Shown: one piece after another, positions 1-64,000 of the stretch
Layout of the letters: every line of letters begins with the position of its first letter
How positions within the stretch are numbered: the stretch's first letter is position 1
Origin: Microbispora bryophytorum
GTDB taxonomy: Bacteria; Actinomycetota; Actinomycetes; Streptosporangiales; Streptosporangiaceae
Direction of reading: 5' to 3'
Assembly: GCF_006874465.1 (NCBI RefSeq)
Contig: NZ_VIRL01000003.1
Span: 248,001-312,000 of the forward strand
DNA: 64,000 nucleotides
Notes under the pieces: generated by a model
Databases searched by the model: none
What the model saw: the letters and a program-made list of their open reading frames with translations, nothing else
Told to the model about the DNA's origin: nothing
Program-made: the position numbers and the translations under genes

Positions 1-1160
1 AGGTGCTGGAGGAGCACGCGCGCGGCGAGATCGGCGTCGGACGCACCCCGCCCACCGCCGAGGAGGAGGAGGCGCTGGCGGCGGGCATCCACGCGGCGCT
101 GTTCGGCGTCGGCCGCCTCCAGCCGCTGCTCGACGACCCCGAGGTCGAGAACATCGACATCAACGGCTGCGACCGGGTCTTCGTCGGCTACGCCGACGGC
201 CAGGAGCTCATGCAGGACCCCGTCGCGGACAGCGACGAGGAGCTCATCGAGCTGATCCAGATCCTGGCGGCGTACTCCGGCCTGTCGTCGCGGCCGTTCG
301 ACACCGCCAACCCGCAGCTCGACCTGCGCCTGCCGGACGGCTCCCGGCTGTCGGCCGTCATGGACGTCACCGTGCGGCCGGCGTTGTCGATCCGCCGCGC
401 GCGTCTCGGCAAGGTGTTCCTCAGCGACCTCGTCGGGAACGGCACGCTCACCCCCGAGCTGGGCCGGTTCCTCAACGCCGCCGTCGCCGCGCGCAAGAAC
501 ATCATGATCGCGGGATCGACGAACGCGGGGAAGACGACGATGCTGCGGGCGCTGGCCAACGAGATCCCGCCGCACGAGCGGCTGATCACGGTGGAGCGGG
601 CGCTGGAGCTCGGGCTGGACCAGTTCCCCGAGTTGCACCCGAACGCGGTGGCCTTCGAGCACCGCCTGCCCAACGCCGAGGGGCAGGGCGAGATCACGAT
701 GGCCGAGCTGGTGCGGCGGTCGCTGCGCATGAACCCCTCGCGGGTGATCGTCGGCGAGGTGCTGGGCGACGAGATCGTCACGATGCTCAACGCGATGACC
801 CAGGGCAACGACGGGTCGCTGTCGACGATCCACGCCAACTCCAGCATGGAGGTGTTCAACCGCATCGCGACCTACGCGCTGCAGGCCGCGGAGCGGCTGC
901 CGATCGAGGCCACCCACATGCTCATCGCCGGGGCCATCGACTTCGTGGTGTTCATCGAGAAGCGCAACGACTACCACCGGGGAGGCACCCTGCGGCGCTA
1001 CGTGTCCAGCGTGCGGGAGGTCACGGGCTGCGACGGGCGGGTGCTGTCCTCGGAGGTGTTCGCCATGGCGGGCGACTACCTGGTGCCGCACGCGCCGATC
1101 TCCTGCGCCGACGAGCTGGCCGCCCACGGGTACGACCCGGCGCGGGGAGCGTGGCGATGA
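1..1160 (+). CDS. tadA: Tad pilus secretion ATPase TadA/CpaF (5' end outside window)
   Basis: This is a GspE-type hexameric ATPase that powers Flp pilus assembly at the cytoplasmic face of the membrane. Counting from the GTG at 3, the visible part has an N-terminal region with the family sequence NIDINGCDRVFV (about 50-61), a Walker A loop GSTNAGKTT at 171-179, and a Walker B/His-box region around RVIVGEVLGDE and LSTIHAN. The frame is open to the left edge, so the real start probably lies upstream; full-length relatives are usually longer than the 385 residues visible. The stop overlaps the ATG of tadB, so the two are translationally coupled. TadZ/CpaE and RcpC/CpaB, which usually precede it, would be outside the window. 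Confidence 0.93.
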   Translation, partial: VLEEHARGEIGVGRTPPTAEEEEALAAGIHAALFGVGRLQPLLDDPEVENIDINGCDRVFVGYADGQELMQDPVADSDEELIELIQILAAYSGLSSRPFDTANPQLDLRLPDGSRLSAVMDVTVRPALSIRRARLGKVFLSDLVGNGTLTPELGRFLNAAVAARKNIMIAGSTNAGKTTMLRALANEIPPHERLITVERALELGLDQFPELHPNAVAFEHRLPNAEGQGEITMAELVRRSLRMNPSRVIVGEVLGDEIVTMLNAMTQGNDGSLSTIHANSSMEVFNRIATYALQAAERLPIEATHMLIAGAIDFVVFIEKRNDYHRGGTLRRYVSSVREVTGCDGRVLSSEVFAMAGDYLVPHAPISCADELAAHGYDPARGAWR

Positions 1161-2092
1161 GCGGCCTGCTGCCGGCGCTGCCTCCCGGCGTCCTCGACCC
1201 TCTGGTGCTGCTGGCCGGGGCCGCGGCGGGCGGCGGGCTCTTCCTGTTCGCCCTGGCCGTCTACGGCCTGCGCCCCCGCCCGGCCACGCCGGACGGCCGG
1301 GCCGAGCGGATGCGCCTGCTGCGCACCCTGTCCACGCGGTCGGCGATCGCGGCGGTGACGGGGGTTGTGGTGCTGGTGGTGACCGGCTGGCCGGTCATCG
1401 CGGCGGGAGCCGTGCTGCTGGTCCTGGCCTGGCGGGGCTTCACCGGCGGCGCGGCGGAGGAGCGGGCCGCCATGCGGCGCCTTGAGGGCCTGGCGGCGTG
1501 GACGGAGTCGCTGCGTGACACGATCGCGGGCGCGGCCGGGCTCGAACAGGCCATCCCCTCCTCGATCCGGGCCGCGGCCCCCATGCTGCAACCGCACCTG
1601 CGGGCCCTGGTCGACCGGCTCCACACGCGGATGCCGCTCGCCGACGCGCTGCGGATGTTCGCCGACGAGCTGGACGACCCCTCGGCCGACCTCGTCGTGG
1701 CGGCGCTGATCCTCAACTCGCGGCTGCGCGGGCCGGGCCTGCGCGACGTGCTGTCGGCCCTGGCGGTCTCGGCCCGCGAGGAGCTGGACATGCGCCGGCG
1801 GGTGGAGGCCGAGCGAAGGTCCACGCGCAAGAGCGTGCAGATCGTGGTCGGCACCGCCCTCGCCTTCGCCGCCGCACTGGTCGTCTTCAACCGCTCCTAC
1901 GTCGAGGAATACAACTCGGTGCTCGGCCAGGCCGTGCTCGTCGTGGTGGCGGGCCTGTTCGGCGCGGGGTTCGCCTGGATGCGGCGGCTCGCCCGCTTCG
2001 ACAAGCCGGCCAGGATCCTCGCCCCCTACCACCGCCCACGGTCCCAGGTGGCCGCGCAGGCGCAGCAGCCGGCGGCGGAGGTGGCCAGATGA
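1157..2092 (+). CDS. tadB: Tad pilus inner-membrane platform protein TadB
   Basis: The protein is a type II secretion F-domain integral membrane protein of 311 residues that pairs with TadC to form the assembly platform. It has hydrophobic segments near the N-terminus (LVLLAGAAAGGGLFLFAL), around residues 60-90, and two at the C-terminus. The central soluble part carries the family pattern of a helical T2SSF domain (LEGLAAWTESLRDTI, LEQAIPSSIRAAAP). I chose the ATG at 1157 over the in-frame GTG at 1151 because GGGGAG at 1143-1148 is then about 8 nt away, and the ATG overlaps the tadA stop as ATGA. Its own stop overlaps the tadC start. Confidence 0.88.
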   Translation: MSGLLPALPPGVLDPLVLLAGAAAGGGLFLFALAVYGLRPRPATPDGRAERMRLLRTLSTRSAIAAVTGVVVLVVTGWPVIAAGAVLLVLAWRGFTGGAAEERAAMRRLEGLAAWTESLRDTIAGAAGLEQAIPSSIRAAAPMLQPHLRALVDRLHTRMPLADALRMFADELDDPSADLVVAALILNSRLRGPGLRDVLSALAVSAREELDMRRRVEAERRSTRKSVQIVVGTALAFAAALVVFNRSYVEEYNSVLGQAVLVVVAGLFGAGFAWMRRLARFDKPARILAPYHRPRSQVAAQAQQPAAEVAR

Positions 2093-3099
2093 TCGCGACG
2101 GTGCTCTGCGGAGCCGTGCTCGGCCTCGGGCTCTTCCTGCTGGCGCGGGCGCTGTTCCCGCCCCGGCCCGGCCTGACCGCCCGGCTCGCCGCGCTCGACC
2201 AGGCCCGCGACGGCAAGGGCGTGCCGCTGGCGCCGCTGATCGCGCCCGAGGAGGACGTCAGCGAGTTGCGCCGCATGCTCGGCCTGCGACTCGCCCGGTT
2301 CTACGCGGCGCGCGGCTGGGAGGCGCGGTCGATCAAGGCCGACCTCGCGCTGCTCGGCAAGTCGTTCGAGGGGTTCCTCGCGACCAAGCTGCTGCTCGGG
2401 GTCTCGGGCCTGCTGGCGTTCCCGCTCCTCGTCGGCTGGCTCGCGTTGATGGGATGGGGCGTCTCGGTGCAGGTGCCGCTCTGGTCGGCCCTCGTCGTCT
2501 GCGTGATCTTCTTCCTGCTGCCCGACGCGCAGATCCGGCGGGACGCCGCCGTACGCCGCCGGGACTTCCGGCACGCCGTGGGCGCCTTCCTCGACCTCGT
2601 GTCGATGAACCTCGCGGGCGGCAGGGGCGTGCCCGAGGCGCTGATGATGGCGGTGGCCGTGGGCAGTCCGGTCACCACGCCCGGGGCGCTGAACGGCACC
2701 GTGAACAGCGCTGTGAACGGCGCCGTGAACAGCGCCGCGAACGGCGCGGGGCCCGCCCCGGGCGCCAACTGGGCGATGGAGCGCATCCGCGAGGCGCTGG
2801 CCAACGCCCGGATCGTCGGCATCACCCCCTGGCAGGCCCTCGGCCGGCTCGGCGACGAGATCAACGTGGACGAGCTGCGGGACCTGTCGGCCGCGCTCGG
2901 GCTCGTGGCCGACGACGGCGCCAAGGTCCGGGCCTCCCTCACGGCCCGCGCCGCCACCCTCCGCCGCCGCGAACTCGCGGAGGTCGAGGGCAAGGCGGGT
3001 GAGCGGTCCCAGTCGATGCTCGTCGCCCAGCTCCTGCTGTGCGCGGGCTTCGTGATCTTCCTTTCCTTCCCTGCAGCCATGAAGATGTTGGGGGCCTGA
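2089..3099 (+). CDS. tadC: Tad pilus inner-membrane platform protein TadC
   Basis: The second T2SSF-domain protein of the pilus machine, 336 residues, has N-terminal membrane segments, a paired segment around residues 100-145, a cytoplasmic F domain (FLDLVSMNLAGGRGVPEAL near 168-186) and a C-terminal membrane helix ending in AMKMLGA. It starts at an ATG overlapping the tadB stop, and its own stop overlaps the pilin start. An odd feature is an Asn-rich repeat inside the F domain (alternating VNSA and VNGA, nucleotides about 2690-2755) that splits the usual helix before NWAMERIREAL. It looks like a recent in-frame tandem duplication rather than a family feature. Confidence 0.88.
   Translation: MIATVLCGAVLGLGLFLLARALFPPRPGLTARLAALDQARDGKGVPLAPLIAPEEDVSELRRMLGLRLARFYAARGWEARSIKADLALLGKSFEGFLATKLLLGVSGLLAFPLLVGWLALMGWGVSVQVPLWSALVVCVIFFLLPDAQIRRDAAVRRRDFRHAVGAFLDLVSMNLAGGRGVPEALMMAVAVGSPVTTPGALNGTVNSAVNGAVNSAANGAGPAPGANWAMERIREALANARIVGITPWQALGRLGDEINVDELRDLSAALGLVADDGAKVRASLTARAATLRRRELAEVEGKAGERSQSMLVAQLLLCAGFVIFLSFPAAMKMLGA
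2690..2755 (+). repeat. 12-bp in-frame tandem repeat inside tadC
   Basis: Four units related to GTGAACRGCGCC run through 2701-2748 (GTGAACAGCGCT, GTGAACGGCGCC, GTGAACAGCGCC, GCGAACGGCGCG), preceded by a diverged GAACGGCACC. Each unit encodes V/A-N-S/G-A, so copy-number change keeps the reading frame. Confidence 0.85.
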
Positions 3100-3347
3100 T
3101 GCTCTGGTTCCACTATCTGATCGCCGTGCTCCACGTACGGCTGGACCGCGCCAGGAACGCCCCGTCCAGGGGAGCCTCCGCGGTCGAATGGGTGATCATC
3201 ACCGCCATCATCGCCGGAGTCGCGCTCGGCCTGGCCACGCTGATCAAGCAGTTGGTCGAGCAGAAGCAGTCCGACATCCAGAACAGCTTCAGCGGCGGCG
3301 GCGATGGTGGCGGTGGCGGGGGTGCCGGCGGAGGTGCCGGGGAGTGA
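3099..3347 (+). CDS. Flp-type pilin (major pilus subunit)
   Basis: This 82-residue protein has the architecture of an actinobacterial Flp pilin: a basic N-terminus (HVRLDRARNAPSRG), then GASAVEWVIITAIIAGVALGLATLI, where a prepilin peptidase would cut after Gly and leave an SAVE-like mature N-terminus with the conserved Glu at mature position 4. The hydrophobic helix drives polymerisation. The tail is almost pure glycine (GGGDGGGGGGAGGGAGE), unusual but seen in actinobacterial Flp proteins. The ATG at 3099 shares bases with the tadC stop. No dedicated prepilin peptidase (TadV) is visible in the window. Confidence 0.85.
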   Translation: MLWFHYLIAVLHVRLDRARNAPSRGASAVEWVIITAIIAGVALGLATLIKQLVEQKQSDIQNSFSGGGDGGGGGGAGGGAGE

Positions 3348-3793
3348 CCGCTCAGGGCGTGACCGGCCCCCGCGCCCCGGCCGGCGTGCGCCGCGAGCGG
3401 GGTGCGACGGTCATCGAGCTCGCCATGCTCATGCCGATCGTCCTCGCCGTCGTGCTGCTGATCGTCCAGGTCACGCTCTGGTTCCACGGCCGCCAGGTCG
3501 CCGACGCCGCCGCGCGGGAGGGCGCGCGGATCGCCCGTGCGGGCGGCTCCGACGGCTGGCAGGAGGCGGCCGAGGGCAAGGCGCGGCAGATCGTGCAGGC
3601 GATCGGACCGCAGTTGCTGAAGAACGCCCAGGCACAGGCGTGGGAGCAGGGCGACCAGCGCGGCGTGGAGGTGACCGGCAGCGCCGTCCAGGTGGTGCCG
3701 TTGCTGCCCGCGATGACCTTCACGATCACGTCACGCTTCGGCGGGCCCATCGAGTGCTTCCGCCCCGACGACGGCTCGGACGGCTGCGAATGA
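3344..3793 (+). CDS. TadE-like pseudopilin
   Basis: The 149-residue protein carries the TadE signature: a basic stretch followed by RGATVIELAMLMPIVLAVVLLIVQVTLWF, with conserved Glu after the Gly cut site, then ADAAAREGARIAR, typical of the post-helix segment. It is an anchored minor pilin of the Flp machine. The GTG start at 3344 overlaps the pilin stop as GTGA. The C-terminus has a pair of cysteines (IECF and DGCE) that could form a disulfide outside the membrane (inference). Confidence 0.85.
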   Translation: MTAQGVTGPRAPAGVRRERGATVIELAMLMPIVLAVVLLIVQVTLWFHGRQVADAAAREGARIARAGGSDGWQEAAEGKARQIVQAIGPQLLKNAQAQAWEQGDQRGVEVTGSAVQVVPLLPAMTFTITSRFGGPIECFRPDDGSDGCE

Positions 3794-4215
3794 CCCGGTC
3801 GGAGCGCGGGATGAGGCGCGGGATGGAGCACGGGAGGGAGCGCGGCTCGATGACGGCCGAGACGGTCATGCTGGCCCCGCTGTTCCTGCTCTTCCTGATG
3901 TTCCTCGTCGGCGCGGGCCGGATCGTGGAGGCCCAGGGAGAGGTCAACGGGGCCGCGCGGGACGCCGCCCGGGCCGCCTCCGTGCAGCGCACCGAGGCGG
4001 AGGCCGAGTCGGCCGCGAAGGAGGCCGCCGAGGCGTCGCTCTCCGGCGACTGCTCACCGCAGGTGGACATGTCCGGCAGCGAGTGGGAGATGGACGGCGT
4101 CGTCCGGATGACCGTGACCTGCGAGCTGAACCTCGACTTCCTCGGGTTCGGCGCCGCCAAGCAGATGTCAGGCACCTCGGTCGTGCCGCTCGAGAAGTAT
4201 CGGAGGGTGAAGTGA
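3790..4215 (+). CDS. TadE/TadF-like pseudopilin
   Basis: This second minor pseudopilin has 141 residues. The N-terminal motif RGSMTAETVMLAPLFLLFLMFLVGAGRIVEA contains the single membrane helix with Glu near its start, followed by NGAARDAARAASVQ, the usual helix after TadE anchors. Two cysteines (GDCSP and VTCEL) lie in the extracytoplasmic part. The ATG at 3790 overlaps the upstream stop, and the downstream gene starts at a GTG overlapping its own stop, so the set is a single translationally coupled operon. Confidence 0.82.
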   Translation: MTRSERGMRRGMEHGRERGSMTAETVMLAPLFLLFLMFLVGAGRIVEAQGEVNGAARDAARAASVQRTEAEAESAAKEAAEASLSGDCSPQVDMSGSEWEMDGVVRMTVTCELNLDFLGFGAAKQMSGTSVVPLEKYRRVK

Positions 4216-4664
4216 GGGTGCCGCCGCCGGTCGGAGGCGGGCGGGCGGGCGAGCGGGGTTCCATGTCGGTGTTCGTGGTCCTCTTCTCGGGGGTGGTGTT
4301 CCTGCTGGCCGGGCTGCTGGTGGACGGCGGGGCCGCCATGAACGCCCGCCTCAAGGCCGCCGACATCGCCGAGCAGGCCGCCCGCGCCGCCGCCGACCAG
4401 ATCGACGTCGAGACGTTGCGCGCCACCGGCGAGGTGCGGTTGCTCGCCGACGAGGGCGCGGTGTGCGGCGCGGCCGAGAAGATCACCGCGGACCAGGGGG
4501 CCGACGGCGTACGCATGACCGAGTGCACCGTGGGCGGCGGCCAGGCGGACGTCACGGTGGCGGTGTCGGTGCACTGGGACGCCTTCTTCCTGTCCGCGCT
4601 GGGCTTCGCGGGCTCCGACATGGAGGCCGAGGCCACGGCCGCTCCTGATCCGGGGGAGGCGTGA
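4212..4664 (+). CDS. TadG-like pilus-assembly protein (Flp locus)
   Basis: A 150-residue single-span protein: ERGSMSVFVVLFSGVVFLLAGLLVDGGAAMNARLKAADIAEQAARAAADQID is the classic helicase-Tad (TadG N-terminal) pattern, with the membrane helix followed by a long amphipathic helix. It lacks the large von Willebrand-like C-terminal domain of proteobacterial TadG, as is common in actinomycetes. Cysteines in VCGAAEK and TECTVGG may pair. The GTG at 4212 overlaps the previous stop, and the stop overlaps the GTG of the LysM-BTAD gene. Confidence 0.8.
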   Translation: MRVPPPVGGGRAGERGSMSVFVVLFSGVVFLLAGLLVDGGAAMNARLKAADIAEQAARAAADQIDVETLRATGEVRLLADEGAVCGAAEKITADQGADGVRMTECTVGGGQADVTVAVSVHWDAFFLSALGFAGSDMEAEATAAPDPGEA

Positions 4665-7600
4665 CCGGGCCACGGCCGCCGGGCGGCCGGCGGGAGGAGT
4701 TCAACCGCGAGGCCCGGCGGGGGCCCGGGTGGGAGGTCGCGCGCGGGGTCCAGGGAGGCGAAGCCCCCGGCCGGAACCCGCGGGCCGATTCCGATGCGAC
4801 GGCGGGCGGCGTGCCGGGCCGGGGCCCGCGACCGCGCCCGGAGGGCATGCCGTCGGTGCTGGGGCCGCAGCGGGCGCCCGAGCACTGGCAGGACGACCGG
4901 CCCGTGCGGCTGCGGGCCCGGCGCACGGCCGGAGACGTCCTCGCCGGCCTTGGGGCCCTGGTCGCACTGGTGGGCCTGGTGGGCGGCGTGCCGTACGCGT
5001 TGCTCCGGCTCGCCGGCCCCCCGATCAGCGGCGACCTGCTGAACCCGGACCTGTTCACGAGCGAGGTCGGGCCCGAGACGATCATCGCGATCCTGATCCT
5101 CCTGGTGTGGCTGGCCTGGCTGCAGCTGTTCCTGTGCGTGGTCGTCGAGGTCTACGCGGCGCTGCGGCGGGTCGGCATGCCGGCCCGGGTGCCGCTGTCG
5201 GGCGGCACCCAGGCGCTCGCGAACCGCCTGGTCTCCGCCGTGCTGCTGCTGTTCACCGCGACCGCCGTGGCGATCCCCATCGTCCGCGCGGGCGCCCCCG
5301 CCCCGATCCGGCCCCAGGTCGCGGCGCTGTCGGCGCCGGTGCCGCAGACCGAGGCGGAGCGACCGGCCCTGCACGCCAGGGAGGTCAAGAAGGTCTACGT
5401 GGTCCAGCCCCCGCACGGGCGCCACCACGAGAGCCTGTGGGAGATCGCGGACAAGTGCCTGGGGGACGGGCGCCGCTATCCGGAGATCTACCGGCTCAAC
5501 CAGCACAAGGAGCAGCCCGACGGCAGCCGCCTGCACATGGCCGACCTCATCCGTCCCGGCTGGGTGCTCGACATGCCGGACGACGCCAGGAACGTCCACA
5601 TCGTGCCGGTGGACGAGGACCGGCCGGAGACCCTGAAGGAGCACCGCCACGCGCCCGCCGAACTCGACGGCGACACCCGGTACGCCGGGGGAGGGGCGAC
5701 CGGCGGCGACGCCCACGCCGACCGGCACGCGACGGAGGACAGGCGCGCGGAGGACCGGCACGCGACGCCGGACCCGCGTCCCACCGCCGGCTCGCACACG
5801 GGTTCGCACACGGGCTCGCACCCCGGTGCGGACACGGGGAAGCCGGCGGGAGACGAGGCGGACACCACCCGCCCCGACGGCGCTCAGCCGGGCGAAGCCG
5901 GGCGGTCCGGCGACGCGGGCCACGAGCGGGGCAGGGTGACACCCGAGCCGGGCAAGCCGGGGATCGTGCTGCCGCCGCCCGCGATGCCGCAGGACACGCC
6001 GTCGGAGCCGAAGGGCCGCACCGGCGATGCGAAGGACACGCCCGCCACGACCCGCGCGACGCCCACCCCGCGTCCGATCATCACGACCACCGTCCAGCCC
6101 GCGATCGCGCCGGCGGAAGCGGGCCACCAGACCGCGGGCGAGGAGGCAGGGGAGCAGCAGGGCGGGCCGGTCCTCGCCGACTACCTGGCCGCCTCGTCGC
6201 TGGCGGCGGCAGGGCTGCTGGCCCTGCTCGGTCGCAGGCGGCGGGAGCAGTTGTGGCGCCGGGCCTTCGGATGGCGCATCGCCAGGCCGCGCGGAGACGC
6301 CGCCGAGGCCGAGGTCGCCATCCGCCTCGGCGCCGACGCCCCCGGCGGCCGCATGCTCGACCTCGGCCTGCGCCTGCTCGGCCGCCTGCTGGCCGACGCC
6401 GGCCGGCGCCCTCCGACGATCTACGCCGTCCACCTGTCCAACCGGGGCCTCGACCTGTGGATCCACCCGTCCGAACAGGACGCGCCCGAGCCCTGGGAGT
6501 CCTGCGACGACGGGCAGGTGTGGCGCCTTCCGGCCCACGAGGGACGCCGCATCGACGAGCACGTGCTGGCGGGGGTGCCCGCGCCCTACCCCGGGCTGGT
6601 CTCGCTCGGCACCGGGCAGGGCGGCCGGGTCCTGGCCGATCTGGAGGCCGCCCACGGCGTGATCTCGATCACCGGGGCGCACACCGTCGCCGCGCTGTCG
6701 GCGCTCGCCGTCGAGCTGGCCACCAACCGGTGGTCCGACCAGATGCGCATCACGCTCGTCGGCTTCGGCGAGGAGCTGACCCTGCTCGCGCCCGACCGGA
6801 TCAGGACGGCGAGCAGCCTGGCCGAGGTGCTGCCGGAGTTCGAGGAGCGTGCCCGCCACGACGGCGACGTGCTGACCGGCCGGATCCACAGCCGCGTGGC
6901 CGACCCCGCCTACACCCCGCACTACCTCCTGTCGGCCATCCGCCCCGACGAGGACGAGGCGCGCCGCCTGGCGCTGCTCGGCAAGGGCACGCGGACGGCG
7001 AGCGGCTTCGTGATCGCGGGCGAGGTGCCGCACGCCACCTGGACGTGGGAGGTCACCGACGACGGCCGGGCCCGTGTGGACGCCCTGGGCCTTGACATCG
7101 ATGCCCACCTGCTGCCGCGCCGGCACTACGACGCCGTGATCGGCCTCTTCCGCACGGCCCGGCAGCAGGAGGGCGAGCCGCTCACCCCGGTGGTGGAGCG
7201 GCTGAGCGAGGAGCCGCCCTCCATCGAGGTGCGCATCCTCGGCCCGATCGAGATCAGCCCGGTGAACCCGCTCGAAGAGGGCCGGGCGGCCCTCGCCCAC
7301 GAGCTCGTCGTCTACCTGGCCACCCATCCGGACGGAGTGCACCCGGCCGTGCTGACCGGCGTGCTGTGGCCGCGTGGCGTGCAGCTCGCGGTGCGCGACG
7401 CCACGATCGCCAGGGTCGCCGAGTGGCTCGGGCGCGACGGCGAGGGACGCCCCCACCTGTTCCTCGACCGGTCCGGGCGGCTGCGGCTCGGGCCGGAGAT
7501 CCGTACGGACTGGCGGCTCTTCCAGGACCTCGTACGGCAGGCCGGCGAATGGGCCGACGCCGCCGCTCCCGCGGACGGCAGGCCCGGTGACATGGAGGCC

Positions 7601-8137
7601 GGCCTGCTGGAGCGCGCGCTCACGCTGGTGCGCGGCCCGCTGCTGAACGGCAGGCCGCCCGACCGGTACGCCTGGCTGGCGGCCGACCCCTTGGAGTACG
7701 ACGTGACGGCCTGGGTGGCGGACGCCGCCCACGCGCTGTGCGAGATTCGGCTGGCCCGTCACGACCCGCACGGCGCGGTGGCGGCGGCCAGGGCCGGGCT
7801 GCTGCTCGCGGCCGACGACGAGGGGCTGTGGCGCGATCTGCTCCGGGCGGCGCACGCCACCGGGGAGCCCGTGCGGCTGCGGGCGGTCGTCGACGGCCTG
7901 CTGCGCCGCGCCACCTCCCACCCGTACGGCGGTGGGATGGCGCCGGAGACGGAGGCGCTGATCGACGAGTTGCTGCCCGACTGGCGCCGGACCGTCTCCC
8001 CTGATCTTCGGAACCCGGTTCTCAGGAGCCCGACGCTCAGGAACCCTGCCGCCGCGGACCGGGCCGCCGCAGACCGGGCCGCCGCAGACCGGGCCGCCGG
8101 AGACCCGGCGGACCTCAGAACCTCACGTCTCGCCTGA
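4661..8137 (+). CDS. LysM-BTAD membrane protein of the tad locus
   Basis: A 1158-residue multi-domain protein. Membrane helices lie near residues 92-118, 139-167 and 188-207, followed by a LysM peptidoglycan-binding domain (about 244-308; YVVQPPHGRHHESLWEIAD to RPGWVLDMP), a long disordered Thr/Asp/His-rich linker with repeats (HATEDRRAEDRHAT, GSHTGSHTGSHPG), and another helix near 505-520. A degenerate OmpR-type winged helix begins near 856 (VRILGPIEI) and is followed by a BTAD-like helical domain (about 1000-1105). Topology puts LysM outside and wHTH-BTAD inside, so it could connect wall state to pilus control (inference). The C-terminus is a tandem AADRA repeat. Start GTG 4661 follows GGGGGAGGC. 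Confidence 0.85.
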   Translation: MTGPRPPGGRREEFNREARRGPGWEVARGVQGGEAPGRNPRADSDATAGGVPGRGPRPRPEGMPSVLGPQRAPEHWQDDRPVRLRARRTAGDVLAGLGALVALVGLVGGVPYALLRLAGPPISGDLLNPDLFTSEVGPETIIAILILLVWLAWLQLFLCVVVEVYAALRRVGMPARVPLSGGTQALANRLVSAVLLLFTATAVAIPIVRAGAPAPIRPQVAALSAPVPQTEAERPALHAREVKKVYVVQPPHGRHHESLWEIADKCLGDGRRYPEIYRLNQHKEQPDGSRLHMADLIRPGWVLDMPDDARNVHIVPVDEDRPETLKEHRHAPAELDGDTRYAGGGATGGDAHADRHATEDRRAEDRHATPDPRPTAGSHTGSHTGSHPGADTGKPAGDEADTTRPDGAQPGEAGRSGDAGHERGRVTPEPGKPGIVLPPPAMPQDTPSEPKGRTGDAKDTPATTRATPTPRPIITTTVQPAIAPAEAGHQTAGEEAGEQQGGPVLADYLAASSLAAAGLLALLGRRRREQLWRRAFGWRIARPRGDAAEAEVAIRLGADAPGGRMLDLGLRLLGRLLADAGRRPPTIYAVHLSNRGLDLWIHPSEQDAPEPWESCDDGQVWRLPAHEGRRIDEHVLAGVPAPYPGLVSLGTGQGGRVLADLEAAHGVISITGAHTVAALSALAVELATNRWSDQMRITLVGFGEELTLLAPDRIRTASSLAEVLPEFEERARHDGDVLTGRIHSRVADPAYTPHYLLSAIRPDEDEARRLALLGKGTRTASGFVIAGEVPHATWTWEVTDDGRARVDALGLDIDAHLLPRRHYDAVIGLFRTARQQEGEPLTPVVERLSEEPPSIEVRILGPIEISPVNPLEEGRAALAHELVVYLATHPDGVHPAVLTGVLWPRGVQLAVRDATIARVAEWLGRDGEGRPHLFLDRSGRLRLGPEIRTDWRLFQDLVRQAGEWADAAAPADGRPGDMEAGLLERALTLVRGPLLNGRPPDRYAWLAADPLEYDVTAWVADAAHALCEIRLARHDPHGAVAAARAGLLLAADDEGLWRDLLRAAHATGEPVRLRAVVDGLLRRATSHPYGGGMAPETEALIDELLPDWRRTVSPDLRNPVLRSPTLRNPAAADRAAADRAAADRAAGDPADLRTSRLA
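8044..8105 (+). repeat. 15-bp tandem repeat at the end of the LysM-BTAD gene
   Basis: Units close to GCCGCAGACCGGGCC recur about four times and encode AADRA repeats just before the C-terminus. The second and third units are almost identical, which suggests recent slippage. Confidence 0.8.
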
Positions 8138-8148
8138 TCGGAGCCCCA

Positions 8149-8805
8149 ATGCCAGGGACGTCCTCCCGCGCGCCGCTCCTGACGGCGTGCCTGCTGCTCC
8201 TGTCGGCGTGCGCCGTGCCGGACGCGGACCGGGGTTTCACCCCGGGCGGCGGCGTGGAGCCGGCCGCGGCGGCCTCCGGGACGCCGGGCCCGCAGCCGGG
8301 CACCGAGACGGTTACGGCGGCGCCCGGACTGACGATCGAGATCGAGTGGCCGCTGGAGCCCGACCCGAAGCGGTCGGCCGTGATCAAGGCGTTCGCCGGC
8401 GACTTCACGGCGCAGTGGCGGGCCGTCGGCACCTCCGGCGGGGACCGCTCGTACGCGAAGGGGATCGATGCCGAGTCGTCCGCCTACATGGAGGCCGTCA
8501 CCTGGGTGCAGGGATTCCTCAAGGACAGGCAGTCGGCCCGGGGCGTGGCCAGGCTCTACGCCCTGCGGGTGCCCTCCGTCATGGGACGCGGGGCGGAGGC
8601 CGACGGCTGTGTCGATCTGACCGGCGTGCGGCTGACCGACCAGGAGGGCACCCCGCTGGCCCGTCAGCCCGCCTGGCTCAAACCCCCGAAGGCGGTCTTC
8701 CTGCAGACCGCCGGCCTGGGGCACGGCGACGACGGCGTCTGGCGGATCCGGCTCTACCGCCACGCGGACTATCCGGACGAGCGCGCGAAGGAGTGCCTGA
8801 GATGA
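8149..8805 (+). CDS. Lipoprotein of the tad locus, function unknown
   Basis: A 218-residue protein with a lipoprotein signal: TACLLLLSACAVPDADRG holds a lipobox LSAC with the acylated Cys at about residue 21. The body (IEIEWPLEPDPKRSAVIKAFAGDFTAQWRA) resembles no enzyme family I can name. It has two further cysteines (DGCVD and KECLR). It lies 11 bp after the LysM-BTAD gene with a GGAG ribosome site, and its stop overlaps the next start, so it belongs to the pilus operon. A role in pilus anchoring or the secretion path through the wall is inference from position. Confidence 0.7.
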   Translation: MPGTSSRAPLLTACLLLLSACAVPDADRGFTPGGGVEPAAAASGTPGPQPGTETVTAAPGLTIEIEWPLEPDPKRSAVIKAFAGDFTAQWRAVGTSGGDRSYAKGIDAESSAYMEAVTWVQGFLKDRQSARGVARLYALRVPSVMGRGAEADGCVDLTGVRLTDQEGTPLARQPAWLKPPKAVFLQTAGLGHGDDGVWRIRLYRHADYPDERAKECLR

Positions 8806-9764
8806 GGGCCATTGCTGTGACGTCCCTGCTGGCGGGGGCCCTGCTCGCGGTGTGCGCGCCGCCCGCCGCCGCCGACCCGGACGTCGGGGCGCACGGAGAG
8901 GCGTTCCAGAAGGGCAACACGGCCGGCGTCAAGCTGACCAACTCCAAGATCGGCCTGTCCGGCAACGGGCTCGGCGGCAAGAGCGACGGCTACCGGATGC
9001 CCCGCCCCTGCTGGTATGAGCCGAACAGTTCGGCCGACGACATGCGCGGCCTCCAGGCGCAGCAGAAGAAGCAGGCGGTGGAGGCGGGGCTGGACTACGA
9101 CGTCGATCTCGACAGGTTCGGCGAAAAGATCGGTGACAAGGGCCAGTGGTGGGGCGCCGCCTACGACGCCGGCAACCCGGACGGAGCCTCGTGCGCCGCC
9201 GGACTCGAGCCGCTCATCTGGGTGCCCGAAGGGACGGCCCCCGCCGGAGGCATCACGCTGGAGCAGCTCATGCAGATCGCGCGGGCCGCGCTGACCGTGC
9301 CGGAGCCGAAGATCAAACTGAGCCCGGACGCCAAGAGCTACGTCAACCTGGGGACCTGGGTGTGGCTGGACGGAGCCGAGGCCGCCCCCCGGTCCGTCAC
9401 CGCCACGCTGCCCGGGGTCATGACCGCCACCGTCACGGCGACGCCGGACCACCTCGAGATCGACCCCGGCACCAAGGAGGACGACCGCGCCCAGGTGTTC
9501 AAGGACTGCGGCACCACCGGCAAGCCGTACGTCAAGGGCGCCGACAAGGACGGGAAGGGCGAACCGGAGTGCGGCGTCATCTACCGGCACTCCTCCGTCG
9601 ACCTGCCGGGCAAGGTCTACACGCTCACCGTCACGAGCGTCTGGACCGTCGTCGGCAACGGCAACCAGGGCGGCGAGGCCGTCCCGTTCGCGTACGACCC
9701 GATCCAGGTCGCCGCGACCAGGGACGTGCCCGTCGGCGAGGTCCAGAGCATCGTCAAGGAATGA
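8802..9764 (+). CDS. Secreted protein of the tad locus, function unknown
   Basis: A 320-residue protein with a Sec signal peptide (MRAIAVTSLLAGALLAVCAPPAAA, cut after AAA). The mature part carries cysteines in PRPCWYEPN, GASCAAG, FKDCGTT and PECGVI, enough for two disulfides, and a beta-rich C-terminal half (VTATLPGVMTATVTATPDHLEI; YTLTVTSVWTVVGNG) that looks immunoglobulin-like. The ATG at 8802 overlaps the lipoprotein stop, so it is the last gene of the visible tad operon. Similar secreted proteins are common at the end of actinobacterial tad loci; the exact function is unknown. Confidence 0.72.
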   Translation: MRAIAVTSLLAGALLAVCAPPAAADPDVGAHGEAFQKGNTAGVKLTNSKIGLSGNGLGGKSDGYRMPRPCWYEPNSSADDMRGLQAQQKKQAVEAGLDYDVDLDRFGEKIGDKGQWWGAAYDAGNPDGASCAAGLEPLIWVPEGTAPAGGITLEQLMQIARAALTVPEPKIKLSPDAKSYVNLGTWVWLDGAEAAPRSVTATLPGVMTATVTATPDHLEIDPGTKEDDRAQVFKDCGTTGKPYVKGADKDGKGEPECGVIYRHSSVDLPGKVYTLTVTSVWTVVGNGNQGGEAVPFAYDPIQVAATRDVPVGEVQSIVKE

Positions 9765-9818
9765 GGTCCAGCGAGCCGCGCCGTCGTCCAGGAGGACCCG
9801 ATGCCGCGCTCCGGCAGG

Positions 9819-10313
9819 TCAGGCGCGGGACTCGTGGGCGACCAGCCACTCCTTGACCGGCGTGCCGTAGTAGTAACTGCCGTAACCGCCGGTCGAGGGC
9901 ACCACGCGGTGGCACGGCACGAACGGCGCGATCAGGTTCTGCGCGCAGGCCGACCCCGCGGCCCGCGCGGCCGTCCTGGGCAGCCCCGCCTTCTCCGCGA
10001 GCTGTGCGTACGACACGGTGGTCCCGGCGGGCACCGCGCGCAGCGCCTCGTACAGGCGCTGCCTGGTGGGGGTGCCGGGCTGCTCGACGGGGATCCGGTC
10101 GAGCGCGCCGACCTTCCCGCCGAGATACTCCCGCACGGCCTCGGCCGCGTCGCCGAGATCGCCCTCCCGCAGGGAAAGCGCCTGCAAGGACGGCGCGAGC
10201 CGGGTGAACATCTCGCGGGGGTCGGCGGTGAAACCGGCCGCGACGAGCACGCCGTCGCGGGCGAGCAGCGCGAGGGGTCCCACCGGGGTGGGCACGGTCT
10301 GCGTGATGATCAT
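9819..10313 (-). CDS. ogt: Methylated-DNA--protein-cysteine methyltransferase
   Basis: This 164-residue suicide enzyme removes O6-alkyl groups from guanine by transfer to its own cysteine. The active-site motif PCHRVVPSTGGYG is intact, preceded by the helix-turn-helix-like region AVPAGTTVSYAQLAEKAGLPRTAARAAGSA. The N-terminal ribonuclease-like domain is short. The start ATG (10313) overlaps the stop of the upstream Ada-AlkA gene, which forms a two-gene alkylation-repair operon read on the minus strand. A longer reading frame upstream of 10313 exists but has no homologous content. Confidence 0.93.
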   Translation of the reverse strand: MIITQTVPTPVGPLALLARDGVLVAAGFTADPREMFTRLAPSLQALSLREGDLGDAAEAVREYLGGKVGALDRIPVEQPGTPTRQRLYEALRAVPAGTTVSYAQLAEKAGLPRTAARAAGSACAQNLIAPFVPCHRVVPSTGGYGSYYYGTPVKEWLVAHESRA

Positions 10314-11851
10314 CTGTTGCGTCCTCGTGGTGTGGTGTCTGGATTGTCGGAGGCGTGGCTCCACAGGTGGAGCGCGGCGTACGCGCGCCAGGGCCGCCAT
10401 CGCTCGGCCTCGTCCGCGGCGATGCCGAGCCGTTCCATCGTCCTGCGCAGCACGAGGTCGCCCTCAGGCCACGCGTCCGGGTCGCGCAGCGCGCGCAGCG
10501 CGATGTAGCCGGCCGTCCACGGGCCGATCCCGGGGATCTCCAGCAGCCCGGCGGTGGTGTCGGCGGGGTCGCCCGCGCCGTCGAGGTCGATCGCGCCGGA
10601 GGCCACCGCCTCGGCCAGCGCCCTGATCGTGGCGACCCTGCGGGTGGTGAGCCCGAGGCCGTCCAGGTCGGCCGCGGCCAGCCGGTCGGCCGTGGGGAAC
10701 AGCAGCGGCACGTGTCCGGTCACGGCCGCGCCGGGGTTCCCGCCCTCGTCGGTGGGATGGTCGGCAGGGCGGTCGGCGACGGCGGGGACGCCGGCGCGGG
10801 CGGCGATACGGCCCAGCAGGGTGCGGGCCCCGGCCACCGAGATCTGCTGCCCGACGACCGCCCGGACCGCCAGCTCGAACCCGTCGTAGGCTCCCGGCAC
10901 CCGCAGCCCGGGACGGGCCGCGACCAGCGGCGCGAGCGACGTCGCACCGAGGATCTCCCGCACCGCCCCGGGGTCGGCGTCGAGGTCGAGCAGGCGGCGG
11001 CAGCGGGCCACCAGCCGGGAGAGCAGGTGCGTCTCGGTGGTCCGCACCGTGAGCCGGACGTGACCGGCGGCGGGCCGCAGCGTGATCGAGCCGCCCGGCA
11101 CGGCCCGCGTGTAGGCCGTCACGTCGTCCCCCGACCGGCAGACCGCCTCCACCGATGGGATCGCCCGGGCGGCGAGGAAGCGCAGCACCGGCTGCGCGTC
11201 GTACGGGTCCCGGTGGCCGAGCCGCAGGGTCAGCCCGGTCGTGAGGGCGACCGGACCCCCCTTCTCGTGCATGGGCCCGTTGGTCCTGCGCAGCTCTCCC
11301 GGCGCGAAGCCGTACGACTCCTTCAGGGCCGCGTTGAACTGGCGTACGCTGCCGAACCCGGCGGCGAACGCGACATCGGTGATCGGCAGGGTGGTCTCGG
11401 TGAGCAGTTGCTTGGCGAGCAGCAGCCGCCGGGTGCGGGCGACGGCGAGCGGCCCGGTGCCGAGTTCGGCGGCGAACAGGCGGTGCAGGTGCCGCTCGGT
11501 CACATGCAGGCGGCGGGCCAGCCCGGCGACGCCGGACTCGTCGGCCACCCCGTCGTCGATCAGCCGCAGCGCCCGTCCGACCAGGTCGGCGCGTACGTCC
11601 CAGCCGGGGTCGCCGGGGCTGAGCTCGGGACGGCAGCGACGGCAGGGCCGGAACCCGGCGGCCTCGGCCGCGGCGGCGTGCCGGTAGAAGCGGACGTTGC
11701 CTCGGGCGGGGGTGCGGGCGGGGCAGATCGGGCGGCAGTAGATGCCGGTGGTGGTGACAGCCGTGTAGAAACGCCCGTCGAAGCGGGAGTCCCGCGCGGA
11801 GACGGCGAGGTAGCACGCGTCGAAGTCGAGCTGGCGTGTGGTCACGCACAC
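10310..11851 (-). CDS. Ada-type regulator fused to AlkA 3-methyladenine DNA glycosylase
   Basis: The 513-residue protein joins an Ada zinc-binding methyl-sensor domain (about 1-85; FYTAVTTTGIYCRPICPARTP and CRRCRPE give four Cys), an AraC-type helix-turn-helix (about 90-190; VTERHLHRLFAAELG, LPITDVAFAAGFGSVRQFNAALKESYG) and an AlkA domain: AlkA N-terminal fold, then the HhH-GPD base-excision domain with EIPGIGPWTAGYIALRAL and Asp of LRDPDAWPEGD. It lacks the C-terminal methyltransferase domain of enterobacterial Ada; that activity is supplied by the overlapping ogt gene. It probably both senses methyl phosphotriesters to induce its own operon and excises alkylated bases. Start GTG 11851; GTG 11845 is an alternative. 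Confidence 0.92.
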   Translation of the reverse strand: MCVTTRQLDFDACYLAVSARDSRFDGRFYTAVTTTGIYCRPICPARTPARGNVRFYRHAAAAEAAGFRPCRRCRPELSPGDPGWDVRADLVGRALRLIDDGVADESGVAGLARRLHVTERHLHRLFAAELGTGPLAVARTRRLLLAKQLLTETTLPITDVAFAAGFGSVRQFNAALKESYGFAPGELRRTNGPMHEKGGPVALTTGLTLRLGHRDPYDAQPVLRFLAARAIPSVEAVCRSGDDVTAYTRAVPGGSITLRPAAGHVRLTVRTTETHLLSRLVARCRRLLDLDADPGAVREILGATSLAPLVAARPGLRVPGAYDGFELAVRAVVGQQISVAGARTLLGRIAARAGVPAVADRPADHPTDEGGNPGAAVTGHVPLLFPTADRLAAADLDGLGLTTRRVATIRALAEAVASGAIDLDGAGDPADTTAGLLEIPGIGPWTAGYIALRALRDPDAWPEGDLVLRRTMERLGIAADEAERWRPWRAYAALHLWSHASDNPDTTPRGRNR

Positions 11852-12013
11852 GACGTTATGCGCTGGCCACCGATGCGGGCTGGCGGAAATCGGACGCGGC
11901 CGTGCGGATGCCGCGGCGGTGCGGAGGAGCCTCGCGCGGGACCGGGCACGGAGACGACGCTGAGCCGGGAGTGCTCCCGCGCGAGCTCGGGTGCTGGACC
12001 GGAACGCCTGACG

Positions 12014-12952
12014 TCACTTGCTGGAGATGCCGACCCCGAGGTCGAACTCGCGGTAGACCCTGGCCCAGAAGCCGTCGCGCAGCCAGACGCGCGCCTCCGG
12101 GTAGGGCCGCAGGGAGTGGCCGAGCTCCTTCTCCGCCTCGATGAGCAGTTCGGTGTCGATCACCGTGGGCAGCAGCGGACCCGGCAGCAGGTCCCGGATG
12201 TTGTCGCGGCCCCTGGTCAGTATCCATTTCTGCGCCACGTGTTCACCGACCTCCTCCACGCGGGGCCGGCCCGGGCCCAGCTTGGCGACCTGGCCGATGG
12301 GCGACTTCGGCGGCATCGGCTTGACCGTACGGCCCGCGAAGACCTGGGCGGGCGACGGCGTGGGCACGACGGGCACGGGCACCGGTGCGCGCGTGAAGAA
12401 CGGACGCAGGAAGTCGGCGCTCAGGATCTCGACGGTGTCCGACTCCCAGACGAGCCGCTCGGCCTGGTTGGTCCCGAACGGCGGCTCGACCCCCCACAGG
12501 TGGATGCGCACGCCGTATGCCTGCGCGGCCTCCACGGCGGGCACCATGTCCTCGTCTCCGGCGATCAGCACGGTGTCGCTCACGGCGTGGTGACGGGCGA
12601 GGGCCTCAAGGTCGCTGCGGATCTGCGCGTCCACGCCCTTCTGCTGGCCGCGGGCGTTCAGGTTGCCCAGCCTGACCTTGACCCAGGGCAGCTGGGCGAT
12701 CACACGCTGGTCCACCGTGGGCACGCGGTCGCGGGCGGCGTCATACCAGTAGACGCGCAGCAGTTCGCCCGGGATGCGCTCGAGCGCGTGCTTCTGGAGC
12801 GCCTGGATCAGCTCGTCCGCGGAGACGCGGTACTCCTTACGCTCCTTGGCGCCTAAGAGAACTTCACCGGCGGCCGCGTAAAGGTAACCGACGTCCACGA
12901 GAACGGCATACTTTGCGGCTATGCCATGTGCGCTGAAGTCCGGGATGGCCAT
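12014..12952 (-). CDS. NYN-domain (LabA-like PIN) ribonuclease-type protein
   Basis: A 312-residue protein with an N-terminal NYN domain, a PIN-fold family of metal-dependent nucleases. The acidic clusters expected of the active site are visible: YAVLVDVGYLYAAAG near residue 15, KGVDAQIRSDLEALA near 105 and TVLIAGDEDMVPAVEAA near 127. The C-terminal part (about 210-312) holds a variable region and a region around ELGHSLRPYPEARVWLRDGFWARVYREF that may bind nucleic acid. ATG 12952 follows a perfect AGGAGG. Substrate is unknown. It stands alone, with promoter-like AT-richer sequence (TATATT around 12990) upstream. Confidence 0.85.
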   Translation of the reverse strand: MAIPDFSAHGIAAKYAVLVDVGYLYAAAGEVLLGAKERKEYRVSADELIQALQKHALERIPGELLRVYWYDAARDRVPTVDQRVIAQLPWVKVRLGNLNARGQQKGVDAQIRSDLEALARHHAVSDTVLIAGDEDMVPAVEAAQAYGVRIHLWGVEPPFGTNQAERLVWESDTVEILSADFLRPFFTRAPVPVPVVPTPSPAQVFAGRTVKPMPPKSPIGQVAKLGPGRPRVEEVGEHVAQKWILTRGRDNIRDLLPGPLLPTVIDTELLIEAEKELGHSLRPYPEARVWLRDGFWARVYREFDLGVGISSK

Positions 12953-13094
12953 GGTGTCCTCCTGGACTCGTCACTAGTTGATCGGCTGACTATATTCCCC
13001 CGCTTTCTAGATAGTCCCAACTCTTGAGCCAGTTGACACCCTGTTCCGGCGATGTAATCGGTCCGTAGTCGTCGCGGATGGCGTCGGAAGAGTG

Positions 13095-13331
13095 TCACCC
13101 GCCGGGGAACACGGCCCCGCGCCAGGCTCCCGGGCCGTGCGGAAGCCCCACACGTAGCCGATGGGCCGGATTCCTCCAGTTGCCCGGGCGCGTTCGCGGT
13201 GCCGGCGGCCGGGAATCGCCCGCCGCCGTTTGGGCCGCCGTTCGGGCCGCCAGCGCGGCGACGAGGGCGGCGGTCTCCTCGGGGGTGGCGTCCCCCCGGA
13301 CGATGCTGAGGTACGGCTCGCGGCTGGTCAT
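13095..13331 (-). CDS. Acyl-CoA carboxylase epsilon subunit
   Basis: A 78-residue protein of the small, actinobacteria-specific subunit that binds the beta subunit of acyl-CoA carboxylase and promotes holoenzyme assembly. It shows the family pattern: an N-terminal [21 protein letters not shown] helix, an Ala/Pro-rich linker, then a Trp/Arg-containing tail ([15 protein letters not shown]). Its ATG overlaps the stop of the beta subunit gene, the usual arrangement. Confidence 0.88.
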
Positions 13332-14917
13332 AGCGGAATGTTCCCGTGCTTCTTCGGGGGCAGCGTGGCCCGCTTGTTGCGGAGGGCACGCAGCGCGCGG
13401 ACGATCTGAACCCGGGTGTCCGAGGGCCGGATGACCGCGTCCACGTAGCCGCGCTCGGCCGCGAGATACGGATTTGCCAGCGTGTCCTCATATTCCCTGA
13501 TGAAACGGGCCCGCGCCGCCTCCGGATCGTCGGCGGCGGCCAACTCGCGCCGATAAAGAATGTTGACCGCGCCCTGCGCTCCCATCACGGCGATCTGGGC
13601 GGTGGGCCAGGCCAGATTGACGTCCGCGCCGAGGTGTTTGGACCCCATCACGTCATATGCCCCACCGTACGCTTTACGGGTGATGACGGTGACCAGCGGC
13701 ACGGTCGCCTCGGCGTAGGCGTAGAGCAGCTTGGCGCCGCGGCGGATGATGCCGTTCCACTCCTGGCCGGTGCCCGGAAGGAAGCCCGGCACGTCGACGA
13801 AGGTCAGCACCGGGATGTTGAAGGCGTCGCAGGTGCGCACGAACCGGGCGGCCTTCTCGGAGGCGTCGATGTCGAGCGTCCCGGCGAAGCTCATCGGCTG
13901 GTTGGCGACGACGCCCACCGAACGCCCCTCGACCCGGCCGAAGCCGACGACGATGTTCGGCGCGAAGCCCGCGTGGATCTCCAGGAACTCGCCGTCGTCG
14001 AGGACGTGCTCGATGACCGTGAGCATGTCGTACGGCTGGTTGGCCGAGTCGGGGATCAGCGTGTCGAGCTCGCGGTCCTCGTCGGTCGTCTCCAGGTCCG
14101 CCTCGGCGTCGAAGGCGGGCGCGTCGTCCATGTTGTTGGACGGCAGATACGACAGCAGCGCCCTGGCGAAGTCGAGGCAGTCCTGCTCGTCGGACGCCTC
14201 GTAGTGGGCGACGCCGCTCTTCGAGTTGTGCGTGTGCGCGCCGCCCAGCTCCTCGAACGTCACCTCCTCGCCGGTCACGGTCTTGATGACGTCCGGCCCG
14301 GTGATGAACATGTGCGACTTCTCCTGCACCATCAGGACGAAGTCGGTCAGCGCGGGGGAGTACACGGCGCCGCCCGCGCACGGACCCATGACCAGCGAGA
14401 TCTGCGGGACCACGCCGGAGGCGTGCACGTTGCGCTTGAAGATCTCGGCGTACAGGCCGAGGGAGACCACGCCCTCCTGGATGCGCGCGCCGCCCGAGTC
14501 GTTGATGCCGATCACCGGGCAGCCGGTCTTCAGGGCGTGGTCCATCACCTTGACGATCTTCTCGCCGAAGACCTCGCCCAGCGAGCCGCCGAACACGGTG
14601 AAGTCCTGCGCGAACACGGCGACCGGCCGGCCGTCCACGGTGCCGTAGCCGGTCACGACCCCGTCGCCGTACGGGCGTTCGCGGTCGAGGCCGAACGCGG
14701 TCGCCCGGTGCCTGGCCAGCTCGTCGAACTCCACGAAGGAGCCCTCGTCCAGGAAGGCGGCCAGCCGCTCGCGGGCCGTCATCTTGCCCTTGGCGTGCTG
14801 TTTCTCCACCGCGCGCCGGGAACCGGCGTGGGCCGCCTCGCTCCGGCGGCGCTCCAGGTCGGCGAGCCTGCCGGCGGTGGTGTGGATGTCGATCTCGGGG
14901 GCGTGTTCGGCGCTCAT
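13328..14917 (-). CDS. pccB: Acyl-CoA (propionyl-CoA) carboxylase beta subunit
   Basis: The 529-residue carboxyltransferase transfers CO2 from carboxybiotin to acyl-CoA, giving (methyl)malonyl-CoA for fatty acid or polyketide synthesis or propionate use. Two crotonase-like halves are visible: the N-terminal half with [12 protein letters not shown] and [12 protein letters not shown] oxyanion regions, the C-terminal half with [31 protein letters not shown] and [10 protein letters not shown]. Length is normal for the family. The biotinylated alpha subunit is not in this window; birA (21400) would charge it. Epsilon follows in an ATGA overlap. Confidence 0.95.
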
Positions 14918-15140
14918 CGCCCGCTCACCGTTCCTCGTATGCTCAGCGGCCCTCGGGCCCCGAACGCCGCGCCGGGTCGCGTCGAATCCATGGGCGACAG
15001 GTTAACCAGAACGGCGCCGCGCGGTCGCGCCGGGTCGCGCTCACCGGGATCGCATTTGCCCGGGCGGGAACCGTCCACAGGAACGCGGCCCGTGCGCCGT
15101 TCGTTCGGCTTTACGACGGCTTCATACAAATGGGGGCTCC

Positions 15141-15898
<758 letters not shown>

Positions 15899-15902
<4 letters not shown>

Positions 15903-17464
15903 CCTGGCTGTTCGTCCGGCTGAAGCTCAGCCTGGTGCGCGGGGGCCTGCGCGGCGACGCCGGCAAGCAGGCCGGTTTCGTCTTCTCGCTGGCCGCCGCC
16001 CTTCTCGCCGCCGTCGCGGGGTTCGCGCTGCTGTCCCTCATCCGGCTCGCGCCGTCCGGCGTCGCCCTCGACCTCGTGGCGGCGGCGTTCGCGATGTTCG
16101 CCGTCGGCTGGATCATCGTGCCGCTGACGGCGTTCGGGCTGGACGAGACGCTCGACCCGGCCCGGCTGGCCGTGTTCCCGCTGACCACCCGGCAGCTCGC
16201 GACCGGCATGCTGGCCGCGTCGGCCGCCGGGGCGTGGCCGATCGCCTCGCTGGCCGCGCTGTTCGGCGGCATGGTCGCGCTCGCCCACGGGCCGGGCGGA
16301 GTGCTGCTCGGGGTGCCCGCGGTGGTCCTCCAGTTCGCCTTCTGTCTCACGGCCTCCCGCCTGGTGACCACCGCGCTGTCCGGCGTGCTGCGCACCCGCC
16401 GGGGGCGGGACCTGCTCGCGGTCGCCGCCATCTTCGTGGTGCTGCTCGTCCAGCTGCCGAATCTGCTGGTCAACCGCGGCCTGTCGGGCGACCCCACGCG
16501 GGTCCTGGCGTCGGTGGGTGACGTCCTGCGCTGGACGCCGCCGGGGCTGGCCGCGCACGCGATCGCCGACGGCGGCCTCGTCGGGGCCGCCGAGCTGATC
16601 GTCGTCGCCATGTCGGTCGTCGTGCTGGGGTGGCTGTGGATCGTCGCGCTGCGGCACGCGCTGGTGCGGCCCGACGCCTCCACCCGGAGCGGCGGCTCCG
16701 TCCGGCGGCCCGGACGGGTTTCGATCGGCAGGTTCCTGCCCGACGGCATGCTCGGCGCCGTCGTCGCCAAGGAACTGAAGTACGCCGGGCGCGAGCCGCG
16801 GGGCCGGGTGAACTGGATCATCGCGCTGTTCGTCACCGTGCTCATCACGCTTTCCCTGCACGGGCAGGACGGCCGGGCCGGGCTGGGCTCGGTGCTGGGG
16901 CCCGCCTGCATGGCGGCCGTCATGATCGGGCTGCAGGCGGCCAATTCCTTCGGGATCGACGGCAGGTCGCTGTGGATGAACGCCGTGGCGTTCTCCACCC
17001 CGCGCGACATGCGTACCGACCTGGCCGGGCGGCACCTGGCCATGGCGGTCATCGGGGTGCCGATGCTGGCCCTGGTGTCGCTGTTCGCCGCCCTGGTGGC
17101 GGGCGACGCGGTCTGGGCCCTCGTCGCGGCCCCGATCGCCTGGGGCGTGCTCGGGGTCGCCATGGGCGTCGGCGCGCTCACCAGCGTGACCTCGCCGTAC
17201 ACCTATCCCGATCGCCTGAACGCCTTCAGCGGCGCCGCTCCTGGGCAGGGCGGGCAGGCGTTCGCCATCTCCTTCGCCACGACGCTCGTCACCGGCGTGC
17301 TCATGCTGCCGGTCGTGCTGCCGGTCCTGTTCGGCCTGACCTGGTGGGCCGTGCTCGCCGTGCCGTACGGCGTGGCGGCCGCCTGGGCGGGCCGCAGGAT
17401 CGCCGCCGGCGTCGGCTTCGCCCGCCTCCCCGAAATACTCGCCGCCATCTCCCGCCCCACCTGA
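15899..17464 (+). CDS. ABC transporter permease
   Basis: The 521-residue protein has about 12 predicted hydrophobic segments, beginning with FVFSLAAALLAAVAGFALLSLI and AAAFAMFAVGWIIVPLTAFGL, and a cytoplasmic loop with MLGAVVAKELKYAGREPRGRVNW near the middle. It has no nucleotide-binding domain and starts at an ATG overlapping the ATPase stop. It resembles the large ABC-2-like permeases of actinomycetes; substrate is unknown. Confidence 0.85.
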
Positions 17465-17508
17465 CGGTGCTCCGCGGTCCGGACGCCTGACCGTCTGCTA
17501 CATGTTTG

Positions 17509-17524
17509 AGTGGTCTAGTCCAAT
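17509..17524 (+). promoter_or_regulatory. DasR-like (dre) operator upstream of ppc
   Basis: AGTGGTCTAGTCCAAT matches 14 of 16 positions of the established GntR-family DasR operator, A(G/C)TGGTCTAGACCA(G/C)T. It lies about 50 bp before the chosen ppc start. Regulation by an N-acetylglucosamine-sensing regulator is inference. Confidence 0.5.
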
Positions 17525-17574
17525 TGGTGAGACCGCCCTCGGGCTCCCGAGCGCGATTCGCTAGCCTTCCAAAC

Positions 17575-20211
<2,637 letters not shown>

Positions 20212-20233
20212 CGGCCCGCTGGCTGCTCAGCGC

Positions 20234-20273
20234 GAACCGGGCGGGCGCTCGAACCCGAGCGCCCGCCCGGTTC
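20234..20273 (+). terminator. Bidirectional terminator between ppc and fdhD
   Basis: Perfect 18-bp inverted repeat (left arm 20234-20251, loop AACC, right arm 20256-20273). It lies between two convergent genes and has no long T-run, usual in this genome. Confidence 0.85.
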
Positions 20274-20296
20274 GGCCGCCGGTCCGGATCCCGGTG

Positions 20297-20334
20297 TCCC
20301 GGCATCACGGGGTCCCGGCATCACGGGGTCCCGG
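20297..20334. repeat. 16-bp tandem repeat overlapping the fdhD 3' end
   Basis: TCCCGGCATCACGGGG is present twice in direct succession and followed by a partial third unit. The stop codon of fdhD lies inside the second unit, so slippage could alter its last residues. Confidence 0.75.
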
Positions 20335-21205
20335 CCACCTGCTCGACGTCGATCCGCTCCGGGCAGGCGTAGATGTTGAAGCGCTCCTCGCGCAGGAACC
20401 CCACGAGCGTGATGCCGAACTCGCGCGCCAGGTCGACGGCGAGCGAGGAGGGCGCGGACACGGCGCACACGATCTGGATCCCGGCGCTCGCGGCCTTCTG
20501 CATGATCTCGTAGCCGACCCGGCCGCTGACCAGCAGGACGTGCCGGTCGAGGGGGGTCCGGCCGCCGAGCAGCGCCCAGCCGACGAGCTTGTCGACGGCG
20601 TTGTGCCGCCCCACGTCCTCCCGCACGGCCAGCGGTGCGCCGTCGGGGGTGAACAGCCCGGCGCCGTGCAGCCCGCCCGTCCTGCCGAAGACCCCCTGGG
20701 CCTCCCGCAGCCGGTCGGGCAGGCCGTACAGGGTCGTGGCGGGCACGGCGACCGGCGGGCGCACGGCCGGCACGGCGCAGCGGTCGCGCAACGCGTCGAG
20801 GCTCGCGGTGCCGCAGACGCCGCACGCGCTCGACGTCAGGAAGTTCCGCGCCGTGGCGAGGTCCGGCAGTCGCGGGGCGGCGAGCCGCACGGTCACCGTG
20901 TTGTAGCGCGCCTCGGGATCGAGATCCTCGTCCGTGCAGTAGCCGATTGCGGCGATGTCGCCGGGACCGGCGATCCCCTCACCGTGCAGGAACCCCGCCG
21001 CGAGCTCGAAGTCCGCGCCCGGCGTCCGCATCGTGATCGCCACCGTACGGCTCTCGCCCCCGGCCAGGAGCCGGATCTCCAGCGGTTCCTCCGTCGCGAG
21101 GTCGTCACGCCGGTCGCGCACGGCCGATCCGGAGACCGTCCGGACGCGTGATCGCGTGACGGGTCCCAACCGGGCGGTGGGCCGCGCCACGCCGTCCCAT
21201 TCCAT
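20321..21205 (-). CDS. fdhD: Formate dehydrogenase accessory sulfurtransferase FdhD
   Basis: A 294-residue protein that passes sulfur from a cysteine desulfurase to the molybdenum cofactor of formate dehydrogenase. The conserved Cys pair is seen in SSACGVCGTASLDALR (CxxC at about 130-133), with the family motifs EEPLEIRL, LHGEGI, HGAGLF and REDVGRHNAVDKLVG. I chose the ATG at 21205 because AAGGAGG lies 5 nt upstream; a GTG one codon earlier is too close. No formate dehydrogenase gene is in the window. Confidence 0.94.
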   Translation of the reverse strand: MEWDGVARPTARLGPVTRSRVRTVSGSAVRDRRDDLATEEPLEIRLLAGGESRTVAITMRTPGADFELAAGFLHGEGIAGPGDIAAIGYCTDEDLDPEARYNTVTVRLAAPRLPDLATARNFLTSSACGVCGTASLDALRDRCAVPAVRPPVAVPATTLYGLPDRLREAQGVFGRTGGLHGAGLFTPDGAPLAVREDVGRHNAVDKLVGWALLGGRTPLDRHVLLVSGRVGYEIMQKAASAGIQIVCAVSAPSSLAVDLAREFGITLVGFLREERFNIYACPERIDVEQVAGTP

Positions 21206-21399
21206 CACAACCTCCTTGGCGGCATGGCTGCCGTTCTTTCCCGTACGCAGCCTGCCACGCCGCGGGCCGGTGATCGTCCGCCGGGTGGCGCCCGGGAAGA
21301 ACGGGGAGATCAGGGCGACCGGCGCACAGGCGGGTCGCGGCGCACCGGACGCAGCAGGGGAGACAGCAGCCCGAGGAGGTCAGCCGATAGCCTGGGCGC

Positions 21400-22245
21400 G
21401 TGCCCGACTCGCCGTACGCCGATCTCGACCGGCCCCCGCTGTCCGAGACCGCGCTGACCCTGGCGCTGGTGCGTCCGGGCTCGCTGTGGTCGTCCGTACG
21501 CGTCGTCGAGCGGACCGGGTCCACCAACGCCGACCTGGCCAGGACCGTGCGCGAGAGCCCGGCGGAGGGCGCCGTGCTGGTCGCGGAGTCGCAGTTCGCC
21601 GGGCGGGGCAGGCTCGGGCGCCCGTGGACCGCGCCGCCGCGCTCGGGGCTGACGTTCTCGATGCTGCTGCGGCCGGAGGTGCCGCTCGCCCGGCAGGGCT
21701 GGCTGGCCCTGCTGGTCGGTATCGCCGCCGCCTCGGCCGTACGGCGGATCGCGGAGGTCGACGTGCGGCTCAAGTGGCCCAACGACCTCATGGTGGGGGA
21801 GCGCAAGCTCGCCGGGATCCTGGCCGAGCGGGTGGACCGCATGGTGGTCGTCGGCATGGGGCTCAACGTCTCGCTGCGGCCGGAGGAGCTGCCGGTGGAA
21901 CGGGCCACGTCCCTCGCCGTCGAGAACGCCGCCTGCACCGACCGCGACCCGCTGCTGCGCGCGATCCTGCGGGAGGTCGAGTCGCACTACCGCGATTGGA
22001 AGGCCGCCGACGGCGACGCGGACGCCTCGGGCCTGCGCGCCGCCTACCTCGCCCGGTCGTCCACCGTGGGGCAGGAGGTCAGGATCGAACTGCCCGGCGA
22101 GCGGGTGCTGACCGGCCTGGCGACCGGGGTCGACGCGTCCGGCCACCTGCTCGTACGCGCCGGCGACGGAGAGCACTCGCTCAGCGCGGGCGACGTCGTC
22201 CACGTCCGCAAGGGTCCGTCGCCGGAGACCGGCCCGCCGGCCTGA
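21400..22245 (+). CDS. birA: Biotin--[acetyl-CoA-carboxylase] ligase
   Basis: The 281-residue enzyme attaches biotin to the biotin carboxyl carrier domain of acyl-CoA carboxylases. Signatures are RTGSTNADLA, the biotin/AMP loop GRGRLGRPW, KWPNDLMVGERKLAGILAE and a C-terminal SH3-like domain (LPGERVLTGLATGVDASGHLLV). There is no N-terminal DNA-binding domain, so this is the non-repressor (class I) form. GTG start. It fits functionally with the carboxylase subunits at 13095-14917. Confidence 0.93.
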   Translation: MPDSPYADLDRPPLSETALTLALVRPGSLWSSVRVVERTGSTNADLARTVRESPAEGAVLVAESQFAGRGRLGRPWTAPPRSGLTFSMLLRPEVPLARQGWLALLVGIAAASAVRRIAEVDVRLKWPNDLMVGERKLAGILAERVDRMVVVGMGLNVSLRPEELPVERATSLAVENAACTDRDPLLRAILREVESHYRDWKAADGDADASGLRAAYLARSSTVGQEVRIELPGERVLTGLATGVDASGHLLVRAGDGEHSLSAGDVVHVRKGPSPETGPPA

Positions 22246-22251
22246 GCCGCC

Positions 22252-22336
22252 GGGTGATCGGGCTGCCGAGTGATCGGGGCTGCCAGGGTGATCGGGGCTG
22301 CCGGGGTGAACGGGGCTGCCGGGGTGAACGGGCGAA
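22252..22336. repeat. About 17-bp tandem repeats between birA and the PH-domain gene
   Basis: Five imperfect units of the type GTGATCGGGGCTGCCRGG follow each other (GTGATCGGGCTGCCGA, then units with ATCGGGGCTGCC and AACGGGGCTGCC). They have no spacers of constant length and are not a CRISPR array. Confidence 0.85.
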
Positions 22337-22375
22337 CACATGCAATCGACCGGCGATCGTGTCACGATTTGCGCC

Positions 22376-22888
22376 ATGGGTCTTCCCGATCAATACCTGG
22401 CCGACGGCGAGCGGGTCGTTCTATCGTTCCATCCGCACTGGAAGCGGCTGATCCTTCCGGTCCTCGCCCTCATCGTCGTGCTGGCCGCCGCCGTCGTGGC
22501 CTTCATCTTCATCCCCGGCGACTACGAGTACGCGGGGTACGCCCGCGGCGCGGTGGCCGTGGTCGCCTTCGTGGCGCTGGTCCTGTGGACGATCATCCCC
22601 TATCTGCGCTGGGTGACGACGTCCTACACGCTGACCTCGCACCGCTTCGCGATCAGCACGGGAGTGCTGAACAAGTCGGAGGACGACATCCCACTCGCCA
22701 AGGTGAGCAGCGTGAGCTCCGACCAGCGGCTCCTGGAGCGCATCCTGGGATGCGGCACACTCCGGGTCGAGTCGGCGTCGGAGAAGGGCGACATCGACTA
22801 CCGCGACATCCCCCAGATCCAGCGCGTACGGCACGAGCTGTTCCGGCTGGTGGAGGACGCCGCGGACGGGAACATCGACGGGGACTAG
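22376..22888 (+). CDS. PH-domain membrane protein (YdbS-like)
   Basis: A 170-residue protein with two membrane helices (LILPVLALIVVLAAAVVAFIFI and GAVAVVAFVALVLWTIIPYL) followed by a bacterial PH domain (SYTLTSHRFAISTGVLNKSEDDIPLAKVSSVSSDQRLLERILGCGTLRVES). The motif series is that of the YdbS/bPH2 family. Its role is unknown; relatives are often near biotin ligase genes in actinomycetes. The start ATG at 22376 lies after a run of tandem repeats. Confidence 0.85.
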   Translation: MGLPDQYLADGERVVLSFHPHWKRLILPVLALIVVLAAAVVAFIFIPGDYEYAGYARGAVAVVAFVALVLWTIIPYLRWVTTSYTLTSHRFAISTGVLNKSEDDIPLAKVSSVSSDQRLLERILGCGTLRVESASEKGDIDYRDIPQIQRVRHELFRLVEDAADGNIDGD

Positions 22889-22924
22889 CGCGGCGCGGAC
22901 CACGTGCCGTACGGGGAGGGAGAC

Positions 22925-23935
22925 GTGGAGACAAGCGGGCGGCCCGGCGCCGACGACATGCGGCGGCTGTTCCTGGGGCCGCCGCCGGTGTACACGCGGC
23001 GGCAGGTCGCCGAGGCGGCCGGGATCCCGCAGGACCTCGCCGCCCGGATCTGGCGGGCCCTCGGCTTCGCGACGTTCGCCGACGACGCGGTGGCGTTCAC
23101 CGACGCCGATCTGGAGGCCCTGCACCGCATCCGCGACCTGCTGGACGCGGAGACGCTCGACGAGCGGTCCGTGATCCGCATGGCCAGGGCCCTCGGCCGC
23201 AACACCGCGCGACTCGCGGAGTGGCAGGCCGAGATCATGGTGGACGCGCTGATCGAGCCCGGCGCCCGGCCGGGGGAGCAGCGGCTCCGGCAGGTGATGG
23301 ACACGGTCAGCCGCCTGCTGCCGGACTTCGAGCAGACGCTGGTGCACGTCTGGCGGTCACAGCTCGCCGCGACCGCGAGCCGGCTGGTCAGCCTCGCCGA
23401 GCCCGACGAGCCGGACGGGGACGCCGCCCCGACCCGGCCCAGGCTCGGGGTGGGGTTCGCCGACCTCGTCGCCTTCACCCGCGTGTCCCGGGATCTGGAC
23501 GAGCTGGCGCTGGCCGACCTGGTGGAGGGATTCGAGTCGCGGGCCTCCGACGTGATCGCCGCCCATGACGGCCGGCTGGTCAAGACGCTCGGCGACGAGG
23601 TGCTCTTCACCGCCGCCGACCCGAGGACCGCGGCCCTCATCGCGCTCGACCTGCTCGACGAGCTCAAACGGGACGTCGAGGGGCCCGACGTGCGGGTCGG
23701 GCTGGCGTACGGCCCGGTGCTCCCGGCGATGGGCGACGTCTTCGGCACGACCGTCAACCTGGCGGCCCGGCTGACGGCCATCGCCAGGCCCGGCACGATC
23801 CTGGCCGACAGCGAGCTGGCCGCGGGCCTCGCCGGTGCGCCCGGCGTCGACCTGGTCAAGCTCCGCCGCCGTCCCGCCCGCGGGCTCGGCGTGGTGGAGC
23901 CGTATGTTCTGAGAAGATCCAGCCGAGAAAGTTGA
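22925..23935 (+). CDS. Class III adenylate/guanylate cyclase
   Basis: This 336-residue protein has an N-terminal regulatory helical region beginning with a winged-helix-like segment ([26 protein letters not shown]) and a C-terminal class III nucleotide cyclase domain: [10 protein letters not shown] with the first metal Asp, KTLGDEVLF with the second, [25 protein letters not shown] with the dimer-interface Asn/Arg. The domain order is that of the mycobacterial Rv1264/Rv2212-type cyclases, which respond to pH or fatty acids; whether this one does is unknown. GTG at 22925 is preferred over 22904 because GGGGAGGGAG precedes it. Confidence 0.88.
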
Positions 23936-23945
23936 GGTGCGGGAC

Positions 23946-25031
23946 ATGCCGTACGAAGTCCAGGGTGTGGTGGCGCGCGGCAAGGGCGAGGCGGTGACGC
24001 TGGAGACGGTCGTCGTGCCGGACCCGGGGCCCGGCGAGGCGGTCGTGAACGTGCAGGCCTGCGGGGTCTGCCACACCGACCTCCACTATCGCGAGGGCGG
24101 CATCAACGACGACTTCCCCTTCCTCCTCGGGCACGAGGCCGCGGGCGTCGTCGAGGCGGTCGGCCCCGGCGTGACCGAGGTCGAGCCCGGCGACTACGTG
24201 ATCCTCAACTGGCGGGCGGTGTGCGGGCAGTGCCGCGCGTGCCTGCGGGGCCGGCCGTGGTACTGCTTCAACACCCACAACGCCACCCAGAAGATGACCC
24301 TGGCCGACGGCACCGCGCTGTCCCCGGCGCTCGGCATCGGGGCCTTCCTGGAGAAGACGCTGGTGGCGGCCGGGCAGTGCACGAAGGTCAACCCGGCGGC
24401 CAAGCCGGCCGTCGCCGGCCTGCTCGGCTGCGGCGTGATGGCCGGCCTCGGGGCCGCGATCAACACCGGCGGGGTGACCCGCGGCGACACGGTCGCGGTG
24501 ATCGGCTGCGGCGGCGTGGGCAACGCCGCCATCGCGGGCGCGCACCTCGCCGGGGCCCGGACGATCGTCGCGGTGGACGTGGACGACCGCAAGCTCGAAT
24601 GGGCCCGCGGCTTCGGCGCCACGCACACGGTCAACTCGCGCGAGACCGACCCGGTGGAGGCCGTGCGTGAGCTGACCGGCGGGTTCGGCGCCGACGTCGT
24701 GATCGAGGCGGTCGGGCGTCCCGAGACCTACAAGCAGGCCTTCTACGCCCGCGACCTGGCCGGGACCGTCGTGCTCGTCGGAGTGCCGACCCCGGAGATG
24801 CAGCTGGAACTGCCGCTGCTCGACGTCTTCGGCCGCGGCGGCGCGCTCAAGTCCTCCTGGTACGGCGACTGCCTGCCCAGCCGTGACTTCCCCATGCTGA
24901 TCGACCTCTACCTGCAGGGACGGCTCGACCTCGACGGGTTCGTCTCCGAGACCATCGGCCTCGACCAGGTCGAGGAGGCCTTCGGCAAGATGCACCGCGG
25001 GGAGGTGCTGAGGTCGGTCGTGGTGCTCTGA
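23946..25031 (+). CDS. mscR: S-(hydroxymethyl)mycothiol dehydrogenase (zinc alcohol dehydrogenase)
   Basis: A 361-residue zinc-dependent medium-chain dehydrogenase. Catalytic zinc ligands lie in [16 protein letters not shown] (Cys39) and GHEAAG (His63), and the structural zinc site in [15 protein letters not shown]. The NAD-binding Rossmann motif is [15 protein letters not shown]. The sequence [30 protein letters not shown] is typical of the mycothiol-dependent formaldehyde dehydrogenase group, which oxidises the formaldehyde-mycothiol adduct. The usual partner metallo-hydrolase gene is missing. Start ATG 23946; a GTG at 23937 is possible. Confidence 0.88.
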
Positions 25032-25055
25032 CGCTCGCACGAGGGCGCTCACGCG

Positions 25056-25092
25056 AGGGGCGGCGCTTCCGTTTGCGGAGTGCCGCCCCTTT
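25056..25092 (+). terminator. Terminator after the mycothiol dehydrogenase gene
   Basis: Inverted repeat AGGGGCGGCGCTTCCG / CGGAGTGCCGCCCCTT around loop TTTG with one mismatch, ending in a short T-run (CCCCTTTCT). Confidence 0.88.
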
Positions 25093-25108
25093 CTGTGCCG
25101 TGGAACAC

Positions 25109-25127
25109 ATAGGCAAGCCTTACCAAA
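25109..25127 (+). promoter_or_regulatory. Iron box 1 (DtxR/IdeR-type), upstream of bfd
   Basis: ATAGGCAAGCCTTACCAAA matches the IdeR/DtxR 19-mer consensus TTAGGTTAGSCTAACCTAA at about 14 of 19 positions. It lies upstream of the second, better box. Confidence 0.6.
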
Positions 25128-25137
25128 GTGGGTTATC

Positions 25138-25156
25138 TTAGGTATGCCTAACCTTC
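25138..25156 (+). promoter_or_regulatory. Iron box 2 (DtxR/IdeR-type), upstream of bfd
   Basis: TTAGGTATGCCTAACCTTC matches the IdeR/DtxR consensus at about 15 of 19 positions and lies 25 bp before the bfd start codon. The segment GGTTATCTTA just before it is promoter-like. Confidence 0.75.
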
Positions 25157-25180
25157 CTCAAGATCCCAGAGAGGCGATAC

Positions 25181-25360
25181 ATGTACGTCTGCGTCTGCCG
25201 CGCCGTCACCGAGAGCGAGGTGCACGACTGCATCGCCGAGGGGGCGAAGACGGCTCGCCAGGTGCGGGACGTCACCGGTGCAGGGGGGGACTGCGCGTCT
25301 TGTGTTCGAAAGATCTGTGCGATCCTGAAACGGTCAGAGGACCTGGTCACCAGCGCATAG
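25181..25360 (+). CDS. bfd: Bacterioferritin-associated ferredoxin
   Basis: A 59-residue [2Fe-2S] protein that reduces bacterioferritin and helps release its iron. The cluster ligands are Cys4, Cys6 (YVCVCRAVTESEV) and Cys38, Cys41 (GDCASCVRK), the CxC...CxxC pattern of the family. ATG 25181 follows GAGAGGCG. It is followed after 13 bp by bfr, so the two form an operon, controlled by the tandem iron boxes. Iron-dependent repression is the family-based inference. Confidence 0.93.
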   Translation: MYVCVCRAVTESEVHDCIAEGAKTARQVRDVTGAGGDCASCVRKICAILKRSEDLVTSA

Positions 25361-25373
25361 ATCGAGGAAGCTT

Positions 25374-25856
25374 ATGCAGGGCGACAAAGAGATCATCGCG
25401 CTGCTCAACGAGCAGCTCACCTCCGAGCTGACCGCCATCAACCAGTACTTCCTGCATGCCAAGCTGCAGGAGAACTGGGGATATACGAAGCTCGCCGCCA
25501 TCACGCGGGCGGAGTCCATCGACGAGATGCGGCACGCGGAGGAACTCACCGACCGGATCCTGTTCCTGGAGGGTCTGCCGAACTACCAGAAGCTGAACAC
25601 CCTGCACATCGGCCAGACCGTCAGGGAGCAGCTTCAGGCCGACCTGGATCTCGAGCTGGGCGTGGTCAAGCGCCTGCGGCCCGGCATCGCCCTCATGCGG
25701 GAGCGGGGAGACATCACCTCGGCGACGCTCTTCGAGCGCATCCTCGCCGACGAGGAGCACCACATCGACTACCTGGAGACCGAGCTGGGCCTCCTGGAGA
25801 GCCTGGGCGAGCAGCTGTACCTTCAGCGGTACGCGGAGCCGCCGTCGCCCTCCTAG
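25374..25856 (+). CDS. bfr: Bacterioferritin
   Basis: This 160-residue ferritin-like protein assembles into a 24-mer that stores iron. All ferroxidase ligands are at their classical positions: Glu18, Glu51, His54, Glu94, Glu127 and His130; Met52, the axial haem ligand, is present (SIDEMRHAEEL). Co-transcription with bfd, an iron-box promoter and a strong terminator downstream (26017-26050) define a compact iron-storage operon. Confidence 0.96.
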   Translation: MQGDKEIIALLNEQLTSELTAINQYFLHAKLQENWGYTKLAAITRAESIDEMRHAEELTDRILFLEGLPNYQKLNTLHIGQTVREQLQADLDLELGVVKRLRPGIALMRERGDITSATLFERILADEEHHIDYLETELGLLESLGEQLYLQRYAEPPSPS

Positions 25857-26016
25857 CCGGCGCCTTCCGGCCGGGGCTCCGTGTCGCCGCTCGGGCCGTC
25901 GCCTCGGGCTGGCGCTTCGTGTCGCCGCTCGGGCCGCCGCAGGGGCCGCCGTGGGGTCGTCGTTGGGGCCGCCGACGCGGTCCGTCGCTTCCGGACGGAC
26001 ACGAAATCAGATGGAC
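25857..26016. other. Non-coding repetitive stretch after bfr
   Basis: GGGCCGYCG-type repeats, including two copies of CTTCGTGTCGCCGCTCGGGC (from about 25915 and earlier near 25877), fill this segment. No gene with a credible start is seen. Confidence 0.6.
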
Positions 26017-26050
26017 AACGCCCGCCGTCATCGTCTCGGCGGGCGTTTTT
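26017..26050 (+). terminator. Rho-independent terminator of the bfd-bfr operon
   Basis: Perfect stem AACGCCCGCCG (26017-26027) / CGGCGGGCGTT (26037-26047) with a T-run. The following 190 bp up to the response regulator is AT-richer and probably holds its promoter. Confidence 0.93.
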
Positions 26051-26236
26051 CGTGCCATTATCCGCTTTCCAGCGACGAAGTTCGGAATGGTCGAAAATTG
26101 GGTGGAAGATCGCGTCGCTTGCGTGCTGACTATCCCGGATTTATCAGTGTTTGCCCAGGTCAATTGATGGGTCAACGACAAGTCAAAAGGCGCGCTGTAG
26201 CCGGGAAACGATCGCACAAGGTCCTACGATCGCACC

Positions 26237-26905
26237 ATGACCTGCGTACTTCTCGCCGAGGATGACACCTCGATATCCGAGCCACTGGCGCGTGCCCTGC
26301 GCCGGGAGGGCTATCAGGTGGAGGTGAGCCCAGATGGCCCGCAGGCCCTGGAGAGGGCCTTGTCGGGGGGCGTCGACCTGATTGTTCTCGACCTCGGCCT
26401 TCCAGAGATGGACGGGCTGGAGGTCGCGCGCCGCATTCGCGCGGAGGGACACGGGACTCCGGTCCTGATCCTTACCGCCCGCGTCGACGAAGTCGACACC
26501 GTCGTCGGACTCGACGCCGGGGCCGACGACTACGTCACCAAGCCGTTCCGCCTCGCAGAACTGCTCGCCAGGGTGCGGGCACTGCTCCGGCGCGGAACAT
26601 CGGAGACCCCGGTGGTGCAAGGCGTCCGCATCGACGCCGACTCCCGCCGGGCCTGGATGGGAGACAAGGAACTGCACCTGACCACCAAGGAGTTCGATTT
26701 GCTGCGCGTGCTCGTACGGGACGCGGGCAAGGTCGTCACCCGCGAGCAGATCATGCGCGAGGTGTGGGACACGAACTGGTGGGGGTCGACGAAGACACTC
26801 GATATGCACATCTCGTGGCTGCGCCGCAAGCTCGGCGACGACGCGGCCAAGCCGCGCTACATCACGACCGTCCGAGGGGTCGGCTTCCGTTTCGAGCGCG
26901 AGTAG
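26237..26905 (+). CDS. OmpR/PhoB-family response regulator
   Basis: A 222-residue transcription factor with a receiver domain (acidic pair Asp9-Asp10, phosphorylated Asp52, Thr80, Lys102 in VTKPF) and a C-terminal winged-helix DNA-binding domain ending in YITTVRGVGFRFE. The recognition helix region is WGSTKTLDMHISWLRRKLG. It lies 35 bp upstream of the sensor kinase, its likely partner. The signal and targets are not evident. Confidence 0.94.
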   Translation: MTCVLLAEDDTSISEPLARALRREGYQVEVSPDGPQALERALSGGVDLIVLDLGLPEMDGLEVARRIRAEGHGTPVLILTARVDEVDTVVGLDAGADDYVTKPFRLAELLARVRALLRRGTSETPVVQGVRIDADSRRAWMGDKELHLTTKEFDLLRVLVRDAGKVVTREQIMREVWDTNWWGSTKTLDMHISWLRRKLGDDAAKPRYITTVRGVGFRFERE

Positions 26906-26940
26906 CCGCCGTGGGGCGGTTGCGGGGGAGGGGCTAGCAC

Positions 26941-28212
26941 GTGCGCCGGCGCCTGCTTTCCTCCATGCTGCTCGTCGCGGTCATCGCGGTACTGCTGTTA
27001 GGCGTGCCCCTGGGTGTGGTCGTCGTGCGCTTGTTCAACGACGAGGTCGCCCAGGAGCTCAGCACGGACGCGAACCGGCTGCTGCTGGGAGTGGAGTATT
27101 CGCTCAGCCAGGGTCAGGGGATCAGTCCGGATCAGCTCGCACGGAACTACCCGGACCGATACCTCCAGGTGTTCGTCCGCGGGAAACCGCCGATCGTCGT
27201 GGGCTCGCCTCCGCTCGTGGGCCGCGACCTGACCGAGGAGGCGCGCTCCGAGAACGGTTACGTACGCGTCAGCCGCGACGCGGCCCAGATCCAACAGGAC
27301 ACCCAGGCGCGGCTGGTGCTCATCATCGCGCTGGCGGTCGTGGCCCTCGGGGCCGCGATCGGGCTGGCCACCGTCACCTCGCGTCGCCTGAGCCTGCCGC
27401 TCCAAGATCTCACCAGGATCGCGGAGCGGCTCGGCTCGGGCGACGCGAGGCCGAGCAGGCACCGCTACGGCATCCCCGAGCTGGACCTCGTGGCCGAGGT
27501 GCTGGACCGCAGCGCGTTGCGGATCTCCGACCTGCTCGCGCGGGAGCGCGAGTTCGCGACCGACGCCTCCCACCAGCTGCGCACGCCGCTGACGGGGCTG
27601 AGCATGCGCCTGGAGGAGATCGTCGCGGCGGCCGACCAGCCCGAGGTGGTCCGCGAGGAGGGCGAGGCCGCGGTCGTGCAGGTCGAGCGGCTGACCGCCG
27701 TGATCGACGAGTTACTGGCCGCCGCCCGCAGGCAGCGGCACGCCCAGGCGGCGCCGATCGACGTGGACGACGTGGTGGGGCAGCAGATCGTCGAATGGGA
27801 GCCGGCGTTCCGCCGGGCCCACCGGTCGCTGGTGCTCGCGGGCGACCGGGGCCTCAGCGCGCTCGGCACGACCGGCGGGCTCAGCCAGGTGCTGTCCACC
27901 CTGCTGGAGAACTCCCTCAAGCACGGCGACGGCGTGCTGACGATCAACACATCGAGTACGGGCAGGTCTGTGGTGATCGAGGTGGCCGACGAGGGCCCGG
28001 GCATCCCGGAGGCACTCGGCCACCGGGTGTTCGAGCGGAGCGTGAGCGGGGGAGGCGGCACGGGCCTGGGGCTCACCCTCGCGCGTGCCCTGGTGGCGGC
28101 CGACGGAGGGCGGCTGGAGCTGGTCAAGCGCCGCCCGGCGACCTTCGCCATCTTCTTACGTCACACCCGTGACAGCGGGCGTCATCACCGCGTCGTGAGC
28201 GGTCCCGCCTGA
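26941..28212 (+). CDS. Sensor histidine kinase
   Basis: A 423-residue membrane kinase with helices at about 11-32 and 125-146 flanking a small extracytoplasmic sensor (33-124), a HAMP linker, a dimerisation domain with phosphorylated His211 (DASHQLRTPLTGL) and an HATPase domain with N-box ENSLKHG, DEGPGIP and GGTGLGLTLARAL. GTG start after a GGGGGAGGGG ribosome site. It pairs with the response regulator immediately upstream. Confidence 0.93.
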   Translation: MRRRLLSSMLLVAVIAVLLLGVPLGVVVVRLFNDEVAQELSTDANRLLLGVEYSLSQGQGISPDQLARNYPDRYLQVFVRGKPPIVVGSPPLVGRDLTEEARSENGYVRVSRDAAQIQQDTQARLVLIIALAVVALGAAIGLATVTSRRLSLPLQDLTRIAERLGSGDARPSRHRYGIPELDLVAEVLDRSALRISDLLAREREFATDASHQLRTPLTGLSMRLEEIVAAADQPEVVREEGEAAVVQVERLTAVIDELLAAARRQRHAQAAPIDVDDVVGQQIVEWEPAFRRAHRSLVLAGDRGLSALGTTGGLSQVLSTLLENSLKHGDGVLTINTSSTGRSVVIEVADEGPGIPEALGHRVFERSVSGGGGTGLGLTLARALVAADGGRLELVKRRPATFAIFLRHTRDSGRHHRVVSGPA

Positions 28213-28220
28213 CGAATGGT

Positions 28221-28748
28221 TCAGGGGGTGGTGAGGGGGTCGGCCTGTGCCTTCACATCGGGGTGGGGTCGCGCGCCGGCCCCTTCGACGGAGTCCTCGG
28301 CCAGTTCCGGGGCCGCCAGGAACACCCACTTCTTGTACGACCAGAGGCGGAACAGCGTGCCGAGCACCAGGCCGACGGCCTGGGCGACGTTGTAGCTCAG
28401 CGTGTCGTGCAGGCCCAGCGTGTACGTCACGAAACCGATGGCGAGGAGCGAGGGCAGCAGGCCGATGCCGTTCAGCAGGAAGAACAGAATGTACTCGCGT
28501 GCCAGGCCGCTCTGCTGGCGGTGCCGATAGGTCCAGAAGCGGTTGCCCATGTACGCGAACGTGGCGGCGACGATCGTGGCCACGACCTTCGAAAACAGTG
28601 GGCCCATGCCGATGCCGAACCGCAGCAGGTTGGCGCCGCCGAAGTCGATGACGAACGCGATCGCGCCCACCAGACCGAACTTGATCAACTCGTGGATGAG
28701 CGCGGCGAACCGCTCGTAGGCGCGTCGTAGAAGCTGCACGTCCCGCAC
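28221..28748 (-). CDS. GtrA-family membrane protein
   Basis: This 175-residue protein has four membrane helices: IKFGLVGAIAFVIDFGGANLL, KVVATIVAATFAYMGNRFWTY, EYILFFLLNGIGLLPSLLAIG and NVAQAVGLVLGTLFRLWSYKKWVF. The NRFWTYRHR and YKKWVF motifs are typical of the GtrA/DPMS group thought to flip or hold polyprenyl-linked sugars for cell-surface glycan synthesis. GTG start, preceded by AGGAAGGA. It converges on the kinase gene. Confidence 0.9.
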   Translation of the reverse strand: MRDVQLLRRAYERFAALIHELIKFGLVGAIAFVIDFGGANLLRFGIGMGPLFSKVVATIVAATFAYMGNRFWTYRHRQQSGLAREYILFFLLNGIGLLPSLLAIGFVTYTLGLHDTLSYNVAQAVGLVLGTLFRLWSYKKWVFLAAPELAEDSVEGAGARPHPDVKAQADPLTTP

Positions 28749-28981
28749 GGTCCTTCCTGATCAGCGGCCTCGGTCGGCGGCGAGGTCTTCTCAGGCTACC
28801 GGCCGCAGGCACAAATCGGGGTCTTGCCGCAACCTTCGCCCGCTTCGTCCCAGGTCATTGAAGAACATTTCAAGAAAAATCCTGCTATCTAGGATGAGCG
28901 GGCGCTCTTCGCACTACGCTCTCGCCCGACCAGGATCACTTCGTTCGGGGACGCGCGCGTTCTGGAGGGGTGGCCTTTCTC

Positions 28982-29968
28982 GTGTTGCGCAGACTCACGG
29001 CCCTCGGTCTCGGCCTCGTCCTGCTCGCGGGGTGTGGGACCGAGGGCGTGCGTGAGACCCCGCCCGAGCCCGGTGCCACGTCCCCGGCGACGGTCGAGAT
29101 CGGCACGGCCGACGCGCTGGCGGCCTTCGACGGCCTCGGCGACCTGTCCGGCGCCTGGAAGGACCGGGACTGCGGCGAGATCGAACAGCTCACGACCGGC
29201 ATGGAGCGCACCGTCGGGAGCCGCGTCTGCGCGGCCGCGCGCGAGGGCCGCTCGGCGCCCGCCCTCCGCGCCTATGGGGATCCGGAGTTCCTGCTGCCCG
29301 CCGGGGAGGACGGCGAGGACGGCGCCTGGTTCGCCGTGCTGGCCCGCAAGCCCGCGCCGGCCTACTTCGTCTTCGTACGGGCGGACGGCCGATGGCGGCT
29401 CGGCGCCGGGCCGATTCCGCTCGTCGGCAAGGCGCCCGAGGCGGAGGGCGGCGTGGACGGCACGGCGGTCGATGCCGTCTCCGACCCGCGCGCGGCCGTC
29501 GGGGCGCGGCTCGCGCCCACCCGGCACGTCGCGTTCCTGACCGATCCCACCGGAGTGAACGGGAACGGGGTCAGCGGGGTGCGCTTCGCCTCCGGCGATC
29601 CCATGCGCCGCCTTCTCGCGGAACTGGTCCGCGCCCCCGGCAGGGTCCGTCCCGATCACCTGTCCACCGACGTGCGCATCGAGGGACCGGCCCGCGCGCT
29701 CGCGCTGCCCGGCGGCGGTTCGCTGGTGTTCCACGCGCTGCGTGTCGTCTTCACGCAGAAACCGCGCTCGGGCCGTGCCTCCCTCGCTCATCCCCGCTAC
29801 CGAGCCGCCGACGTACGCGCCTTCACCGGCGGCGCGGCCACGACCGTCACCGGCAGCGAGATCCTGGTGCTGGCCACCAGGGTGGCGAAGGACAACACGA
29901 TGACGACGGTCGGCATGCGCCGGGTCCTCGCCGACATCGCCGAGGGCTCCGGCCAGGGGTCCGGCTGA
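28982..29968 (+). CDS. Putative lipoprotein, function unknown
   Basis: A 328-residue protein with a lipoprotein signal (LRRLTALGLGLVLLAGCGTEG; lipobox LAGC). The exported part contains a pair of cysteines (DRDCGEIEQ and SRVCAAA) and a region DPEFLLPAGEDGEDGAWFAVLARK reminiscent of SnoaL/NTF2-like lipoproteins of actinomycetes, but I cannot name a function. Start is uncertain: GTG 28982 is favoured, GTG 28970 overlaps the GGAGGGG site. An AT-rich segment with a TTGAA-N6-TTCAA inverted repeat lies at 28858-28874. Confidence 0.7.
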   Translation: MLRRLTALGLGLVLLAGCGTEGVRETPPEPGATSPATVEIGTADALAAFDGLGDLSGAWKDRDCGEIEQLTTGMERTVGSRVCAAAREGRSAPALRAYGDPEFLLPAGEDGEDGAWFAVLARKPAPAYFVFVRADGRWRLGAGPIPLVGKAPEAEGGVDGTAVDAVSDPRAAVGARLAPTRHVAFLTDPTGVNGNGVSGVRFASGDPMRRLLAELVRAPGRVRPDHLSTDVRIEGPARALALPGGGSLVFHALRVVFTQKPRSGRASLAHPRYRAADVRAFTGGAATTVTGSEILVLATRVAKDNTMTTVGMRRVLADIAEGSGQGSG

Positions 29969-30004
29969 CGGGGGTTCGCCGCGCAATAGGTAGGCTGACG
30001 TGTC

Positions 30005-31171
30005 GTGAACAGCCCGAACGTTCCCCCTTCCGCACCCGTGACCGCGCCCGTGGTGGGCATGGTCGGCGCGGGCCAGCTGGCGAGGATGACACAGCAGGCC
30101 GCGATCGCGCTCGGCATCGACCTGCGCGTGCTCGCGAACACCCGTGACGAGAGCGCCGCCAAGGTGATCGTGGACACCCGGCTCGGCGACTACCGCGACC
30201 TCGCCGATCTGCGGGAGTTCGCGAAGGGGTGCGACGCCGTCACCTTCGACCACGAGCACGTGCCGACCGAGCACATCCAGGCCCTGGCCGCCGACGGCCA
30301 CGCCGTACACCCCGGGGCGGACGCCCTGGTCCACGCGCAGGACAAGGGGGTCATGCGGGAGCGGCTCACCGCGATCGGCGCGCCCTGCCCGGCCTGGGCC
30401 CGCGTCGAGGACCTGGCGGGTGTGGAGACGTTCGCCGAGGAGCACGGCTGGCCGGTCGTGCTGAAGGCCGTGCGCGGCGGCTACGACGGCCGGGGCGTGT
30501 GGGTGTGCGAGACCCCCGCCGAGGCGCGCGAGGTGCTCGCCACCGGTGTGGCCCTGCTGGCCGAGGCGTTCGTCCCGTTCGAGCGGGAGGTCGCCGTGCT
30601 GGTGGCCAGGTCCCCGCACGGCCAGGGCGTCAGCTATCCCGTGGTCGAGACCGTGCAGAAGGACGGCATCTGCGTCGAGGTCATCGCGCCCGCGCCCGGC
30701 CTGGGGGAGGAGGAGGCGGCGGTCGCCCAGCGTGTCGCGCTCACGATCGCCCGCGACCTCGGCGTGACCGGGCTCCTCGCGGTCGAGATGTTCGTCACGA
30801 AGTCCGGGTTCGTGGTCAACGAGCTGGCCATGCGCCCCCACAACAGCGGCCACTGGACGATCGAGGGCGCCCGCACCTCGCAGTTCGAGCAGCACCTGCG
30901 GGCCGTGCTCGACCTGCCTCTCGGGTCGCCGTCGATGACCGCGCCGGTCGTCGTCATGGCCAACCTGCTCGGCGGCCCCGACCCCGACGTGTACTCCCGG
31001 TATGAGCACGTGATGGCCAACGACCCGGGCATCAAGATCCACTTCTACGGCAAGGACGTCCGGCCCGGCCGCAAGATCGGGCACGTCACCGCCCTCGGGA
31101 CCGACCTCGACGAGGTGCGGGCCCGCGCTCACCACGCCGTCACCTGCCTGAGAGGACCTGTGGATGCCTGA
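30005..31171 (+). CDS. purK: N5-carboxyaminoimidazole ribonucleotide synthase
   Basis: The 388-residue ATP-grasp enzyme carboxylates aminoimidazole ribonucleotide with bicarbonate in purine synthesis. Seen are the N-terminal [16 protein letters not shown] loop, ATP-grasp motifs ([40 protein letters not shown]) and [29 protein letters not shown] at the substrate site. Its end overlaps purE by 8 bp, coupling the two consecutive steps. Confidence 0.96.
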
Positions 31172-31679
31172 CGTCGGGCCAGCTGTTGGGATCGTCATGG
31201 GGAGCGACTCGGACTGGCCGGTGATGCGGCAGGCCGCCGAGGCGGTCGCGGAGTTCGGCGTGTCGTTCGAGGCCGACGTGGTGTCGGCGCACCGCATGCC
31301 CGCGGAGATGATCGAGTACGGCTCCCGCGCCGCCGGGCGCGGACTGAAGGTGATCATCGCGGGCGCCGGCGGCGCGGCCCACCTGCCGGGCATGCTGGCC
31401 TCGGTCACCCCGCTGCCCGTGATCGGCGTCCCGGTGCCGCTGAAGTATCTGGACGGCATGGATTCACTGCTGTCGATCGTCCAGATGCCGGCCGGGGTGC
31501 CCGTGGCGACCGTCGCCGTCGGCGGGGCCCGCAACGCGGGACTGCTCGCCGTACGGATCCTGGCGGCCTCGGATGAGGGGCTGCGGCGGCGGATGGAGGA
31601 GTTCCAGGTCACCCTGCGGGACCAGGCGCACGCCAAGGGCGAGCGCCTGCGCGCCGAGGCGTCACAACTGAGCCGGTAG
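31164..31679 (+). CDS. purE: N5-carboxyaminoimidazole ribonucleotide mutase
   Basis: A 171-residue class I PurE that rearranges the PurK product to 4-carboxyaminoimidazole ribonucleotide. The signature [13 protein letters not shown] at the N-terminus, [12 protein letters not shown] (catalytic His) and [15 protein letters not shown] are present. The usual octameric fold length is respected. ATG overlaps the purK end. Confidence 0.96.
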
Positions 31680-31762
31680 TTCTCGTCCCCCCGCGGCCGC
31701 CCGCGGCGGGGTGGACAGCCGTCCCACCGATCCCGTGATCGGCGGGGCGGCCGGAGCCGGGG

Positions 31763-33076
31763 TCAGGGGCGGCCGAGGGCGCGATAGTCCCAGCCGGCTT
31801 CGCGCCAGGAGTCCGCGTCGAGCGCGTTGCGGCCGTCGACGATGGTGCGGGCCGTCACGACCGCGCCCAGCTCCTCGGGGTCGAGGGTGACGAACTCCTG
31901 CCACTCGGTGAGCAGCAGCACGACCTCGGCCCCCTGAGCGGCTTCCAGCGCCGACTCGGCGTACCCGAGGTGGGGATGGGCCGCCCGCGCGTTCGACAGG
32001 GCGGCCGGGTCGTAGACCGTGACCTGCCCGCCCTGCTCGGCGATCTGCACGGCCACGTCGAGCGCCGGCGAGTCGCGGATGTCGTCGGAGTTGGGTTTGA
32101 AAGCCGCTCCCAGCACCGCGACGCTGCGCCCGTCGAACGCCCCGCTCAGCAGTTCACGGGTGAGTTCGACCGTCCGGGACCGGCGGCGCAGGTTGATCTC
32201 GTCGACCTCGCGGAGGAAGGCGAGCGCCTGGTGGGCGCCGAGCTCGTCGGCCCTGGCCGTGAACGCCCTGATGTCCTTCGGCAGGCAGCCGCCGCCGAAG
32301 CCGAGGCCGGCGTTGAGGTATTTGCCGCCGATCCGCTCGTCGTACGACAGCGCCTGCGACAACTGGGTGACGTCGCCGCCGGCGGCCTCACAGACCTCGG
32401 CCATGGCGTTGATGAACGAGATCTTCGTGGCCAGGAACGCGTTCGCGGCCGCCTTCACCAGCTCTGCCGTGGGGAAGTCGGTCACCACGATCGGGACCTC
32501 GCCCAGGGGCGCGTAGACGTCCCGCAGCACCTTCTCGGCGCGCTCGGAGGCGACCCCGAGCACGATCCGGTCGGGACGGAGCGTGTCCTGCACGGCGAAG
32601 CCCTCACGCAGGAACTCGGGGTTCCAGGCCAGCTCGGCCTGCATTCCGGCGGGCGAGAGCCGTACGAGCTTGTCCGCGAGGCGCTCGGCGGTGCCGACCG
32701 GCACCGTCGACTTGCCCACGACCAGGCACTCGCGGTCGAGGTGAGGGGCCAGCGACTCGACGACCGCGTCGAGGTAGGAGACGTCGGCGGCGTACCCGCC
32801 CTTCTTCTGGGGTGTGCCCACACAGATGAAGTGGACGTCGCCGAACTTCGCCGCCTCCTCGAAGGAGGTGGTGAAGCGCAGCCTGCCCGAGTCGAGGTTG
32901 CGGCGGAGGAGCTCCTGCAAACCGGGCTCGTGAATCGGCAGCTCCCCGCGCTGCAACCGTTCGATCTTGCTCTGGTCCACGTCCAGACCGAGCACTTCGA
33001 AGCCCAGTTCGGCCATGCACGCCGCGTGTGTAGCACCCAGGTATCCGGTCCCCAGAACAGTGAGGCGGTACGGCAC
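31763..33076 (-). CDS. ugd: UDP-glucose 6-dehydrogenase
   Basis: This 437-residue enzyme oxidises UDP-glucose to UDP-glucuronate for surface polysaccharide. It has the Rossmann motif GTGYLGATHAACMAELG, the catalytic Cys in GFGGGCLPKDIRAF, the conserved NPEFLREGFAVQDTL and the C-terminal UDP-binding region GAAFKPNSDDIRDSPAL. I placed the start at the GTG at 33076 because GGGGAG lies upstream and the protein then begins directly with the beta strand PYRLTVLGTGYLG; the longer open frame upstream has no homologous content. Confidence 0.94.
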   Translation of the reverse strand: MPYRLTVLGTGYLGATHAACMAELGFEVLGLDVDQSKIERLQRGELPIHEPGLQELLRRNLDSGRLRFTTSFEEAAKFGDVHFICVGTPQKKGGYAADVSYLDAVVESLAPHLDRECLVVGKSTVPVGTAERLADKLVRLSPAGMQAELAWNPEFLREGFAVQDTLRPDRIVLGVASERAEKVLRDVYAPLGEVPIVVTDFPTAELVKAAANAFLATKISFINAMAEVCEAAGGDVTQLSQALSYDERIGGKYLNAGLGFGGGCLPKDIRAFTARADELGAHQALAFLREVDEINLRRRSRTVELTRELLSGAFDGRSVAVLGAAFKPNSDDIRDSPALDVAVQIAEQGGQVTVYDPAALSNARAAHPHLGYAESALEAAQGAEVVLLLTEWQEFVTLDPEELGAVVTARTIVDGRNALDADSWREAGWDYRALGRP

Positions 33077-33249
33077 GGCATGCTCCCCTCTTACCGACTC
33101 TTTGTGATCTGGCATGGTACCGGCCCGGTCAACTGCCCTGAGAGCCACCTGGGCAAACCGGCACCTTGGCCCCCACGGTACGGCTCTGGACGTGCCCGGT
33201 CGACGCCACGCCATCACTTCCTCACCCCCTGTCAGGGGGATGTGTCAGG

Positions 33250-33295
33250 GAAAACACCGTACTGACTGGTAACTTTCTAGTCGGACGTCCTAGTA
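33250..33295 (+). promoter_or_regulatory. Promoter/operator region of the acyl-CoA dehydrogenase gene
   Basis: The AT-richer segment before the start codon contains GACTGG-N7-CTAGTC, an imperfect inverted repeat (33268-33286) that could bind a TetR-type regulator. No assignment is possible from sequence alone. Confidence 0.35.
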
Positions 33296-33303
33296 TCGGC
33301 GCT

Positions 33304-34467
33304 ATGAGCTTCCCTCTCTACGCCCCCGCTGAGGAGCACGAGATGCTCCGCGAGACGGTCCGGGCCCTCGCCGACGAGAAGATCGCCCCGCGTGCCGCGG
33401 CGGCCGACGAGAACGAGGAGTTCCCCTGGGAGGTCTACAAGGACCTCGTCGCGGCCGACATGCACGCCGTCCACATCCCCGAGGCGTACGGCGGGGCGGG
33501 CGCCGACGCGCTCGCGACCGTGATCGTCATCGAGGAGGTCGCCCGCGCGTGCGCCTCGTCCTCGCTGATCCCGGCGGTCAACAAGCTGGGCACCGTGCCG
33601 CTGCTGCTGTCGGCGTCCGAGGAGCTCAAGCAGCGCTACCTGACGCCGGTGGCGCGCGGGGAGGCGATGTTCTCCTACGCCCTGTCGGAGCCGGAGGCGG
33701 GCTCGGACGCCGCCTCGATGAAGACCAGGGCCGAGCGCGACGGCGACCACTACGTGCTCAACGGCACCAAGATGTGGATCACCAACGCGGGCGTGTCGGA
33801 GTACTACACGGTCATGGCCGTGACCGACCCCTCGGCCGGCGCCCGCGGCATCTCGGCGTTCGTGGTGGAGAAGGACGACGAGGGCGTCTCGTTCGGTCCG
33901 AAGGAGAAGAAGCTCGGCATCAAGGGCTCGCCCACGCGTCAGGTCATCCTGGAGAACGTCCGGATTCCTGCCGCACGGATGATCGGCGAGCCGGGCACCG
34001 GGTTCAGGACCGCGCTGGCCACGCTCGACCACACCCGCGTCACGATCGCCGCGCAGGCGCTCGGCATCGCCCAGGGCGCGCTCGACTACGCCGTCGGCTA
34101 TGTCAAGGAGCGCAAGCAGTTCGGCAAGCCGATCGCCGACTTCCAGGGCCTGCAGTTCATGCTCGCCGACATGGCGATGAAGCTGGAGGCCGCCCGTCAG
34201 CTCACCTACGCCGCCGCCGCCAAGTCGGAGCTGGCCATGCACGGCACCCCGGTCAAGGACCTCACGTTCTTCTCCAGCGCCGCCAAGTGCGCCGCCTCCG
34301 ACGCCGCCATGGAGATCACCGTCGACGCCGTCCAGCTGCTGGGCGGGTACGGCTACACGCGGGAGTTCCCGGTCGAGCGCATGATGCGCGATGCCAAGAT
34401 CACCCAGATCTACGAGGGCACCAACCAGATCCAGCGCGTCGTCATGGCCCGCCAGCTGTTGAAGTAG
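33304..34467 (+). CDS. Acyl-CoA dehydrogenase (3' end supplied by an integrated element)
   Basis: A complete 387-residue FAD enzyme of fatty-acid or branched-chain beta-oxidation. Family motifs are ALSEPEAGSDAASMKT, MWITNAGVS, the catalytic Glu region MRDAKITQIYEGTNQIQRVV and HTRVTIAAQALGIAQGALDYA. The last part is odd: 57 bp of coding sequence (34401-34457) are perfectly repeated at 39387-39443 after a 5-kb insert. The codons following the repeat differ (CTGTTGAAG here, CTCCTCAAG there) but encode the same residues Leu-Leu-Lys, so the element replaced the gene's 3' end without changing the protein. Confidence 0.95.
   Translation: MSFPLYAPAEEHEMLRETVRALADEKIAPRAAAADENEEFPWEVYKDLVAADMHAVHIPEAYGGAGADALATVIVIEEVARACASSSLIPAVNKLGTVPLLLSASEELKQRYLTPVARGEAMFSYALSEPEAGSDAASMKTRAERDGDHYVLNGTKMWITNAGVSEYYTVMAVTDPSAGARGISAFVVEKDDEGVSFGPKEKKLGIKGSPTRQVILENVRIPAARMIGEPGTGFRTALATLDHTRVTIAAQALGIAQGALDYAVGYVKERKQFGKPIADFQGLQFMLADMAMKLEAARQLTYAAAAKSELAMHGTPVKDLTFFSSAAKCAASDAAMEITVDAVQLLGGYGYTREFPVERMMRDAKITQIYEGTNQIQRVVMARQLLK
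34401..34457 (+). repeat. attL-like copy of the 57-bp direct repeat
   Basis: Identical to 39387-39443. It lies in frame inside the acyl-CoA dehydrogenase gene and encodes the conserved TQIYEGTNQIQRVV segment. After three mismatches, AAGTAGCCC is again common to both copies. Confidence 0.9.
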
Positions 34468-34482
34468 CCCTTGACGTGCGTA

Positions 34483-34514
34483 AACCCCGCTTCCCTCGTG
34501 GGGGCGGCGGGGTT
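34483..34514 (+). terminator. Terminator after the acyl-CoA dehydrogenase gene (element-borne)
   Basis: AACCCCGC / GCGGGGTT stem. It resembles but is not identical to the stronger hairpin after the right-hand repeat (39470-39506), suggesting that the element brought a terminator along with the substitute gene end. Confidence 0.7.
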
Positions 34515-34546
34515 CGTCGTGTCCGGTTGAGAGCCTCTCAGAGATC

Positions 34547-34571
34547 TTGTTCCGTGGTTGTTCCGTGAGAG
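34547..34571 (+). repeat. 25-bp end repeat, left copy (possible recombinase arm site)
   Basis: Matches 39258-39282 at 24 of 25 positions. Each copy contains two GTTCCGTG units 11 bp apart. It lies about 90 bp inside the left attachment repeat. Confidence 0.75.
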
Positions 34572-34711
34572 TTGCCGAGCGAGTGCCCCGTTGATCGTTA
34601 ACGTCCCCCAGTGGGACGCGTTCGCGCTCACCTAGTGTGACGATCACGGATCATGAAAGCGAAGAGCCACCGGGCGGTTGTCGTCGCCGGTGGCTCGTGT
34701 GCTTTCGAGGG

Positions 34712-35185
34712 CTACCCCGTGGCGCCCTGATCGCCGGAGACGGCACGAGGCCGGAACAAGCGGTCGTCGATCGCCTTACGGGCGCGGTCATGGGAGCCCG
34801 GCATCATGTGCGCGTACACCCGGAGCGTGAAGCCGGGGTCGGCGTGGCCGAGATACTCGGCGAGTTCCTTCACGGAGACGCCGCCCGCGAGCATGACGCT
34901 GGCGTAGTAGTGGCGGAGCTGGTGGAGGCCTTCCCTACGGGAGGTCGTGAAGCGCTTCCTTGCTCGGGCGTCCTTCTCGGCGTGCGGGATGACGCCGGCC
35001 GCGACGAGGGCGGGCTTCCAGACGAGTTCGCTGTAGCCGCGCGCCCGAATGAACTTGTCGTCCGTCCAGCGGAAGAGCAGGTTGTGCGTACGAAGAGGGC
35101 CGTTGAGCTTCTCCCAGGGCAGCGAGCAGGGCAGGGCGTCGGTCGGGCGGCCCAGTGCCGAAAGATGCAGGCCAACACCTAACAA
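34712..35185 (-). pseudogene. Tyrosine recombinase (integrase), C-terminal remnant
   Basis: The 157 residues visible contain the C-terminal half of a phage-type tyrosine integrase: LHQLRHYYASVMLAGG with His and Arg of the RHR triad, AEYLGHADPGFTLRVYAHMM with the third active-site His and the nucleophile Tyr. The N-terminal arm-binding and core-binding domains and the first catalytic Arg are missing; upstream of about 35170 the frame (open only to a stop at 35225) no longer looks like an integrase. The frame opens with a weak TTG. This is therefore a truncated, presumably inactive gene, pointing to the left attachment repeat. Confidence 0.85.
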
Positions 35186-35960
35186 CCACCGTGCCCGCTC
35201 CCTGCTCCGTCGGCAACGACAAGATCATCATTCATCGGATCTATTACGACCAGTTGGGGCTATACAGCCAGCTTGGTGGCGAACTCGTCTTCGGCGGTCC
35301 CTCACCGGCATAGCCCGGCGTGCGGTCGAACTCCGCATGCCGTAGGCGGGAGCCCTGCCTGGCAGGCGAGCAGGAAAACTGGTCGCCGACGTGTTGTGGA
35401 CGCAACGGTCGCCCGAGTTCGGCGGTGAAGACGCAACCGCTGTCGCCGCTGTTGTAGCGGTGCAGGAAGTCTCCGAGGGCATCGGTGCGTTCGTCATTGC
35501 TGGCGTAGGGCCGTAGGTGGGCCCATTCCTCTACCAGGCGCCCGACGGCATCGAATCGATCCGTCAACTGTGAAAGTTCGACACAGGTCTGGATGGTCCT
35601 GAGCATGCCGCTTCTCGATCTTGGAACCGTGTTCGAGGCGTCCAACGCAGCCTGAAAATTACACGACGTCTGGGACCGCGTGCTCTCATCGGGCGTGATG
35701 GGAGCCAGACGGCCGAAGTGAACCGATCTCTGTGGACCCCTGAGCATTGACAGGTGGGAGCCTGGGCCTTAAGCGTGATGTCCGGCCATGCCGTCGAACC
35801 GATACGACGCTCCCATTGACGAGGAGACAGGATGCCCCCCTCAAGCCGTCGGCTTTCGCCGACGAACGGCGACGGCCTGAACGGCCGGGCAGTGGCGCCC
35901 GCGGAGGGGCAGCCGGACCCGAAAAGTGCCTCACACGGGATTCACCCGAAAGGATTACCG
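35186..35960. other. Gene-poor remnant region inside the element
   Basis: Between the truncated integrase and the GH2 gene only a transposase fragment (35439-35573) is recognisable. The base composition is less GC-biased than that of the neighbouring chromosome. The last 150 bp (35800-35960) probably hold the promoter of the hydrolase; no clear -35/-10 pair can be named. Confidence 0.55.
35439..35573 (-). pseudogene. IS481-type transposase fragment
   Basis: About 45 residues in one minus-strand frame, DRFDAVGRLVEEWAHLRPY followed by ASNDERTDALGDFLHRYN, match the end of the integrase core of IS481-family transposases (typically ERFNRTL.EEWAYARPYTSNAER..AL..WLH.YN). The usual HHRPHTALGG continuation is lost, and no start, DDE aspartates or terminal inverted repeats are found. 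It is a remnant of an earlier insertion. Confidence 0.5.
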
Positions 35961-38675
35961 ATGAAGCGGAGCGATCCCTCCTCCCGTCCTCGACGTTCGG
36001 CGAGCAGGTGGCCGGCTGTGGTGGCGGCCTTGCTGGTCGCGTTGATCGGGGCTCAGCCGGCTGTGGCGGCACAGCGGTCCGCATCGTCGGAATCCACCGT
36101 GTCGAAGTCCGCCGCCTCGGTCGCCGCCGCCGGGGACATCGACGGCTTCACCGCGGGCAATGCCGCGGTCGCCTCGGTCGATCTGGCCGGGACGTGGAGC
36201 TTCACTCCGGCGGGCCGGTCGACGACGTCGATCAAGGTGCCCGGAGGTGGCTGGTACAAGCAGGGGTTCACCGATGTGTCCCAGGCGGTGTACTCGCGTA
36301 CGGTGACGGTGCCGGACTCGGGGCAGCCGCAGTCGACGTGGATCGAGTTCGGCGCCGTGAACCACCAGGCGACCTTGTCGGTGGACGGCCGGGTGGTTGC
36401 GACGCAGACCACGGCCTTCACTCCCTCGAAGTTCGACATCAGCGCCTACGCCGCCCCGGGCACCACTCATACGATCAGCGTCGACGTGAAGGGCCGCGGC
36501 GCGTTGAAGGCATCCAACGGCCGGTACCTGGTGCCCGACGCCGCCGAGTGGTCCGAGGCGGTCCCCCAGGGGATTTACCGTTCGGCGTTCCTGCGGGTGT
36601 ACCCGGCGGTGTACGTCAGCGACACATTCGTGCGTACGTCGGTGGCGAACAAGACGTTGAGCTACGACGTGTCGGTGCGTAACACGTCGGGCAGTTCCCG
36701 GTCGGTGACGTTGACCGGGTCGCTGTCGTCTGACAGCGGAACGGCTTTCAGCTACCCGGCACTGCCCAGCCGTACGGTCACCGTGGCGGCCCACTCGACC
36801 GGGACCGTGACCGTCGGGCCGGTCGCGTGGAACCTCGACAGCACCTCGTACTGGTGGCCCAACGTGCCGTACCGGTCGGGGTACCGGGCGCAGCTGCACG
36901 GGCTGACGGTGCATGCCGTCACCGATGACGGGCACACCAGCGACGCCGCGTACCGGTTCGGGTTCCGGGAGGCCACCCAGAACGGCGAGTACTACTACCT
37001 CAACGGCGTGCGCGTGAACTTCCGCGGCGACAACCTCCAGGGTGCCGACTACGACCGGATCAACAACGGCGGCAAGGGCGACGCCTACGACACGCTGCCC
37101 GGCTTCCTTCCGCCTTCGTCGGGCAACGGCGGCTGGCCGCAGGCCGTGGACAACTACCAGCGGCTGAACTTCAACGTGGTGCGCATCCACCAGGAGCCGG
37201 CCAGCCCGTACATGTTGGATGTCGCCGACGAGATGGGCCTGATGATCATCGACGAGACCGCGATTCGCGGCTCCCAGTCCGGGCAGGATTGGATCTCCGG
37301 GCACGACAACATGGTCAACCACGCCCGTGCGCTGGTCCTGCGCGACCGCAACCACCCCGCGGTCATCCGCTGGAGTCAGAACAACGAGCCGAACCAGAGC
37401 GGCCAGGATTCCGAACAGTTCGAGAAGGACCTGTACGCGGCGATGAACGGCGCCGACGGCACCCGGCCGGTCATTGTCGAGCTGGGCGTCGGCGCGAATC
37501 TCAACATGTATCCCGGGATGACGTACGCCAACTTCGCGGTGATCTCGCACTACGTCGACGGCTTCGGCAGGTACGGGGAGGGCCTGATCACCGTGAATGG
37601 GCGGCCCGACGGCGAGGGCGAGTACATCTGGCCGGCATGCAACACCAAGCAGGGCTTCGAGTGGTTCGCCACGGCAACCCTGGCCAAGCGCGGCAAGAAC
37701 GCCACCGACCTGCGTCCGTACACGCTGCTGTCCGCGTGGGCCGGTTTCGTGCCCGGTGTGCGTTCCACGGACTTCACCCCGGAGGAGGGCGGTCATCCGC
37801 TCTACGGCGCGGACAACCTCTCGGACCCCTGGAGCAACCCGCAGATCCAGCGTGTGCAGGCGGGGTTCAACCCGGTGGCAGCGGTCGACCTCCCGTACTG
37901 GTCCGCCTCCGGCGCCTCGGACTCGAACGGCAGCTTCCCGCTGCCGCAGGCCGTGCCCACCTACGCCCGGAACGCCACGGTCACCCGCAACATCACCGTC
38001 TTCAACGACGACCTCGCCGACACTTCGGTGGGCTTCACCTGGACGGCGCGGCTCGACGCGCCGGACGGCGCGGTCGTCGCGTCCGGAAGCACGACCCTGA
38101 CCGTCCCGCTCGGCTCGCGGGTCACCCAGCCGGTGTCCTTCACCACCCCGGACACCGGCAACCGCGTGTACCTGCAGCTGTCGACCACGAAGTCCGATAG
38201 CCCCGTCTTCACCGACGCGGTGGAGTACTTCAACCTCGGCGGAAGTAGCGGAAGCGGACCCGCACCGGGCACCTACCGCATCGTCAACCGCAACAGCGGC
38301 AAGCCGCTCGCTGTCGCGGGCAACTCCACCGCCGATGGTGCCAAGGTGGTCCAGCAGAGCGGCACCGCCACCTGGACCATCGCCACAACCTCCGACGGCT
38401 CCTACACCCTCAAGTACGTCCCGAGTGGAAAGGTGCTCGACGTCAACGCCGGCAGCAGCACGGCCGGGCTGCAACTGCAGCAGTGGACGGCCAACGGCGG
38501 CACCAACCAGATGTGGTATCTGCGATCCACCGGCAACGGCTACTACACCATCGTCAGCCACAACAGCGGACTGCTGGCGGACGTCTCCGGTGCGGCGACG
38601 AGCGACGGGGCACAGGTCGTGCAGTGGCCCGCCAACGGCGGGGCCAACCAGCAATGGCAATTTAACCAGACCTGA
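35961..38675 (+). CDS. Secreted glycoside hydrolase family 2 protein with ricin-type lectin domain
   Basis: A 904-residue exported enzyme. Residues 1-36 form a signal peptide (basic start, WPAVVAALLVALIGAQPAVAA). A sugar-binding jelly-roll (about 55-215; DLAGTWSFTPAGRST, DVSQAVYSRTVTV), an Ig-like domain (about 220-340) and a TIM barrel (about 350-690) follow; RWSQNNEPNQSGQ near 470 carries the acid/base Glu (NE), and GEGEYIWPAC near 551 probably the nucleophile Glu. The C-terminal 135 residues are a QxW-type ricin/CBM13 lectin (VVQWPANGGANQQWQF). A beta-galactosidase, mannosidase or glucuronidase-type activity is possible; the substrate is not deducible. ATG 35961 follows GAAAGGA. It is the element's only intact gene. 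Confidence 0.88.
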   Translation: MKRSDPSSRPRRSASRWPAVVAALLVALIGAQPAVAAQRSASSESTVSKSAASVAAAGDIDGFTAGNAAVASVDLAGTWSFTPAGRSTTSIKVPGGGWYKQGFTDVSQAVYSRTVTVPDSGQPQSTWIEFGAVNHQATLSVDGRVVATQTTAFTPSKFDISAYAAPGTTHTISVDVKGRGALKASNGRYLVPDAAEWSEAVPQGIYRSAFLRVYPAVYVSDTFVRTSVANKTLSYDVSVRNTSGSSRSVTLTGSLSSDSGTAFSYPALPSRTVTVAAHSTGTVTVGPVAWNLDSTSYWWPNVPYRSGYRAQLHGLTVHAVTDDGHTSDAAYRFGFREATQNGEYYYLNGVRVNFRGDNLQGADYDRINNGGKGDAYDTLPGFLPPSSGNGGWPQAVDNYQRLNFNVVRIHQEPASPYMLDVADEMGLMIIDETAIRGSQSGQDWISGHDNMVNHARALVLRDRNHPAVIRWSQNNEPNQSGQDSEQFEKDLYAAMNGADGTRPVIVELGVGANLNMYPGMTYANFAVISHYVDGFGRYGEGLITVNGRPDGEGEYIWPACNTKQGFEWFATATLAKRGKNATDLRPYTLLSAWAGFVPGVRSTDFTPEEGGHPLYGADNLSDPWSNPQIQRVQAGFNPVAAVDLPYWSASGASDSNGSFPLPQAVPTYARNATVTRNITVFNDDLADTSVGFTWTARLDAPDGAVVASGSTTLTVPLGSRVTQPVSFTTPDTGNRVYLQLSTTKSDSPVFTDAVEYFNLGGSSGSGPAPGTYRIVNRNSGKPLAVAGNSTADGAKVVQQSGTATWTIATTSDGSYTLKYVPSGKVLDVNAGSSTAGLQLQQWTANGGTNQMWYLRSTGNGYYTIVSHNSGLLADVSGAATSDGAQVVQWPANGGANQQWQFNQT

Positions 38676-38715
38676 CCGGACGACCCGGTTCTCGCCTGCT
38701 GCCGCGGCGTCGACC

Positions 38716-38753
38716 GCTACCCCTGGCCGCTCCGCCCTGCGGCCAGGGGTAGC
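38716..38753 (+). terminator. Terminator-like hairpin after the GH2 gene
   Basis: Perfect 15-bp inverted repeat GCTACCCCTGGCCGC / GCGGCCAGGGGTAGC around an 8-nt loop, 40 bp after the stop codon. Confidence 0.8.
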
Positions 38754-39257
38754 CGGCGAGATGTCTAACGATCAAGCCAATCAGCCCGCTGAGCAGGCAG
38801 GAAGAGACGCTGAGGGACAGGAGTAGACGATCTTCTTCCGGCTTGTAAACAGAAGGTCCAAGGGCCTCCGGCGGGGGAGTCTGGCTCCGAGGGGATCGAG
38901 GAGCAAGGGTTCCGGTTGTGGTGTGGCTGAGGGCCATGATCGACTCACCTGACGTCGCCCAGGCGGAGCCCAGCAGACCGACTCCTCCGACACAAGCCCG
39001 GTCCCTTCTGCAGGGCAACCAGCAGAGGAGGAAGGGCGCCGGGGACAGGTACACGCGAGACCGGGCTTGCGTCTCCGTCGTCGGCCCGCTTTCGGGTCGC
39101 CCTGGGACGACGGCAGACGAGGCGATCATGGTGGGCTGAGATGTGGCGCGCGTCGACGGCAACACCAAATCCGATGTTCACCCTCCATCCGAATGGCTAC
39201 TGTGAGTCACCCTTCGGGCGAGTGATCAAGAGCGGTGGATTGCCGATAATGCGGATT

Positions 39258-39282
39258 TTGTTCCGTGGCTGTTCCGTGAGAG
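39258..39282 (+). repeat. 25-bp end repeat, right copy (possible recombinase arm site)
   Basis: One mismatch to 34547-34571 and in the same orientation. It lies about 105 bp inside the right attachment repeat. Confidence 0.75.
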
Positions 39283-39386
39283 CCCGTAAGTCAGCGAGAA
39301 ACCATGACAGGTACCCAGAGGCTTATGCCCAGGTCAGAGGCTAGATCAAGGAGTTAGCCCAGTTCGCTCAGGAGTACGGCGGAGAA

Positions 39387-39453
39387 CACCCAGATCTACG
39401 AGGGCACCAACCAGATCCAGCGCGTCGTCATGGCCCGCCAGCTCCTCAAGTAG
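39387..39453 (+). repeat. attR-like repeat: displaced original 3' end of the acyl-CoA dehydrogenase gene
   Basis: 57 bp identical to 34401-34457, followed by CTCCTCAAGTAG, which encodes Leu-Leu-Lys-stop in the same frame as the gene end. The sequence upstream (39361-39386) is unrelated to the dehydrogenase, so this is a stranded gene end and not a gene. Confidence 0.88.
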
Positions 39454-39469
39454 CCCCTGAGCAGCGAGA

Positions 39470-39506
39470 ACCCCGCCTGTCGTGCTGGTGGAGGGACAGG
39501 CGGGGT
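39470..39506. terminator. Bidirectional terminator, originally of the acyl-CoA dehydrogenase gene
   Basis: ACCCCGCCTGTC (39470-39481) / GACAGGCGGGGT (39495-39506), a perfect 12-bp stem. It now lies between the stranded gene end and the convergent methyltransferase gene. Confidence 0.85.
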
Positions 39507-39513
39507 GCCGGCG

Positions 39514-40569
39514 TCAGGCGGCCTCGAGTTCCATGATCCAGAGTGGCGAACGAGTGGGCCGAGCGGAGACCCGGCGCCATCCTCCGGCCGTGAACAGGGC
39601 GTCGTACTCGTGCAGGTGTCGTTCCCGGCCCCCGTCGGTGACGGACAGCATGTTCATGTCCGCCACAGCGCCGAAGTCCGGCGTGCCGACCTCGCCGAGC
39701 ACGAGTTCGAAGACGAGGGCACGCGCTCCGAGCCGGGCGGCGGCACGGCAGTTGCGAAGAAGGCGAACGCATGCTTCGTCGTCCCAGTCATGCAGGATCC
39801 ACTTCAGCAGGTACAGGTCCGCTGCGGGGACCTCTTCGAAGAAGTCGCCCTGCACCGCACTGAAGCGGTCGGAAAGGCCGAGTTCCTCGGCGGCACGGGC
39901 AGCCGCGACGGTCACCTCCGGCCTGTCCAGGACGATGCCGTGCAGAGCGGGGCTGGCCTGCATCAGCCCGAGGACGAGCCGGCCGTTGGCGCCGCCCACG
40001 TCGACGGCCGACGAGACACCCGAGAGGTCGAGCATGCTCGCCGCCTCGGCGGCCACGATCTCCGACATGCTCGACCCGCTGGAGGCGAAGGCGTCGCCCT
40101 CCTCGGGATGCTGGGCGAAGTAGGTGAACTGGTCCATGCCCAGCGCCTTGTATACCTGCGTTCTGCCCTCGCGCACGGCTTCGGGAAGGTGCGCCCAGCT
40201 CACCCAGGTCGAGTAACCCGCGAGGTGGAGGGTGGTGTCGCGCAGTGAACCGGGGACCCCCTCGCGCAGCAGTTCTCCCATCGGGGTGGGGGCGAACCTG
40301 CCGTCGCCTTCGTAGGCGAGCAGCCCGATGGAGGCGCACGCCCGCATCAGGCGGTAGGTCGTGGCCGGATGGGTGGATGCCCGTTCGGCGACTTCATCGG
40401 CTGTACGTGCCCCGGCGGCGATATGGTCCATGATCGACAGGGTTGCCGCCGTCCGGACGATCTGCGCCACCCCGTGGCCGGTGATCATTTGGAGCAGCCT
40501 GCCGAAGTCGCGCTCCCGCTCAAGGGCCGCGTCCTCGTGTCCTGGCGCTGTCTCTGGTGTTTCCCTCAT
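39514..40569 (-). CDS. SAM-dependent O-methyltransferase (plant COMT/antibiotic type)
   Basis: A 351-residue methyltransferase with an N-terminal winged-helix dimerisation domain (about 25-110; GHGVAQIVRTAATLSIMDHI, HPATTYRLMRACASIGLL) and a C-terminal SAM-binding domain with AVDVGGANGRLVLGL, then LDRPEVTVAAA, GDFFEEVPAADLYLLKWILHDWDDEACVRLL, the catalytic His region of the family. Members methylate hydroxyls in secondary metabolites such as anthracyclines or carotenoid-like compounds. No biosynthetic partner is near, so the substrate is unknown. ATG start at 40569. Confidence 0.88.
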   Translation of the reverse strand: MRETPETAPGHEDAALERERDFGRLLQMITGHGVAQIVRTAATLSIMDHIAAGARTADEVAERASTHPATTYRLMRACASIGLLAYEGDGRFAPTPMGELLREGVPGSLRDTTLHLAGYSTWVSWAHLPEAVREGRTQVYKALGMDQFTYFAQHPEEGDAFASSGSSMSEIVAAEAASMLDLSGVSSAVDVGGANGRLVLGLMQASPALHGIVLDRPEVTVAAARAAEELGLSDRFSAVQGDFFEEVPAADLYLLKWILHDWDDEACVRLLRNCRAAARLGARALVFELVLGEVGTPDFGAVADMNMLSVTDGGRERHLHEYDALFTAGGWRRVSARPTRSPLWIMELEAA

Positions 40570-40769
40570 GGTGCTCCCTACGTCATCTCGTTGGTGCCGG
40601 GACAGGCATCCGCTTCCGTCGCGACCTGAATGACCGTCTTTCCTGGCGTGCGGCGGTGGCGGGCGAACGCGGAGGCCGTTGCGGAATGCGGGTGGATCGG
40701 GGACGGCGCGCTCTGCTCGTCGTCGGAGCGCCTCACACCGTTCGCCGCGTGGCCTCGGGTGATGTCCGG

Positions 40770-41408
40770 TCAGCTCGGCCAGGGCGAGCCGAGGATGCGC
40801 TCGACGGTCGTCGTGCGCTGGAAGCCGGGGATGAAGTGCTCGAGCACGTCGGAGTTCACGGTGCCGTTCGTGGTTTCCGGACGGTCCTTGAGCCCGTCGA
40901 CGTAGGCTCGCAGAAACTCGTTCTTGAAGTCCCCCCGTGGGTGGGCTGCGAGGATTTCGCCCAGCCGATCGTGTTCCAGTCCGTCCAGGCCGAAGCCGAT
41001 CACATCGGTCAGGACGCCGAGGTACGTGGTCGCGATTTCGGGGGCCATCCGGTCGGGGATCCCCGGCGTGGTGTGCAGCGCGACCGCCGTCCAGACGGTG
41101 TCGGCGGCGGTCGTCGAGAAACCACGCTCCAGGAGGAACCTGCGCGCGTGATCGGCGCTGTCCACTTCGAAGCGCTGCTCGACGTCGGAGAAGGGAGTCA
41201 GGAGGCCGGTGTCGTGGAATATGGCCGCCAAATAGAGCAGTTCCCGATCCGGCTCCACACCGAGCGCGTGTGCGTGAATCAGGCCGAAGAAGAAGACCCG
41301 CCGGGAGTGGTGGTAGATGAGGGGGCTGGTCGTCTCCTGGACGAGCCTGGTCGCTTCGGCGACCGCCGCTGTCTCAGGAATCTCCAACCCCGCGATGACC
41401 TCTGGCAT
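40770..41408 (-). CDS. HD-domain metal-dependent hydrolase (cyanamide-hydratase-like)
   Basis: The 212-residue protein has the HD signature: His34 (IYHHSRRVFFFG), His65-Asp66 (AAIFHDTGLL), His112 (VALHTTPGIP) and a late Asp in GVLTDVIGFGLDG. The overall pattern resembles the Ddi2/cyanamide or isonitrile hydratase branch of HD hydrolases. The physiological substrate is unknown. It is divergent from the GlxA-type regulator at 41664, which may control it (inference). Confidence 0.8.
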   Translation of the reverse strand: MPEVIAGLEIPETAAVAEATRLVQETTSPLIYHHSRRVFFFGLIHAHALGVEPDRELLYLAAIFHDTGLLTPFSDVEQRFEVDSADHARRFLLERGFSTTAADTVWTAVALHTTPGIPDRMAPEIATTYLGVLTDVIGFGLDGLEHDRLGEILAAHPRGDFKNEFLRAYVDGLKDRPETTNGTVNSDVLEHFIPGFQRTTTVERILGSPWPS

Positions 41409-41663
41409 GACCCTGACCTTCCAGGATTTACGTCGGACTATGGACCATATGTCCGACTTCCATGCTCCCCGCCGGTCGGCGTGCGGTGCCGCCCTCGTCT
41501 GGCCAGGAATCCCCTATATCCGGACAGGGCGCGCCCGTGATCTGCGATAACGATGTGCTACCAATGAACGGTGTCAATGCCTTCCGCATCGCCGATCCGA
41601 CAGCGGTCAGTGCCGGCGGCACCGGGCCCGTCACCGCACGGCTCCGGCTCCGGAGGGGCCGGA

Positions 41664-42662
41664 GTGGCGGACGCTACCCCTCATGGCGTCGCGATCCTCG
41701 TCTACGACGGAGTGACGTTGCTGGACGTCGCAGGTCCCGCGGAGGTGTTCAAGGAGGCGAACCGCTTCGGCGCCGACTACCGGATCGTGTTGCTGTCGCC
41801 GACCGGTGCCGACGTCACGTCGAACCTCGGGGTCCGGATCGCGGTGGACGGCGCGGTCTCCTCGGAGCCGGCTTTCGGCACGTTGGTGGTGGCCGGGTCC
41901 GATCTCTATCCGCGCACCCGTGTCCCCGCCGACCTGGCGGACGCCGCGCGGACACCGGCGGCAATGGCCGGCCGGGTCGCGTCGATCTGCACCGGGGCGT
42001 TCGTCCTCGCCGCCGCCGGTCTCCTTGACGGCAAGCGCGCGACCACGCACTGGAAGGTCGCGCACGAGCTCGCCGCCCGGTGTCCGACGTGCCGTGTCGA
42101 GCCCGACGCGATCTACGTTCGTGACGGCGCCATGTACACGTCGGCAGGGGTGACGGCCGGCATCGACCTGGCGCTCGCCCTCGTCGAGGAGGACCACGGG
42201 CCCGGCCTCGCGCGCGACGTCGCCCGCGCCTTGGTGGTGTACATGCAGCGTGCGGGCGGCCAGTCCCAGTTCTCGGCGCCGCTGCAAGGACCGCCGCCCC
42301 GCTCGTCGGCTCTGCGTAAGATCACCGACTTGGTGACGGCGGACCCCTGCGGGAACCACTCTCTCGGTGAACTCGCGAAACATCTCAACGTGAGCACCCG
42401 GCATCTCACCCGGCTTTTCCGCGACGAGCTGTCCACGACACCGGCCCGCTACGTGGAGAACATCCGATTCGACATGGCCAGGGCGCTGCTCGACCAAGGA
42501 CACACCGCGACGCAGGCCGCGGCCCTCGCCGGGTTCCCCAGTTACGAAAGCATGCGACGGGTTTTCGCCAGGAAGCTGTCGATCAGCCCCGCCGCCTACC
42601 AACGCCGGTTCGGCACGACCCGCCGCGCCGAGGCGGGTCAGGTCGTGTCCGGCAGAGCCTAG
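41664..42662 (+). CDS. GlxA-family AraC-type transcriptional regulator
   Basis: A 332-residue regulator with an N-terminal DJ-1/PfpI-like domain (VAILVYDGVTLLDVAGPAEVF; nucleophile-elbow-like SICTGAFVLAAAGLLDG) and a C-terminal AraC helix-turn-helix (about 225-320; LGELAKHLNVSTRHLTRLF, TATQAAALAGFPSYESMRRVF). I chose GTG 41664 because GGAGG lies 7 nt upstream; the frame is open from 41571, but the extra residues are low-complexity. It may sense a small metabolite and act on the divergent HD-hydrolase gene. Confidence 0.87.
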   Translation: MADATPHGVAILVYDGVTLLDVAGPAEVFKEANRFGADYRIVLLSPTGADVTSNLGVRIAVDGAVSSEPAFGTLVVAGSDLYPRTRVPADLADAARTPAAMAGRVASICTGAFVLAAAGLLDGKRATTHWKVAHELAARCPTCRVEPDAIYVRDGAMYTSAGVTAGIDLALALVEEDHGPGLARDVARALVVYMQRAGGQSQFSAPLQGPPPRSSALRKITDLVTADPCGNHSLGELAKHLNVSTRHLTRLFRDELSTTPARYVENIRFDMARALLDQGHTATQAAALAGFPSYESMRRVFARKLSISPAAYQRRFGTTRRAEAGQVVSGRA

Positions 42663-42862
42663 ACGCTGGCCGGGTAGCGCCGCCTTATCGGTCGGTGACG
42701 ACGGCCCCGGGTGGTGGCCCATCCCTCTGGACAGCCGTGCGGGGCGACGGTGACAGGGTGATCGCCACACCTGAAAGGCCCGGCCTTCGCCAAATGGTTC
42801 GAACCAGAAGAATTCGGGGCAAATGTGATCCAAATGTCATAAAGATCCGCGATCGTGGAGGA

Positions 42863-43960
42863 GTGCGAACGTGGCTCGGTGATCAGGCGAGGAAACGGCT
42901 GGGCACGTTCGGCCTGATCGCGCCCTCTATCGCGCAGTGCGCCGTGGGCGCCGCGCTGGCCTGGATCGCCGCCGTTCATCTGCTCGGCCACGCCCATCCC
43001 CTCTTCGCGCCCATCTCTGTGCTGATCTGCGTGGGCCTGGGGCTCGGGCAGCGGCTGCGCAGGATGGTCGAACTGGTGGTCGGCGTCAGTCTGGGCGTGG
43101 GCATCGGTGACCTGCTGGTGTCCTGGATCGGCTCCGGCCCCTGGCAGCTCGCGCTCGTGATCGCGCTGGCCATGACCATCGCGTGGCTGCTGAACAGCCG
43201 CGAGCTGTTCGTGTCGCAGGCCGGGTCGTCCGCGGTGCTGGTCGCCATGCTGGTGCCGGGTGCGGACGCCGGCGGGCTGGACCGGATGGCCGACGCGCTC
43301 ACCGGCGGCATCGTCGGCCTCGCCGCGGTCGCGCTGCTGCCCGCCAGTCCGCTCACCATCGCGGGCAAACATCTGTCCGGCGTGCTCGACGCCTTCTCGA
43401 CCGTGCTGGAGCAGGCGGCGGAGGCGATCGAGAAGGGCGATATGGACCTGGCCGCCGAGGCGCTGGAGTGCGGCCGCAGGACCCAGACCGCGGTCGAGGA
43501 GTTCGCGGCGGCGCTGGAGAACAGCAAGGAGATCATCAGGATCTCGCCGCTGCGCTGGCATCACCGGGCCAGACTGGCCGGGTACACGACCGCCGCCTTA
43601 CCAGTGGATCTGGCGCTGCGCAACGCACGCGTCCTGGTCCGCCGCACACTCGCGGCGATGGGGGAGGCGAGCCCGCCACCGATCGCCCTGGCCGAGGTGC
43701 TGCGCGAGGTCTCGGAGGCGGCGCTGCTGCTCCAGCTCGAACTGGGGGCTGGACGGGAGCCGATGCTGACCAGGCAGGCGTTGCTCGCCGTCGCCGCGCG
43801 GGAGCGGCCCAAGAACCTCGGCTTCTCGGCGAACGTCATCATCGCGCAGCTGCGCTCCATCGCCGTCGATCTGCTTGAGGCGACCGGCATGGATCACGAC
43901 GAGGCATCGGCCGCGCTGACCCCGCTCGACGAGCTGAGCGACGAGAGCATGCGCGGCTGA
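42863..43960 (+). CDS. FUSC/aromatic-acid-exporter-type membrane protein
   Basis: A protein of about 365 residues with six hydrophobic segments in the N-terminal half (IAQCAVGAALAWIAAVHLLG, LFAPISVLICVGLGLG, ELVVGVSLGVGIGDLLVSWI, LALVIALAMTIAWLL, SAVLVAMLVPGADAGG, LTGGIVGLAAVALLPA) and a helical cytoplasmic C-terminal half. The RMVELVVGVSLGVGIGD motif is the FUSC/ArAE signature. The start is uncertain: GTG 42863 has GGAGGA almost touching it; ATG 42794 is also in frame. Transport substrate is unknown. Confidence 0.75.
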   Translation: MRTWLGDQARKRLGTFGLIAPSIAQCAVGAALAWIAAVHLLGHAHPLFAPISVLICVGLGLGQRLRRMVELVVGVSLGVGIGDLLVSWIGSGPWQLALVIALAMTIAWLLNSRELFVSQAGSSAVLVAMLVPGADAGGLDRMADALTGGIVGLAAVALLPASPLTIAGKHLSGVLDAFSTVLEQAAEAIEKGDMDLAAEALECGRRTQTAVEEFAAALENSKEIIRISPLRWHHRARLAGYTTAALPVDLALRNARVLVRRTLAAMGEASPPPIALAEVLREVSEAALLLQLELGAGREPMLTRQALLAVAARERPKNLGFSANVIIAQLRSIAVDLLEATGMDHDEASAALTPLDELSDESMRG

Positions 43961-43975
43961 GGTCGAACGCCCCGC

Positions 43976-45331
43976 TCACCGTCGCCGGGGGACCGGAGGC
44001 GGGCAGGCGTCGCGGCAGCCGCCGAAGCGCTCGGCGTCCGGCCGGACGAAGCGGGTCTCCTGCGTGCCGCGCAGCGCTTCGGTCATCGCCTTCTTCCAGA
44101 TCAGGCCGGGCACCGACGTGCCGTCCACCCGCGAATAGCGGCGGCCGCCGATGGTGACGTCCACCAGTGGGTGCCGCAGCGGATCACGGGAGTCGCCGAG
44201 GCTGACGGCCGAGGCCAGGCCGGGGGTGTAACCGGCGAACCAGGCGGTGCGGAAGATGTCGCCGTGGCCGGGCATGCCCGCCGCCTCGCGGCCGATGCCC
44301 TTGAGCGTGCTCTTGGCCAGAACATCTTTCAGCACGCCGGTGACCGCGTCGGCGACCGCCGGGTCCAGGACCTGCTCGCAGTGCGCCGGGAAGGCGCGCA
44401 CGGCGCCCGAGCCGTCCTGGATCTCCGTGATCACCCTCGGCTCGCAGAAGCGCCCGCGGGCGGCGAGGCTCGCGTACGAGTTGGCCACCGAGACGGGATC
44501 GGCTTTGGCAATGCCCAGCGGGAAGGTCTCGAACTCCTGGAGCGGCTTCCCGTCCGCGCTCCTGAGCCCGAGCCGCTGGGCCATCTGGATGGTCTCGCAC
44601 AGGCCCACCTTCTCCTGCAGTTGCATGAAGAAGGTGTTCACCGCGTCCCGGGTGCCCGACCGCAGGGTGACGAACCGGGCTCCGACCTTCTTCCGGTTGT
44701 GGATCTTGACGGCCATGTCGGCGACGGACCGGCCCGCGCAGTCCTTGAACGCCGAGAACCTCTGGGGTCGGTACGCCTCCCCGACGAAGAAGCCGTCGTC
44801 GTATCGCCAACCGGCGGCGAGCGCGGCGGCCAGGGCGTAGGGCATCGCCGTCGTGCCCTGCTGGAGACCTGGCCCATCGGCAGGATCACGGCTGGTGACC
44901 ATGGCCTTGACGACCCCTTCGCCTGGAACGATCACGACCTGCGTGGCGACCTGCGGGTCGTCGCGGTGGACGTAGGCGTCGACGGCCTGTTGCGCCGTGC
45001 GCTGGAGCCGCTGGTCGATCGTCGTCTGGATCGTCAGGCCGTCACGGGTGAGCAGTTGCGGGTCCTCGGCGAGAAGCCGCCCTTCGACGTATCGGCAGAG
45101 GTAGGGATATCGGCTGTCCGTGCAGTCGCCGGAGAACTCCTCGATGACGGCGCCCTCGGCATCCAGCAGCACGCTTTTGCGGGCCGCTGGGGAAGCGGAG
45201 GCGGCGGCGATGGAAACCGAGGCCACAGGCTCCTTGTCGCCATTGCCGCCCGCCGGGCTTCGTAATAACACGAAAACCGCGACCACCGCACCCAGCGTGG
45301 CGACGCCCAGGAAACCCAGAAATGCCTTCAT
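43976..45331 (-). CDS. Catalytically dead penicillin-binding-protein homologue
   Basis: A 451-residue protein with one N-terminal membrane helix (about 3-23), a remnant of the linker after a GT51 domain (SRYPYLCRYVEG, then GLTIQTTIDQRLQRTAQQAVDAYV) and a class A PBP transpeptidase fold. All three active-site motifs are lost: SxxK is T160-T-A-M163 (GTTAM instead of GSTFK), SxN is A230-V-N, and KTG is M353-P-G. The surrounding residues are well preserved (AAALAAGW, VNTFFMQLQEKVGL, FRTAWFAGYTP), so this is a pseudoenzyme under constraint, not random decay. The glycosyltransferase domain is absent. It is divergent from the peptide-export operon. Confidence 0.88.
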   Translation of the reverse strand: MKAFLGFLGVATLGAVVAVFVLLRSPAGGNGDKEPVASVSIAAASASPAARKSVLLDAEGAVIEEFSGDCTDSRYPYLCRYVEGRLLAEDPQLLTRDGLTIQTTIDQRLQRTAQQAVDAYVHRDDPQVATQVVIVPGEGVVKAMVTSRDPADGPGLQQGTTAMPYALAAALAAGWRYDDGFFVGEAYRPQRFSAFKDCAGRSVADMAVKIHNRKKVGARFVTLRSGTRDAVNTFFMQLQEKVGLCETIQMAQRLGLRSADGKPLQEFETFPLGIAKADPVSVANSYASLAARGRFCEPRVITEIQDGSGAVRAFPAHCEQVLDPAVADAVTGVLKDVLAKSTLKGIGREAAGMPGHGDIFRTAWFAGYTPGLASAVSLGDSRDPLRHPLVDVTIGGRRYSRVDGTSVPGLIWKKAMTEALRGTQETRFVRPDAERFGGCRDACPPPVPRRR

Positions 45332-45732
45332 CGTCGCCCTTCGGTCGCATTAGGCCGCGTTTCCGCCATGCTCCGATTGCCTCACCGGCCCGAAACGTTC
45401 ACCCCATGATGCAGTCCCGGAATCACACCGGCAAATTCCGCACCCATTTCTCGACGGAGTGATTTCGCTGATGACGGCCACAGGCCGCGCTGTCATCCCC
45501 GAGGGACATGCCGTTAATACGTTTTCCGCCCCGCCGATGAACGATCCGATGGACATCGGAAGCGTTCGCCCCCCCCGCGGACACCGGCCTGTCGCATATC
45601 GGGGCGTCGGGCGAGCGGGGTGGGCGGGGGCGTTGGCGTTCGTCCCCGATACATCGCCTCGTGTAGCCGTCGTGTACCCGGCGTCTCACGGCGGTTCCTA
45701 GCGTGGTGGGCGACCCGCCTGTCCGACCGGGG
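45332..45732. promoter_or_regulatory. Divergent intergenic region between the dead PBP and the peptide operon
   Basis: 400 bp without a convincing gene. It is locally AT-richer (GTTAATACGTTTT around 45512-45524) and has an imperfect inverted repeat GATGACGGC / GCTGTCATC (45470-45478, 45489-45497). It must hold promoters for both divergent units, but no -10/-35 pair is clear. Confidence 0.5.
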
Positions 45733-46266
45733 ATGAGGACGTCCGTGGCCTATCTCTTCGCCTTCTGCCGGCTGCTCACGGGCATCGTCTTCCTCATGTC
45801 CGCGGTGAGCAAGCTGCGCGGGCGGGCGGCGTACGAGGAGTTCACGGTGGCCACTCGCGCCCTCACGCGGCTGCCGGCCCGGCCCGTCGCGGCGCTCGTC
45901 GTCGCCGCCGAGGTCGCCGTCGCGCCGCTGCTGGCCTGGCCGCCCACCATGCTCGCCGGCTTCTGCGTCGCGCTCGGGCTGCTGGCGGCGTTCAGCGTGG
46001 CCGTCGTCGTCGCCCTGCGGCGCGGCAGGCGGGTCCCCTGCCGCTGCTTCGGCGCCTCCGCCGTTCCGGTGGGCCCGGGCCATCTCGCGCGCAACGCCGT
46101 GCTCATCGTGGCAGCGGCGGCCGGAGCGGTGCACGCCGGGACCGGAGCCGTCCCCGCGGACCTTGGGGCCGCCGGGCTTGCCGGGGCCGCCCTGGCGGCC
46201 GGAGCCGCGGCGGTCCTGCTGTCCGCGATCGGCGAGATCGCCGGTCTGTTCACCAGTTCACCCTGA
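45733..46266 (+). CDS. MauE/DoxX-like membrane protein (oxidative folding)
   Basis: This 177-residue protein has four hydrophobic helices (LFAFCRLLTGIVFLMSAVSKL; VAALVVAAEVAVAPLLAWP; CVALGLLAAFSVAVVVAL; LAGAALAAGAAAVLLSAI) and the redox motif VPCRCFGAS (Cys103, Cys105), the CxCFG signature of MauE. MauE works with MauD in making the disulfide-rich methylamine dehydrogenase small subunit. No mau structural gene is present here; the gene instead leads an operon ending in a six-cysteine peptide. ATG 45733 is favoured; GTG 45703 and 45745 are alternatives. Confidence 0.83.
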   Translation: MRTSVAYLFAFCRLLTGIVFLMSAVSKLRGRAAYEEFTVATRALTRLPARPVAALVVAAEVAVAPLLAWPPTMLAGFCVALGLLAAFSVAVVVALRRGRRVPCRCFGASAVPVGPGHLARNAVLIVAAAAGAVHAGTGAVPADLGAAGLAGAALAAGAAAVLLSAIGEIAGLFTSSP

Positions 46267-46281
46267 CGGAGGTAGTCCCTC

Positions 46282-46824
46282 ATGCCGTTCCTGACAGCGC
46301 TCGTCCTGGGCGTCGGCGTCCTGTGCCTGATCGACCTGGTGCTGACGGTCGGCGTGATCCGGCGGTTGCGGGCGCACGAGGAGATGCTGTCGGCGAGGCC
46401 GGCGGTGTCCCCGTCGATCGTGCTCCCCGCGGGGGCGAAGATCGGCGGCTTCTCCGCGGTGAGCACCGACGGCGTCCCCGTCTCCGGCGAGACGCTGACC
46501 GAGCCGGTCCTCGTCGGCGTCTTCTCGCCCGACTGCCCGGCCTGCCACGACCGCCTGCCGCAGTTCGCCGAGCGCGCGCGATCCTTCCCCGGAGGACGCG
46601 GCAACGTGCTCGCCGTGCTCGTCGGCGCGGAGGAGGAGGTGGCGGACGAGCGGCGGACGCTGGAGCCGGTCGCCCTGGTGCTGATCGAGGAGTACGGCAC
46701 CGGCCTGACGAAGGCGTTGCAGGTGAAAGGCTTCCCGTCCCTCGCGCTGGTCGACGAGCACGGGAAGGTCGTCGCCAGCGGGAGCACGATCGAGGACCTC
46801 GACAAGATTCCCGCACACGCGTGA
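46282..46824 (+). CDS. MauD-like thioredoxin-fold disulfide protein
   Basis: A 180-residue protein anchored by an N-terminal helix (LTALVLGVGVLCLIDLVLTVGVI) with an exported thioredoxin fold. The redox centre is FSPDCPACHDRLP (Cys85, Cys88) and the cis-Pro loop is KGFPSLALVDEHGKVVASG. This is the MauD/TlpA pattern. It starts 15 bp after the MauE-like gene and overlaps the ABC gene as GTGA. A role in forming or shuffling disulfides in the Cys-rich peptide is inference from context. Confidence 0.85.
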   Translation: MPFLTALVLGVGVLCLIDLVLTVGVIRRLRAHEEMLSARPAVSPSIVLPAGAKIGGFSAVSTDGVPVSGETLTEPVLVGVFSPDCPACHDRLPQFAERARSFPGGRGNVLAVLVGAEEEVADERRTLEPVALVLIEEYGTGLTKALQVKGFPSLALVDEHGKVVASGSTIEDLDKIPAHA

Positions 46825-48767
46825 AGGCGCGGGTGCGCGGCATGGCCGGAGTGCGGGCAGTGGTTGTCGCTCTCGGCATGGCCTGGCGGGCGAGCAGGAG
46901 GCTCACCATCGCCTTCGCCGTCCTCAGCATGCTCATGGCCGTCCTGCCGGTGACGATCGCCTGGTGCACCAAGCTGGTCCTCGATGAGATCGCCGGAGGC
47001 AGGCCCGGCGCCGGTGTGACGGCGGCGCTGGGCGGCGTGCTCGCCGGGTGCGGGGTCCTGACGGCGCTCGGGCCGCAGATCGTCCAGTACGTCAAAGACG
47101 AGAGCGGGCGCAGGATCGGGCTCGTCGCGCAGGACAGCCTCTTCAGGGCCACCGAGCGGTTCGTCGGCCTCGCCAGATTCGAGGACCCCGCGTTCCTCGA
47201 CCGGATCCGCATGGCCCAGCAGTACGGCGGAGCGACCCCGGGCATGGTGGTCTCCGCCGCCCTGGGCACGGCCAGGACGGCGATGACCGGTGCCGGGTTC
47301 CTCGTCTCCCTCGCGACGATAAGCCCGTGGATGGCCGCCCTCGTGGTCGGCGCCGCGGTGCCGTCTCTGGCCGCGGAGCTCTGGCTGTCGCGGCGGCGTG
47401 CCGCGATGCTGTGGGGCATCGGCCCGGTCGAGCGCCGCGAGTTCTTCTTCGGTGAGCTTCTCGTCAATGTCCAGGCGGCCAAGGAGCTGCGCCTGTTCGG
47501 CATCGGAGCGCATCTGCGCGGGCTCATGAACGCCCAGCGGCGCGCCGCGAACGCCCAGCGGAGCCGCACCGACCGGCGCGAGCTGGGGGTCCAGGCCGTG
47601 ACCGCGACGACGGCCGCGCTGGCGGCCGGGGCCGGCCTGCTGTGGGTTCTCGTGTCCGCGGCCAACGGCATGGGCGCGATCGGCGACGTGGCGCTGTTCG
47701 TGGCCGCCGTCGCCGGAGTCCAGGCCGCGGCGAGCGGTCTCGTGGTCGAACTCGTCACCGCGCACCAGCAGGTGCTGCTGTTCGGCCACTACCTCGCCGT
47801 CCTGGACGCCGAGCCGGACCTGCCGGTCGCGGCCCGGCCACGGCGGGCCGGTCCGCTGCGCCGGGGGATCGAGCTGAAGGACGTGTGGTTCCGCTACTCG
47901 CCCGGACATCCATGGGCACTGCGCGGCGTCAGCCTGACCATTCCGTACGGCAGCGCGGTGGCGCTCGCCGGGAGGAACGGCGCGGGCAAGAGCACGGTGG
48001 TCAAGCTCCTGTGCCGGATGTACGACCCGGAACGCGGCTCGGTCCTCTGGGACGGGATCGATCTCAGAGAGCTGGACCCGGCGGAGCTTCGCGCCCGGAT
48101 CGGGGCGGTGTTCCAGGACTACATGGAGTACGACATGACCGCGGCCGAGAACATCGGCCTGGGCGACCTCGCCGCCATGGACGACCGGGGGAGGATCGAG
48201 GCGGCGGCGCGGCGGGCGGGCGTGCACGGCGTCGTGAGCGGTCTGCCCCGGGGGTACGACACCATGCTGTCGCGTATCTTCGCCGGTCTCGGGGAGCCGG
48301 GCCTTGGGGAGGCCGGTGCCGGGGAGGCCGCTGACACGGAGGCCGGTCTCGCGGGGGCCGGTCTCGAAGAGGACGGCGGCGGCGTGGGCGTCCACCTGTC
48401 GGGCGGGCAGTGGCAGCGGCTCGCCCTCGCCCGCGCCTACCTGCGGGGCGAGCGGGACCTGCTGATCCTGGACGAGCCCAGCTCGGGCCTGGACGCCGAG
48501 GCGGAGCACGAGATCCACCAGGGCCTGCGGGCGCACCGCCACGGTCGCACGAGCCTGCTGATCAGCCATCGGCTCGGCGCCGTACGCGACGCGGACCACA
48601 TCGTGGTCCTCGACGGCGGGCAGGTCGCCGAGCAGGGCACGCACACCGGGCTGCTCGCGCACGACGGGATCTACGCTCACCTGTTCGCCCTGCAGGCGGA
48701 GGGATACCGGCAGCGGGGGGACCGGAACGCCGACGCCCCGCGCGACCGGTTCTCGGAGGCACGATGA
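46821..48767 (+). CDS. ABC exporter, fused permease and ATPase
   Basis: A 648-residue half transporter: six membrane segments in the first 330 residues, then an ATPase with Walker A (GRNGAGKSTVVKLL near 384), LSGGQWQRLALARAYL near 525 and Walker B LLILDEPSSGLD. No C39 peptidase domain is present, so it does not cut a leader itself. About 35 residues rich in Gly-Glu-Ala are inserted just before the signature motif and come from tandem DNA repeats. Position between the disulfide proteins and the signal peptidase/peptide genes suggests that it exports the peptide. GTG 46821 overlaps the upstream stop. Confidence 0.87.
   Translation: MKARVRGMAGVRAVVVALGMAWRASRRLTIAFAVLSMLMAVLPVTIAWCTKLVLDEIAGGRPGAGVTAALGGVLAGCGVLTALGPQIVQYVKDESGRRIGLVAQDSLFRATERFVGLARFEDPAFLDRIRMAQQYGGATPGMVVSAALGTARTAMTGAGFLVSLATISPWMAALVVGAAVPSLAAELWLSRRRAAMLWGIGPVERREFFFGELLVNVQAAKELRLFGIGAHLRGLMNAQRRAANAQRSRTDRRELGVQAVTATTAALAAGAGLLWVLVSAANGMGAIGDVALFVAAVAGVQAAASGLVVELVTAHQQVLLFGHYLAVLDAEPDLPVAARPRRAGPLRRGIELKDVWFRYSPGHPWALRGVSLTIPYGSAVALAGRNGAGKSTVVKLLCRMYDPERGSVLWDGIDLRELDPAELRARIGAVFQDYMEYDMTAAENIGLGDLAAMDDRGRIEAAARRAGVHGVVSGLPRGYDTMLSRIFAGLGEPGLGEAGAGEAADTEAGLAGAGLEEDGGGVGVHLSGGQWQRLALARAYLRGERDLLILDEPSSGLDAEAEHEIHQGLRAHRHGRTSLLISHRLGAVRDADHIVVLDGGQVAEQGTHTGLLAHDGIYAHLFALQAEGYRQRGDRNADAPRDRFSEAR
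48285..48375 (+). repeat. In-frame GC-rich repeat tract inside the ABC exporter gene
   Basis: Irregular 9-15-bp repeats of the type GGGGAGGCCGGT and GAGGCCGGTCTCG encode GLGEPGLGEAGAGEA-like sequence immediately before LSGGQ. Confidence 0.75.
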
Positions 48768-49222
48768 CAGCCGTCCTGCTGGTCCTGCTCGCGTCGGCGC
48801 TCGGGGCCGGGGGCGGCGTCGTGGCGGCCGGCCGGGCGTTGCGCGTCGTCGAGGTGCACGGGGAGAGCATGGAGCCCGGCCTGTGGTCCGGTGACCGGGT
48901 TCTCGTGCGCAGAGTGCGGCCCCGCAGGCCTGGCTTGTTCGTCCGGCGGGTCCGGCGCGGGGACATCGTGGTCATCTCCCGCGTGGGCCCGGGGGAGGGC
49001 GTCGCGCTCGACGGCGGCACGAACCTGGTGATCAAGCGGGCCGCGGCCGTCGCCGGGGACCCGATCCCTCCGGGATTCGAGGCGTTGGGGGAGACCCGCG
49101 TGCCGCCGGGGCGGCTGCTCGTCCTCGGGGACAACCCGTCGCGCAGCACCGACTCGCGGCAGTGGGGGCTCCTTCCGGAAAGCAGGATCACGGGTGTCGT
49201 GCTCCGGCGGTTGAACGCGTGA
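48764..49222 (+). CDS. S26 signal peptidase I-like protease
   Basis: A 152-residue protease with a single N-terminal membrane helix (LLVLLASALGAGGGVVAAG). The serine/lysine dyad is visible: Ser35 in VHGESMEPGL and Lys91 in TNLVIKRAAAVAGD, followed by VLGDNPSRSTDSRQWGLLPESRITGVV. It is shorter than housekeeping LepB. The ATG overlaps the ABC stop. As the gene directly before the peptide, it is the likely leader peptidase; the peptide has an Ala-Glu-Ala site that fits the A-x-A preference of the family. Confidence 0.9.
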   Translation: MTAVLLVLLASALGAGGGVVAAGRALRVVEVHGESMEPGLWSGDRVLVRRVRPRRPGLFVRRVRRGDIVVISRVGPGEGVALDGGTNLVIKRAAAVAGDPIPPGFEALGETRVPPGRLLVLGDNPSRSTDSRQWGLLPESRITGVVLRRLNA

Positions 49223-49233
49223 ACCAGGCCGAG

Positions 49234-49257
49234 CCGATACAGGAAGTCGTGTATCGG
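49234..49257 (+). promoter_or_regulatory. 8-bp inverted repeat before the peptide gene
   Basis: CCGATACA / TGTATCGG with an 8-nt spacer (49242-49249), 12 bp after the signal peptidase stop. It could be an operator or an RNA hairpin that sets the ratio of peptide to exporter. Confidence 0.5.
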
Positions 49258-49300
49258 AGCGGTACGTCCGTGATCGACGCCGCTCCTAATGTCGGTCATC

Positions 49301-49316
49301 GAAAAGGAGCCTTTTC
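49301..49316 (+). promoter_or_regulatory. Palindrome next to the peptide ribosome site
   Basis: GAAAAGGAGCCTTTTC, with 7-bp arms, ends 2 bp before the AAGGAGGAG ribosome site (49319-49327). It may affect translation of the peptide. Confidence 0.45.
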
Positions 49317-49331
49317 AGAAGGAGGAGCCGA

Positions 49332-49508
49332 ATGACACGGACGATGCAGCGACTGGCGGACCGGATGGTCGCCCGGCTGGTCCCGGCCACCCGCGCGGAG
49401 GCGGTCAACTGCTGGTATGAGTACTCGGGCACCTGCGTTCGCCGCTACTGCTGCACCGGCTCGGGCGTCCCCAGTGGCTACTGCACTCCATGGCAGTACA
49501 CCTGCTGA
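49332..49508 (+). CDS. Six-cysteine peptide precursor (putative exported disulfide peptide)
   Basis: A 58-residue precursor. Residues 1-24 (MTRTMQRLADRMVARLVPAT then RAEA) form a basic amphipathic leader with no Sec-like hydrophobic core, ending in Ala22-Glu-Ala24. Residues 25-58 form a Cys/Tyr/Trp-rich core with Cys27, 35, 40, 41, 51 and 58, the last being the C-terminal residue; six cysteines allow three disulfides. Trp28 and Trp54, five Tyr and four Gly complete it. The strong AAGGAGGAG site (49319-49327) implies high expression. It is the last gene of the MauE-MauD-ABC-signal peptidase series and is followed by a strong terminator. I know no named family; a bacteriocin or signalling peptide is inference. 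Confidence 0.82.
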   Translation: MTRTMQRLADRMVARLVPATRAEAVNCWYEYSGTCVRRYCCTGSGVPSGYCTPWQYTC

Positions 49509-49518
49509 ACGGGTACGG

Positions 49519-49563
49519 CGGAGCGGCCTTTGCGCGAATTTCCCTCGCGCAAAGGGCGCTCCG
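49519..49563. terminator. Strong terminator between the peptide and SARP genes
   Basis: Inverted repeat with 19-bp arms (49519-49537 and 49545-49563), 18 of 19 paired, loop of 7 nt. It separates two convergent units. Confidence 0.9.
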
Positions 49564-49579
49564 CTCTCGCTTCGCCGGC

Positions 49580-51493
49580 CTACGCGAATTCCGCCGAATT
49601 CCCGCTCTCGTTCTTTCCGGCGGTTCTTGCGATCTCCATGGCGTACAGGCGGGTGAGGTCGTTCATCCGATAGTGGTCCGGGGCCATCGACTTCATCAGG
49701 CGGAGATCGGCCAGCCTGCCGAGCGCCGCCCACGCCGTGCGCCGGTCGCATCCGAGGAGCCCCGCCGCGGTCGCCGACCCGCAGTCGGCGGTTCCCCGCT
49801 CGCCGAGGCGGTGGAACAGGGCCAGTGCGCTGCCGTCCGCCGTTCCCCCGCACTGCCGCAGGGCCTGGTAGTCGAGGTCGAGGGCGCTCCGCACGGATAG
49901 GTCGCCGCAGGTCAGGAGGTCGAGCCGGTGCTCCTCGCCGGCCAGCATGTCGGCGAACGCCGCCAGCGTCCACTCCCGTCTGACCGCCAGTCGCTTGCCC
50001 GCGATCCGCAGCGCGAGTGGCAGGTTGTCGCAGAGCCGGGCCACTCTTCTCACCTGCTCGGGGTCGACCCGGTCCCGGCCGCAGACCCGGACCAGCAGTT
50101 CGTACGCCGTGTCGTCCGTCAGGGGAGCGAGCGACAGATGGTCGACGTCGTCGAGCGCCGCGAGCACCCGCCGGCTGGTGATGACGAACCGGCAGTCCGG
50201 GCAGGCGCAGAGCAGAGAACGCAGTTGCCCCTCGTCGGTCACGTTGTCGAGGAGGACGAGCACGCGCCTGCCGGTCGTCGCGGCCCTGAACTGGAGCACC
50301 GCGTCGTCGAGGTCCGGAGCGATCCGGTCGCCCGCCGGCCCCAGCAGGCTCAGCAGCCGCGCCAGCGTCTCGTACGCGCCGGGCCGGGGAAGGGACCGCA
50401 GATCGACGTGGAGCACGCCGCCGGGGAAGTCCGGCGCCGCCATCCGGACGGCATGCAGGGCCAGGGCCGACTTGCCCACACCCGCCGGACCGTGGACGGC
50501 GACGGGCCGCGGGGGAGAGGTGGCGATCGCGGCCATGATCTGATTCAGCTCCAGATCCCGGCCCAGGAGACGTCCGGAACCCGCGACCAATGGCGGCTCC
50601 GCTCTCGCCACAGGCACCGGCACCGGCTCAGGCACCGGGTGGGGCGGGCCCGGGGCGGGGAGCCGGGGAACGGCGCAGAGCGCCGGGTCCCGATTGAGGA
50701 TGCTCCGGTGCAGCTCGGCCAGCTCCGGCCCGGGCTCGACGCCCAGCTCCTCCGCCAGGAACGTGCGCGCCTGCCCGTAGGCGGACAGCGCGGCCGCGGA
50801 GTCGCCGGTGCGATACAGCGCGACCATGAGGCTGCTCCACAGCCGCTCCCTGGTGGGATGGGCGGCCACCGTCTCACGGAGCTCCGGCACCGCGTCGGCG
50901 TGCTCGCCCAGCATGAGGCGGGCCTCGGCCTGCACTTCCAGGGCCAGGCAGCGCTGCTCGGCGAGCGCGTCCAGGCGCGGGCCGAGCGCCGCCGACCTGG
51001 GCACGTCCTCGGCCGGTGCGCCTCGCCACCGGGCGAGGGCCGCCGACAGGTGCCGCAGCGCCGCCTCCGGCCGTCCGGCGGCCAGCGCCTTCCTGCCCTG
51101 CCGCAGGGCGTCGGCGAACTCGGTCACGTCAAGCTCGCCGGAGTGCGCGGTGAGGACGTAGCCGGGCGGCCGGGCCGCCAGCCGGTCGCCTTCGCCGAGC
51201 GTGCACCGCAGCCGGTTGACGTAGGTGCGGATGTTGGCGACGGCGGAGTGGGGCGGCTCCTCGTCCCACACGGCCGTGACCAGCCGGTCGATCGACACGA
51301 CCCGGTTGGGTTCGAGCAGCAGCGCGGTCAGCAGGGCGCGCTGCTTGGGCGAGCCGAGCGGGACCGGCCTGCCGTTCTTCCTGACTTCGATCGGGCCCAG
51401 CAACCCGAACCGGAGGCTCAATCCATCCTCCGGAAGCCCGAGGGTGCTGACGTACGCGTCCAACCGCATGATCGGTACACGAAGGATCTCCAT
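49580..51493 (-). CDS. AfsR/SARP-type transcriptional regulator with NB-ARC domain
   Basis: The 637-residue activator has an N-terminal OmpR-type winged helix (about 28-115; LRFGLLGPIEVRKNGRPVPL, SIDRLVTAVWDEEPPHSAVANIRTYVNRLR), a BTAD domain (about 122-268; LDVTEFADALRQGRKAL to LAELHRSILNRDP) and an NB-ARC ATPase with Walker A GPAGVGKS at 335-342 and Walker B VLVLLDNV. It lacks the C-terminal TPR of AfsR. Such regulators commonly control secondary-metabolite clusters, so it is a candidate activator of the peptide operon next to it (inference). ATG 51493; a TTG at 51514 is possible. Confidence 0.9.
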   Translation of the reverse strand: MEILRVPIMRLDAYVSTLGLPEDGLSLRFGLLGPIEVRKNGRPVPLGSPKQRALLTALLLEPNRVVSIDRLVTAVWDEEPPHSAVANIRTYVNRLRCTLGEGDRLAARPPGYVLTAHSGELDVTEFADALRQGRKALAAGRPEAALRHLSAALARWRGAPAEDVPRSAALGPRLDALAEQRCLALEVQAEARLMLGEHADAVPELRETVAAHPTRERLWSSLMVALYRTGDSAAALSAYGQARTFLAEELGVEPGPELAELHRSILNRDPALCAVPRLPAPGPPHPVPEPVPVPVARAEPPLVAGSGRLLGRDLELNQIMAAIATSPPRPVAVHGPAGVGKSALALHAVRMAAPDFPGGVLHVDLRSLPRPGAYETLARLLSLLGPAGDRIAPDLDDAVLQFRAATTGRRVLVLLDNVTDEGQLRSLLCACPDCRFVITSRRVLAALDDVDHLSLAPLTDDTAYELLVRVCGRDRVDPEQVRRVARLCDNLPLALRIAGKRLAVRREWTLAAFADMLAGEEHRLDLLTCGDLSVRSALDLDYQALRQCGGTADGSALALFHRLGERGTADCGSATAAGLLGCDRRTAWAALGRLADLRLMKSMAPDHYRMNDLTRLYAMEIARTAGKNESGNSAEFA

Positions 51494-51628
51494 AAGTGTC
51501 GGAATCCCTACCAAGATCCCTGTCCGCCACGAACCCTCACAAGGTCGGCGAGCATCCGGAACAGTTCCGGACTGCGCCTACCGGGGCGAGCGCGCGATTG
51601 GGGCAGACCAGGCGGGAACCGGCTACCC

Positions 51629-52360
51629 ATGACGGGTACGGACGACGGGGGGCTGTCCGACCGGGTTCTCCAGGTGGCGACCCGCCTGTTCGCCGGGCTG
51701 GGTTACGACGGCACGGACATGCGGCAGATCGCCGACGCCGCGGGCACGGACGTGGCCTACGTCAGGCGGCGGTTCGGCGACAAGCGGGAGATCTATCTCG
51801 AGGTCATGGACCGCATGAACAGCGCGCACAACGCCGTGCTGGAGAAAGGGGTCAAGGACATCGTCGGAGCTTCGCCCGAACAGAAGATCGTCGCCCTGCA
51901 CCGGCTCCTCGACCGATACATCGACTTCTGCCGCAGGCAGCCGGAGTATCCGGCGCTCTACACCCACAGGTGGCTCTCCGACGCCACCGACATCCCCGAG
52001 TTGGAGCCGATGTACGCCGCGCCGGCGGCGCAGTTCGTGATCGACACCATCACTCCCAGTTCCAGTGCGCGGAAGCAGGCATTCAAGCGCCCGCACGACC
52101 GCGAGAAGGTCCATGCGGTCCTAGGTAGTCTCCGGTTCGCCGCCGTGAATCTCCCGTCGGTGCCTGCCGTACGTCAGCACGGCACCCCATCCGCCCGGCC
52201 CCGGATCCGTACCGCCCATTCCGGCGGCGCGGATACGTGCGGGCCCGTCCTGGGACCGCGCCGGTGTTCCGTACTCGAGGCCTCGCGCGAGCCGCGGGCA
52301 CCGAGGCCGGGTGTGAATTGGTACGCAGATTTCCTCTACGGGATCTTGTGGGCGATGTGA
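51629..52360 (+). CDS. TetR-like regulator with an unusual C-terminus
   Basis: A 243-residue protein. Residues 8-60 are a TetR helix-turn-helix ([48 protein letters not shown]). The ligand domain is normal to about residue 165 ([32 protein letters not shown]). After [15 protein letters not shown] a Pro/Arg-rich stretch of about 60 residues interrupts the helical pattern before [14 protein letters not shown] restores it, which suggests a compensated frameshift or local replacement. It is divergent from the SARP gene, 135 bp apart, and so may bind between them. Confidence 0.75.
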
Positions 52361-52380
52361 AGATGGGATAAAAGTGGTCT

Positions 52381-52397
52381 ATGCATCAATGATGCAT
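52381..52397. promoter_or_regulatory. 17-bp palindrome (candidate operator)
   Basis: ATGCATCAATGATGCAT is an 8-bp perfect inverted repeat with one central base, in the AT-rich 257-bp gap between the TetR-like and NarL-type regulator genes. It is the clearest operator-like site in this region. Confidence 0.55.
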
Positions 52398-52617
52398 GAA
52401 TGGGGCTGAACGGGGATCGGTCGAAAAGGTCGTGACGGCCTGTGATTACCGCAGTGGTCGACGGCTGCATTCGTTGAGCGGGAAAACGTGAAACGGGGTA
52501 ATCCGGCGGGCGGCGTCCTCGGCGATGGGGATGGTCTCGCACCGGCCTGGCTTCGGTGGGAACGAAGAAGACGCGCGCGCCGACACCAGCTGAATAATTT
52601 ACATCACGGGGATTTCA

Positions 52618-53232
52618 ATGATCAGAATGATCATAGCGGACAGTCATCCGATCTTCCGGGAAGGGTTGCGCGCCGTCCTCGCCGACTCTCATATCGCGAT
52701 AACAGGCGAGGCCTCCTCGGGGGATGAGGCCGTCGTACGGGCGAGGGAATTGCGCCCGGACGTCGTGTTGATGGATCTGCGGATGTCATCCGGAGATGGT
52801 GCGGACACCGTCGCGCGCATTCTGGACGACCGCCCCGAGACCCGGGTGGTCGTATTGACCGGCTCCGCGGACGACCGGGACATCCTTGGAGCGATTTCGG
52901 CGGGCGTCGCCGGCTACTTGTTGAAGGAAACCAGCGTGCTCGAATTGCTCTCGGCGATTTCCACGGTTGTCGAGGGAGGCACGGTTCTCGCTCCGCCGGT
53001 GGCCACGAAACTCGTGTCCAGGATGAGCGTGCCGGAAACGCAACCCCTGACTCCTCGAGAGGCGGAGGTCCTCTCCCTGGTGGCGAAGGGGCGGTCCAAC
53101 GCCGAGATCGCACGGTCGCTGATCATCGGCGAAAGCACCGTGAAGACGCATTTGAATCGCATCTTCGGCAAGCTCGACGTCTCCGATCGGACGGCGGCGG
53201 TCACCGCCGCGCTGAGGTGGGGCTTGATCTGA
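52618..53232 (+). CDS. Orphan NarL/FixJ-family response regulator
   Basis: A 204-residue protein with a receiver domain (IIADSHPIFREGLRAVL; phosphorylated Asp in VVLMDLRM; Lys of LLKETSV) and a LuxR helix-turn-helix (LTPREAEVLSLVAKGRSNAEIARSLIIGESTVKTHLNRIFGKL). The usual second acidic residue of the receiver pocket is replaced (ADSH rather than ADDH), which may weaken magnesium binding. No kinase gene is adjacent. It is convergent with, and overlaps by 32 bp, the DCC oxidoreductase gene. Confidence 0.9.
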   Translation: MIRMIIADSHPIFREGLRAVLADSHIAITGEASSGDEAVVRARELRPDVVLMDLRMSSGDGADTVARILDDRPETRVVVLTGSADDRDILGAISAGVAGYLLKETSVLELLSAISTVVEGGTVLAPPVATKLVSRMSVPETQPLTPREAEVLSLVAKGRSNAEIARSLIIGESTVKTHLNRIFGKLDVSDRTAAVTAALRWGLI

Positions 53233-53638
53233 TCTTCGGCCGATTGATTCTCGGTGATACCGAGCACGCCGCGGTGCCGCCCGGCAGGTGGCGGCGGTAC
53301 CGGGCCACCAGTGCGTACACGACGACCGCCGCCCACGACAAGGGCGGGTGCGCTAGCAACCAGCCCGTGAGTCGCCAGCCGCGCGCGGGCTGCCAGGCCA
53401 GCAGCGCGGCGAACGCCATCGCTCCGCGGCGGGGCGGCCGGTCACCGGTCACCCACCACGCGGCGCGCTGGGCCTGGTCGGCGGACAGACCCAGACGGCC
53501 CAGGTCCACTGCCTGCCAGGCGGTCGCCTGAGGCCAGGAGGGAAGCGTCCGCCGCAGGGCGCGAAGCGAAGTGGCGCAGAAACCGCAGTCACCGTCGTAC
53601 ACCAGCAGCGGCAGATCGTACGGAGTGGATCCGTTCAC
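53201..53638 (-). CDS. DCC-family thiol-disulfide oxidoreductase (DUF393)
   Basis: This 145-residue thioredoxin-like protein has the family motif LLVYDGDCGFCATSLRALRR (Cys18, Cys21) and the conserved W-Q-A region (ATAWQAVDLGRLGLS) and a membrane-proximal helix near the C-terminus (LSWAAVVVYALVARY). It is the last gene of the sdp-like operon, overlapping the CPBP gene. GTG start at 53638. The SdpC homologue has no cysteine, so its target here is not obvious. Confidence 0.87.
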   Translation of the reverse strand: MNGSTPYDLPLLVYDGDCGFCATSLRALRRTLPSWPQATAWQAVDLGRLGLSADQAQRAAWWVTGDRPPRRGAMAFAALLAWQPARGWRLTGWLLAHPPLSWAAVVVYALVARYRRHLPGGTAACSVSPRINRPKIRSSPTSARR

Positions 53639-54555
53639 GAGTTCACCCGGCCTTCGACGTCGGTGAATCGGATGGGGGACCACCGGTGGACGACCACGAC
53701 GAGAACGGCCAGGAATGCCCATCCGACGAAACCCGGCAGTCCCACGACGAGCATGTTCGGCGGCTCGGTCGCGTCTCCCAATAACAGCGGCAGCCCCGCA
53801 CAGGCGTTCAGCGAGCCGTGGGCCAGTATCGCCGGCCACAGGCTGCCGGAAGACAGGCGCAACCAGCCGACCAGCATGCCGAACAGCACACAGAATCCAG
53901 TGAACGCCAGGGCTGCCCACGGACCGATATCCGGATAGTTGTAGCCGAGTAGCGTCAGGGGCGCGTGCCACAGTCCCCAGACGAACCCGGTCACCGCCAG
54001 CGCTTTGAGAACGCCCTGGCTCTCGGCGAGACGGGGCAGCAGCCAACCCCGCCACCCCAGTTCTTCGCCTAGGACCACGATCGAGTTGATCAGTGGGGCG
54101 ATCGTCAGCGCTCCCACGACCTGCGAGGCGGCGACAAGAGTCAGGTTGGGCACGTCCGCACCGGCGGGAGTGGCCGATTCGACGGCGCCCCGCAGGAGGC
54201 TGAGTCTTCCGAAATCGAGAGAGACGAGGCCGAGCATCGCGCTGACGACGGTGGCGACCACCGCGATCAGCGGGACTCCCAGCCAGCCGGCCACGATCAG
54301 TCCGATCGTCCGCTTCCTGTTCGGGCCCATCGTGAGGCCGATGGCCTCGCGGAAGCCGGCGGCCGATCCGCGGTGCGTCAGCCGGACCGCCAGCACGCCC
54401 AGGGCCGGGGTGAACGACATCACGGTGATGATCGGCCCGGCCAGCGGCGACCCCAGGCCTTCTCCCAGCCAGAGCGGCAGCGCGATCAGCCAGGAGAGGC
54501 CGAAGGCGACACCGAGGAAGATCAGCAGATCCCTACGGGCGGGCGAAAAAGCCAT
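53635..54555 (-). CDS. CPBP-family intramembrane metalloprotease (Abi/CAAX type)
   Basis: A 306-residue protein with about eight membrane helices and all CPBP motifs: GEELGWRGWLLPRL (Glu164, Glu165, Arg169), FVWGLWHAPL (His197) and LAHGSLNA. CPBP proteins are known to provide self-immunity in several bacteriocin loci; here it sits in the sdp-like operon 6 bp after the small membrane protein and overlaps the DCC gene, which makes an immunity role plausible (inference). Confidence 0.88.
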   Translation of the reverse strand: MAFSPARRDLLIFLGVAFGLSWLIALPLWLGEGLGSPLAGPIITVMSFTPALGVLAVRLTHRGSAAGFREAIGLTMGPNRKRTIGLIVAGWLGVPLIAVVATVVSAMLGLVSLDFGRLSLLRGAVESATPAGADVPNLTLVAASQVVGALTIAPLINSIVVLGEELGWRGWLLPRLAESQGVLKALAVTGFVWGLWHAPLTLLGYNYPDIGPWAALAFTGFCVLFGMLVGWLRLSSGSLWPAILAHGSLNACAGLPLLLGDATEPPNMLVVGLPGFVGWAFLAVLVVVVHRWSPIRFTDVEGRVNS

Positions 54556-54561
54556 GGTCCG

Positions 54562-55026
54562 TCATCCCCGTCCCGGCCCGCCCGAAGGCGCGTTGCCGCG
54601 GTTGCGGATGCGCGTGGCCACGGCCTCCGGATCGCGCACCTGGACGACGACGTACGACAGAGGCCCCTCACGCAAGGTGATCTCCAATGCGGGCAGACGC
54701 TGGCCGGTCAGCCAGTACGACATACCGTCGGGAGCCATGTAGGTGCCTGCCGTCAGCCCCGGAAAGAAGACGGCGCCGTATCGTAGGCCAGGCGCTTGGA
54801 CCCCTCCCGGCAGGACGACGGACACACTTGTGATGGCCTCCGAGGGAAGGCGAATGTTCCAGCGCAGCGAGAGGATCTTGAATACGCTGCGCGGGCTTAT
54901 CAGAATCTCTCGTTCCGAGACGGAGATCTCCGCCAGGTCGCCCGTCTTCGCGAGAGTCACTCCGTGAAGGACCACTCCCAGAATCACCGCAAGCGGCAAC
55001 ATGACCTGCAGGAGCTCCGAAAACAT
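54562..55026 (-). CDS. Small membrane protein of the sdp-like operon, function unknown
   Basis: A 154-residue protein with a hydrophobic N-terminus (LLQVMLPLAVILGVVLHGVTL) followed by a beta-rich PH-like domain (ISVSEREILISPRSVFKILSLRWNIRLPSEAITSVSVVL to SYVVVQVRDPEAVATRIRNR). It begins right after the sdpB stop (TGAATG). It may be an immunity or accessory factor because of position; sequence alone gives no function. Confidence 0.75.
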   Translation of the reverse strand: MFSELLQVMLPLAVILGVVLHGVTLAKTGDLAEISVSEREILISPRSVFKILSLRWNIRLPSEAITSVSVVLPGGVQAPGLRYGAVFFPGLTAGTYMAPDGMSYWLTGQRLPALEITLREGPLSYVVVQVRDPEAVATRIRNRGNAPSGGPGRG

Positions 55027-56073
55027 TCAGCCCGCCTCACTTTCCCGGACAAGTTCTCTGCCGGTGCCGCCGGAAACAATCATGCTAGACGATTCTGGTT
55101 TCGGCGGCTCTGCGGACTCCGCGGTGGCGGGCTGACCGGGCCCGCCTGACAGGTTCCGCTTCCGCCAGAGCCTGGTCGCATTTTTCACCCCCGCCAGGTT
55201 GGCGCCGATGGGAGACAGGTAGAGGACCAGTGCGGCCGTCATCGCCGCGTCGAAGCTCCACAGGCCCATGAGCGCGGAAATCGCGTCATGGAACAGCAGT
55301 CCGGAAAACAGCAGCACGACCTGTGCCCGCCTCGGCAGGAAGAGCGCCACGCCGATGAGGACCTCCAGGACGATCGAGCCCCACGTGATGAGAGCGACCA
55401 GCAGAGGAACGTCGGTCATTGCGTCGAGTACCGGTCGCAGCAGTTCCGGTGCGCCGAAAGCGACGTTTCGGAACCAGTAGAAGATGGCGGTTCCGTCCAC
55501 CCATTCCGGAACCCCGAGCTTGGCGATTCCCGCGTGCAGATAAATCACCATCACTTGCACCCTGATGAGGAAGAACGCCGTGACCGCGACGAGTCGCCGG
55601 GTCTCGGAGACGCCTCTCCAGGCCGTGGGAGTCCAGTGCCATCGGCGGGGGTCCGTGAGCGCGATGGGGATGAGGAGCAGGGTGAGCACGGCGGTCACCT
55701 GATCACCTCCGTCCTGGACGGTGACGGAGGTGATGAAGCTCCACGAGATCCACCAGTGGGGTATCGCTGTGAGCGTCGGACGCCAACCGCTGGCCACGAC
55801 GGCCAGCACGCCGATCGACACCCATTTGGCGAGCTCGTGCCGGTCGGAGGGCAGGACGCACCAGAGGCTCAAGGAGCCCGCGCCCGAGCACACCGGCGGC
55901 CGGACACCACCCGCGAGCGGGGAGAGCAGGACGGACGCGGGAGTCGCGAGCAGGGTGCCCAAAGTACCGAGAGCGAGCAGCGTGCGCGCGAGCCCCAGGA
56001 CCGTCCCCCAGGGGGGTCGCGCGACGTACGGCCTGACCCAGCCGCCCAGTCGTTCAAGCTGACCTGTCAGCAT
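55027..56073 (-). CDS. sdpB: SdpB-family membrane protein (SDP-type toxin maturation)
   Basis: The 348-residue protein has about eight hydrophobic segments and the HTTM-like pattern of SdpB (FFLIRVQVMVIYLHAGIAKLGVPEWVDGTAIFYWFRNVAFG; LLFHDAISALMGLWSFDAAM). In Bacillus subtilis, SdpA and SdpB are both needed to convert SdpC into the active SDP toxin. ATG 56073 overlaps the sdpA end by 7 bp. The C-terminal 50 residues are a hydrophilic extension. Confidence 0.83.
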   Translation of the reverse strand: MLTGQLERLGGWVRPYVARPPWGTVLGLARTLLALGTLGTLLATPASVLLSPLAGGVRPPVCSGAGSLSLWCVLPSDRHELAKWVSIGVLAVVASGWRPTLTAIPHWWISWSFITSVTVQDGGDQVTAVLTLLLIPIALTDPRRWHWTPTAWRGVSETRRLVAVTAFFLIRVQVMVIYLHAGIAKLGVPEWVDGTAIFYWFRNVAFGAPELLRPVLDAMTDVPLLVALITWGSIVLEVLIGVALFLPRRAQVVLLFSGLLFHDAISALMGLWSFDAAMTAALVLYLSPIGANLAGVKNATRLWRKRNLSGGPGQPATAESAEPPKPESSSMIVSGGTGRELVRESEAG

Positions 56074-56690
56074 GTGACCCTCACCCGCACCACCGTCGAG
56101 GGCATGACCGTGCTGGACCTTCTCCATGCCCATGGCAGGACTTCCTGGTTGACAAATCCGATGTCTCCGCAAATATGACGCAGCGTCGATGTATTGCGTA
56201 ACGCGACGGCCGGTTGCATTCCGTTGAGGCAGTTCGTGGGCAGCGTGTCGCACGATTGCCAGGTGTCCTTGGGAATCGAGGACACCAGCAGGGCCGCCTC
56301 TGTGCCTTCCGCGCGCTGCGACCGGTTCAGTCCGAACAGCCCGGACGGTACGACGAGAGTTCCGCCGTGCAACCGCCACGCGCCGGCCGCGTTCTCGTAA
56401 ACCTGGGGATAGACGGTACGAGGGCTGGCGGTGAAGAACGCCCATCCCTCGGGGATGAATTGCCGGATGACGTCCCTGTTCTCGAAGGGCAGCTCCACCG
56501 CGTTCACAGGGAGAGCCGCATGGAGAACATAGGTCACGAAGGCCGTCGCGACCGACGCGATCATAAGAAAGCGTCCTCCCCGCCGTATGTCCGCGCGTGC
56601 CCCGGGCTGGGGCTCAGGCAGACGGAAGTGGGAGTGATCGTGAGTCGTGGTGACGGATCTTTCGCCCTTCTGCCAAAACCTGAGCCCCAT
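56067..56690 (-). CDS. sdpA: SdpA-family protein (SDP-type toxin maturation)
   Basis: A 207-residue protein with one membrane helix (FLMIASVATAFVTYVLHAAL) and the SdpA pattern in the exported part: FIPEGWAFFTASPRTVYPQVY and YDESS-like SGLFGLNRSQRAEGTEA. Three of its cysteines lie in SCDTLPTNCLNG and RHICGDIG. SdpA acts with SdpB in producing active SDP peptide. ATG 56690 follows AAGAGGAA; it is 48 bp after the sdpC stop on the same strand. Confidence 0.83.
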   Translation of the reverse strand: MGLRFWQKGERSVTTTHDHSHFRLPEPQPGARADIRRGGRFLMIASVATAFVTYVLHAALPVNAVELPFENRDVIRQFIPEGWAFFTASPRTVYPQVYENAAGAWRLHGGTLVVPSGLFGLNRSQRAEGTEAALLVSSIPKDTWQSCDTLPTNCLNGMQPAVALRNTSTLRHICGDIGFVNQEVLPWAWRRSSTVMPSTVVRVRVTC

Positions 56691-56738
56691 CGGACGAATT
56701 CCTCTTAACTCTCTTTGGGAATGCCGGGCGCGTGCGTC

Positions 56739-57422
56739 CTACGCCGCGCGGAGATTGCCGGCGATCTGGTCGATGAACTGCTCGTATGCCAGCCTGGCCG
56801 AGTTGTCGACGTTGTCCAGGACCGGGGCGCCGTTGGCCGGGGCGACCGGCAGGAGGAGGACGATGATGATCAGAACGGCGGCGGCGCCGTAGAGGGCCGC
56901 GTAGGCGTAGAGATAGTTGGTGTTGATCTGGTAGCTGGTGTTGACCTGGTAGGCCGCCGCCCCGTTTCCCTGTGCGTCGACGGACGCGCTGACCTGCGCC
57001 TTGGTGCGGCTGATGGCGCGGTCGACGACATCGGCGCCGTACACCTTGCTCATCGCCGTCTGGGCGATCTTGGCGAGGGTGGCGACGGCGCCCGTGACGG
57101 CCACGCGGTTGCCGCTTTGCAGCTTCGCGGCGAGATCGGCGGCGACCTGACCGTTCTGCGCGACGTTCTGGTCCACCAGCTGCTTGACCTTCGCGAGCTT
57201 GTCGTCCAGCGGGAACGGCTCCTGCCTGGACGGGTGCAGATAACGCACCGCCGGCCCCTGGCCGAAGGCGATGGCGTCGACGAGGTCGACCGCGGAGAAC
57301 CGGGGGACCGGGGCAGTCTCGGCGGAGGCGCTGTGAACGGACGACGAGGTGACGGCAACGGCGAATGCCGTCACCGCTGCCAGCAGTGGCACTGCCCATC
57401 GTCGGCGGATCGTGAGAAACAA
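56739..57422 (-). CDS. sdpC: SdpC-family toxin precursor (sporulation-delaying-protein type)
   Basis: A 227-residue precursor: signal peptide (about 1-34, WAVPLLAAVTAFAVAVTSSS, cut after SASA), the family FGQG motif (53-56), a helical region (70-150) and a strongly hydrophobic segment near 171-192 (LYAYAALYGAAAVLIIIVLL) flanked by QVNTSYQINTNY and a C-terminal piece. In B. subtilis, the SDP peptide excised from such a hydrophobic part kills sister cells by collapsing membrane potential. The Bacillus peptide has a disulfide; this protein has no cysteine. The TTG at 57422 with AGAGGAG upstream is preferred over GTG 57452. Confidence 0.8.
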   Translation of the reverse strand: MFLTIRRRWAVPLLAAVTAFAVAVTSSSVHSASAETAPVPRFSAVDLVDAIAFGQGPAVRYLHPSRQEPFPLDDKLAKVKQLVDQNVAQNGQVAADLAAKLQSGNRVAVTGAVATLAKIAQTAMSKVYGADVVDRAISRTKAQVSASVDAQGNGAAAYQVNTSYQINTNYLYAYAALYGAAAVLIIIVLLLPVAPANGAPVLDNVDNSARLAYEQFIDQIAGNLRAA

Positions 57423-57500
57423 GGGGGTCTCCTCTCGGTGGGTCCGCGGCACACGTCACGACCGGCACGTCAAGCCGCAGCGTGCCCGCGAAGTAAGGTG

Positions 57501-57545
57501 CATGCGTTGGCGGGCCCAAATTCGGCTTGGGCCCGCCAGCGCATG
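57501..57545. promoter_or_regulatory. Long hairpin in the sdpC leader
   Basis: Arms 57501-57519 and 57527-57545, 18 of 19 paired, loop of 7 nt, 79-123 nt upstream of the sdpC start. It may be a second terminator, an attenuator or an operator. Confidence 0.6.
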
Positions 57546-57582
57546 AGTCAAGGATTTTCGAGAGGGCCGTGAATGTGTACCC

Positions 57583-57615
57583 ACCGGTCGATGGACCTGT
57601 TGTCCATCGACCGGT
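57583..57615. terminator. Terminator of the LCP gene
   Basis: Perfect 14-bp stem ACCGGTCGATGGAC / GTCCATCGACCGGT with a 5-nt loop, 62 bp after the LCP stop. Confidence 0.8.
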
Positions 57616-57677
57616 TTACCGCTTCGGTCTCGGACTGTCGTGACCTCGGGTGCCGCGGCTCGTCTCCGGCCGGGAGG

Positions 57678-59207
57678 TCACTTCTTGCAGATGTTCTGCG
57701 TGGCGGTGCGGGCGGAGGGGGTCGCCTGCGGCGTGGGCGTCGCCGGCGTGGCGGAGCCTTCCGGCGCGGCCACCGTCACCTTCTTCACGTCGTGGTTCTT
57801 CTGGCCCACGACGACCTCGATGCCGGTCACGTCCGGTTGCTCGCGCAACTCGGCCCCCGGGATGGCCGCGGCCACCGTACGCGCCGAGTCCTCGCGGCCG
57901 GGCGGGTAGCGGACGACCGTGGTGGTGAAGTCGCGGCGGGCCGTGTCGCCCGGGGGCGACGGCACCATGAACCCGGCCTCGACGAGGCGGGCCTTCGTGG
58001 TCGCGCCCAGGCCGGTGATGAGCGTGCCGTTGAGCACCTTGACCGAGATGCGGGCCGGGGGGATCGTGAGCGCGGTCGGAGAGGCCGTCGCGGAGGGCGC
58101 CGTGCTCGCCGACGCCGCGCTCGCCGACGCCGTGGGGCTGCCCGTGGGAGACGCGGAGGCCTTCGCCGACGGCTTGACGAGGGGCTGGTCGGCGTCGATC
58201 CGCTTGAACAGGTCGCGCGCGGCGTCCTTGTCCCACAGCACCGCCGACTCGCCCGTGGGCGCGTGGTAGTTCACGTCGGCCAGCGGCACGGTCGCGAACG
58301 ACACGTCGTCGGTCGAGACGTCCTTGAACTGGTTCACCATGCCGAGCAGGTTCTTCTGCAGGGCGGCGTCCACGGTGAGCGTCTTGAAGGTGGAGTCGAG
58401 GAACCCCTTCAGCCTGACCGGGTTGGCCAGCGTGCCGCCGCTGAGCGCCTTGCCCAGCAGCGCGGAGATGACCTGCTGCTGCCGGTCGATGCGGTCGAGG
58501 TCGGAGCGCGCCGTGGCCCTCGTACGGGCGTACGCGAGCGCGTTGACACCGTCCAGCGTGTACGTCCCCGGCTGGAGGTCCAGCTTGGTCTTCGGGTCGT
58601 CGATGGGCACCGGGGTGCAGACGGTGACACCGCCCAGCGACTCCACCACGTCGATGAATCCGAGCACGTTGACCTCGACGTAGTGGTTGATGCTCAGGCC
58701 CGTCACCTGCTCCACCGTCTTCACGGCCAGCTTCGCGCCGCCGAACTGGTAGGCAGAGTTGATCTTGTGCTCGCCCTTGCCGGGGATCGTCGTCCAGGTG
58801 TCCCTCGGCAGGCTGACCACGGTCACCCTGCGGTGGTCCTCCGACAGGTGCATCACCATCATCGTGTCCGTGCGCTGCCCGACGTCACGACCGAGGTGGA
58901 GCTGGTTCTGCTGGCGCCTGGTCAGGTTGTCGCGCTTGTCGACGCCCACCAGCAGGATGTTCATCGCGCCCGTGGATTCGGCCTCGCTCGTGCCCGCGTC
59001 CACCGCCTGGATCTGCCCCGCCGCGTAGTTCGACGTCACCCACGCGACGCCCGAGCCGATCAGCACGACTCCGGACAGCGAGCCCGAAATGACCAGGGAA
59101 CGGAGGTTCGTCCTCCGCCGGCGGGCGCGTTGCGCCGTCAGCCTCACCCCGCCGTACCCGTCGCCCCCTACACGGACGCCGGAGTCCTCCCCATCGTCGC
59201 CGGGCAT
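57678..59207 (-). CDS. LytR-CpsA-Psr family glycopolymer ligase with LytR C-terminal domain
   Basis: This 509-residue enzyme attaches secondary polymers (teichoic acid, arabinogalactan-type or capsule) to peptidoglycan. It has a cytoplasmic basic tail and one membrane helix (about 37-58), an LCP domain (about 80-330; NILLVGVDKRD, RTDTMMVMHLSEDHRRVTVVSLPRDTW, VNALAYARTRATARSDLDRIDRQQQVI), an Ala/Ser/Thr linker and a LytR_C domain (ISVKVLNGTLITGLGATTKARL). The conserved Asp and Arg that bind polyprenyl phosphate are present. ATG 59207 follows GGAGG. It is divergent from the glycosyltransferase gene. Confidence 0.93.
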   Translation of the reverse strand: MPGDDGEDSGVRVGGDGYGGVRLTAQRARRRRTNLRSLVISGSLSGVVLIGSGVAWVTSNYAAGQIQAVDAGTSEAESTGAMNILLVGVDKRDNLTRRQQNQLHLGRDVGQRTDTMMVMHLSEDHRRVTVVSLPRDTWTTIPGKGEHKINSAYQFGGAKLAVKTVEQVTGLSINHYVEVNVLGFIDVVESLGGVTVCTPVPIDDPKTKLDLQPGTYTLDGVNALAYARTRATARSDLDRIDRQQQVISALLGKALSGGTLANPVRLKGFLDSTFKTLTVDAALQKNLLGMVNQFKDVSTDDVSFATVPLADVNYHAPTGESAVLWDKDAARDLFKRIDADQPLVKPSAKASASPTGSPTASASAASASTAPSATASPTALTIPPARISVKVLNGTLITGLGATTKARLVEAGFMVPSPPGDTARRDFTTTVVRYPPGREDSARTVAAAIPGAELREQPDVTGIEVVVGQKNHDVKKVTVAAPEGSATPATPTPQATPSARTATQNICKK

Positions 59208-59261
59208 TCCCGTCCTCCGGTTGCCTTCTCCACCCCTCCGTACAGTAGCGTGAGCGCCGCC

Positions 59262-60320
59262 ATGAAGCCCTTTCCCGACTCGCGACAGGCGAGCCAGAAT
59301 CCCGCGCGGAACTGGCCGCCGATCTCGGTGATCATGCCGGTGCTCAACGAGGAACGGCACCTGCGCGACGCTGTGCGGCAGGTTCTCGAACAGGACTACG
59401 AGGGCCCGCTCGAGGTCGTCATCAGCGTGGGCCCCTCTCACGACCGCACGCAGGAGGTGGCCGACGCGATCGCGGCCGCGGACCGCCGTGTCGTCGTCGT
59501 GCCGAACCCCACCGGACGCACCCCCAACGCGTTGAACGCCGCCATCGCGGCGTCCCGCAACCCCATCATCGCGCGGGTCGACGGGCACGCGATCCTGCCC
59601 CGCGACTACCTCCGTACGGCCGTGGAGACGCTGGAGCAGACCGGCGCCGACAACGTCGGCGGCATCATGGCCGCCGAGGGCATCACGCCGTTCGAGCAGG
59701 CGGTGGCCTGTGCCATGACCTCGAAGATCGGCGTGGGCAACGCGCGTTTCCACACAGGTGGGGAGGCGGGCCCGGCCGACACCGTCTACCTGGGCGTCTT
59801 CCGCCGCAGCGCCCTCGACCGGGTGGGCGGTTATGACGAGCACTTCCTGCGCGCGCAGGACTGGGAGATGAACCACCGCATCCGGGAGACCGGCGGGCTG
59901 GTGTGGTTCCAGCCGAGGATGCGCGTCACCTACCGCCCCCGGCCCAACGTGCGCGCCCTGGCCAAGCAGTACTTCCACTACGGCCGCTGGCGGCGGGTCG
60001 TCTCCCGCACCCACCAGGGCACGATCAACCTGCGCTACCTCGCCCCGCCCGCCGCCGTGGCGGCGATGGCGCTGGGCCTGGTGGTCTCGCCGTTCTTCTG
60101 GCCCGGCCTGATCATCCCCGGGGGCTACCTCGCCGCGATCCTCGCGGGCTCGGTCCTCACCGGTCGCGGGCTGTCCGGTGCCGCGCTCGTACGCCTGCCG
60201 GTGGTGTACGCCGCCATGCACATCTCGTGGGGGACGGGCTTCCTGACCAGCCCCCCGAAGCTCAGCAAGCCCCGTCCCAAGCCCGAACGCGCGCGGCTAG
60301 AGGACCTCTTCGAAGACTGA
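59262..60320 (+). CDS. Glycosyltransferase family 2
   Basis: A 352-residue enzyme with a GT-A domain (ISVIMPVLNEERHLRDAV; DGHAILPRDYL for the metal site; GVFRRSALDRVGGYDEHFLRAQDWEMNHRI with the ED-type catalytic region) and two C-terminal helices (AAVAAMALGLVVSPFFWPGLII and beyond). It resembles succinoglycan/exopolysaccharide transferases (ExoA type). Its 3' end overlaps the convergent Uma2 gene by 24 bp. Confidence 0.92.
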   Translation: MKPFPDSRQASQNPARNWPPISVIMPVLNEERHLRDAVRQVLEQDYEGPLEVVISVGPSHDRTQEVADAIAAADRRVVVVPNPTGRTPNALNAAIAASRNPIIARVDGHAILPRDYLRTAVETLEQTGADNVGGIMAAEGITPFEQAVACAMTSKIGVGNARFHTGGEAGPADTVYLGVFRRSALDRVGGYDEHFLRAQDWEMNHRIRETGGLVWFQPRMRVTYRPRPNVRALAKQYFHYGRWRRVVSRTHQGTINLRYLAPPAAVAAMALGLVVSPFFWPGLIIPGGYLAAILAGSVLTGRGLSGAALVRLPVVYAAMHISWGTGFLTSPPKLSKPRPKPERARLEDLFED

Positions 60321-60920
60321 GGTGTCGAGCGTGAAGCCGATCGGGTGGGGGACGTGGATCTCCCGCCCGAACGGCACCGTCGAGGTCACCTGGTACTGAC
60401 CCTCTTTCGGGTCGCTGTAGACCGTGACCGAAGCCGGCCTCGTCAGCGAGTCCACCAGGAGCATCACCGGCACGCCGCCACCGGCGTAGATCGCCGGCTT
60501 CTTGAGGCGGCCGTCCTCCGCGCTCCCCTTCGAGACCACCTCGGCGACCAGCATCAGCCCCGAGGACAGCAGTTCGCGCTCCCCCCAGCGTGGGCAGTCC
60601 TTGGGGGCGAGGACGAAGTCCGGCTCGACCGGCTCCCGGCTGCCGTCGATGCACACGTCCACGCTGCCGCCCATCCACGCGCGCCAACCACGCTCTCGGC
60701 AGAACGAACGAAACGCTTCGTAGAGCAGGGTGCCTGTCCAGCCGTGCTCGGGGGTGCCCGCAGGGCTCACTATCAGTCTCCCGTCGATGATCTCGGTCCG
60801 CAGACCCGGAAGTGGGGGCAGCGAATCGAACAGCTCACGAGGAGTGCCGGGCAGCGGCCGCTCGGGCACCGGGGCCAGAGCGGGACCGTGGGGTTTGCGC
60901 GAGGTCGCGACCATGGGCAT
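60297..60920 (-). CDS. Uma2-family (DUF820) putative endonuclease
   Basis: A 207-residue protein with the restriction-endonuclease-like fold of the Uma2 family: EIIDGRLIVSPAGTPEHG, SVDVCIDGSREPVEPDFVL and LMLVAEVVSKGSAEDGRLKKPAIYAGGGVPVMLLVD. The acidic residues of PDFVL and AEVVS form the putative metal site. Biological role unknown; such genes occur in many copies in actinomycetes and are not part of the neighbouring wall pathway. Confidence 0.88.
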   Translation of the reverse strand: MPMVATSRKPHGPALAPVPERPLPGTPRELFDSLPPLPGLRTEIIDGRLIVSPAGTPEHGWTGTLLYEAFRSFCRERGWRAWMGGSVDVCIDGSREPVEPDFVLAPKDCPRWGERELLSSGLMLVAEVVSKGSAEDGRLKKPAIYAGGGVPVMLLVDSLTRPASVTVYSDPKEGQYQVTSTVPFGREIHVPHPIGFTLDTSVFEEVL

Positions 60921-60969
60921 ATGTCCCTTCGTGTCCGCGTCGATACGCTGAGTTGACGCGGACAGTATC

Positions 60970-62820
60970 TCACTCGTGAACGACAGGATCGAGGGCGTTC
61001 AGGCCGAGGGAGCGGGCGCGCGCCTCGGCCCGTGCGGCGGCACGCCGTACGGCCTCCTCGAAGCGGGCCAGCGGGTCCGGATGGTCGGCGCCGAGCAGGT
61101 AGGCGCGCAGCGCCCACCGGGCGGCGGCCATGTCGTCCTCCCCGGGCCCGCCGATACGGCGCATGATGTCGGGAAGCTCCGCCAGGTCGGGCCCGAGCAG
61201 ATATGCCGCCCCCGCGGCCGGGTAGCGCTCGCGGAACCGGTCCGCGGGAAGGCCCGCCACGTTGGCCACGACGTACGGCTTGCCGCTCGCCACGAAGTCC
61301 GACACCACGCTGGAGATGTCGGAGACCAGCGCGTCGGCCTCGTTGAAGCACTCGTACAGCGACGGCTTCCGGCCGGTCACGGCGAGGTGGGGCATCTCCG
61401 TGCTCTCGCACAGCAGGGCCAGGATCTTCCGGTGCGCCGCCCTGGCCGCGGCCGAGCGGTGACCGGTGAGCGGGTGGGGCTTGTAGATCACCCGTACCCG
61501 CCGGGCGAGCAGGGCGCGCACGATCGCGGGTCCCATGGCGACGAGCGAGCTGTGGAACAGGTCGTCGCTCCACCCCTCCCACGTGGGCGCGTACAGGACG
61601 GTCCGGTGCGGCGCCGTCCCCTCGGCGTACGGACTGGTGCGCAGCACCCCGGCGAGCTGGGGGCGGCCGACCTCCTCGACGGCCTCGTCCCGCACGCCCA
61701 CCTGGGCGCGCAGGTAGCGGTCCCGCCCGGCAGGACCGGCCACCCAGACCTCGTCGTACACCTTGGTGTACGGGTTGAAGGACGCCTCCTTGTCGCTGTC
61801 GCCGTGGCCGATGAACACGCTCCGCACGCCCGGCACCCGGAGCATGTGGATGTTGTTGCCGACGTTGGCGGGGAACAGCGCGACCCGCACGCCGTCGAAC
61901 GCGCGGAAGTTCATGAGGTCGACCGACGAGGGGATGCACACGACCGGCAGCGTCGTCGCGCCGAGGGCCGCGGCCAGCGGCCGGTCACGCAGCACCACCA
62001 GCGTCCTCGGGGTGATCCGCTCCAGCGTGCCGAGCCACATGGTGGCCTGGTAGACCGCGGTGACCGGCCCCGAGAAGTACATGACGACCTCGGGCCGGTA
62101 GGCCGCGACCCAGTCGTCCACGGCGGCGAGGACCCGCCGCCGGTCGCCCAGGTGCCTGGCCCGCCTCGCGTGGGCCAGCAGCGCGACCACGGCGGCGATC
62201 TCCAGCATCAGGGCCGCGGCGGCGCCCGCCACGCCCGTCCAGCCCAGGCCCATGGGCGCCGTCGCCGCCGCGGGCACGACCGCGAGCACGTCGAGGTAGA
62301 GCAGCCGGGCGCCCCGCCAGTTGAGCAGCGCGCGGCGCGGCGCGGGCGGGATCCGCAGCGCGGACAGGCCGATGTTGCGGGTCACCACCGGCATCTGGTT
62401 GTGCCGGCGGTCGACGTGCTCGGCGAGCCACGTCTGCACGGCGCGCAGGCCGTGGAACAGGAACAGCCCGGCCGCGAGCGCCGCGAACCACAGCGGCCGG
62501 CCCGGCGTCAGCCGGGCCAGCAGCACGACCGCGGCCGTCTCACGCGACAGGAAGCGGACCGTGGCCCCGAGGTGGGCCCGGCTCAGCGCCCGCGCCGCCC
62601 GGCCGGGCAGCATGGCCTCCGCGGCGTACGACAGCGGCACGAGCACCGCGAAGGTCGCGGGCAACGGCCACACGGCGGTCGCGAGCAGGGCAGGGTACGA
62701 CGCGAGCGTGAGCGCCGTGAACGCGCTCCTGCGTCCACCGGCCAGGCTTCTCAGCGCCGGTCGCCGGACTATCGCGACAAGTGCCTTCGGGGCCGTGCGC
62801 CCCTTGTTGTTTCCCCCCAT
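60970..62820 (-). CDS. CDP-glycerol glycerophosphotransferase-family protein (teichoic acid polymerase type)
   Basis: A 616-residue protein. The N-terminal third has several membrane segments (LTLASYPALLATAVWPLPATFAVLVPLSYA; LWFAALAAGLFLFHG; AAAALMLEIAAVVALLAHA) and the C-terminal half is a TagF-like domain: VFIGHGDSDKEASFNPYTKVYDEVWVAG, TVLYAPTWEGWSDD, RVIYKPHPLTGHRS and ADALVSDISSVVSDFVASGKPYV. These are the substrate-binding His and Ser/Asp motifs. It probably polymerises or primes a poly(polyol phosphate) wall polymer. Confidence 0.88.
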   Translation of the reverse strand: MGGNNKGRTAPKALVAIVRRPALRSLAGGRRSAFTALTLASYPALLATAVWPLPATFAVLVPLSYAAEAMLPGRAARALSRAHLGATVRFLSRETAAVVLLARLTPGRPLWFAALAAGLFLFHGLRAVQTWLAEHVDRRHNQMPVVTRNIGLSALRIPPAPRRALLNWRGARLLYLDVLAVVPAAATAPMGLGWTGVAGAAAALMLEIAAVVALLAHARRARHLGDRRRVLAAVDDWVAAYRPEVVMYFSGPVTAVYQATMWLGTLERITPRTLVVLRDRPLAAALGATTLPVVCIPSSVDLMNFRAFDGVRVALFPANVGNNIHMLRVPGVRSVFIGHGDSDKEASFNPYTKVYDEVWVAGPAGRDRYLRAQVGVRDEAVEEVGRPQLAGVLRTSPYAEGTAPHRTVLYAPTWEGWSDDLFHSSLVAMGPAIVRALLARRVRVIYKPHPLTGHRSAAARAAHRKILALLCESTEMPHLAVTGRKPSLYECFNEADALVSDISSVVSDFVASGKPYVVANVAGLPADRFRERYPAAGAAYLLGPDLAELPDIMRRIGGPGEDDMAAARWALRAYLLGADHPDPLARFEEAVRRAAARAEARARSLGLNALDPVVHE

Positions 62821-62854
62821 GGGCGAGCGCCCGTCCCTCCGTACATGGTTGCGG

Positions 62855-64000
62855 TCATCGGATGAGCCGTACGTCCACGACCTGTCCCGTGAGGCGGGAC
62901 AGCAGCACGTCGATGCTGGTGCGGGCGACGGCGGTGGGGGAGAGAAGCGTTCCGGCGGGTTCGTCGCCGAACGCGCGCAGCCGCATGGGGGTGGCGGTGC
63001 GCTCGGGGTTCACGCAGTTGACTCGGACACCCTGGCAGGACCACTCGTCCGCGAGTGCCTGGGTGAGGTTGACGACGGCGGCCTTCGTGGAGGAGTAGAG
63101 GCTGTAGTCGGCCCGGCCGCGGGTGTAGGACGAGGAGGTGTAGAGGAGCAGGTGGCCGTGGGTCTCCATCAGGTACTTCACGGACGCGCGGGCGATGTTG
63201 ACCGGTCCGAGGTAGTTGACCCCGATGGTCTCCTCGATCGTGTGCTGCCCGGCCTCGCCGAGTTTGCCCATGTGCAGCACGCCCGCCGTGTTGACGACGT
63301 AGTCGATCCGGCCGGTCTCGGCGTAGACCCGGGCGAGCGCGTCCTCCACGGCGGCGACGTCCTCGACGCGCACGCCGTTCTGGCTGCGGGAGAACGAGTG
63401 GACGCTCGCGCCGTATCTCCCGGCCAGCGCGACGATGTCCGCGCCGATGCCGTAGCTGCCGCCGAAGACCACGAGCGTGCGGCCCTCGAGCCCGGCCCGG
63501 TAGGCCTCCTCGTCCAGCGCGGGCGCCGCGTTCTCGGCGAGCTGGAAGAGCTTGTCGGCGATGAAGACGTCGACCGGATGGGTGACCTTCATGTTGTGCT
63601 CGCTGCCGGGCACGATGTAGATCGGCACGTCGGGCAGGTAGCGCAGCACGACGCCGCAGTCGTCCGTGGTGGGCAGCGAGGGGAACTCGGGGTCGGCCAG
63701 GGCCCGCTCGTACGCCGCCCGGATCACCGACAGCCGGAAGCACTGCGGGGTCTGCCCCCGGCGCAGCCGGGAGCGGTCGGGGATGTCGCGGATGATGTCG
63801 CCGCGCGGGCCGGGAGCGGCCACCACGATCGTGTCGGAGGAGGGGATCGCCACCTCGACCGCCTCGTAGCGTTCGAGCGCGGCCACACACTCGCTGATGA
63901 TGCGCGGCTCGATCAGCGGCCGCACGGCGTCGTGCAGCAGCACGTCGCACTCCTGCTCGCCCAGCGCGCTCAGCGCCCGCCAGGTCGTCTCGGTACGGCT
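62855..64000 (-). CDS. Bifunctional cytidylyltransferase / short-chain reductase (5' end outside window)
   Basis: The visible 381 residues (5' end cut at 64000) join two parts: the end of an IspD/TarI-like cytidylyltransferase (VLLHDAVRPLIEPRIISE, GQTPQCFRLSVI, HNMKVTHPVDVFIAD) and a short-chain dehydrogenase (VVFGGSYGIGADIVALA with the nucleotide loop, VNTAGVLHMG, TSSSYTRGRADYSLYSSTKAAVVNLT with Tyr/Lys catalytic pair). This order is that of Bcs1-type enzymes that reduce ribulose 5-phosphate and make CDP-ribitol. Next to a TagF-like polymerase, it suggests a ribitol-phosphate-type wall polymer (inference). Confidence 0.9.
   Translation of the reverse strand, partial: SRTETTWRALSALGEQECDVLLHDAVRPLIEPRIISECVAALERYEAVEVAIPSSDTIVVAAPGPRGDIIRDIPDRSRLRRGQTPQCFRLSVIRAAYERALADPEFPSLPTTDDCGVVLRYLPDVPIYIVPGSEHNMKVTHPVDVFIADKLFQLAENAAPALDEEAYRAGLEGRTLVVFGGSYGIGADIVALAGRYGASVHSFSRSQNGVRVEDVAAVEDALARVYAETGRIDYVVNTAGVLHMGKLGEAGQHTIEETIGVNYLGPVNIARASVKYLMETHGHLLLYTSSSYTRGRADYSLYSSTKAAVVNLTQALADEWSCQGVRVNCVNPERTATPMRLRAFGDEPAGTLLSPTAVARTSIDVLLSRLTGQVVDVRLIR

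What the first reader, a model, noticed from the sequence alone, without database searches (positions are those of the whole stretch)
45733..49508. Operon that looks like a complete export and disulfide-folding route for one Cys-rich peptide
Five tightly spaced or overlapping genes encode MauE-like (CRCFG), MauD-like (CPAC), ABC exporter without peptidase domain, S26 signal peptidase (Ser35/Lys91) and a 58-residue six-cysteine peptide. MauD/MauE are known from methylamine dehydrogenase maturation, but no mau structural gene is here. The reading that they fold the peptide during export, and that the signal peptidase rather than a C39 protease removes the leader, is inference. I know no described peptide system with this gene set.
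Basis: partly seen in the sequence, partly recalled or inferred. Interest (0 to 1): 0.9.

Follow-up and report, generated by a model that had tools for sequence, protein, structure and literature searches.

The report
Gene cassette making disulfide-rich secreted peptides
A soil bacterium carries a compact set of genes that appears to make, export, cross-link and trim a small cysteine-rich peptide, and related bacteria use the same set with very different peptides, a toolkit predicted from genomes but, as far as could be found, not yet studied at the bench.

Summary
In detail: mauE, a mauD/TlpA-like gene, an ABC exporter without a peptidase domain, a small S26 signal peptidase and a 58-codon, six-cysteine frame lie in a row at 45733-49508. 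The window is Microbispora by inference. The peptide is a real gene family. Its 24-residue leader is conserved (D10, P18, A22-x-A24), amphipathic, lacks a Sec-type hydrophobic core and ends in a signal-peptidase AxA. Cores are hypervariable: 119 distinct cores, 17 cysteine frameworks, 118 with an even cysteine number. Of 69 loci picked by peptide or leader, 55 hold all four helper genes; of 41 picked by the exporter alone, 34 hold a leader peptide. 87 loci have all five gene types, in 23 orders. A SARP/AfsR regulator is near in 62 of 110. Best reading: a non-Sec, ABC-exported, disulfide-rich RiPP-like system; MauD/MauE oxidise the peptide and S26 removes the leader. Activity is unknown; antimicrobial is the best guess. 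It is not wholly unseen: decRiPPter (2020, PMC7794033) listed three candidate mauE families with Cys-rich precursors in Streptomyces. No product, fold or activity is shown here.

The parts
45733..46266 (+). mauE-like gene: 177-aa DoxX/MauE-type membrane protein with CRCFG at 103; presumed membrane partner that re-oxidises MauD
   Evidence: PF07291 2.3e-26; CxCFG conserved in about 98% of 66 aligned rows; model (pLDDT 72) best matches NACHO/TMEM35A, Z 11.7, a level that helical bundles can reach without kinship
46282..46824 (+). mauD/TlpA-like gene: membrane-anchored thioredoxin-fold protein, CPAC at 85-88, cis-Pro 152; presumed oxidant of the peptide
   Evidence: AhpC-TSA 5e-6, Redoxin just under its cut-off; first Cys 100%, second Cys 96%, Pro 99% of 73 cassette proteins (numbered 87, 90, 154, whose frame starts two codons earlier); one membrane helix
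46821..48767 (+). ABC exporter (membrane part plus ATPase in one chain), no C39 peptidase domain; presumed exporter of the precursor
   Evidence: ABC_tran 9.9e-28, no peptidase match; exporter relatives mark the cassette on plasmids and in the genus of G293
48764..49222 (+). S26 signal-peptidase-like gene, 152 aa, one N-terminal membrane helix, Ser35/Lys91; presumed leader peptidase
   Evidence: PF10502 2.3e-20, TIGR02227 above cut-off; Ser and Lys 96% of 73 rows; helix at 3-21
49332..49508 (+). precursor peptide gene, 58 aa
   Evidence: Conserved family
49332..49403 (+). leader, 24 aa, amphipathic, ends A-E-A
   Evidence: Alignment A1; helical moment of 67 leaders 0.558 against 0.299 shuffled, window leader 0.622; hydropathy maximum 0.75, no Sec-type core
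49404..49505 (+). core, 34 aa, six Cys in the order C-C-CC-C-C; predicted product 3885.52 Da with three disulfides, 3891.57 Da reduced
49580..51514 (-). AfsR/SARP-type regulator (BTAD plus NB-ARC) facing the peptide gene; probable regulator of the cassette; start codon uncertain
   Evidence: BTAD 4.4e-43; a related regulator in 31 of 41, 13 of 28, 3 of 7 and 15 of 34 loci of the four sets

Best explanation
This is a dedicated production line for one secreted disulfide-rich peptide, and one member of a large actinomycete family. The precursor carries a conserved 24-residue amphipathic leader that is not a Sec signal. The ABC exporter takes the precursor across the membrane (inferred). Outside, the membrane-anchored thioredoxin-like MauD makes the disulfides and MauE re-oxidises MauD (inferred from active-site conservation, even Cys numbers and related pairs). 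The S26 protease cuts after the leader's A-x-A and frees a 34-residue core with three disulfides (inferred from the motif at the leader/core border). A neighbouring AfsR/SARP regulator probably controls it. Shown here: the genes, their conserved co-occurrence, the leader and AxA pattern, even Cys numbers, conserved catalytic residues, hypervariable cores. Not shown: expression, order of steps, fold, target. Most likely role is an antimicrobial or other competition peptide (about 0.5 on its own).
For: Gene identity. Content conserved with order shuffled: 87 loci with all five gene types in 23 orders (a few loci are near-duplicates). Forward test: of 41 loci picked by the window peptide 33 hold all four helper genes, and of 28 picked by the leader profile 22 do. 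Reverse test: of 41 loci picked by the exporter alone, 34 hold a leader peptide of at least 14 bits and 37 hold all four helpers; two more (L081, L082) have a 9-10 bit match in the right place and L197 one that the profile missed. Even Cys in 118 of 119 distinct cores; in the first 92 peptides all were even, in 53 clusters at 60% and 25 at 50% identity, against 178 of 287 background frames. AxA in 117 and Pro at -7 in 118 of 119 leaders. Leaders amphipathic; hydropathy reaches 2.0 in 0 of 81 leaders against 3.1 for a signal-like N-terminus in the same window. Catalytic residues conserved. The window genome also has a MauE/DoxX-family gene beside a DsbA-family protein, and the lasso clusters of aborycin and humidimycin carry a DoxX protein beside a DsbA/thioredoxin protein assigned to disulfides (passages). 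Tandem variant copies (seven in L077), presence on plasmids (24 of 72,556 records hold an exporter relative) and SARP neighbours fit a competition peptide.
Against: No expression, mass or activity data. One of 119 cores has seven Cys (L182). Exporter-picked L168 has no recognisable peptide and L193 has a Cys-rich frame without a clear leader; L177 and L198 lie at contig ends. Some loci with peptides lack exporter and redox genes (L048, L056, L122, L138). Helper genes are not always complete: among 41 peptide-picked loci mauE was found in 35, mauD in 39, ABC in 38, S26 in 37. No common immunity gene was found near 50 loci (limited to long enough frames within 3 kb), which is unexpected for a peptide that harms close kin. 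The core model finds no confident fold, and the MauE model does not point to DsbB or VKOR. The leader profile was built from AxA leaders, so AxA and Pro counts are partly selected; the Cys parity is not.
Confidence: 0.8

Rival explanations
1. Same machine, but the peptide is not an antimicrobial: it is a signal, a developmental peptide or a protease inhibitor.
For: No common immunity gene found in 50 diverse loci. The window-type peptide is kept in 13 of 14 other same-genus genomes with pN below pS, so it is not diversifying fast within the genus.
Against: Very different cores across genera (17 Cys frameworks), tandem variant copies (L077, L072, L122), plasmid carriage and SARP neighbours fit competition better.
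Confidence: 0.35
2. The cysteines end up in something other than disulfides (thioethers or another cross-link) and MauD/MauE only manage redox state.
For: MauD/MauE are known from maturation of methylamine dehydrogenase (stated in PMC7794033, section 7), whose small subunit bears a quinone cross-link (recalled).
Against: No recurrent modifying-enzyme gene among neighbours of 50 loci. Even Cys numbers with both CPxC and CxC conserved fit disulfides.
Confidence: 0.1
3. The S26 protein does something else and a housekeeping signal peptidase, or none, trims the leader.
For: No S26 was found in a few loci (L042, L052; L173). Standard signal peptidases also cut after AxA (recalled).
Against: S26 is in 37 of 41, 24 of 28, 7 of 7 and 31 of 34 loci of the four sets with Ser and Lys conserved, and the leader has no hydrophobic core for a standard Sec route.
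Confidence: 0.15
4. The short frame is a chance reading frame and the helper genes serve other substrates.
For: None found; short high-GC frames are common in principle.
Against: Conserved leader, codon-level constraint, invariant Cys in 13 aligned cores, ribosome-binding-like motif in 92 of 92 members against 785 of 2880 background sites, and the two-way association.
Confidence: 0.01

Closest known systems
decRiPPter candidate families with mauE/mauD (Kloosterman et al. 2020, PMC7794033; section 7 read whole, other passages by term search, supplement not seen)
   Same: Streptomyces clusters with mauE homologues (one family also mauD), a transporter, peptidase and regulator by the strict filter used, and a predicted Cys-rich precursor; the authors also argue against a methylamine role and suggest a role on the precursor.
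   Different: Three of 42 computed candidates, precursors with at least 8 Cys. The section read names no shared leader, AxA, S26, Cys parity or occurrence outside Streptomyces (which was all that they searched). Whether those families are the same as this one could not be checked letter by letter.
Class I lasso peptide clusters (aborycin AboE/AboF, humidimycin HumE/HumF; passages of PMC6409603 and PMC7168211)
   Same: A DoxX-type membrane protein beside a DsbA/thioredoxin protein in the cluster of an exported, disulfide-bearing Streptomyces peptide; ABC exporters; a SARP gene near aborycin.
   Different: Those have lasso cyclase, RRE protein and B2 cysteine protease; no such gene was seen recurring here, and S26 stands instead.
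Methylamine dehydrogenase maturation (mau operon)
   Same: MauE and MauD homologues acting on a Cys-rich exported protein.
   Different: No mau structural gene found in the window genome (the controls were silent, so this is weak), and the substrate is a tiny leader peptide.
Double-glycine bacteriocins with C39-ABC exporters (recalled)
   Same: Short non-Sec leader, variable core, ABC exporter.
   Different: Exporter has no C39 match; the leader ends in AxA, not double glycine.
Bacterial CS-alpha-beta defensins (passages of PMC11561630)
   Same: Small secreted disulfide-rich bacterial peptides.
   Different: Those were selected for signal peptides by Phobius and a CxC-ending pattern; only 3 of 119 cores here match that pattern.

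Membership tests
RiPP (leader-core precursor made by ribosome, modified, leader removed) | Precursor with conserved leader and distinct core | tested here: met
   24-aa leader conserved, core hypervariable
RiPP (leader-core precursor made by ribosome, modified, leader removed) | Enzymatic modification of the core | not testable with these tools
   MauD/MauE present with conserved Cys but no product measured
decRiPPter mauE/mauD candidate families | mauE (and mauD) with Cys-rich precursor, transporter, peptidase and regulator | tested here: met
decRiPPter mauE/mauD candidate families | No methylamine dehydrogenase genes in the genome | tested here: inconclusive
   PF02975 and PF06433 not found, but neither rang in any control genome
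decRiPPter mauE/mauD candidate families | Precursor of at least 8 Cys in the published examples | tested here: not met
   Window peptide has 6 Cys; other members of this family do have 8 or 10
C39 double-glycine bacteriocin system | C39 peptidase domain on the exporter | tested here: not met
   No Peptidase_C39 match at E up to 1
C39 double-glycine bacteriocin system | Leader ending in GG, GA or GS | tested here: not met
   Window leader ends A-E-A; GG/GA/GS at -2,-1 in 4 of 119
Sec-dependent secreted peptide | Hydrophobic signal-peptide core | tested here: not met
   Hydropathy maximum 0.75 in the window leader, 0.22-1.75 in 81 leaders; 3.1 in a signal-like control
Type I signal peptidase substrate | Small residues at -3 and -1 with a helix breaker upstream (definition recalled) | tested here: met
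   AxA 117 of 119, Pro at -7 118 of 119; the profile was built on such leaders
S26 signal peptidase | S26 family membership and Ser/Lys dyad | tested here: met
   PF10502 2.3e-20; Ser35, Lys91; all 9 PDB sequence matches are signal peptidases
Methylamine dehydrogenase maturation | mau structural genes in the genome | tested here: inconclusive
   PF02975 and PF06433 not found, but neither rang in any control genome
Inhibitor cystine knot (knottin) | Cys order C-C-CC-C-C (recalled) | tested here: met
   Window core; 40 of 119 distinct cores
Inhibitor cystine knot (knottin) | Knotted pairing and fold | tested here: inconclusive
   Best model pLDDT 89.6 but the other four 63-68; no confident fold match
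CS-alpha-beta defensin | CX(2,18)CX(3)CX(2,12)CX(4,17)CXC pattern (from PMC11561630) | tested here: not met
   Window core does not match; 3 of 119 cores do

The most novel reading that the evidence does not exclude
A modular disulfide-peptide platform of actinomycetes: one conserved non-Sec leader, exporter, oxidase pair and signal peptidase accept almost any Cys-rich core, so that evolution swaps in unrelated disulfide scaffolds (17 Cys frameworks so far), in gene layout like animal venom peptide families (recalled). It would be a class of its own, defined by leader removal through a dedicated S26 peptidase acting on an ABC-exported precursor.
Probability: 0.5. Interest if true: 0.85.

Novelty: new variant of a known kind. 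Interest (0 to 1): 0.7.

Why it matters
If right, actinomycetes hold a large, little-explored store of disulfide-stabilised peptides with a self-contained folding and export line, recognisable by a short leader motif; the peptides are annotated as hypothetical proteins on the three plasmids looked at. The leader motif gives a direct genome-mining handle. The cassette could become a bacterial route for making disulfide-rich peptides of chosen sequence. It would also show a signal peptidase working on a substrate that does not come through Sec.

Tried and rejected
Chance frame: rejected by conservation, codon constraint, ribosome-binding motif and two-way association.

Fold of the core: AlphaFold2 gave one good-looking model (pLDDT 89.6) and four poor ones (63-68). 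Foldseek found nothing better than E 2.3; the second look gave a sea-anemone toxin structure at Z 3.0 at best; a profile search of PDB sequences gave four trefoil-type sequences at E 0.13-0.27. No fold is claimed. MauE model (pLDDT 72): best match NACHO/TMEM35A, Z 11.7 over 119 residues, a level that helical bundles can reach without kinship; Foldseek itself had nothing better than E 1.4; no PDB sequence match. Nothing for or against a DsbB-like mechanism.

Immunity gene: searched among neighbours of 50 diverse loci, frames of at least 60 aa within 3 kb that pass a codon GC filter. In five or more loci only the peptide itself (35), LuxR-type regulators (6) and ABC pieces (6) recurred. A first pass was spoiled by antisense frames. 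A smaller or very variable immunity gene would be missed.

Viruses: no relative in viral contigs. PADLOC: one generic ABC match. PHROGs: three matches, all for the S26 protein.

Wider spread: a leader search of a phylum draw found only the window genome, 1 of 396 at E 1e-4 (at most 21 candidates scored per genome). The exporter search of 296 genomes found 2 at 1e-80, with four candidates scored per genome. So the family is patchy and these are lower bounds. Phyla other than Actinomycetota were not searched, save as far as the plasmid and viral collections hold them.

Literature: nine searches, several of which had hundreds of matches and listed only the best 10 to 25. Of the listed papers only PMC7794033 was seen to link mauE to peptide precursors. 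The RiPP protease review PMC10885120 has no occurrence of signal peptidase or S26 (term search only). The library lacks most subscription papers, so later work may exist.
Full report
OBSERVATION. Profile searches give MauE (PF07291, 2.3e-26), a weak thioredoxin-fold match for the MauD-like protein, an ABC_tran domain and no peptidase domain for the exporter, and signal peptidase S26 (PF10502, 2.3e-20; TIGR02227 above its curated cut-off). The 58-residue peptide matches no Pfam or NCBIfam family at E up to 1 and no PHROGs family at E up to 0.1. On its other side, on the - strand, lies an AfsR/SARP-type regulator (BTAD 4.4e-43). Ten neighbouring frames were looked up (glycosidase with ricin-type lectin, methyltransferase, HD, DJ-1/AraC, FUSC, penicillin-binding-type, TetR, LuxR response regulator, CAAX protease family, one without match) and do not look like a larger biosynthetic cluster.

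WHOSE WINDOW. A scan of named genomes with the peptide alignment returned 11 loci: nine Microbispora (among them M. rosea, 97% identical peptide, M. corallina, M. siamensis, M. hainanensis), Sphaerimonospora mesophila and Thermobifida cellulosilytica. mauD, ABC and S26 were found in 11 of 11 and mauE in 9 of 11; it was not found in L158, and in L151 only the last 25 residues were seen. The window genome has three cassettes, on contigs C71 (window), C63 and C49, with three different cores.

THE PEPTIDE FAMILY. The 33 leaders of alignment A1 align with gaps only near the start; M1, P18, A22 and A24 are invariant and D10 is at least 90%. They are strongly amphipathic (mean helical moment 0.558 against 0.299 for shuffled sequence, 67 distinct leaders) and lack a Sec-type hydrophobic core (0 of 81 reach 2.0 on an 11-residue Kyte-Doolittle window; a signal-like N-terminus in the same window reaches 3.1). 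The cores, 28 to 75 residues, are hypervariable. The first survey gave 98 leader matches, of which 92 (72 loci) scored at least 16 bits; the six dropped were three six-Cys peptides (L081, L082, L147) and three frames without Cys (L040, L058, L143) that look like background. With 33 more from exporter-picked loci (at least 14 bits) there are 125 peptides and 119 distinct cores: 17 Cys frameworks, 118 with even Cys number, AxA in 117, Pro at -7 in 118. The odd one is L182 with seven Cys. In the first 92, all even, single linkage gives 53 clusters at 60% identity and 25 at 50% (at 40% everything falls into one cluster). Background short frames with at least 4 Cys from the same loci are even in 178 of 287. 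Even numbers across so many unlike cores are what full disulfide pairing predicts. The profile was trained on AxA leaders, so AxA and Pro counts are partly selected; parity is not. A ribosome-binding-like motif lies upstream of 92 of 92 (background 785 of 2880).

ASSOCIATION IN BOTH DIRECTIONS. Set 1: the window and 40 places that I picked by hand from the list (low E-value, open frame; several listed places, mostly weaker or with stops, were not fetched): 41 loci, all four helper genes in 33, none in 2, some in 6. Set 2: 28 places from the leader search not already held (14 weaker places, E 0.0024 to 0.01, mostly inside long frames, were not fetched): all four helpers in 22, S26 alone in 1, three of four in 1, none in 4, of which three (L141-L143) are chance matches inside long frames and have no peptide. 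Set 3: 7 of the 24 plasmid records with an exporter relative (Streptomyces and Embleya; the other 17 are further copies from S. clavuligerus or S. atratus): all four helpers in 7, a leader peptide of at least 14 bits in 5; an earlier profile made without these loci gave a match just upstream of mauE in 7 of 7, at E between 6e-7 and 0.36. Set 4: 34 loci picked by the exporter in genus g87: all four helpers in 30, a leader peptide in 29. Genus g87 is Streptomyces by inference: the G776 contig has the length and peptides of the Streptomyces sp. NBC_01237 plasmid. Sets 3 and 4 together: 34 of 41 with peptide, 37 of 41 with all helpers. Of the seven without, L081 and L082 have a 9-10 bit match in the right place, L197 has a peptide that the profile missed, L193 has a Cys-rich frame without a clear leader, L177 and L198 lie at contig ends, and L168 has nothing recognisable. 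Some loci are duplicates: L170 and L084 are the same plasmid, L190 and L080 share one peptide, and the named loci are mostly the same genomes as in set 1 (they are not counted in sets 1-4). L146 repeats L061 and was left out of all counts.

ORDER. 87 loci hold all five types, in 23 orders and orientations. The commonest is peptide-mauE-mauD-ABC-S26 (34); the window's order occurs in 13, all of the window's genus by their handles. Conserved content with shuffled order argues for a functional set and not for inherited synteny. An AfsR/SARP-type gene lies in 62 of 110 loci (31 of 41, 13 of 28, 3 of 7, 15 of 34). In a search for other recurrent neighbours near 50 diverse loci only LuxR regulators and ABC pieces (6 loci each) came up in five or more.

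MECHANISM. Active-site residues are conserved across cassettes: MauD first Cys 100%, second Cys 96%, cis-Pro 99% of 73 (Cys85, Cys88 and Pro152 of the window protein); MauE CxCFG about 98% of 66 rows; S26 Ser and Lys 96% of 73 rows. The AxA at the leader/core border with a Pro upstream is the cleavage region of a signal-peptidase substrate without its hydrophobic part (knowledge of signal peptides is recalled). So the best account is: export of the precursor by the ABC protein, oxidation by MauD kept oxidised by MauE, cleavage by S26. The order of oxidation and cleavage is open. The same genome has a MauE/DoxX-family gene beside a DsbA/Thioredoxin_4 protein, and the lasso clusters of aborycin and humidimycin carry a DoxX protein next to a DsbA/thioredoxin protein named as disulfide oxidoreductases (passages): both support MauE as partner of a thiol oxidase. 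Against this, the MauE model shows no kinship to DsbB or VKOR in the rows listed.

SELECTION. In 13 same-genus orthologues leader pN/pS is 0.018/0.144, core 0.161/0.283, core without Cys 0.201/0.314; the six Cys do not change. The core is under weaker constraint; positive selection is not shown.

STRUCTURE. The core model is beta-rich, but only one of five models is confident, and neither Foldseek nor the second look finds a convincing fold. The Cys order C-C-CC-C-C is that of knottins (recalled) and occurs in 40 of 119 cores, but pairing is unknown.

SPREAD. Leader search: 32 of 394 class genomes at E up to 0.01, of which 16 at 1e-4 or better (counted from the table); 1 of 396 in a phylum draw at 1e-4, the window genome itself; both scored at most 21 candidates per genome. 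Exporter search: 28 of 150 genomes of genus g87 at 1e-100 (eight candidates scored each). In one search, 164 of 198 genomes matched at E up to 1, most of it noise; 13 of 14 other same-genus genomes have a strong match.

WHAT IS KNOWN. decRiPPter (PMC7794033, section 7 read whole, passages, supplement not seen) lists, among 42 candidate families in Streptomyces, three with mauE, one of them also with mauD, each with a predicted precursor of at least 8 Cys, and already argues against a methylamine role. That is very probably the same kind of system, glimpsed but not defined. In what was listed by nine searches of the library I saw no description of the shared leader, the AxA/S26 link, the Cys parity or members outside Streptomyces; most listed papers were seen only as titles and abstract starts. 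Annotation on three plasmids calls the peptide and the mauD-like gene hypothetical proteins.

VERDICT. Real, conserved, coherent, untested. New variant of a known kind (leader-directed, exported, modified peptide), with a fair case for being a class of its own.

Noticed in passing
G000:C63:2001-22000 (L058) and G000:C49:718000-737000 (L119): Two further cassettes in the window's own genome with quite different six-Cys cores; in L119 the exporter lies on the other strand and about 2.9 kb separates mauE from S26.
   Followed up: partly
L206 7720-9171 (G000:C60): A MauE/DoxX-family gene beside a DsbA/Thioredoxin_4 protein with CPAC, apparently a general disulfide-forming pair of this genome.
   Followed up: partly
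L207 7019-7849 (G000:C49): A frame with a MauE-type N-terminal part (CGCFG; PF07291 1.1e-9) and an extra C-terminal part, near a sigma-factor gene and, by eye, an AAA ATPase; role unknown.
   Followed up: partly
L061 6606-14280: In M. triticiradicis about 4.5 kb of extra DNA separates S26 from an intact peptide gene, and only the end of mauE was seen; the peptide may have its own promoter.
   Followed up: no
L122 from 7386; L056 8558; L048 8172: Leader peptides without exporter or redox genes nearby; L122 holds four in tandem beside a SARP-type gene while the same genome has cassettes elsewhere (L123, L124).
   Followed up: partly
L182 9668-9835: The only core with an odd Cys number (seven); possible dimer, free thiol or sequencing error.
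   Followed up: no
window 48270-48359 (exporter residues about 484-513): The exporter's ATPase domain has a Gly/Ala/Glu-rich insert that splits profile matches into two stretches.
   Followed up: no
L128 7782, L171 9831, L173 6872: Ten-Cys cores that match a published bacterial defensin spacing pattern; may be coincidence.
   Followed up: no
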